Source: a virus. Taken from it: a DNA stretch of 24,653 bases. Each line of letters opens with the position of its first letter. Position 1 is the stretch's first letter. Of the stretch, positions 1-24,653 are shown one piece after another. The position numbers and the translations under genes were made by a program. Under the pieces are notes generated by a model. That model was not told where the DNA came from. It made no database searches and saw nothing but the letters and a program-made list of their open reading frames with translations. The stretch lies in IMG/VR virus record IMGVR_UViG_3300042691_034939, positions 1 through 24,653 of that record; one strand, given 5' to 3'.

Positions 1-2
1 CT

Positions 3-518
3 GTGATATACTCAGGTAAGTATGATTCAGTTGCCAACAAAGCAAACGGGAAAGCGACAGACATTAAGAGCGTGCTGGATTCTCTAGATTCTCAGATAAA
101 AGACAAGCAGCAGGCTCTCTCAAAAATCACTGCGGAAACAGTAGCTGCTGCCAACCAGGTGAACGGCGGAAACACTACCAGCGCTTCTGTAACTACCGAG
201 GTTAAGCCATCAGCAGCAAACGCAATTATAGATCAGCAGCAAGTGGCTCAACAAGAAATTACGCAGGCTGAGCAAGCAACTATGACAACTGCGCAAGCCT
301 CTGTTCAGGCCGCTCTACAGCAAGCAGCTGATGGAGCGCCTAAACCTAATATAGTAGAAATACCGGGATTTGTGAGTAGCGTCTTAAGCATGTTTGGAGA
401 CAATCCACAAGTTAGCGTTTCTCCGTTGGTTCAAAAACCAGCAGAACCGGAGAAAGGTTTCAATTCGTCGGATAATCCCACAACAAACGGCAATGTAAAC
501 ACTTCTAATTTCAATTGA
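3..518 (+). CDS. C-terminal part of an unknown structural-type phage protein (5' partial)
   Basis: The frame is open to the left edge, so this is most likely the C-terminal end of a longer protein; the GTG at position 3 need not be the real start. The 171 visible residues start with a helical region (about 1-50), continue into a Gln/Ala/Thr-rich low-complexity region (about 50-110), and end in an Asn/Ser/Pro-rich tail. I do not recognise a family. The low-complexity composition and the adjacent tail-tube-like gene suggest a tail or baseplate role, but this is context only. It ends 136 nt before the next recognised start. Confidence 0.6.
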   Translation: MIYSGKYDSVANKANGKATDIKSVLDSLDSQIKDKQQALSKITAETVAAANQVNGGNTTSASVTTEVKPSAANAIIDQQQVAQQEITQAEQATMTTAQASVQAALQQAADGAPKPNIVEIPGFVSSVLSMFGDNPQVSVSPLVQKPAEPEKGFNSSDNPTTNGNVNTSNFN

Positions 519-654
519 AAAACTGGAGGATCCCCCTTCTCGGACAATAGTAAATAGTATTTCATAATCAAAAAAAACTTAAAGCCTTATCATACTCAAT
601 AGTAAAAATAACAACTTCCTCATAAGGTTCCCCAAGAACTTTTTCTATCCAACC

Positions 655-1134
655 GTGACTGAAAAGTACACCACGTACCTAAAGCGGCTGCCGATTCCAT
701 ATGAAAGTATTGAGGACTATATGAGCGCTAGCATTCAGTCAGTGACGTTTCCTGCGCTCACCGCCGATACCGTAGAACAGCTGCTTTATGAAGAGCCTGT
801 GACTGCCAAAGGCGGCAAAAGATTTGAACGATATTTGGACCGTCAGTTTACAATAACTTTTAAGTCTTACGAAGGCTGGATTAACTACTGGATTATGTTT
901 GACCAGATGTTTGCATATTGGGACTTGGACAATAAGAAAAAGTACCTGCCTGACCTTAACCTGGGATTCTTGGATCACACAGGATTTGAATTTGTGGCAA
1001 TCAACTTTCAGCAAGTTGTGATGACTGGAGTCTCCGAATTGGAACTAAATTACGCTTCTAATACCGCGGAGTTTAGAAACTTCACAGTCAACTTTAAGTA
1101 TAACTACATCCGCATAATCAAGACTCTTCAGTAA
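655..1134 (+). CDS. Tail tube-fold protein (gp19/gp54-like)
   Basis: Probably a subunit of the contractile tail tube or of the baseplate-tube junction. The order of elements resembles the T4 gp19 family: an early strand followed by a loop (IQSVTFPALTADTVEQ, about residues 27-42), an Arg-rich strand then an aromatic helix (RQFTITFKSYEGWINYW, about 63-79), and a C-terminal pair of strands (GVSELELNY and FTVNFKYNYIRI). The given start is GTG with no Shine-Dalgarno. The frame is open upstream to 583, and codons 613-654 read like protein (NNNFLIRFPKNFFYPT), so the real N-terminus may lie upstream at a non-ATG codon such as ATA 592. It could be a tube protein or a baseplate tube adaptor; sequence alone does not separate these. 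Confidence 0.7.
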   Translation: MTEKYTTYLKRLPIPYESIEDYMSASIQSVTFPALTADTVEQLLYEEPVTAKGGKRFERYLDRQFTITFKSYEGWINYWIMFDQMFAYWDLDNKKKYLPDLNLGFLDHTGFEFVAINFQQVVMTGVSELELNYASNTAEFRNFTVNFKYNYIRIIKTLQ

Positions 1135-1137
1135 TGA

Positions 1138-1145
1138 TATATAGA
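1138..1145 (+). promoter_or_regulatory. Late-promoter-like TATA element before the first leader gene
   Basis: The sequence GATATATAG (1136-1144) lies 24 nt before the ATG at 1160, in a 25-nt gap. The same nine bases recur at 7764-7772, 25 nt before another leader-bearing gene. T4 late promoters use a TATAAATA -10 element without a -35, so this is a plausible variant. Assignment is by similarity and position only. Confidence 0.4.
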
Positions 1146-1159
1146 AAAAATAAAGTGGC

Positions 1160-1360
1160 ATGAAATCATTCACCGAGACTATCAACGAATCATCTTCAAC
1201 CGTCGCCAGTTTGGTTAAACACATACAGACTGGGATGGAAAAAATAGACGACAGCATGTCATACAAAGATTTTGCTGCGGCTATTGCCAAAATTTTACAA
1301 GATGATTACGGTGATCATAATTACGGCCCATTCATAGACGAGCTTAAAAAATTGTTATAG
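1160..1360 (+). CDS. Small predicted internal head protein with capsid-targeting leader
   Basis: A 66-residue protein starting MKSFTETINES. The leader fits the T4-type capsid-targeting sequence, with predicted prohead-protease cleavage after INE (residue 10) before Ser. The mature part (about 56 residues) is mostly helical and ends in a Lys/Leu helix. I recognise no further domain. It directly follows a TATA-like element and is separated by 1 nt from the next gene, so the two are probably co-transcribed. The function after packaging is unknown. Confidence 0.75.
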   Translation: MKSFTETINESSSTVASLVKHIQTGMEKIDDSMSYKDFAAAIAKILQDDYGDHNYGPFIDELKKLL

Positions 1361-1361
1361 A

Positions 1362-1688
1362 ATGAAAACATTTGACGAATCACGTAAGGTTCAGCTGCTT
1401 GAAGAGAGCATGGACCTGAGCTACCTAAACGAATCTGAGAAAGCTGAAGCAGAAAGAATCTATAAGGAAATTGCAGAAGCCGTAGAAATACATGGTATAC
1501 ACGGAATTGATGAAGGGATCTTGGGTTCCATCATTGGCGGCGCTGCAGGTTTCTTGGTAGGTCCAACCATCGGAAAAATTATTGCAAATGCGCTGGGCGT
1601 TGAAAGAGGAATCCTCTACGATATGCTCACTTCACGATTGGTTTCAACAGCTCTTGGTTCTGCCATAGGTAAAAATATCGGCAAATGA
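1362..1688 (+). CDS. Small protein with leader-like N-terminus and glycine-zipper segment
   Basis: A 108-residue protein. The N-terminus MKTFDESRKVQLLEES resembles a longer version of the capsid-targeting leader, with a possible cut after LEE (residue 15). Residues about 25-47 form a charged helix. Residues about 52-80 are Gly/Ala/Ile-rich (ILGSIIGGAAGFLVGP and IGKIIANALG) and end with another Gly-spaced hydrophobic stretch. This is the look of a glycine-zipper membrane-interacting helix pair. If it is carried in the head it could act on the host membrane after injection, but that is speculation. The stop overlaps the next start in an ATGA. Confidence 0.7.
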   Translation: MKTFDESRKVQLLEESMDLSYLNESEKAEAERIYKEIAEAVEIHGIHGIDEGILGSIIGGAAGFLVGPTIGKIIANALGVERGILYDMLTSRLVSTALGSAIGKNIGK

Positions 1689-2326
1689 TAGCGGGAATAG
1701 ACTTTTCAATCAAGTCTCCTGCTGTTACTCTTTTCACTAAAGAAGGTGAATGGCGGTTCTACACATTTGCAAGACAGAGTGTAGCTAAAGAAGACTTCTT
1801 TCTTACTCTTCAGCAAAATGGGGTACATGTGATCTGTTTACCCGATGAAGCTCCGCTTCCAAAATCGGCAAACCTAACTGAACGCGAAAGGTCTTCTATC
1901 ACGGACGGTCTGATGCAGACCCGAAGCATTTCAAAAATGCTCTCTGCGTGGTCATTCAAAGAAGATGGCCACATGGCAATCGAAGGTTTCTCGTTTGGAT
2001 CCACCGGCAATCGGCTAGCTCAGATTAGCGGTTATCAATGGTTGCTCAGATCTCTGCTGCTTAAAGACTGTGAAATCACACCCGAACAATTGTGGTTCTT
2101 CTCGCCCATGACTATCAAGGCAACTGCTGGAAAAGGAAACTTTAAGAAAGAGCAAATGATCGAGGCTTTCATAAATTCAGATTGCAATTCAAGATTTGCG
2201 GAAGCTCTGCGAACAAAGCCAGCTGAGTTTCAGACAAAAAAAGGAGCATGGCTTAAGCCAATCGACGATATTGTAGATTCATATTGGATAGCAAAAACTT
2301 TAGAGAAAACTTTAAACACCAAATGA
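1685..2326 (+). CDS. ruvC-like: RuvC-like Holliday-junction resolvase (RNase H fold)
   Basis: Probably a metal-dependent endonuclease that resolves branched DNA during replication, recombination and packaging. The RNase H-fold acidic residues are visible: D6 in IAGIDFSIKSP, E100 in MAIEGFSFGS, and the D194/D195/D198 cluster in PIDDIVDSYWIA near the C-terminus. The segment IKATAGKGNFKK (about 144-155) matches the Lys/Gly-rich stretch before the last motif in RuvC proteins. The length of 213 residues is close to the usual RuvC length. T4 itself uses the unrelated gp49 (endonuclease VII), so this is likely a replacement of that function. It overlaps both neighbours by ATGA junctions. Confidence 0.85.
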   Translation: MIAGIDFSIKSPAVTLFTKEGEWRFYTFARQSVAKEDFFLTLQQNGVHVICLPDEAPLPKSANLTERERSSITDGLMQTRSISKMLSAWSFKEDGHMAIEGFSFGSTGNRLAQISGYQWLLRSLLLKDCEITPEQLWFFSPMTIKATAGKGNFKKEQMIEAFINSDCNSRFAEALRTKPAEFQTKKGAWLKPIDDIVDSYWIAKTLEKTLNTK

Positions 2327-2529
2327 ATATAAAAAATATGGAAGATATAAATTCAGCAATATACTACTTCTACCAGGCATCGGATCCAAAAAAGGAAAAA
2401 ATTGCCAAGATGAGAAGTGAAAGCCTAGAATGGGCTGAAGAAACTTTTGCAATACTAAAAGGACTAAGCATCGATGATTTCAGAAAGCTCTACAGAGTTG
2501 AAGAGTGGACTCCCGTTTCAAAAGGATGA
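2323..2529 (+). CDS. Small acidic helical protein upstream of gp32
   Basis: A 68-residue protein of unknown family, rich in charged residues and predicted mainly helical. I prefer the ATG at 2323 because it forms the ATGA overlap with the resolvase stop that is common in this genome. A second in-frame ATG at 2338 is possible, because 2323-2334 is also a copy of a promoter-like element. In T4 the gene for late-transcription coactivator gp33 lies just upstream of gene 32, and a protein of this size could be its counterpart. However, I see no sliding-clamp-binding C-terminus, so I do not claim this. Confidence 0.6.
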   Translation: MNIKNMEDINSAIYYFYQASDPKKEKIAKMRSESLEWAEETFAILKGLSIDDFRKLYRVEEWTPVSKG

Positions 2530-2779
2530 CTTTGAAACGATAGTAAACTTTGTCAAGAAATATGATCAACTCTATGCCGAGTTGAAAAATTTAGAGGATC
2601 ATGTACAAAAAGTAATCTCTCTACAAGGCGATATTGTACATGAATTAGAGAGCACTCGTTCTCTAGAATCCGAATGGTTTATGAATCTCTCAGAAAAGTC
2701 TGGGATAGAAATATCCGAACTTAAAAGACTTGCCTCTACATGGGCAGCTGAAAATAGGACGGAAACCTTTTATCCTTGA
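2474..2779 (+). CDS. Small coiled-coil protein upstream of gp32
   Basis: A 101-residue protein of unknown family. Residues about 18-65 have a heptad-like pattern of Leu/Ile/Val with Lys/Glu, suggesting a coiled coil. The C-terminal part contains WFMNLSEKSGIEISELKRLAS. The ATG at 2474 overlaps the previous gene by 56 nt and has AAGGA about 10 nt upstream; an alternative TTG start at 2498 would shorten the overlap. Position before gp32 resembles that of the T4 33-dsbA pair, but there is no recognisable sequence signature. Confidence 0.6.
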   Translation: MISESSTELKSGLPFQKDDFETIVNFVKKYDQLYAELKNLEDHVQKVISLQGDIVHELESTRSLESEWFMNLSEKSGIEISELKRLASTWAAENRTETFYP

Positions 2780-2790
2780 TGAATATAAAA
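2779..2790 (+). promoter_or_regulatory. Promoter-like element ATGAATATAAAA upstream of gp32
   Basis: This 12-base string occurs exactly three times in the window (2323, 2779, 16216), once with GTG at the front (24208), and in a looser form at 3761. Here it lies 45 nt upstream of the gp32 start in a 55-nt gap. The core AATATAAA resembles the T4 late -10 element TATAAATA. It overlaps the stop of the preceding gene. Confidence 0.5.
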
Positions 2791-2834
2791 ATCAAATAAA
2801 TCCCTCAAAGTAACTTAAAATCACTAAAAAACAA

Positions 2835-3764
2835 ATGGAAAATCTCAATGACATTTTCAATCTTTCAGTAGACGACTTCAAAGTTGAAGAAAAAAGACAG
2901 TCTAACATTTTTAAGCCTGATGCAAATGCAGGTCGCGATGGTGTTTACAAGGCAGTAGTTCGATTCTTGCCTTGGCACAAAGATCCTAAAAAATCTATCA
3001 TGAAAAAGTGGTCATGTTGGTTGGTTAATCCCGCCAATGATGAAGCCAAAATGGTAGATTGCCCTTCTACAGTCGGCAAAAAATCTGTACTTCAGGATAT
3101 GTTCTGGAAGTTCAAAAAATCAGATTCAGTTGCTGAACAAAAGATGGCGGAAAACTTCTCACGTCGTCAGCGTTTTGCTTCCTTGGTTCAAATCGTTAAG
3201 GATGATAACAATCCTGAAAACGTAGGAAAAATCATGGTATGGCCATACGGCGTGAAAATCTTCAATAAGCTGCAAGCTGAAATGAAGCCAGAATTTGGAA
3301 AGCCGCACATCCCGTTTGATCTGTTTGAAGGCAAGCCTTTCCTGGTTCACATTACAAAAGTGGCAGGCTATAACAACTACGACAACTGTCGTTTCTTGGA
3401 TGAAAGAATGCCGGTTACTCTGGATGGTAAAGCCATGGAAAAGACTGCCGATGACATGGGCAAAATCAAATCCTTTTTGGATCAATCACCAGATCTCTCT
3501 TCTTATGATTACCAAGACTGGGATCAAACAACCGAAGACTTTGTAAATGAAGTAATTCGTAACACAGTTCCTGGTGGCCGAATGGTGGCTAGCGCAGAAA
3601 AGACAAACCGTGAATCGGTAGCAAAAGTTTCAACTTCTACACCAGTAGAAAAAACTGATTCTTTACCAAGTATCAGTTCTTCTTCCGGTGATGGATTGTC
3701 TGACTTGAACCTAGATGATTTCGACAGTAAGTCTTTCGATGATGAACTATTCGACTCACTCTAA
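2835..3764 (+). CDS. 32: Single-stranded DNA-binding protein gp32
   Basis: Coats single-stranded DNA and recruits replication and recombination proteins. The 309 residues match the T4 gp32 plan. A basic/aromatic N-terminal part leads into the OB-type core, with DGVYKAVVRFLPWH at about 36-48 and VWPYGVKIFNKL at about 135-146. A Ser-rich linker (about 250-285) is followed by a strongly acidic tail (NLDDFDSKSFDDELFDSL) of the kind that binds partner proteins. Unusually, the T4 zinc-binding His/Cys set is not intact: only C61 and C76 are present where the zinc subdomain would be, with CPST in place of a Cys-x3-Cys. The start has no Shine-Dalgarno. Neighbouring primase, UvsY and UvsW support the assignment. 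Confidence 0.92.
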   Translation: MENLNDIFNLSVDDFKVEEKRQSNIFKPDANAGRDGVYKAVVRFLPWHKDPKKSIMKKWSCWLVNPANDEAKMVDCPSTVGKKSVLQDMFWKFKKSDSVAEQKMAENFSRRQRFASLVQIVKDDNNPENVGKIMVWPYGVKIFNKLQAEMKPEFGKPHIPFDLFEGKPFLVHITKVAGYNNYDNCRFLDERMPVTLDGKAMEKTADDMGKIKSFLDQSPDLSSYDYQDWDQTTEDFVNEVIRNTVPGGRMVASAEKTNRESVAKVSTSTPVEKTDSLPSISSSSGDGLSDLNLDDFDSKSFDDELFDSL

Positions 3765-3770
3765 TATAAA
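3763..3770 (+). promoter_or_regulatory. TATA-like element between gp32 and primase
   Basis: AATATAAA lies immediately after the gp32 stop and 7 nt before the primase ATG at 3778. It shares the core of the elements at 2779, 16216 and 24208. If it is a late-type promoter, transcription would start about at the primase ATG, giving a nearly leaderless mRNA that begins with a hairpin. Confidence 0.35.
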
Positions 3771-3777
3771 ACCAACT

Positions 3778-4860
3778 ATGAAGGAGAATGAGTATGACTC
3801 ATTCTCCTTTTCTTTTAATTCCAAGGAAGTCGATCCTACTGAGCTTAAGGTTAAAATCCAAAAGCTTCTTCAAGAAATTTTAGATAGCCGCTTCCCGGAG
3901 CACGAGAAAAGGAGAATTTCGGAAAAGATTGGAAGGCTTAATTTTGCGTGTCCATATTGTGGAGATTCTTATAGTGAACTTCACAAGAAGCGCGGAAATA
4001 TCTACACTGAAAACTTTGGATACCATTGCTACAATTGTGGAAAGCATACCACAGTCCGTGGGTTGTTTAAAGACTTTTCCAAACATCTGGACACTGATGA
4101 AATCATATACATCCAGAGCCAGCAACAAGATTATGCTCCTACAACAAAATCAATCGACCCTTTTGTTTTTCTTGATAGGGGATTGATTGAAAAAGTCTCT
4201 CTTAGTAGATCTTCTCTTGATGAATTTTATGGCGCAGTTCCCGTAGACAATTCTCGGATCTTTTCTTATTTAAAGAAGAGGTGCCAATCCGAATTTACCA
4301 AATTTTCTTGGGATTCGGAAAAGGAAAAGCTTTACATCTATCACGTGGTTCCTGGAACAGACCGGGCTCTAGGCTTTCAGATAAGAAACTTTAAAGCCTC
4401 TCCAAAGTATATGACTTGGAAGCTTTCAAGAATTTATGAAGATTTAGGGATACAGCCTACGCAAGAAGTGCTAGAGATTGACAAAATTTCTACAACCTTT
4501 GGAATACTCCAGCTTGACTTCAAACAGCCTATCACGGTTTTTGAAGGTCCGTTGGATAGTTTCCTTTTCAGAAATTCAGTTGCTACATGCTCCTCCAAGA
4601 TCGACTTTCCTCTTGAAATGGGAAGCATTCGATACATGTATGATTATGACGCGGCAGGTAGAGAGGCTTCTATGGAAAAGCTGCTGGCTGGTTATCCGGT
4701 CTTTCTATGGAAGAAATATCTAGAAGCAGCCAAAATACCTCACGGTAATAAAAAAATGGACCTAACGGATCTATTAGTTTATGCAAAACGAAAACAAATC
4801 AGCCTCCCAAGATTCGGAGAATTCTTCTCAACCAACAAGTACGACGCATATTGGATCTGA
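3778..4860 (+). CDS. 61: DNA primase (gp61-like)
   Basis: Makes RNA primers for lagging-strand synthesis with the gp41-type helicase. Using the ATG at 3778 gives 360 residues. An N-terminal zinc ribbon is visible: C58-x2-C61 (CPYCGDS) and C84-x2-C87 (CYNCGKH). The TOPRIM motifs follow: E256 in VFEGPLDSF and D289/D291 in YMYDYDAAGR. The length is close to T4 gp61 (about 340). A longer frame opens at 3715 inside gp32, but 3778 follows the gp32 stop and is more sensible. The first 13 codons encode the arms of a terminator-like hairpin, so expression may be set by read-through or by mRNA structure. Adjacent to gp32 and UvsY. Confidence 0.88.
   Translation: MKENEYDSFSFSFNSKEVDPTELKVKIQKLLQEILDSRFPEHEKRRISEKIGRLNFACPYCGDSYSELHKKRGNIYTENFGYHCYNCGKHTTVRGLFKDFSKHLDTDEIIYIQSQQQDYAPTTKSIDPFVFLDRGLIEKVSLSRSSLDEFYGAVPVDNSRIFSYLKKRCQSEFTKFSWDSEKEKLYIYHVVPGTDRALGFQIRNFKASPKYMTWKLSRIYEDLGIQPTQEVLEIDKISTTFGILQLDFKQPITVFEGPLDSFLFRNSVATCSSKIDFPLEMGSIRYMYDYDAAGREASMEKLLAGYPVFLWKKYLEAAKIPHGNKKMDLTDLLVYAKRKQISLPRFGEFFSTNKYDAYWI
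3781..3816 (+). terminator. Strong terminator-like hairpin overlapping the start of the primase gene
   Basis: A perfect 13-bp stem: left arm AAGGAGAATGAGT (3781-3793), loop ATG (3794-3796), right arm ACTCATTCTCCTT (3797-3809), followed by TTCTTTT. This is a typical intrinsic-terminator layout just 17 nt after the gp32 stop. It also lies inside codons 2-13 of the primase reading frame if that starts at 3778. It would make abundant gp32 mRNA end here with limited read-through into the primase operon, or act as an mRNA 5' stabiliser. Confidence 0.75.
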
Positions 4861-5032
4861 ACAAATTTGGCTAGAGGCTCCGATAAAATTGAAAGGCTTG
4901 GCATATTTTCAAACAAATTTGCCTGAAATAAATACTCTAACTGATTTTGTGGTGGAACAACCACGATTGAAGTCTATTAAAAATAAAGTGCATGTCAGAA
5001 GAAAAGACAACGGTACAGGAAGCCTCTTCTAA
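4781..5032 (+). CDS. Small unknown protein between primase and UvsY
   Basis: An 83-residue reading frame that overlaps the primase 3' end by 80 nt and the UvsY start by 41 nt. The N-terminal 28 residues are Ser/Asn/Gln-rich and could be disordered. The rest (IWLEAPIKLKGLAYFQTNL and VHVRRKDNGTGSLF) looks like a small folded domain with a basic tail. I recognise no family. Without it, 130 nt between primase and UvsY would be empty, which supports it as real in this dense genome, although the true start could be downstream. Confidence 0.55.
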   Translation: MQNENKSASQDSENSSQPTSTTHIGSEQIWLEAPIKLKGLAYFQTNLPEINTLTDFVVEQPRLKSIKNKVHVRRKDNGTGSLF

Positions 5033-5453
5033 GAACGACAGCCTCTATCAAAGGTTTGCCGTAGAACGAGAAGAGTGGACTACCAAAGTAAGCTCTCTTA
5101 CCGAGAGACTGAAAAACATATATGATGTTGCAGAGCTTCTTACCGACCTGTACAGTCAACGACAAATTGCTGGAGACTATGTACATGAACTGGTTGCTCA
5201 TTCTTCTAAATTGAATCGAATCTACCGAGAGCGGAAGAAAGAGAGATATTTGCACTACACACAAAATTATGATCTACGGCTAGACAAAGATCCAAAAATG
5301 CTTTTTATTGATGTTGATCTTGCAGATATTGTGGAGAGGCGGGAGCTCCTTCAGAATCATTTGGATTACATGAGAGAAACTCTTCGAAGCATAGACACCA
5401 TTTGTTATGGTGTAAAACATCGGATAGCCTTAGAAGAATACCGAAGAGGATGA
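4992..5453 (+). CDS. uvsY: UvsY-like recombination mediator
   Basis: UvsY loads the UvsX recombinase on gp32-coated single-stranded DNA. The 153 residues include an N-terminal coiled region and a C-terminal half that follows T4 UvsY: a Lys/Arg/Tyr-rich segment (YRERKKERYLHYTQNYDLRL, about 76-95), then KDPKMLFIDVDLADIV (about 98-113), and a helical end with IDTICYGVKHRIALEEYRRG. The last part corresponds to the T4 stretch ending in IKSRGFAIKHIQDMRAFE. T4 UvsY is 137 residues. It precedes the nuclease by an ATGA overlap and UvsW follows, the same functional neighbourhood as in T4. The matching UvsX is not in the window. Confidence 0.8.
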   Translation: MSEEKTTVQEASSKNDSLYQRFAVEREEWTTKVSSLTERLKNIYDVAELLTDLYSQRQIAGDYVHELVAHSSKLNRIYRERKKERYLHYTQNYDLRLDKDPKMLFIDVDLADIVERRELLQNHLDYMRETLRSIDTICYGVKHRIALEEYRRG

Positions 5454-6229
5454 ACGGAAACATAAAAAGAGTCGACACTCCATTTGGAAGAGTCTATATG
5501 GTGAAGGATGGGAACGACATTCGCATCTACCCATCGGTAACAACAGTGCTCTCTTCTGAGCCACAGCCTTGGCTGGAACAGCTTTCACAAGACATTGGAG
5601 CAGAAGAGCTTGCCAAGATTTCTGCTAACGCAGCTAACCGCGGGACTGTGATGCACACATACCTGGAAAATTACCTCATCTGCATGGGGTACCATGGGAA
5701 GAGCGATTCCTGTCTTCTCTATACACAAAAGAAAACTTCAAAAGAGCTCTCGGGTAAGTATGAAGAGAAGGCCATTGCAAAAGGTCGTGATTTGTTCTAC
5801 AACATGTTAGATTCTGAGCTTTTTCAGATGATGAAGCGGCCCCTATTCTCGGAGAAATTTCTCTGGTCGCATGACTGTATGTTTGCAGGAACTGCTGACT
5901 TTGGATATATTGATGAGCATGCCGACGGAGATATTCTGGGAGACTTTAAAAGCGCAAGTTCTCCAAGAGGGGAAGAGCAAGTAAAAAAGTACCGGAAACA
6001 ACTTGGAGCATATTCCATTGCGTATGAAGAGAGAACCGGTAGAATCGTAAAGCGTGCTGAGGTGTGGATTTCTTATCCTGAAGGAGTTCAAAAAATAGTA
6101 TTGGAAGGAGAATCCTTAATCTCTGAAAGAGAAAATTTTAGGCTTCTTTGCGAGAACTATCACAAAAACTGGAATAAAAAACCTATCATTGAATACCTCA
6201 AGAACCTTAAAGACTCTAAAAATGACTGA
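5450..6229 (+). CDS. PD-(D/E)XK (RecB/Cas4-like) nuclease
   Basis: A metal-dependent DNA nuclease of the RecB-nuclease/Cas4 type, 259 residues from the ATG at 5450. That start is set by the ATGA overlap with UvsY and a GAGGA just upstream. Catalytic residues are visible: H69 in NRGTVMHTYLE, E135 in LFSEKFLW, D150 in FAGTADFGYID, D165-F-K167 in ILGDFKSAS, and the Q184/Y188 motif in KQLGAYSIAYE. I see no Cys cluster of the iron-sulfur kind found in Cas4 and AddB. Its place between UvsY and UvsW suggests DNA end processing in phage recombination or host DNA degradation. Confidence 0.87.
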   Translation: MNGNIKRVDTPFGRVYMVKDGNDIRIYPSVTTVLSSEPQPWLEQLSQDIGAEELAKISANAANRGTVMHTYLENYLICMGYHGKSDSCLLYTQKKTSKELSGKYEEKAIAKGRDLFYNMLDSELFQMMKRPLFSEKFLWSHDCMFAGTADFGYIDEHADGDILGDFKSASSPRGEEQVKKYRKQLGAYSIAYEERTGRIVKRAEVWISYPEGVQKIVLEGESLISERENFRLLCENYHKNWNKKPIIEYLKNLKDSKND

Positions 6230-6231
6230 AA

Positions 6232-7761
6232 ATGGAAGTGAAAGCCGAAGTAACTCAAGACAAACGATTCATACAGATAACTGATGCCACTGAATTGGAG
6301 ATGGAGCAAATCCGTCATTCTTTCAAAAAGCGCATTAGCAATTGGAGGTTTCATCCACTCGTAAAAAAACGAGTCTGGGATGGCTACATATCTTTTATTG
6401 ATCGTTACAACCGAATTCCGGTTGGGCTTTGGAATGAATTAAAACAGACATGTAGCAAATACAGTTTTAGTTTAGAGGTTGCAGGATTTGAAGGCGTGAT
6501 AGACAATGATTTTGACGAGGCGGATTTTAGATCATGGGTTGCGGAGTTTTTTAGCGACCACCCAAAGATTAAACCAAGAGACTACCAGATTGATGCGTGT
6601 ATTCCTATCTTAAAGTATCGAAGAAGCATAAGTGAGATTGCCACCTCTGCGGGAAAAACCTTGATCATGTTTATGTTGTTTGCATATATGATCGACCGCA
6701 AGAAGGCTCAACGGCTTATGATTGTGGTTCCTAACACAAACCTAATCCTACAGACTAACGAGGATTTTGAGCTCTACAATAATAAGAAGCTGGAATTTGT
6801 CACACAGCTCATTCACGGAGGAACCGACAAGACAAAAAAGGATGTAGAACTCATTATTGGTACGTATCAGTCTCTGGTAAAAAGAGAGCTTCACTTTTTT
6901 GAAGGCATTGACGCAGTTCTTGTGGACGAGGCACACCACACTAATGCAAGTTCTATAAAAAAGATACTTGTGAATTGTATGGATGCAACCTATGCAGTAG
7001 GACTGTCGGGAACTATGCTGCAAAATGGTAGCACTGAGGCCTTAACTATACAAGCCTACCTAGGTCCACAGGTAAATAACATCAGCGCGTCGTTTCTCAC
7101 AGAAAACAAATACGCAACTCCTATACAGGTAAAGGTTGTGCAGATGGATTACATGGATCACGATGTCAGAGAAAAGCTGGAGTCATTGCGGGAGAAAAAG
7201 AACAGTGGAGATCTTGATGGAGCTAAGTTGCTGGAAATTGAAAAGCGAATGGTGGTAGAAAACCGTCCGCGCTTTCTCTATGTCTGTAATTTCATTTGCA
7301 AGACTACAAAAAATTCGTTGGTGCTGTTTCAAAACGTAAAAGATTCATACGGTAGAAGAATCTATGATTACATAAGAGAGCATACCAGTGACAAAGAAGT
7401 TTTTTATGTAGATGGAAGCACTCCACCAGATATGCGTGAGGACTACATCAAAAGAATGGAAGACGGTACCAATAAAATCATGGTCGCTTCATTTGGAACA
7501 TTCTCTACCGGTATTTCTATCAACAACATTCACAATGTTTTCTTTGTAGAATCATACAAGAGCGAAAAGATTGTAAGGCAATCTATCGGTCGTGGCATGC
7601 GTCTCTATGAAGGAAAAGAGAAGGTGAACATCATTGACTTTGTGGATGATTTTTCCATCAATTCAAAGAACAAAAACTACTTGCTGAAACACGGCGAAGA
7701 CCGCATGAAGATCTATAAACAGCAAGGATTCCCATATAAGATCTATAAAGTTTCTTTCTAG
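6232..7761 (+). CDS. uvsW: UvsW-like superfamily 2 helicase
   Basis: A DNA/RNA helicase that in T4 unwinds R-loops and branched DNA and switches replication from origin- to recombination-dependent mode. The 509 residues match T4 UvsW in size. An N-terminal small domain (about 1-100) is followed by the helicase core: Q-type motif near PRDYQIDAC (115-123), Walker A ATSAGKT (137-143), DEAH (232-235), SGT motif III (259-261) and motif VI QSIGRGMR (450-457). It starts 2 nt after the nuclease stop. A putative late-type promoter follows the gene. Confidence 0.92.
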   Translation: MEVKAEVTQDKRFIQITDATELEMEQIRHSFKKRISNWRFHPLVKKRVWDGYISFIDRYNRIPVGLWNELKQTCSKYSFSLEVAGFEGVIDNDFDEADFRSWVAEFFSDHPKIKPRDYQIDACIPILKYRRSISEIATSAGKTLIMFMLFAYMIDRKKAQRLMIVVPNTNLILQTNEDFELYNNKKLEFVTQLIHGGTDKTKKDVELIIGTYQSLVKRELHFFEGIDAVLVDEAHHTNASSIKKILVNCMDATYAVGLSGTMLQNGSTEALTIQAYLGPQVNNISASFLTENKYATPIQVKVVQMDYMDHDVREKLESLREKKNSGDLDGAKLLEIEKRMVVENRPRFLYVCNFICKTTKNSLVLFQNVKDSYGRRIYDYIREHTSDKEVFYVDGSTPPDMREDYIKRMEDGTNKIMVASFGTFSTGISINNIHNVFFVESYKSEKIVRQSIGRGMRLYEGKEKVNIIDFVDDFSINSKNKNYLLKHGEDRMKIYKQQGFPYKIYKVSF

Positions 7762-7763
7762 CG

Positions 7764-7780
7764 GATATATAGCATAAATA
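7764..7780 (+). promoter_or_regulatory. Late-promoter-like element (GATATATAG and CATAAATA)
   Basis: The 27-nt gap between uvsW and the next gene contains GATATATAG (7764-7772), shared with 1136-1144, immediately followed by CATAAATA (7773-7780). The latter differs by one base from T4 late TATAAATA. It would drive the long run of leader-bearing genes starting at 7789. Confidence 0.5.
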
Positions 7781-7788
7781 TCCAGCTC

Positions 7789-8175
7789 ATGAAGTCTTTT
7801 AGAGAATTTCTTATTGAAGGTTACGCAGGTGGCGCCGGGAACGCAAAAGATTCCAAATCTCACAATCTTCCCATGACCAACAATCCAGTGTCGGCGGGAG
7901 TTAATCACGCGGATCCTACACTAGACGGATTGCGCTCTCATTTACTCGATATTTTTTGGCCAAAGGCAAACGGCGACAAGCAATTGGAAACCATCATCAA
8001 TCAGTGTGTTACCACTTTTGTGCATGCCATGGACAAAAAACTCAGAATTGATGAAGACATCATCAAGAAGCTTGCCGATGCAGCAAGCATGGGGCAAGAG
8101 TCAGTTACCAAAATACTCAGCGAGGAGTTGGATAAATACTACGGAAAATTCCAGAACATCTACGGAATGACATAA
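7789..8175 (+). CDS. Predicted internal head protein with capsid-targeting leader
   Basis: A 128-residue protein. The leader MKSFREFLIEG is among the closest in the window to the T4 capsid-targeting sequence, with predicted cleavage after LIE (residue 10) before Gly. A Gly/Asn-rich stretch (about 11-40) is followed by a helical domain (about 42-125, LDGLRSHLLDIFWP to LDKYYGKFQNIYG). I recognise no known fold. It heads a block of genes encoding similar leaders, directly after a promoter-like element and without a Shine-Dalgarno. Confidence 0.75.
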   Translation: MKSFREFLIEGYAGGAGNAKDSKSHNLPMTNNPVSAGVNHADPTLDGLRSHLLDIFWPKANGDKQLETIINQCVTTFVHAMDKKLRIDEDIIKKLADAASMGQESVTKILSEELDKYYGKFQNIYGMT

Positions 8176-8196
8176 AAATAAAAACTACAAAAAGAG

Positions 8197-8625
8197 ATGA
8201 AAAAATTTAGCGAATGGATTGGCTCAATCCGCGAAGCAGAAGATGCTAAGAAGTCTGAACTGCAAAAGTCTTACCAGGATTATTTCCAAGCAAAGCTTGC
8301 AAAATTTGGTGTAGAATCCCCTGCCGATTTGGATGAAGAGAAGAAGAAAGAGTTCTTCAACGAGATCGCAGCTGATTGGGATGCTGGTAAGGGCGTTAAA
8401 CCTGCTGCAAAGGAAAAAGTAGAAAAGGAGAAAGAAGAGGCTGGTGTTAAAGAAGCCGAAGTTCCTGCTGCTAAAGACGCTGAAGAAACTGAAAAGCTTC
8501 CTGCTGCTGAAGACGCTCAAGAAGGCGGAGAAGAAGTGAAAGCTGCTGCTCCCAAGAAAGAAGAAGAACAGGGAACTGAAGTAAACGCTGAAGGCGAAAT
8601 TGATACTGAAAAAGATGCCAAGTAA
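8197..8625 (+). CDS. Acidic/basic low-complexity head core or internal protein
   Basis: A 142-residue protein. N-terminus MKKFSEWIGSIREAE fits the leader pattern with predicted cleavage after IRE (residue 13). A short folded part follows (about 20-70), with DYFQAKLAKFGVESPADL and EEKKKEFFNEIAADWDAGKG. The last 70 residues are Glu/Lys/Ala-rich, with a visible tandem repeat of the type (V/L)PAA(K/E)DAxE. Highly charged, cleavable proteins of this kind are typical of T4-like prohead scaffolding cores (gp67/gp68-like) as well as of internal proteins. I cannot decide between these. Confidence 0.72.
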   Translation: MKKFSEWIGSIREAEDAKKSELQKSYQDYFQAKLAKFGVESPADLDEEKKKEFFNEIAADWDAGKGVKPAAKEKVEKEKEEAGVKEAEVPAAKDAEETEKLPAAEDAQEGGEEVKAAAPKKEEEQGTEVNAEGEIDTEKDAK

Positions 8626-8626
8626 T

Positions 8627-8887
8627 ATGGACTTTTCAGAATTTGAAAAGGGATTAAATGAGGCAGGACCTTCAGAAGCTCGCTTAAAGCAGTACGCTGC
8701 AAAGTATCAAGATCTGCAAAAGAAAGCGCGCTACGCTCTTGATGAGTTACGAATGTGGTCAGACATTGATCTACAGCCAACTGCCGGAGTTCCTAATCCA
8801 ACAGATGTCAAGAAACTTGACGATGCTTACGAAGATTTTGTCGGAGCATTCGAGGCTTTCTTAAACCACGCAAAAACAGCACCATAA
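8627..8887 (+). CDS. Predicted internal head protein
   Basis: An 86-residue protein from the ATG at 8627, chosen because the leader MDFSEFEKGLNEAG then lies at the N-terminus (cleavage predicted after LNE, residue 12) and the start follows the previous stop by 1 nt. An in-frame ATG at 8615 would add 4 residues and an overlap. The remainder is helical (residues about 16-50), with a Pro-containing link (PTAGVPNPTDVKKL) and a second amphipathic helix. Family unknown. It is followed directly by another leader gene. Confidence 0.68.
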   Translation: MDFSEFEKGLNEAGPSEARLKQYAAKYQDLQKKARYALDELRMWSDIDLQPTAGVPNPTDVKKLDDAYEDFVGAFEAFLNHAKTAP

Positions 8888-9088
8888 ATGAAACACATTC
8901 AAAATTTCGATTCTTTTATCGGCGAAGCAATGGTACAAGTTGCCGGCAAGAACAAGCCTTCTGGCGCTAAAGTACTAGCATCGGTAATTATGGAGTACTT
9001 GGACGACAATCTTCTCATGCCGTCAAACGCAAATAAAAAAGACATTGAAGCTGAAATTGCTCAGCTGATTATGGATTCTACTTTTTAA
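8888..9088 (+). CDS. Small predicted internal head protein with capsid-targeting leader
   Basis: A 66-residue protein starting MKHIQNFDSFIGEA, with predicted cleavage after IGE (residue 13). The mature protein of about 53 residues contains a helix (VLASVIMEYLDDNLL) and a Lys/Asp-rich turn. No family is recognised. The start codon lies immediately after the previous stop, and the next start is 1 nt past its own stop, so it sits in one operon with the ligase-like gene. Confidence 0.75.
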   Translation: MKHIQNFDSFIGEAMVQVAGKNKPSGAKVLASVIMEYLDDNLLMPSNANKKDIEAEIAQLIMDSTF

Positions 9089-9089
9089 T

Positions 9090-10403
9090 ATGAAGCTACT
9101 GTCATATTCAAAATTCCAGGACATGCTCAAAGAAGCGGAAAACCGCGATGCGGCGTGGTCTCTATGGAACACGGTAAATGAAGGTGGAGCGTACGGTCAC
9201 ATCAGCCACCCTTTCGAGGATGCAGGTCTGACCATGCAAGATCTTCGAGAAATGATTGAGGCAACAGTTAGCGGTTCATTTGGACCAGAAAACTTTGTTC
9301 AAGAGAAGACCGACGGTCAAAATATCATGATCTCTTGGAAGAACGGAAAGCTCATTGCCGCTCGTAACAAGTCTCACCTCAAAAATGCTGGTGAAGCCGC
9401 TCTTGATTCTTCAGGAATTGCAAGCCTATTTGCTGGCCGAGGCGACATTGAAGCTGCATACAATGCAGCTATGAAAGACCTCACTGGCGCTATCAGTTCT
9501 CTATCCGAAGCCGACAAGAAAAAGTACTTTGACGACGGGAAAAAGTTTGCTTCTGTTGAAGTCATTACTCCAATTACGCAAAACACGGTTCCTTACGGAC
9601 AAAACATGCTAGTTTTTCATGGTGTTGTTGAACACGATGCTGATGGAAACGCTGTTGGAGAAGATAAACAAGCAGGCAGAGAACTTGGAAAACTGGTGGC
9701 GGATGCAAATGCAACTGCTCAAGAAACTTTCTTTGTTCGAGGTCCGCAAGACATTGATTCTATTCCGTTTCCCAAAACAAAGGAGCGTGCTTCTTACTAT
9801 ATGAAAAAGCTGGATACTGTCATGTCAGAAAGTGGTTCCACCGCTAACAGTACAGTCGGAGATTATGCTTTAGGTATGGGAAAAAGAATTCTGAAAGAGG
9901 AAGCCGCTAAGGCAAAGGTAGAAATACCGGAAAATTCTCTTGATGGTTTAGCACGTAGAATAGCAGATATTGACAAATCATATACAGTTGCTCAGCTGAA
10001 AAAGGATCTAGGCCCTGCAGCGGATTGGTTTATTGACTTGGAAAAGAGCCGTGGCAAAGAACTAAAGAGAAGGGTGTATGGACCGCTGGAAAGTCTCTTT
10101 CTAGAGGTTGGAACTGAAATGATGAAGAACATCAGCGCTTTTCTTTCGGCCAATCCAACAGCGGCTGCTGCTTCTATGAGAAAAGAAATTGATTCTGTCA
10201 TCTCATCAATCCGCACAAACGGAGATGAGAAAGATGTAGAGAAACTGGAACACGAGCTTACTCGTGTAGCTGCTGCAGGCGGATTGGAAAGCATAGTTCC
10301 TACAGAAGGTATTACTTTTGTGTTCAAGGGAAAGCTTTACAAATACACTGGGATCTTTGCTCCACTACATCAAATAAGAAGCATTCTTGCTTACAAAAAA
10401 TAA
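9090..10403 (+). CDS. Nucleic-acid ligase-like nucleotidyltransferase with capsid-targeting leader
   Basis: The 437-residue protein has the covalent nucleotidyltransferase motif I, K73-T-D75-G76 in VQEKTDGQNIMISW, where the lysine would be adenylated. A C-terminal region TEGITFVFKGKLYKY (about 405-419) resembles motifs IV and V of RNA/DNA ligases, with K418 in the motif V position. A large helical insert (about 240-400) separates them. The N-terminus MKLLSYSKFQDMLKEA fits the leader pattern with cleavage after LKE (residue 15). It is grouped with an HxGH nucleotidylyltransferase gene. Substrate (DNA nick, RNA ends or other) cannot be told. No separate OB domain is obvious. Confidence 0.75.
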   Translation: MKLLSYSKFQDMLKEAENRDAAWSLWNTVNEGGAYGHISHPFEDAGLTMQDLREMIEATVSGSFGPENFVQEKTDGQNIMISWKNGKLIAARNKSHLKNAGEAALDSSGIASLFAGRGDIEAAYNAAMKDLTGAISSLSEADKKKYFDDGKKFASVEVITPITQNTVPYGQNMLVFHGVVEHDADGNAVGEDKQAGRELGKLVADANATAQETFFVRGPQDIDSIPFPKTKERASYYMKKLDTVMSESGSTANSTVGDYALGMGKRILKEEAAKAKVEIPENSLDGLARRIADIDKSYTVAQLKKDLGPAADWFIDLEKSRGKELKRRVYGPLESLFLEVGTEMMKNISAFLSANPTAAAASMRKEIDSVISSIRTNGDEKDVEKLEHELTRVAAAGGLESIVPTEGITFVFKGKLYKYTGIFAPLHQIRSILAYKK

Positions 10404-10412
10404 TAGTTTGCG

Positions 10413-11015
10413 ATGAGTTTTACATTAGAAAAAGTAAAAGCAGCGGTCAAAAGCAAAGGCTATGTTTGGTTTGAAGACGAAGAAAACCAAGGTTTTGATG
10501 TTAACATTGTAGGAGTGAGAAACTCTTCCACCGGAAAATCCGTAACAAATCTTTTCGATGACTGGATGACAATCTCTTACAAAGAAAACGGAGAGTGGAA
10601 GTTTTTTGCTTGGGCTTGTACTACAGATCCAGGAACAAAGGCGGTAAAAGAGTATAAGAATCCACGCGGAGTAGCTCGACTCATTCCTAATCAATACAGA
10701 GGATCACACACTATTCGTCTACACCAAGGAAAGTATGAAGCAGTTTGCCAGCAGCGTCCGGTGAAAGTTTGGCGTGACAAAAACAAAGACATGACTTTTA
10801 ATGAAGTAACTGTGGATGAAGGCCTTTTTGGTATTAACATTCACCGAAGCAATCCTAAGACCGAAAGTCAGTACGTAGAAAACTGGAGCGAAGGCTGCCA
10901 AGTTTTCAAAAGAATCAAAGACTTTAAGCAATTCATGGAAATTTGTAGCAAAGCTGCTTTGATTCATGGCAATTCTTTTACATACACTTTGATCGAATCA
11001 AAAGACATTGCATAA
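10413..11015 (+). CDS. L,D-transpeptidase/YkuD-like protein
   Basis: A 200-residue protein. The segment FGINIHRSN then NWSEGCQVF places H144 15 residues before S159-E-G-C162. This corresponds to the L,D-transpeptidase (YkuD) signature H-x14-17-[S/T]-H-G-C, with Glu in place of the second His. Such enzymes act on peptidoglycan cross-links; in a phage it could serve in lysis or cell-wall modification. There is no signal peptide and no capsid leader. It lies between the ligase-like and HxGH genes and abuts the latter. The motif match is clear but the rest of the domain is not, so the function is tentative. Confidence 0.6.
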   Translation: MSFTLEKVKAAVKSKGYVWFEDEENQGFDVNIVGVRNSSTGKSVTNLFDDWMTISYKENGEWKFFAWACTTDPGTKAVKEYKNPRGVARLIPNQYRGSHTIRLHQGKYEAVCQQRPVKVWRDKNKDMTFNEVTVDEGLFGINIHRSNPKTESQYVENWSEGCQVFKRIKDFKQFMEICSKAALIHGNSFTYTLIESKDIA

Positions 11016-11597
11016 ATGAAAGGCTACGTTAAAACATTTGAAAGCTTCATCTTCGAGAAAGAAGGCCAAAAGGTGGTGTTCTTTCCTGGAAGGTTTCAGC
11101 CTTTTCATAATGGCCACTTGGCAGCTCTAAAAAGAACTTCCGAGGAATTTGGTCTGCCCGTGATCCCTATCCAGATTCTTTCTAAAAAAGAGGAATCACC
11201 CTTTCCAGATTCATTATTGGAAAAGATGGGGTCTGATGTAGTAAAGGCCAACAACTACATCGCAGACTATTTCATATACCCACAAGGCCAAAAGACAGTA
11301 ATACCTCTAATGGTGCAGTTCTTACGTAGCAAAGGCTATGAACCGATGGGACTTGGCTGTGGTAGCGACAGACTCGCAGATTACAAAAGACAGGTTGATT
11401 ACATCACAGGCCCAAAGACAGACACTCCCGTAGATCCCGGTTTTAGCGTGAAGATGGTAGACGTGAGAGAAGATGGCGGGCCTAGCGGAACTAAAGTTCG
11501 TCAAGCTTTGCGGGACGATGATAAAAAAGCATTTGATGAACAGATGCCAAAAGAGCTTCATAAGTATTTTGAAGAACTGAGAAAATACATTAAATAG
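11016..11597 (+). CDS. HxGH nucleotidylyltransferase (NMN adenylyltransferase-like) with capsid-targeting leader
   Basis: A 193-residue member of the HxGH nucleotidylyltransferase superfamily, which includes NMN and pantetheine-phosphate adenylyltransferases. The family motif GRFQPFHNGH ends with H31-N-G-H34, and the second motif is SGTKVR (157-162, equivalent to [S/T]xxxxR). GRFQPFHxGH is typical of the archaeal-type NadM/NadR group. The protein starts MKGYVKTFESFIFEK, a leader with predicted cleavage after IFE (residue 14). The enzyme fold begins at about residue 18, right after that cut, so cleavage would leave it intact. The start follows the previous stop directly. Confidence 0.82.
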   Translation: MKGYVKTFESFIFEKEGQKVVFFPGRFQPFHNGHLAALKRTSEEFGLPVIPIQILSKKEESPFPDSLLEKMGSDVVKANNYIADYFIYPQGQKTVIPLMVQFLRSKGYEPMGLGCGSDRLADYKRQVDYITGPKTDTPVDPGFSVKMVDVREDGGPSGTKVRQALRDDDKKAFDEQMPKELHKYFEELRKYIK

Positions 11598-12167
11598 ATG
11601 AAAACATTTCAAACATTCAAGGAAAACGGAATCACGATCAATGAAGCAATTGATCTGACTGCGGTTAAGCCAATTACGCCCAGCAAGCTTCCTGCAGAAG
11701 TTGTGAGTATGCTCAATGACCGTATCGGAGATGAGTACACAGCACACTACTTCTACAGAAATGCTGCTAACTGGTGCAAAAACGTAAACTACAAGAAGGC
11801 TGCTGCATTCTTTGAAGCAGAAGCTAACAGCGAATTGGAACACGCAAAAGGTCTTCAAGACTACCTTGTGCAGTGGAACGAAATGCCTACCATTCCGCAA
11901 GCCCCCACACGAATCGACTTCACAAGTCTAGTAGACATCATCAATCGCGCTTACCAATTGGAATATGATTTGTATGACAAATATTCCGAGAAAGGCCAAA
12001 AAATACTCTGTGAAATTCACTGCGCTACATTCAATTTCATTCAAGGATATGTAGATATTCAGAGTGAAGCAGTGGGAGAATACTCAGATCTTCTGAATGC
12101 TCTAATGCTAATCAATACAGATAGCAAATTCGAGATTCTGTATTTTGAAAATGAATACTTTGGATAA
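11598..12167 (+). CDS. Ferritin-like iron storage protein with capsid-targeting leader
   Basis: A 189-residue four-helix ferritin. Diiron-site residues are in the expected order: E46 (GDEYTAHYFY), E79-x2-H82 (NSELEHAKGL), E122 (YQLEYDLYDKY) and the Q/E pair near 155-157 (GYVDIQSEAVGEY). The spacing matches bacterial non-haem ferritins. The N-terminus MKTFQTFKENGITINEA is foreign to ferritins and fits the leader pattern, with cleavage after INE (residue 16). The ferritin body starts around residue 34. This suggests an iron-oxidising protein packed in the phage head. The gene abuts the HxGH gene upstream. Confidence 0.85.
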   Translation: MKTFQTFKENGITINEAIDLTAVKPITPSKLPAEVVSMLNDRIGDEYTAHYFYRNAANWCKNVNYKKAAAFFEAEANSELEHAKGLQDYLVQWNEMPTIPQAPTRIDFTSLVDIINRAYQLEYDLYDKYSEKGQKILCEIHCATFNFIQGYVDIQSEAVGEYSDLLNALMLINTDSKFEILYFENEYFG

Positions 12168-12175
12168 CAATCTCT

Positions 12176-13264
12176 ATGAAACACGTTAAACTATTTGAAC
12201 AATTTATTTTTGAAGCAAACATGTATGATAAATATGCCAAGAAAATTGGCTGGGTCATGCAGTCCAATGACATACGCACAACATCAGGAGATGTAAACGG
12301 CCGTGAAAAAAAGTACAACATGACCGCAAAAAATGCGTTGTTTCATAATTACTTTACTAAGGATGACTTTGACAATGAAAAAGTTCAAATAGTAGAAGGG
12401 ATCCCTCTTCTCTATTACGGAGGAAGCATGGACAAAGAATCTGAGAGCTTTATCAAGAATAAGAAAATCAATCCAGAGATGCTCTACAATAAGAGAGAGA
12501 TATTACAAACTTCTGGAGACAAGACTATTTTTGCAGAGACTTTTGGAAAATACGATTGGCTTCCCAAGACAGTATTTTCCAAGAAAGAAGCGATTGACGG
12601 AGCAGTTGGCTTTCCTGTGATTGCCAAAATTAAAAATGGACATAGCGGCCTGGGTGTTCAAAAGTTTGACACTGCTGAGGAACTCAAAAAGAGCAAAGAA
12701 GACTTTGATCTCTTCTGCCAATTTATCGATTTTGAAAGAGAGTACCGTGTAGTTTTCTGCCAGGACAAGATCATCATTATTAACGAAAGAGTTCCCACAA
12801 TTGAGGAGGATCGCTCTATTAAAACCAAGAAAGCTGACGAAAAAATTGCTTTCACTTACGTCTATCAGGATCAAAATAAAGTGGATTCCAAATTCATCAA
12901 AAGCGTTTTAAAGATTTGTTCAGACATTAAGAAAGACCTGGACCTAAACCTATGGTCGCTCGATGTAGTGGTGGATAAAAAAGGAAAGCTGTGGGTAATG
13001 GAAACTTCATCAGCAACTGGTTTAGGTAGCGTGAAAATGTGTGAAGTTTACAAAGCTATTTACGAAGACTTTTACGGTGAGTCTCTTCCTGATGAATTTC
13101 TAGAAGACATTTACAAAAAATACGTAGTGACGGGGCATCAAAACTACTGGCCAAAATACAAAAAAGAAATTGAGTCGTCTCCCTGGGCAATGGATTACAC
13201 CGTCATAACGGACCCAAAGGCCAAGGATGGATATCGATACTTTTTCAATCTCGATAAGAAATGA
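12176..13264 (+). CDS. ATP-grasp enzyme with capsid-targeting leader
   Basis: A 362-residue protein with ATP-grasp features. The ATP-binding strand and Gly-rich loop are in FPVIAKIKNGHSGLGVQKF (about 146-164, K151), followed by the EREYRVVF strand (187-194). The metal-binding end is SLDVVVDKKGKLWVMETSSATG (about 261-282, E276). This family joins an acid to an amine or thiol through an acyl-phosphate. The substrate is unknown; RimK-like glutamate ligases and peptide ligases are related. The leader MKHVKLFEQFIFEA predicts cleavage after IFE (residue 13). It overlaps the downstream dehydrogenase-like gene by ATGA, so the two enzymes are probably made together. Confidence 0.8.
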   Translation: MKHVKLFEQFIFEANMYDKYAKKIGWVMQSNDIRTTSGDVNGREKKYNMTAKNALFHNYFTKDDFDNEKVQIVEGIPLLYYGGSMDKESESFIKNKKINPEMLYNKREILQTSGDKTIFAETFGKYDWLPKTVFSKKEAIDGAVGFPVIAKIKNGHSGLGVQKFDTAEELKKSKEDFDLFCQFIDFEREYRVVFCQDKIIIINERVPTIEEDRSIKTKKADEKIAFTYVYQDQNKVDSKFIKSVLKICSDIKKDLDLNLWSLDVVVDKKGKLWVMETSSATGLGSVKMCEVYKAIYEDFYGESLPDEFLEDIYKKYVVTGHQNYWPKYKKEIESSPWAMDYTVITDPKAKDGYRYFFNLDKK

Positions 13265-14313
13265 AAACTGGAGTATTCAAAACTTCCTACAAGGAAAATG
13301 AGAGGAGAGTTCCAATCTATCCTGAGCACATCATCAAAATTGAAAAAAGCCTTCGAGAACAATTAGTATTCGAAGAAGGCTACGGAGCTGACTATGGCTA
13401 CGCCGATGAATACTTTTTAGATCTTGGCTGCGGAGTTTCTCCACGCGAGCAGCTGTATTCTTGTGACATCATCATTCTTCCCAAGCCGGTTGCGGCTGAT
13501 TTAGAAAAGATGAAAGACGGCGGAATACTCTGTGGGTGGACTCACGCAGTTCAACAGAGAGATATTGCCGACCTGGCAATTCAAAAGAAGCTTACTCTGC
13601 TTGCCTGGGAGGAAATGAATGAAATTACAAAAAACGGTAGAATGCACATATTCTATCGAAACAATGAGCTTGCTGGTTATGCAGGCATTCTACATTTCTT
13701 GCAGCTGAAAGGGCTTGACGGACATTACGGCGAGCGTAAAAAGGCAGTAGTCATAGGATACGGTTCAGTAAGCCGCGGAGCTATTTATGCTCTTCAAGGA
13801 AGAGGATTTAACAATATCACGGTCTACACTCAAAGGCCATCTCATTTAGTAGCAGATAAGAATCCAGATGTTTGGTACAAATGCTTGGATGATAAGGTTA
13901 ACTTGCGACTAGATCTCAGAGAAGCCGACTTCATTGTTAATGGAATTTTGCAGGATGTAAACAATCCTAAAAATTTCATAGATGACAAACATGGTCTCAG
14001 GGTTCTCAAGCCAAATACAGCAATCATTGATATTAGCTGTGATAAAGGTATGGGATTCTATTTTGCCGAGCCTACTACATTTGACAATCCTATTATTGAA
14101 CTAGGAAGAGGGATATCATATTACTCGGTAGACCACACGCCTACTTACTTGTGGAACGCGGCATCACGAGAAATTTCTAGCGCTCTTTTGCCGTACTTAA
14201 AAACTATCATGGATCCTGCTAAATGGGAATCTGAGCCAGTAATAAGTCGATCCATAGATATACTCAAAGGTGAAGTAATTAACCAAAACATCAACAAATT
14301 TCAAAGAAGATAA
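13261..14313 (+). CDS. N5-(carboxyethyl)ornithine synthase / alanine dehydrogenase family enzyme
   Basis: A 350-residue NAD(P)-dependent enzyme of the alanine dehydrogenase/transhydrogenase family. The N-terminus VFKTSYKENERRVPIYPEHI is most like N5-(carboxyethyl)ornithine synthase, which reductively condenses pyruvate with an amino-acid side-chain amine. Family substrate residues are present: R15/R16 in NERRVP, K75 in ILPKP and H95 in WTHAVQQRD. The Rossmann nucleotide site is VVIGYGSVSRGA (163-174). There is no capsid leader; the family's own N-terminus starts at residue 1. Coupled by ATGA to the ATP-grasp gene. It could instead be a saccharopine- or alanine-dehydrogenase-like enzyme, and the true amine substrate is unknown. 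Confidence 0.82.
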   Translation: MKTGVFKTSYKENERRVPIYPEHIIKIEKSLREQLVFEEGYGADYGYADEYFLDLGCGVSPREQLYSCDIIILPKPVAADLEKMKDGGILCGWTHAVQQRDIADLAIQKKLTLLAWEEMNEITKNGRMHIFYRNNELAGYAGILHFLQLKGLDGHYGERKKAVVIGYGSVSRGAIYALQGRGFNNITVYTQRPSHLVADKNPDVWYKCLDDKVNLRLDLREADFIVNGILQDVNNPKNFIDDKHGLRVLKPNTAIIDISCDKGMGFYFAEPTTFDNPIIELGRGISYYSVDHTPTYLWNAASREISSALLPYLKTIMDPAKWESEPVISRSIDILKGEVINQNINKFQRR

Positions 14314-14318
14314 ACATT

Positions 14319-15155
14319 ATGAGAAGAGAACAGTTTTACGCAAAGCATCAACACCTCGGTGTAGATCAAAAAGAGCTGGAAAGAAAGTACCGGTTATACT
14401 TAAGAGAACAAGAAGAAACTCGGATGCTGTATGAAGCAGCAATGAAATCCTCGTCATCAGCGCCTCCGGGTGTTGCAGGTGGCGGAGGCAGCGGTGGCAG
14501 TGGCGGAGATCTTACTCTTGTTTTTTCTAGCTTTGACACTGTGGATGTGCTTTTAGCAGGTGGGTTTGATAGCTTGCCTGATTGGAACATTGCAATAGTA
14601 GGCGCCGGAAATCCATATACATCAATTAGCGTGGATGAACCGAATTTCACAATATATTTAAGTGGCGGTTCAAATATAACTTTGGATCCGGATGCGTTTA
14701 ACGGTATATTTGAAGGAGGCCTAGGCCTTGGCGAAGATCTTATATCAATTGTTGACACGGGAACAATCGTAGAATCCAATGGCAATACGTTTTATTATTG
14801 TTTGGTTCTTGAAACAGTCATTTTACCTGCGCTAGCAGAAGTTCTCATAAACGATTTTTACAATTGTACTAAACTGAAAGAAGTTCAATTGCCATCTGTA
14901 ACTGCGGTTGGCGAATACGGGTTTTACAGTGCATTTAATACCGCTGATTCTCCGATGACACTAAACCTGCCGCTTTGTACTTCGTATGGAGCTAGTGCAT
15001 TTCTTCAGTCTGACGGATTCGAAGGTTATATTGGGACTACAGATGTAGATTCGCCAAAAGTAATGAATGCTACCTTTTCAAATTCTGTAATAGCAAATCC
15101 TGAAATTACTCTTTTACTTGCAGAAAATAGCGGCATTGTACCAACTTATGTTTAA
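14319..15155 (+). CDS. Leucine-rich-repeat (BspA-type) fibre or adhesin-like protein
   Basis: A 278-residue protein. It begins with a charged helical segment (about 1-43, including YRLYLREQEETRMLYEAA), then a Ser/Pro and Gly-rich linker (about 44-64, GVAGGGGSGGSGG). The rest is beta-rich, with BspA-like leucine-rich repeats around LETVILPALAEVLINDFYNC and LKEVQLPSVTAVGEYGFYSA (about 166-205). This layout (anchor helix, flexible Gly linker, repetitive domain) suits a virion-surface fibre or host-binding decoration. It is not a recognised T4 tail-fibre homologue. The stop overlaps the next gene by 8 nt. Confidence 0.7.
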   Translation: MRREQFYAKHQHLGVDQKELERKYRLYLREQEETRMLYEAAMKSSSSAPPGVAGGGGSGGSGGDLTLVFSSFDTVDVLLAGGFDSLPDWNIAIVGAGNPYTSISVDEPNFTIYLSGGSNITLDPDAFNGIFEGGLGLGEDLISIVDTGTIVESNGNTFYYCLVLETVILPALAEVLINDFYNCTKLKEVQLPSVTAVGEYGFYSAFNTADSPMTLNLPLCTSYGASAFLQSDGFEGYIGTTDVDSPKVMNATFSNSVIANPEITLLLAENSGIVPTYV

Positions 15156-15618
15156 TTTGGATGAGCACTTATACAGGGATGTAATATCGGTAGAGGAAGA
15201 AATTGAATTGAATAAAGCCATACCAGATCTTACAAAAAAGTATAGCAGAAAGATATTGCGGTATGGAGTTTCAAAATATAACAACAATTTAGTTTCATTA
15301 GAAGTGCCGCAATACTTATTAGAATTGGCAAATAAATTTACAAAATTAGGCATACTTAAATTTGTTCCAAAAGATTACACCATCAACATTTACAAACCGA
15401 AAGATTTCATAAAATATCATATTGATATGGGTGATGATGATACGCTAATCCTTAGTATTCTAACTCCAATCACATTTAATCTAAAGAAAAATGAAGAAGT
15501 AATGTCCTTTGAATTCCCTAATAGATCTGCGTTATTATTAACTGGAGAGTACCGTACTGAATGGCAGCATGCAATAGAACCTGTAAAAGAACGGCGCATA
15601 TCCGTGGTTTTTAGATAA
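15148..15618 (+). CDS. AlkB-like 2-oxoglutarate/Fe(II) dioxygenase
   Basis: A 156-residue protein from ATG 15148, preferred over the TTG at 15118 that lies deeper in the upstream gene. The double-stranded beta-helix Fe site is visible: H91-I-D93 in NIYKPKDFIKYHID and H141 in EWQHAIEP. The 2-oxoglutarate-binding Arg residues are at R150/R156 in RRISVVFR. The segment SALLLTGEYRTEWQHAI is typical of AlkB proteins, which oxidatively demethylate nucleic acids. It is small for AlkB and lacks an obvious nucleotide-recognition lid, so protein or base modification are both possible. It follows a fibre-like gene, and phage dioxygenases often sit beside fibre genes. Confidence 0.8.
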   Translation: MFNLDEHLYRDVISVEEEIELNKAIPDLTKKYSRKILRYGVSKYNNNLVSLEVPQYLLELANKFTKLGILKFVPKDYTINIYKPKDFIKYHIDMGDDDTLILSILTPITFNLKKNEEVMSFEFPNRSALLLTGEYRTEWQHAIEPVKERRISVVFR

Positions 15619-15638
15619 AACCTATAAGTTATCTTATG

Positions 15639-15646
15639 GATAAATA
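15639..15646 (+). promoter_or_regulatory. Late-promoter-like element GATAAATA
   Basis: GATAAATA lies in the 53-nt gap after the AlkB-like gene, 33 nt before the ATG at 15672. The same eight bases occur in the gaps at 18393 and 20132 and once inside coding sequence at 17008. It differs by one base from T4 late TATAAATA. A weak 5-bp hairpin (ATAAG/CTTAT) lies just upstream. Confidence 0.45.
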
Positions 15647-15671
15647 AAACAGGTTAAAATAGTTCAATACT

Positions 15672-16211
15672 ATGAAGTACGTTAAAGGATTCAATGATTT
15701 TGTGGTGTCTGAAGGATTCCGTTACCACATGGAAAATGGTTTGGACATTACCAACAGCGTTTACCGTCTAGGTAGCGATGCATATAAGCAGTTGTTTGAA
15801 GAAACCAAGCAATACTGGGACGAAGGGAATGTAATACTCAAAGACAAAGCAGCTTGGGTGGCAGCAAATTTGGAAGTAGGAAAAAAAGCAAAGTTTAAGA
15901 CTGAAGATGGAAAGATGATTGATGTGGAACTTGACACGCCATCCCGAGGCGGAGATAAAAAGTTTCAAGTATATCGAGATGGCGGAAAGAAAGACGACGA
16001 CGGAAATATCATCGCAAAACGTATAACGTGGGGTGACACCAGTGGGCTAAGCATTAAAAATGACGATCCGAAAGCATCGGCATCTTTTTGGTCAAGACAA
16101 CAGTGCGACTTACAGAAGAAAATGGACCCCGATACTGCTGGATTTTGGGCTTGTTATGCCCCTAGTCTATTTGGCAAGCAACTTGGTTTGAGTTCCGAAG
16201 AACCTTGGTAA
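15672..16211 (+). CDS. Predicted internal head protein with capsid-targeting leader
   Basis: A 179-residue protein starting MKYVKGFNDFVVSEG; cleavage is predicted after VSE (residue 14). The middle part has a beta-rich look (KKAKFKTEDGKMIDVELDTP). The C-terminal part contains SFWSRQQCDLQKKMDPDTAGFWACYAP (about 138-164), a Trp/Cys-containing motif of a type I have seen in hypothetical proteins of large phages but cannot name. Single Cys residues at C145 and C161 could pair or bind metal. It follows a GATAAATA element and heads the second large leader-gene block. Confidence 0.72.
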   Translation: MKYVKGFNDFVVSEGFRYHMENGLDITNSVYRLGSDAYKQLFEETKQYWDEGNVILKDKAAWVAANLEVGKKAKFKTEDGKMIDVELDTPSRGGDKKFQVYRDGGKKDDDGNIIAKRITWGDTSGLSIKNDDPKASASFWSRQQCDLQKKMDPDTAGFWACYAPSLFGKQLGLSSEEPW

Positions 16212-16215
16212 AAAT

Positions 16216-16227
16216 ATGAATATAAAA
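16216..16227 (+). promoter_or_regulatory. Promoter-like element ATGAATATAAAA
   Basis: This is an exact copy of the 12-base element found at 2323 and 2779. It fills the 20-nt gap before the 55-codon gene at 16232, leaving only 4 nt before the ATG, so transcripts starting downstream of it would be nearly leaderless for that gene or would serve the following genes. Confidence 0.4.
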
Positions 16228-16231
16228 TAAT

Positions 16232-16399
16232 ATGAAACACATTCAAACATTTGAAAGTTATGTAAATGAAGCAAACGCATCTAAATGGAAGATTGCGTAT
16301 AACGGGAAAGGCTTTTATGGAGTAACTAACGGAGGCCCGATTGAAGGCGAAATGAGCAAAGAAGACGCTGAAAAGGAAGCCGAAAAAAGAAACAAGTAA
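16232..16399 (+). CDS. 55-residue predicted internal head protein with capsid-targeting leader
   Basis: A short gene starting MKHIQTFESYVNEA, with predicted cleavage after VNE (residue 13). The mature part is only about 42 residues: a small beta-like segment (KWKIAYNGKGFYGVTNGG) and an acidic/basic tail (KEDAEKEAEKRNK). The leader is nearly identical in protein and DNA to those at 16403 and 23185, which supports it as real despite its size. It is separated by 3 nt from the next leader gene. Confidence 0.75.
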   Translation: MKHIQTFESYVNEANASKWKIAYNGKGFYGVTNGGPIEGEMSKEDAEKEAEKRNK

Positions 16400-16402
16400 A
16401 AG

Positions 16403-16618
16403 ATGAAACATATTCAAACTTTTGAAAGCTTTATGAATGAAAGCTACAGCAGTTATTCAAATAATGAATTGGCCGCCTATGTGATGGAGCTATCTAAGGA
16501 AAAGAAAGCTGCGGAATCTCGTGGAAAAAAGAAGGAAGCCGAATTGCTAGCAAAAGACCTTGAGGAAGTGAAAGCAGAATTAGTTAAACGAAAAACCCCT
16601 ATACCAAATGTTGACTAA
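16403..16618 (+). CDS. Small predicted internal head protein with capsid-targeting leader
   Basis: A 71-residue protein starting MKHIQTFESFMNES, with predicted cleavage after MNE (residue 13). The mature protein has a Ser/Tyr-rich start, then a long Lys/Glu-rich helix with a probable coiled-coil pattern (about 22-62), and ends with a Pro-rich tail. It overlaps the next gene by 11 nt. Its function in the head or the host is not evident. Confidence 0.75.
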   Translation: MKHIQTFESFMNESYSSYSNNELAAYVMELSKEKKAAESRGKKKEAELLAKDLEEVKAELVKRKTPIPNVD

Positions 16619-16841
16619 TAGTAATACTATAGAGATCGTTTTTTACGCAGAAGCTTTTGACAATATTGGAAGAGAGAAGAAAACAAAGGATTTAAAGAAA
16701 ATCAAGTATGCTCTAAAAGCGTCTGACGAATTTAATGATGAAATGAGATTTGAAGACCGATTTGGAAATATGTACTTCATTGACGACTTAATTGGCAAAA
16801 CTGTAAAGGTCGGAGATGAAACTTTTGAGGTTAAAGAATGA
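16608..16841 (+). CDS. Small unknown protein
   Basis: A 77-residue protein without a capsid leader. It has alternating beta-strand and helix patterns (TIEIVFYAEAF, DLKKIKYALKAS, GNMYFIDDLIGKTVKVGDETFEV) and looks like a compact alpha/beta or SH3-like domain. No family is recognised. It overlaps the upstream gene by 11 nt and the downstream cupin-like gene by an ATGA, so it is probably translated together with them. Confidence 0.65.
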   Translation: MLTNSNTIEIVFYAEAFDNIGREKKTKDLKKIKYALKASDEFNDEMRFEDRFGNMYFIDDLIGKTVKVGDETFEVKE

Positions 16842-17110
16842 AACCTTACACTGAAGAAAAATTAGAGGAGTCCGTAGTCATACGGACTTTTTTAGCGGAC
16901 ATTGATGAGATGGAATTAAAGTGGCATTGGGACGAGGAAGACCGAATTGTAGAACCGCTGAATGAAAACGATTGGCAATTTCAGTTCGATAATCAATTGC
17001 CAACACGGATAAATAAACAGATTCACATTCCGGCAGGAGTCATTCACAGAGTGATACGCGGAACCTCTGATTTGATTGTAAAAATAACTAAATGCAATGA
17101 GCGAATTTAA
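16838..17110 (+). CDS. Small cupin-like protein
   Basis: A 90-residue protein with a single-domain cupin look. MELKWHWDEEDRIVEP (about 27-42) contains the His/acidic first motif, and INKQIHIPAGVIHRVIRGTSDLIVKI (about 59-84) carries the PxGxxH second motif. Cupins bind metals or small ligands; the substrate is unknown. The first 12 residues, MKPYTEEKLEES, could be a degenerate capsid leader (possible cut after LEE). A terminator-like hairpin lies within codons 11-19. The start is fixed by the ATGA overlap with the previous gene. Confidence 0.65.
   Translation: MKPYTEEKLEESVVIRTFLADIDEMELKWHWDEEDRIVEPLNENDWQFQFDNQLPTRINKQIHIPAGVIHRVIRGTSDLIVKITKCNERI
16869..16893 (+). terminator. Terminator-like hairpin inside the cupin gene
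   Basis: A perfect 8-bp stem: AGTCCGTA (16869-16876), loop GTCA, and TACGGACT (16881-16888), with a run of six T (16888-16893). It has the form of an intrinsic terminator but lies in coding sequence about 30 nt after the cupin start codon. It may attenuate transcription of the cupin gene and genes after it. Confidence 0.6.
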
Positions 17111-17513
17111 GAAATTTGAAGAATTTTTGGCTGAAGCCAAAGCGGAAGGCGGCAAATACGGTTCTTACCAAATGGATAACGCCAACAATGGCATAGGTAT
17201 GGACAGTATTTATGTAAACTTAGGTAGGTTTAATGCTCCTGAAATGAACATTAAAATTAGTATGTACTCAGGCGGGTCTGACGGCGTAACTGTAAAGCTT
17301 CCAAAAAAGTTAGCAGAACTACAAAAATCTATACACGACGCGTATACTTCTAAAGATGCAGCAGCGGTGCAAGCTGCTGAAGAAGCAGACCGCGAAAAGA
17401 GCAAAATGCTTCAAGACATGCAAAAAGAAATTTTTGAAGAGCTAAAGAAAGCAATTGATTCATTCGACAAAGAAGTTGGAAGTATCATCAATAAAGTAGT
17501 CAGCAAATACTAA
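17097..17513 (+). CDS. Predicted internal head protein with capsid-targeting leader
   Basis: A 138-residue protein starting MSEFKKFEEFLAEA; cleavage is predicted after LAE (residue 13), the same final three residues as a leader at 22941. The middle has a beta-rich segment (SIYVNLGRFNAPEMNIKISMY) and the last 65 residues form charged helices with coiled-coil character. Family unknown. It overlaps the cupin-like gene by 14 nt and shares one base with the next start (TAATG). A GATAAATA string lies 82 nt upstream inside the cupin gene. Confidence 0.73.
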   Translation: MSEFKKFEEFLAEAKAEGGKYGSYQMDNANNGIGMDSIYVNLGRFNAPEMNIKISMYSGGSDGVTVKLPKKLAELQKSIHDAYTSKDAAAVQAAEEADREKSKMLQDMQKEIFEELKKAIDSFDKEVGSIINKVVSKY

Positions 17514-18397
17514 TGAAGTACGTCAAACTATATGAACAGTTTATCAATGAGAGTGGAAATTCCATTGACAACGCGATCCCTTTCAAGCAGGATCAGGTAG
17601 AATCTACCATCTCTTGGGTGGAGGAAAACGTGTTTCCGCAGATTGGATTAGTTGGATTGAGCGATGACGCAGCAATCCTAGGTAGCGCGGGCAAGAAACT
17701 CGCGGACCAAACTAGCGGGGACATTGACCTAGCAGTCTCAGCAGATAAGATTGCTGGGCATCTAGGAGTCTCGCTTGAAAAGGTTCTGTTTGCTCTCAAC
17801 GATAAGTTGAAGGACATGGGACTGAGCACAAAGCTTGCCGTTGGTTTTAATCAAGTAAGCATAGGTGCGCCAATCGGTGGAGACCCCAAGAACGGGGTTG
17901 GACAAGTAGATCTTATGCTTTCTACCGACTTGGTCTGGAGTAGCTTCATCTATCATTCGCCAGACTTTAGAATTGCGGAATCAAAATATAAAGGTGCTTA
18001 TCGTAACCTGTTGCTGATGGCGGCCATCGGAAAATCTTTTTTTGAGGCTACAAAGAAAACTGATAAAGGAGAAACTGCCGAATATAAAGCGTACGTGGTG
18101 CGACTCAATCAGGGTATTGTTGAAGTCCGTAAAAGTTTTGAAGGCAAGAAAGGATTAGTAAAGACTGCGCAGCTTCTTAAAGAATATGATAAGCTCATCA
18201 CAAAAGAACCTCAAGGCGTAGTGGACCTGCTCTTTAACGGAGGCCACAAGCCATCTGACATAGATACGTACGAAAAGCTGTATTCTCTTCTAAATTCAGG
18301 AGACTTTAAGTACCCAGGAAGCATGAGCGATATCATGAGCGATTTTAAGAGCAAGCTTGAAGATTCCGGGCTTCCATTGCCCGAAGGGATTGGATAA
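17513..18397 (+). CDS. Polymerase-beta-type nucleotidyltransferase with capsid-targeting leader
   Basis: A 294-residue protein whose leader MKYVKLYEQFINES predicts cleavage after INE (residue 12). The catalytic centre of the DNA polymerase beta nucleotidyltransferase superfamily is clear: G57-S58 in ILGSAGKKLADQTSGDIDLAVS with D70-x-D72, and a third acidic residue D133 in VGQVDLML. Members transfer a nucleotide to RNA, DNA, protein or small molecules (CCA-adding, aminoglycoside modification, AMPylation). The C-terminal half is helical. The substrate cannot be told. It shares one base with the preceding stop. Confidence 0.78.
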   Translation: MKYVKLYEQFINESGNSIDNAIPFKQDQVESTISWVEENVFPQIGLVGLSDDAAILGSAGKKLADQTSGDIDLAVSADKIAGHLGVSLEKVLFALNDKLKDMGLSTKLAVGFNQVSIGAPIGGDPKNGVGQVDLMLSTDLVWSSFIYHSPDFRIAESKYKGAYRNLLLMAAIGKSFFEATKKTDKGETAEYKAYVVRLNQGIVEVRKSFEGKKGLVKTAQLLKEYDKLITKEPQGVVDLLFNGGHKPSDIDTYEKLYSLLNSGDFKYPGSMSDIMSDFKSKLEDSGLPLPEGIG

Positions 18398-18400
18398 ATA
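18393..18400 (+). promoter_or_regulatory. Late-promoter-like element GATAAATA
   Basis: This copy of GATAAATA spans the stop codon of the nucleotidyltransferase gene and lies at the start of the 58-nt gap before the 557-residue gene at 18456. A second TATA-like string, GTATACAAT, follows at 18401-18409. Confidence 0.4.
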
Positions 18401-18455
18401 GTATACAATTCATAATGTGGGTTGAAAAAACAATAACCTCAAAGCCGAAAAAAAG

Positions 18456-20129
18456 ATGGCAGGTATCAATACTCTACAAGAAATTTACGCAAAGCGCGGA
18501 GAAGAATGGACGCGAAACTTCTTATCATCAGGTCTTCGCGTAACCGAAAAAGCGGAAGCATATCGCTTCTCTTTCGAGCTTTCAAAAAATGGAAAGCTCC
18601 GTTTTTACGGAAAGAATTCCGAAAAGCCACTGAATAGAATTGATCGTACAGTTAGCGACTTGTATGAAGGAGCAATATCAAAGATTGAAAAGCTTCCTGA
18701 AGCAATTGTGACAAATTTGCCTAAGAGTCATCGATTTGGATTCAGCTGGGCTCCTGAAAAAGGTCTAACCCTCACAGATATCACCGTAAGACAGTACGGC
18801 AAAGTTGTGAAACAAATCAATGAAAATCATGTGATTGGTAAATGGGCAAATCTTTTGCACGTAAAATCTGGAGAAGAAATTGAAGGCTTGATTGACAAAA
18901 GCGTGGTCGAGTCCTTGATGGAATCCTTGAAAACCGGGGTGCATCCAATATTTGAAAAAGCTCCACAGAAAACATTCATTCTTAAAGGTGATGACGGAAT
19001 TGCAAAAATTGCGCCTCTCTGTGAAAGAGAAGTTCGTGAACAAAAGAGCCAGGTATTTGACCTCCTCATGTTACAGATGTACGAACACATCCAGAAACTT
19101 GATTTTGATCGCTTTGTATTTAGATCAGAGAGGCCTGACGAAAGGTATATTGAATTGGTATCTGAAGCCTTCAACCGATTTGTGGAAGAAAAGGGTTCAG
19201 AGTTTTTGGAGATGGGAATCAAAAAGCCAAGCTTTTTAGAAAAGTCTGGGAAGTTCAATCGGCGTTGGGTTCGCAATTCCAAGACTCTATCAATATTGGA
19301 ATCTCACAAAGACTATGAGTATCTCTTGGGAATTTTCTTAGTGAACTTAAGAAAACCAAAAAAGCCAGGTGGGCTATTGACAGAATCTTTTGTAGACAGT
19401 TTCAATCAACGAATTTATTCTTTAGAAGAATCTGTTAGAAATGCTGAAGACTACGGTTTTCCTGAATTTAATACTATTCTCGAGAAAGAGGTTGACTTCC
19501 GAGAGGAGACTGGCTTTTCTGAAGATCAAGCCATGAGAGCTGTAGGCATGATGCAAAGCTATTTTGCATTACCATTTATGGCTACTCAAGAAAACACAGG
19601 TTCTAACGAGGTGGACCATGAATGCAATCTTTTACTGATGAACTTAGGGGAGGTTACAAATAAAGTAATCTCTGAATGTGAAAGACTGCTGAAATTCACA
19701 GGCAAATCTTTTGTCCTATTGCATGATTCATCAGCTGGCAGAAACTGTTTGTGGGGTTTTGATCAAGAGCAAGCAGACACTCTTGGAAAGCAGTTGGTAA
19801 AAGATTACCCTCATATTTTTGAGTGTTATGAATCGGTGTCAAACCCAAGCCTCGGGAAACTTCTAAAGGCTGGAGGCGAGAGAACTATAAATGACATATA
19901 CGTAGGAAGATCTGCTAATGCTTTGAATAAAGAGGTGGAAACATACAACGCAATCTCAGGAAAGAGATACGAATGTGGAATCTTCCAGATTCAAGGCCAA
20001 GAGCCAAATGCAATTAGAGATTGTATGGAAAGAGAAGACTACAAAGCATTTAGAAGTGTATTCCCACAGTGCACTCACAGTTTTTGGCCACAGATGCAAT
20101 CATCTTGGCAACAAAAAGCCTATCTATAA
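18456..20129 (+). CDS. Large protein of unknown function, possibly with a ligase-like N-terminal domain
   Basis: A 557-residue protein, the longest in the window, with no capsid leader. The N-terminal region VTEKAEAYRFSFELSKNGKLRFYGKN (about 29-54) resembles the first motif region of ligase-like nucleotidyltransferases (K-x-[DE]-x-x-[KR] followed by a hairpin and a second Lys). FILKGDDGIAKIAP (about 173-186) could be its motif IV/V, but the canonical KxDG is absent, so this is weak. The C-terminal half (about 310-557) has no family I know; it contains several Cys and GKSFVLLHDSSAGRNCLWGF. It has its own upstream TATA-like elements and a downstream promoter-like element. Confidence 0.75.
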   Translation: MAGINTLQEIYAKRGEEWTRNFLSSGLRVTEKAEAYRFSFELSKNGKLRFYGKNSEKPLNRIDRTVSDLYEGAISKIEKLPEAIVTNLPKSHRFGFSWAPEKGLTLTDITVRQYGKVVKQINENHVIGKWANLLHVKSGEEIEGLIDKSVVESLMESLKTGVHPIFEKAPQKTFILKGDDGIAKIAPLCEREVREQKSQVFDLLMLQMYEHIQKLDFDRFVFRSERPDERYIELVSEAFNRFVEEKGSEFLEMGIKKPSFLEKSGKFNRRWVRNSKTLSILESHKDYEYLLGIFLVNLRKPKKPGGLLTESFVDSFNQRIYSLEESVRNAEDYGFPEFNTILEKEVDFREETGFSEDQAMRAVGMMQSYFALPFMATQENTGSNEVDHECNLLLMNLGEVTNKVISECERLLKFTGKSFVLLHDSSAGRNCLWGFDQEQADTLGKQLVKDYPHIFECYESVSNPSLGKLLKAGGERTINDIYVGRSANALNKEVETYNAISGKRYECGIFQIQGQEPNAIRDCMEREDYKAFRSVFPQCTHSFWPQMQSSWQQKAYL

Positions 20130-20131
20130 GA

Positions 20132-20139
20132 GATAAATA
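20132..20139 (+). promoter_or_regulatory. Late-promoter-like element GATAAATA
   Basis: Part of AGATAAATATAAG in the 33-nt gap after the 557-residue gene, 31 nt before the ATG at 20163. It is the third intergenic copy of GATAAATA and precedes another leader-bearing gene. Confidence 0.45.
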
Positions 20140-20162
20140 TAAGAAAATAAAGTCAGCCTATA

Positions 20163-20498
20163 ATGAGTCACGTAAAATCATACAATGAATTCCTTAATGA
20201 GGCTTTAGTTGTAGTGAAGCGGAAATATACCGAATCTCATCCACAAAAAGTTGCTTCTAGCTATGCTCCTGTCAGAGAGAGGATTCTTTCCTTGGTAAAT
20301 GAAAAAGGAAGAGTTAGTGAAGACGAGATGAGTCAGTTCCTCAAAATGATGAATGAAGAAACGGGTAGGAAAACCAACACCGGCTGGTTGAAAGCCAATT
20401 CCAAGTACTTCAAGATGAAAGAGGAAGAAGGCGTAAAATACTATACTCTGTCTGCAGAAGGCAAGAGAATCCACGAAAAATTAACTTTGCAAAAATGA
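20163..20498 (+). CDS. Winged-helix-like internal head protein with capsid-targeting leader
   Basis: A 111-residue protein starting MSHVKSYNEFLNEA, with predicted cleavage after LNE (residue 13). The body (about 35-105) looks like a winged helix: VRERILSLVNEKGRVSEDEMSQFL as helices 1-2, a recognition helix near TNTGWLKANSKYF, and a wing at MKEEEGVKYYTLSAEGKRI. This implies nucleic-acid binding, perhaps packaged with or acting on DNA. No close family is recognised. It overlaps the next gene by ATGA. Confidence 0.72.
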   Translation: MSHVKSYNEFLNEALVVVKRKYTESHPQKVASSYAPVRERILSLVNEKGRVSEDEMSQFLKMMNEETGRKTNTGWLKANSKYFKMKEEEGVKYYTLSAEGKRIHEKLTLQK

Positions 20499-20677
20499 GG
20501 TCTTTTGGAGAATTCAAAGAAAAAATGTCCATAGAAGAAGCCCTTGCCCCAGAGCTTCGCGAAATCTTAAAATGCTTTGATGAGGCTTCATCATTGGCAG
20601 ACGACAAGAATATGAAGCAAACTCTGCAAGCTATCGAGGATGCTCGTCAAACTATAATAACTCTAGGAGGTAAATAG
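20495..20677 (+). CDS. Small helical protein with leader-like N-terminus
   Basis: A 60-residue protein. The N-terminus MRSFGEFKEKMSIEEA fits a longer form of the leader, with a possible cut after IEE (residue 15). The rest is helical (LREILKCFDEASSLADD and MKQTLQAIEDARQTIITL). Family unknown. An ATGA overlap links it to the winged-helix gene, and the next start lies 1 nt after its stop. Confidence 0.68.
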   Translation: MRSFGEFKEKMSIEEALAPELREILKCFDEASSLADDKNMKQTLQAIEDARQTIITLGGK

Positions 20678-20678
20678 C

Positions 20679-21365
20679 ATGCCGGCATCTTCAATTGCAC
20701 AACAAAAGTTGATGGCTATGACTTACTCCTTAAAGAAAGGAGAAATGGATCCTAAAGACGCTAGTCAAGAGGTGAAAGACCTTGCAGATTCCATGACTCT
20801 AAAGCAGCTAAAAGATTTTGCTGCTACGAAGCACAAAGGATTACCTAATCACGTACAGGAGTACTATTACTGGTGGGACACGCAGCCACAGATGATGGCT
20901 GGACAAGCAATGGCAATGAAACGCGATCAAACAGATCCGCTGGTTCAAGCTTTTATGGATTTCATAACAGGTAAGAAATCAAAAAAAGTTGAAGAAGACT
21001 TTGCAGCCCCTGCTGCTAGCGTTGCAAATACACCAGGAATGGGTAATGTAGTTGCGGCGGCTCCAGGTAAGGTAGGAAGCGGTGATACATTTAGTGCTGG
21101 ATCAAAAAAGAAAAAGAAGAAAAAAATGAAACACGTAAAACTTTATGAAGCGTACATCGAAGAAATGGCGCTGGGAGATGTTAATGTGCAAAGAATACTC
21201 TCTGCTTTTGATACCGGAGACGACAAGATGAAAAAGAAAATTGCTGATGTTGTCTCAGGGCAACCTCACACCGATAGGAAGCGATTAGAAGCAGACTTTC
21301 GATCAATTGGCTATAACGAATTAGTTGATATGATGATAGAGCTGGACCTACAGCCTCCCAAGTAA
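20679..21365 (+). CDS. DUF3008-like phage protein, fused in frame to a leader-bearing protein
   Basis: A 228-residue frame. Residues 1-60 (SIAQQKLMAMTYSLKKGEM and LKDFAATKHKGLPNHV) match the short DUF3008-type phage protein, of unknown function. Residues about 100-149 form an Ala/Gly-rich tail ending in a Lys run, a typical C-terminus for such proteins. At residue 150 a capsid leader, MKHVKLYEAYIEE, begins inside the protein. This suggests two neighbouring genes joined by a one-base change in the A-rich tract 21111-21126, since a TGA at 21127 lies in the other frame. A capsid leader in the middle of a protein would be without parallel in the window. Confidence 0.7.
   Translation: MPASSIAQQKLMAMTYSLKKGEMDPKDASQEVKDLADSMTLKQLKDFAATKHKGLPNHVQEYYYWWDTQPQMMAGQAMAMKRDQTDPLVQAFMDFITGKKSKKVEEDFAAPAASVANTPGMGNVVAAAPGKVGSGDTFSAGSKKKKKKKMKHVKLYEAYIEEMALGDVNVQRILSAFDTGDDKMKKKIADVVSGQPHTDRKRLEADFRSIGYNELVDMMIELDLQPPK
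21126..21365 (+). CDS. Probable separate leader-bearing protein starting inside the upstream frame
   Basis: The ATG at 21126 begins a 79-residue protein with leader MKHVKLYEAYIEEM; cleavage would follow IEE (residue 13). The body has helical segments (VQRILSAFDTGDDKMKKKIADVV and DFRSIGYNELVDMMIEL). ATGA at 21126-21129 is the start/stop overlap seen at many other junctions here, which argues that this was or is an independent start even though the upstream frame currently reads through it. Confidence 0.5.
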   Translation: MKHVKLYEAYIEEMALGDVNVQRILSAFDTGDDKMKKKIADVVSGQPHTDRKRLEADFRSIGYNELVDMMIELDLQPPK

Positions 21366-21380
21366 AATGATGCTAGTGAG

Positions 21381-21518
21381 ATGGCAAAAACTAAAAACGA
21401 ATCAGGCAAAAACTTTGTAGAAAAAGTCAAAAAGAAAATCGGAAGACATTCAAAGAAAGATAGCAAAAACAAAAGCTCAAAAAATTACAAAAAGCCTAAC
21501 GTAGGGCAAGGGAGGTAG
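21381..21518 (+). CDS. 45-residue very basic protein
   Basis: A short gene that fills the otherwise empty gap. The product is about one third Lys/Arg (KNFVEKVKKKIGRHSKKDS then SKNYKKPNVGQGR), with no acidic domain. Small basic proteins ending in a YKK...GQGR-like tail are common in phages; I cannot name a family. It is probably nucleic-acid binding from its charge. GTGAG lies just before its start, and its last codons contain GGGAGG, which serves as Shine-Dalgarno for the next gene. Confidence 0.6.
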   Translation: MAKTKNESGKNFVEKVKKKIGRHSKKDSKNKSSKNYKKPNVGQGR

Positions 21519-21520
21519 AA

Positions 21521-22123
21521 ATGGACACAGAATTATTAAAGGCTGTCATTACAGCTGCAGGATCAATAATTGCTGCACTAATCACGGTTATGATAAAGAA
21601 TAACTACGATGAGAAGAAAGCAAAAAGTGCGAAGGAGAAAGAGGAAAACATTGAGGCTTCGGATATTGAAGAAATGATTCAAGTCCAAGAGTGGCTGGAG
21701 TCATTCCGAGAAAAATACCAGTTTGACCGGGCTTCAATCTACCAATTTCACAATGGCGGAAAGTACTTTCAAGGAAAGAGCATGAAAAAGTTTTCCATGA
21801 CCTATGAAGCAGTAGCTCCTGGTTATGAGAAGACTAAGAGAGACCAGCAAAATGTGCTAGCATCAGAATACCCTAGATGGATTTCTGAGATGCTGAAAAA
21901 AGACTGCTTTGCAACTCTCAGCGAAGATCTGGATCTGAAAGACCGACATGAGATGGATCGGATGGGAATACAGCAATTTGTTACCGTCCCAGTGTACTGC
22001 ATTAAGAAAAAGCTCGTGGGCTTCATTGTTGGATATAACATCAGCGAAATTCATGAGAGTATAGAAGAACAATTTGACTCCTTGGTAGAAGATTCCAAAA
22101 TTATTTCTGGCTACCTATCCTAA
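21521..22123 (+). CDS. Membrane-anchored protein with a GAF-like domain
   Basis: A 200-residue protein with a hydrophobic N-terminal segment (about 5-26, LKAVITAAGSIIAALITVMI) followed by a charged coiled stalk (about 28-60). The C-terminal domain (about 68-195) includes FDRASIYQFHNGGKYFQGK and FVTVPVYCIKKKLVGFIVGYNIS, with a GAF-like alternation of strands and helices; no ligand residues can be assigned. It would sit in the host inner membrane with the domain in the cytoplasm. It has an unusually strong Shine-Dalgarno for this window (GGGAGG, 21509-21514), suggesting high or early translation. Confidence 0.65.
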   Translation: MDTELLKAVITAAGSIIAALITVMIKNNYDEKKAKSAKEKEENIEASDIEEMIQVQEWLESFREKYQFDRASIYQFHNGGKYFQGKSMKKFSMTYEAVAPGYEKTKRDQQNVLASEYPRWISEMLKKDCFATLSEDLDLKDRHEMDRMGIQQFVTVPVYCIKKKLVGFIVGYNISEIHESIEEQFDSLVEDSKIISGYLS

Positions 22124-22137
22124 AAAGACGGAAAGCA

Positions 22138-22332
22138 ATGAGAGATGCTCGAGAACTCAAAAATGCCACAGTAAAAGTCGGAGGAAAGACTGGAAAGGTT
22201 GTAGGCTTTTGGGTTACTGAAAACAATGTGGTATATGCCAAAATAAAAGACTACCAAGGAACCACCACTAACCATCGATTAACTGAACTCAGTTCAGAAA
22301 TGGAGTTGGTAAAAAAACAATTAGAGGAATGA
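22138..22332 (+). CDS. Small beta-rich unknown protein
   Basis: A 64-residue protein with beta-strand pattern (TVKVGGKTGKVVGFWVTENN and VVYAKIKDYQG) and a C-terminal helix (SSEMELVKKQLEE), like a small SH3-type barrel. No capsid leader and no family recognised. GACGGAAAG lies upstream of the ATG. Its stop overlaps the next start (ATGA), so it belongs to the same operon. Confidence 0.65.
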   Translation: MRDARELKNATVKVGGKTGKVVGFWVTENNVVYAKIKDYQGTTTNHRLTELSSEMELVKKQLEE

Positions 22333-22673
22333 AACACGTACAAACATACGAAGTTTTTTTATATGAAAGCTATTTGCTTGAAGCGGATGATGACGATAAA
22401 GCATCCACGGATCAAGGGCCTATTGATAACGAAGCTGTTGAAACAGGGTTAGCTAATAAGAAAAAAGAGACGGGTTGCCCAATTGGAATTCTTCGTGCTG
22501 TGTTTAGACGCGGAATGGCAGCTTGGAAAAGTGGTCACCGACCTGGAGCAGGGCAAGAACAATGGGCATATGCCAGAGTAAATAGCTTTTTAACTGGCGG
22601 AAAAGGTACGTGGGGCAAAGCCGACGCTGATTTAGCTAAAGAAGCAAGAGCTGCTGGCTTCAACCCAAAATAA
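22329..22673 (+). CDS. Internal head protein with leader and a widespread RPG-WAxARVNSF domain
   Basis: A 114-residue protein. Leader MKHVQTYEVFLYES; cleavage predicted after LYE (residue 13). An Asp-rich linker (about 18-45) leads to a C-terminal domain, GCPIGILRAVFRRGMAAW followed by HRPGAGQEQWAYARVNSFL and KADADLAKEARA. I have seen the RPGxxxxQWAxARVNSF motif in many hypothetical proteins of large phages, but I cannot attach a function. The domain here is fused to a capsid leader, suggesting it is delivered with the DNA. Confidence 0.75.
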   Translation: MKHVQTYEVFLYESYLLEADDDDKASTDQGPIDNEAVETGLANKKKETGCPIGILRAVFRRGMAAWKSGHRPGAGQEQWAYARVNSFLTGGKGTWGKADADLAKEARAAGFNPK

Positions 22674-22682
22674 GAAGATGCC

Positions 22683-22931
22683 ATGAAACATCTGCACACA
22701 TATCAAAGCTTTCTGAATGAAGGCAGGTCATTTACGGATTCAATGAATCCACAAACAAAGGAAATCTACCAGGAATACCGAGAAAAGATCTCCAGCTTTG
22801 AAATCTTTGATCATAAAAAACTGGATGATGCTCTCAAAAGCGATGATCGTGTAAAGAAGTCCGGCCAAGAAAAACTTTTACAAACTGCTTTAGGATGGGC
22901 TCTTACGCATGCTCAAGAAATGGAAAGATAA
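22683..22931 (+). CDS. Small predicted internal head protein with capsid-targeting leader
   Basis: An 82-residue protein starting MKHLHTYQSFLNEG, with predicted cleavage after LNE (residue 13) before Gly. The mature protein is highly charged and helical (EIYQEYREKISSFEIF and KLLQTALGWALTHAQEME). Family unknown. It lies 9 nt after the previous stop and 9 nt before the next start, in a chain of four genes that all encode such leaders. Confidence 0.74.
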   Translation: MKHLHTYQSFLNEGRSFTDSMNPQTKEIYQEYREKISSFEIFDHKKLDDALKSDDRVKKSGQEKLLQTALGWALTHAQEMER

Positions 22932-22940
22932 AAAACTGCA

Positions 22941-23174
22941 ATGAAACACGTTAAAACATACGAAGGCTTCTTAGCAGAAGATCATCCATACTACAAAGGA
23001 ATTAGTAGTAGTACTGCCGATAAGAAGAAAGCACAGATGAAGAAGCAAGCAGCTGCTGATGACGATGATCCGGAAGCATACAAAGAGCTACCGGGAGATA
23101 CAAAAGGAAAGGGTCAATTAAAGACTTCCAAGCATACAAAAAAATATCAAGAGCTCTACGGAGACAAGAAATAA
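22941..23174 (+). CDS. Small predicted internal head protein with capsid-targeting leader
   Basis: A 77-residue protein starting MKHVKTYEGFLAED; cleavage predicted after LAE (residue 13). The body is rich in Lys and Asp and carries DDPEAYKELPGDTKGKGQ followed by KTSKHTKKYQELYG. This motif resembles one that I recall as recurrent at the C-terminus of many phage hypothetical proteins, but I cannot name a family. The high charge and low hydrophobicity suggest disorder. Confidence 0.74.
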   Translation: MKHVKTYEGFLAEDHPYYKGISSSTADKKKAQMKKQAAADDDDPEAYKELPGDTKGKGQLKTSKHTKKYQELYGDKK

Positions 23175-23184
23175 ATAAAGCATT

Positions 23185-23595
23185 ATGAAACACATTCAAT
23201 CATTTGAGAACTTTTTGAACGAGTCAATAGAGACCACCGATGATTTTTCAAAATCTAAGAAAAACCGTTCAGAGTATACCGAGCTTATTACAAAAGCCGT
23301 TGCAAAAGAATTCAATTTTTCTACCAGCCTTTTTTCTCAAGACTTTATATTTCAGATTGCGGATGATATGGGTGAGACTAAAGCGATCATTACTCTTCCT
23401 ATGAGTGAAGGCGATAAGAAGAAAGAAAAGCTTGCTGGCGAAATTGAAGACTTCATAAATGATTATGTGAAAAAGGAATCCAAGATCAAAGATCTGCAAT
23501 ACAGTCCTACTAAAACCGGAAAGGTTGCAAACGTAGGGACGGCCAACAATGGAAACTGGATTGTTATGTGGAGACCGGTATTTTTTAGAAGATAA
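23185..23595 (+). CDS. Predicted internal head protein with capsid-targeting leader
   Basis: A 136-residue protein starting MKHIQSFENFLNES, with predicted cleavage after LNE (residue 13). The body (about 28-136) has an alpha/beta pattern: YTELITKAVAKEFN, DFIFQIADDMGETKAIITLP, a charged helix, and a final beta segment NWIVMWRPVFFRR. No family is recognised. It is the last gene of the leader block; a GC-rich hairpin follows 2 nt after its stop. Confidence 0.74.
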   Translation: MKHIQSFENFLNESIETTDDFSKSKKNRSEYTELITKAVAKEFNFSTSLFSQDFIFQIADDMGETKAIITLPMSEGDKKKEKLAGEIEDFINDYVKKESKIKDLQYSPTKTGKVANVGTANNGNWIVMWRPVFFRR

Positions 23596-23597
23596 AA

Positions 23598-23620
23598 AAA
23601 GGCTGCCAATGGCAGCCTTT
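23598..23620. terminator. Bidirectional terminator hairpin between convergent genes
   Basis: A perfect 10-bp stem: AAAGGCTGCC (23598-23607), loop AAT, GGCAGCCTTT (23611-23620). On the - strand it is followed by a run of seven T (complement of 23594-23600), so it is a good intrinsic terminator for the Hsp20 gene. On the + strand the T run is short (TTT), giving weaker termination of the leader-gene operon. Confidence 0.85.
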
Positions 23621-23638
23621 GAATTCTCAGTGGTTCCT

Positions 23639-23998
23639 TTATAGAATACTGATGCTTCGAGAATTTTTCTTGGCTTCTGTAGAAAATTCAATACTCAGTA
23701 CGCCATTTTCAAGTTTGGCAGATACTGATTCACAATCCAAGTTTTCTACCTGGAATGTCTTTTTCATTTTTGAGTTAAGAAACTTTGGAAGATTTCTTTC
23801 AGTGCTTGCTTCAACAATGAGGTCTTTGCCTTCGGTGCGCACTGTCACCTCTTCTCTGGAGAATCCAGGAAGGAGTACATCAATTGTATAACCTTTTTCG
23901 TCTTGACGAATATCGGTCTTAGAATAGGTTGACGAATTGTGGTTTGCGTATTCAAACAATTCATCGTAGGCATTGAAAATAGATGTTGATTTCCACAT
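23639..23998 (-). CDS. hsp20: Small heat-shock protein (Hsp20/alpha-crystallin)
   Basis: An ATP-independent holdase chaperone, 119 residues. The alpha-crystallin domain is clear: GYTIDVLLPGFSREEVTVR (about 36-54) and the signature AKLENGVLSIEF (94-105). The C-terminus ends in SISIL, the I-x-I motif that docks into neighbouring subunits. The N-terminal arm is short (about 28 residues). Hsp20 proteins are known in T4-like cyanophages. It is the only - strand gene here, with its own terminator and a divergent upstream region, so it is probably controlled separately. Its start is preceded by an A-rich leader (complement of 23999-24025). Confidence 0.92.
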   Translation of the reverse strand: MWKSTSIFNAYDELFEYANHNSSTYSKTDIRQDEKGYTIDVLLPGFSREEVTVRTEGKDLIVEASTERNLPKFLNSKMKKTFQVENLDCESVSAKLENGVLSIEFSTEAKKNSRSISIL

Positions 23999-24242
23999 AT
24001 ACTTTATTTTTATTTTTTCTTAGTATACTATCAAAAGTGTGCCATTGCTCTTTTTATGAAATCTTGACATAATGAAGTGACTAATTGACATAGCTAAGTG
24101 TCTAGCTAGATAGTCTTACTCCTAACCGTTCTGATAACTATTTTATACATCCTTGGTAAAAAGTTTTGGTAAACATGTTATACATTTAGGAAAACCTGGT
24201 AACCTCTGTGAATATAAAATCAAATTCAAAATATACATATTC
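23999..24242. promoter_or_regulatory. Divergent control region between Hsp20 and dUTPase
   Basis: A 244-nt gene-free stretch, the longest non-coding one in the window. On the - strand, TATACT (complement of 24024-24029) lies in GATAGTATACTAAG about 26-31 nt upstream of the Hsp20 start. On the + strand there are two TTGACA boxes (24064-24069 and 24085-24090), 21 nt apart. The second has TAGATA about 17 nt downstream, like a host-type early promoter. Downstream are two TATACAT strings and three GGTAA repeats (24154-24201). It ends with GTGAATATAAAA (24208-24219). No open frame of note is present. Confidence 0.55.
24208..24219 (+). promoter_or_regulatory. Promoter-like element GTGAATATAAAA before dUTPase
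   Basis: One base different from the ATGAATATAAAA copies at 2323, 2779 and 16216. It lies 24 nt upstream of the dUTPase ATG, a spacing that would give a short A/T-rich leader. Here it is fully intergenic, which supports a promoter role for the element as a whole. Confidence 0.5.
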
Positions 24243-24653
24243 ATGATTAAGTACAGCAAACTTCGAGACGTAAAATCTCCGTCTCGAGGAACTGCTCAGT
24301 CCGCGGGAGTGGACTTTTTTGTTCCTAACGACTGGAACAATGGGCAGCCTCGAGTAGTCTTACCAGGAGATCGGGTCTTGATTCCAAGTGGAATTAAGGT
24401 CAACATACCAAAAGGTCACGCCTTAATTGCTTTCAATAAGAGCGGGGTGGCCTCAAAAACCGGAATGATCGTTGGAGCCTGCGTGGTGGATGAAGACTAC
24501 CAAGGTGAGGTTCATATCAATATGATTAACACCAACGAGTCTAAGGAATACTTTGCCGATGGCAACTACGTAACTGATACGGGAACTGTCACAATTTCTC
24601 CAGGAGAAAAGCTTGTGCAATTCTTGCTTATCCCTATCAATTACGCGGAAACA
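24243..24653 (+). CDS. dut: dUTPase (3' partial)
   Basis: Hydrolyses dUTP to dUMP, keeping uracil out of phage DNA and feeding dTMP synthesis. The 137 visible residues contain four of the five trimeric-dUTPase motifs: SAGVDF (20-25, motif 1), NKSGVASKTGM (65-75, motif 2), GACVVDEDYQGE (78-89, motif 3 with the catalytic Asp in VVDEDY) and GEKLVQFLLIP (121-131, motif 4). The Gly-rich motif 5 would lie beyond the window edge, where the frame is still open. T4 uses the unrelated gp56 dCTPase-dUTPase, so this phage has the cellular-type enzyme. Confidence 0.9.
   Translation, partial: MIKYSKLRDVKSPSRGTAQSAGVDFFVPNDWNNGQPRVVLPGDRVLIPSGIKVNIPKGHALIAFNKSGVASKTGMIVGACVVDEDYQGEVHINMINTNESKEYFADGNYVTDTGTVTISPGEKLVQFLLIPINYAET

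Follow-up and report, generated by a model that had tools for sequence, protein, structure and literature searches.

The locus lies in a 24,653-base virus contig from IMG/VR, which we analyzed over its whole length (hereafter, the window). The window has a tRNA count of zero, and its genes begin with a tail-tube-like one, followed by a replication block (SSB, primase, exonuclease, helicase) and then by many small same-strand genes. Its source is best read as a large uncultivated T4-like phage, probably with a host in the Bacteroidota. The named phages nearest by capsid protein are Prevotella Lak phages, Tenacibaculum PTm1 and Flavobacterium MaF61, whose hosts are mostly Bacteroidota, and the small number of Shine-Dalgarno-like sites (3 of 19 window starts) is in keeping with such a host. 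Elsewhere in the window we noted an iron-using enzyme of the 2OG-Fe(II) oxygenase family about 3 kb from the gene under study (15118-15618; PF13532, E = 4e-12), and an HSP20 small heat-shock protein on the minus strand (23639-23998), opposite to nearly all other window genes.

At positions 11598-12167 on the plus strand, an open reading frame of 189 amino acids begins with an ATG that abuts the stop of the preceding gene; the next in-frame ATG falls within helix A. The product matches PF00210 (Ferritin) in Pfam with E = 4.9e-17, and 46 PDB sequences match it, with bacterial (non-heme) ferritins at the top of the list. Because the alignments with these PDB ferritins all start at query residue 30-35, residues 1-29 constitute an added N-terminus, bearing out the initial annotation, which had described it as foreign to ferritins. 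An AlphaFold2 monomer model (mean pLDDT 90) comprises five helices (residues 33-62, 66-92, 111-140, 142-169 and a short 177-187); the first dozen residues are disordered and confidence is low until about residue 20. Foldseek aligned the model to E. coli FtnA and a Vibrio ferritin with a target TM of about 0.9.

Five of the six diiron residues named in the initial annotation, E46, E79, H82, E122 and Q155, are invariant among 24 viral relatives and align with E17, E50, H53, E94 and Q127 of FtnA, whereas the sixth, E157, varies among the relatives and is assigned outside the diiron site. The site-C residues of FtnA are mostly absent, with S78, I154 and A158 in place of E49, E126 and E130, and the diiron ligand set resembles that of eukaryotic H ferritin. 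With site C not retained and a score of 56.9 bits against the NCBIfam FtnA model NF007638, under the curated cut-off of 178 bits, the protein does not classify as an FtnA orthologue. Alignment and model nevertheless identify it as a genuine cage-type (FtnA-like) ferritin with a four-helix bundle, for which cage assembly is predicted. Its subdivisions, together with the other genes discussed below, are listed in Table 1.

Table 1. Features of the ferritin gene and of leader-bearing genes in the window (arrows mark predicted or putative cleavage positions)
Feature	Position	Strand	Basis
Leader gene MKSFREFLIE↓G, function unassigned	7789..8175	+	Leader start
Leader-like gene MKKFSEWIGSIRE↓AED, function unassigned	8197..8625	+	Leader-like start
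Leader gene MKHIQNFDSFIGE↓A	8888..9088	+	Leader start
Leader-like gene MKLLSYSKFQDMLKE↓A	9090..10403	+	KTDG motif as in nucleotidyl ligases (suggestive)
Leader gene MKGYVKTFESFIFE↓K, NMN adenylyltransferase-type nucleotidyltransferase	11016..11597	+	PF01467, TIGR00125
Ferritin: CTS-like leader MKTFQTFKENGITINE, residues 1-16, predicted cut after E16	11598..11645	+	PSSM, T4 IPI match, disordered in model
Ferritin: linker, predicted cut to helix A (residues 17-32)	11646..11693	+	pLDDT climbs between residues 20 and 32
Ferritin domain, four-helix bundle, ligands E46, E79, H82, E122, Q155	11694..12167	+	PF00210, invariants, AlphaFold2, Foldseek
Ferritin: residues 177-187, the short fifth helix (E) found in cage ferritins	12126..12158	+	DSSP on model
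Leader gene MKHVKLFEQFIFE↓A, weak ATP-grasp (R2K) match	12176..13264	+	PF18299, E 2e-4, under its cut-off
Leader gene MKYVKGFNDFVVSE↓G, conserved among related phages	15672..16211	+	Leader start
Leader gene MKHIQTFESFMNE↓S	16403..16618	+	Leader start
Leader gene MSEFKKFEEFLAE↓A	17097..17513	+	Leader start
Leader gene MKYVKLYEQFINE↓S	17513..18397	+	Leader start
Leader gene MSHVKSYNEFLNE↓A	20163..20498	+	Leader start
Four consecutive leader genes at 22329, 22683, 22941 and 23185	22329..23595	+	MKHVQTYEVFLYE↓S, MKHLHTYQSFLNE↓G, MKHVKTYEGFLAE↓D, MKHIQSFENFLNE↓S

The first 17 residues of the ferritin read MKTFQTFKENGITINE↓A. Cargo bearing a capsid-targeting sequence (CTS) has hydrophobic or aromatic residues at positions 4 and 7 and ends the leader in hydrophobic-x-E before a small residue; in the ferritin we found F4 and F7, and INE↓A at residues 14-17 as the corresponding sequence, with cleavage predicted. 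Scored with a PSSM whose training set consisted of other leader genes and no ferritins, the ferritin leader reached 12.9, a value that none of the 198 genes on a leader-free phage contig (G019) attained. The start of T4 IPI, taken from the T4 record, is MKTFKEFTSTTTPVSTITE↓A, with the pattern MKTFKEF...TITE↓A, where the arrow marks the cut site of IPI. Alignment of the two leaders yielded a shuffle p of 0.00085, and the ferritin ranked first as an IPI match in the window (42 genes) as well as in the closest large relative (G002, 202 kb, 247 genes). By these comparisons, residues 1-16 match the CTS of T4 internal proteins, that of IPI most of all, and the likeness exceeds chance, in agreement with the earlier proposal that INE↓A fits a phage leader. 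In T4, targeting depends mainly on CTS residues 4 and 7, and processing on residues 8 and 10 (PMC9026906).

Counted by eye, about 20 of some 40 window genes, unrelated to one another, carry such a leader, most of them as variants of MKHVKTFESFLNE↓A. A strict CTS pattern was present in 12 of the 42 window genes, compared with 0.2 expected from shuffles, and in 16/247 genes of G002, 19/322 of G010 and 25/670 of G013; it was enriched in these contigs as well as in G017 and G004, but not in G019 (0/198), whose ferritin is without a leader. Synonymous codons for identical leader residues differ freely between the window leaders, indicating that selection acts on the peptide. The tag is retained in the nucleotidyltransferase orthologues of L008 and L013, while the ATP-grasp gene, tagged in the window, is untagged in L004. 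No match was obtained in Pfam, PHROG or PDB for the product of the leader-like gene with the KTDG motif, and an AlaDH-like neighbour at 13261 was rejected as leader cargo, since its start is not a leader. Two tagged genes, the nucleotidyltransferase and the gene at 22329-22673, match separate parts of one large cytidyltransferase family (phrog_3041), namely the N-terminal enzyme and the C-terminal DUF5824, as though a longer phage protein had been divided in two and each part had received a tag. If packaged, the NMN-adenylyltransferase-type enzyme could supply NAD synthesis at infection, when NAD-depleting defences act.

Complete head genes are absent from the window contig and from G002, and evidence on the protease and the capsid was therefore taken from relatives. 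In G010, G013, G017, G026 and others, a gp21-family protease domain is encoded just upstream of a gp23-type capsid gene. In these four contigs, the first 60 residues of the major capsid protein include HSLNE↓S or HSLNE↓G, and the proteins of G004 and G014 contain SINE↓N there. These sites fall roughly where T4 gp23 has its propeptide, in a region where the alignment with gp23 is gappy. At the level of the motif, SLNE↓S and SLNE↓G are sites of the type seen in the ferritin (INE↓A), with the exact cuts putative. Several observations concern head genes more generally. In L048-L051, L053 and L054, the gp21-type protease domain resides in ORFs of about 610-740 amino acids near the capsid gene, far exceeding T4 gp21 and perhaps representing a protease-scaffold fusion. 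Beside the capsid genes of G010 (L090:14543-17442 and L091:322-2315) there is a run of paralogue-like proteins with near-identical leaders MKNLKTFEQFLNEA, possibly abundant internal proteins. Weak structural matches to the ferritin in BFVD (A0A6J7WPK9, A0A6J7WIS1 and A0A6J7XDU5) carry the name prohead protease and seem to contain a Dps/ferritin-like domain, a hint that the ferritin fold and the phage head are linked in another way as well.

Many viral contigs carry this ferritin family, which occurs in at least 157 stretches. A scan of 84,980 prokaryote genomes with two family-specific patterns, which would miss distant ferritins, gave no close relative, and the window ferritin had no match even at E = 10 in 50,697 phage records (cultivated phages), where the ferritin of L042 gave a single chance-level match. 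Bacterial ferritins with the same N-terminus, which would have spoken against the initial annotation, were thus seen neither with these patterns nor in PDB. Of the 77 distinct viral ferritins compared, those with the CTS-type leader all fall within one supported clade (27 rows, SH-aLRT 97). Extensions with both the leader pattern and NE[ASGN] numbered 16 of 27, compared with a shuffled mean of 0.04 and a maximum of 2 in 2000, although the rows are related and the count is not an independent one; the fusion of leader and ferritin that had been suggested as worth seeking in related phages is accordingly present there. The leader drifts within the clade, its key positions staying while the rest of the extension changes over deep divergence. 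Phages pT24 and immuto were rejected as cultivated models, as this leader type was not found in the stretches examined.

Eleven viral ferritins lack an N-terminal extension, and four of them (the L175 group) lie amid leader genes. Since ferritins can be leaderless even in leader-rich genomes, packaging, as predicted from the leader, would be lineage-specific; the leader behaves as an optional module, as it does for the ATP-grasp gene, and the basic job of the gene needs no packaging. Similarity of the ferritin leader to the leaders of its neighbourhood was positive in 7/7 CTS-type representatives (p = 0.008) and not significant across all extended ferritins (p = 0.083). The idea that the ferritin of every lineage copies the local leader, suggestive for L042, L200 and L005, was set aside as not significant overall. 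In another phage lineage (L042:1-15463 and L198:1-8537), the ferritin starts with MKNVVITKEQLFQAAMNINE and several neighbours have MKVVITEEQ or a similar start, apparently a second type of leader.

We consider it reasonably probable that the ferritin, with its intact diiron site, is a CTS-addressed and protease-trimmed head cargo of a T4-like phage. We infer that the leader would dock the protein on the prohead core during head assembly, as happens with T4 internal proteins, that a gp21-like prohead protease would cut after INE16, and that the mature ferritin (residues 17-189) would stay in the head beside the genome, as one of the roughly 20 proteins in the window that bear a leader. Of the original claim that the ferritin is addressed to the capsid interior, the address to the prohead holds at the sequence level, given the T4-type CTS, the putative capsid site of the relatives and the conservation in the clade, with arrival in the head a prediction from it.

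Several other accounts merit consideration. The ferritin might act only in the infected cell, as an auxiliary against iron or oxidative stress, with the leader a relic of a cassette start or serving another role and little or no protein packaged. Such a function needs no capsid, and leaderless orthologues persist, also in leader-rich genomes; a relic should decay, however, whereas the leader positions have been kept over deep divergence as the rest of the extension drifted, and by T4 precedent a CTS alone suffices to package foreign proteins (PMC9026906). We regard this account as rather doubtful. The start common to many unrelated genes, gained or lost between orthologues as in the ATP-grasp gene of L004, could also suggest that gene cassettes are shuffled by recombination at this start, which would then act as a handle in the DNA and carry no protein signal. 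We disfavor such a handle on account of the synonymous variation among the window leaders; in addition, the F/Y and V/I/L substitutions preserve the chemistry and the cleavage motif would be left unexplained, making this the least probable of the accounts.

Large phages can build compartments that import proteins selectively, and the leader might route proteins to such a compartment, or elsewhere in the infected cell, instead of to the prohead. We nonetheless judge this routing very improbable, in view of the resemblance of the leader to that of a T4 internal protein and of the match between its terminal protease site and the putative propeptide site in the capsid proteins of relatives.

If the ferritin is head cargo, its most likely, though weakly grounded, role would be the management of Fe(II) and peroxide early in infection, by subunits that pass the tail and reassemble in the host. 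A folded 24-mer (about 12 nm) cannot pass the tail channel, and delivery therefore needs unassembled subunits, which would be packaged and ejected singly, like small T4 internal proteins, and then become active in the new host. We lean slightly toward early host action because the neighbouring tagged genes look like enzymes. The main alternative is for the ferritin to remain in the virion and shield the packed DNA by taking up iron and oxidants, which would suit an assembled cage. As the N-termini of ferritin cages face outward, such a cage could display 24 leaders. One may then envisage that a virus-only ferritin family became head-packaged in one phage clade, with up to 24 CTS copies drawing whole, possibly iron-loaded cages into the prohead and the virions acquiring, in addition to some 20 other packaged proteins, an internal store of iron or a sink for oxidants; we hold this to be unlikely, more so than action confined to the infected cell.

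In the literature searched, with most subscription journals outside its scope, no ferritin had previously been described as packaged or CTS-addressed. If real, the case would be a natural counterpart of T4 engineering, in which a CTS addresses a cellular-type enzyme to the phage head. It would also open virion iron and the delivery of proteins at infection to direct testing, and would provide, in the leader, a simple sequence handle for listing the packaged cargo of uncultivated large phages.

Compared with known systems, the window ferritin shares its fold, the equivalents of its diiron ligands and its E helix with E. coli FtnA (1eum, 4xgs), from which it differs by 27% identity, an added leader, a shortened C-terminus and a changed site C. 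The parallel with encapsulin and EncFtn that had been drawn at the outset is a loose one: in both cases a ferritin-superfamily protein is cargo of an HK97-fold shell (packaging being predicted for the window protein), whereas they are unlike in fold and in the terminus that carries the targeting signal. EncFtn, an annular protein, is small, has two helices and bears its encapsulin targeting peptide at the C-terminus. The window protein is modelled as a full five-helix ferritin with an E helix; it stops just past helix E (177-187 of 189), leaving no C-terminal encapsulin peptide, and its tag is an N-terminal, putatively cleavable CTS. The inner-body and ejection proteins of phiKZ and SPN3US are likewise head cargo, of jumbo phages, cut C-terminal to Glu by a gp21-related protease; they mostly have long propeptides, with an A-x-E site in SPN3US, and no ferritin is mentioned in the passages considered (PMC5694885). 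The closest likeness in the leader is to IPI, IPII, IPIII and Alt of T4. The window case, known from sequence alone, differs from the T4 internal proteins in having a ferritin as cargo and a far larger leader set. In both phages, several unrelated proteins share an N-terminal leader with aromatic or hydrophobic residues at positions 4 and 7 and a hydrophobic-x-E↓A end, and the IPI leader has a spacer like that of the ferritin leader.
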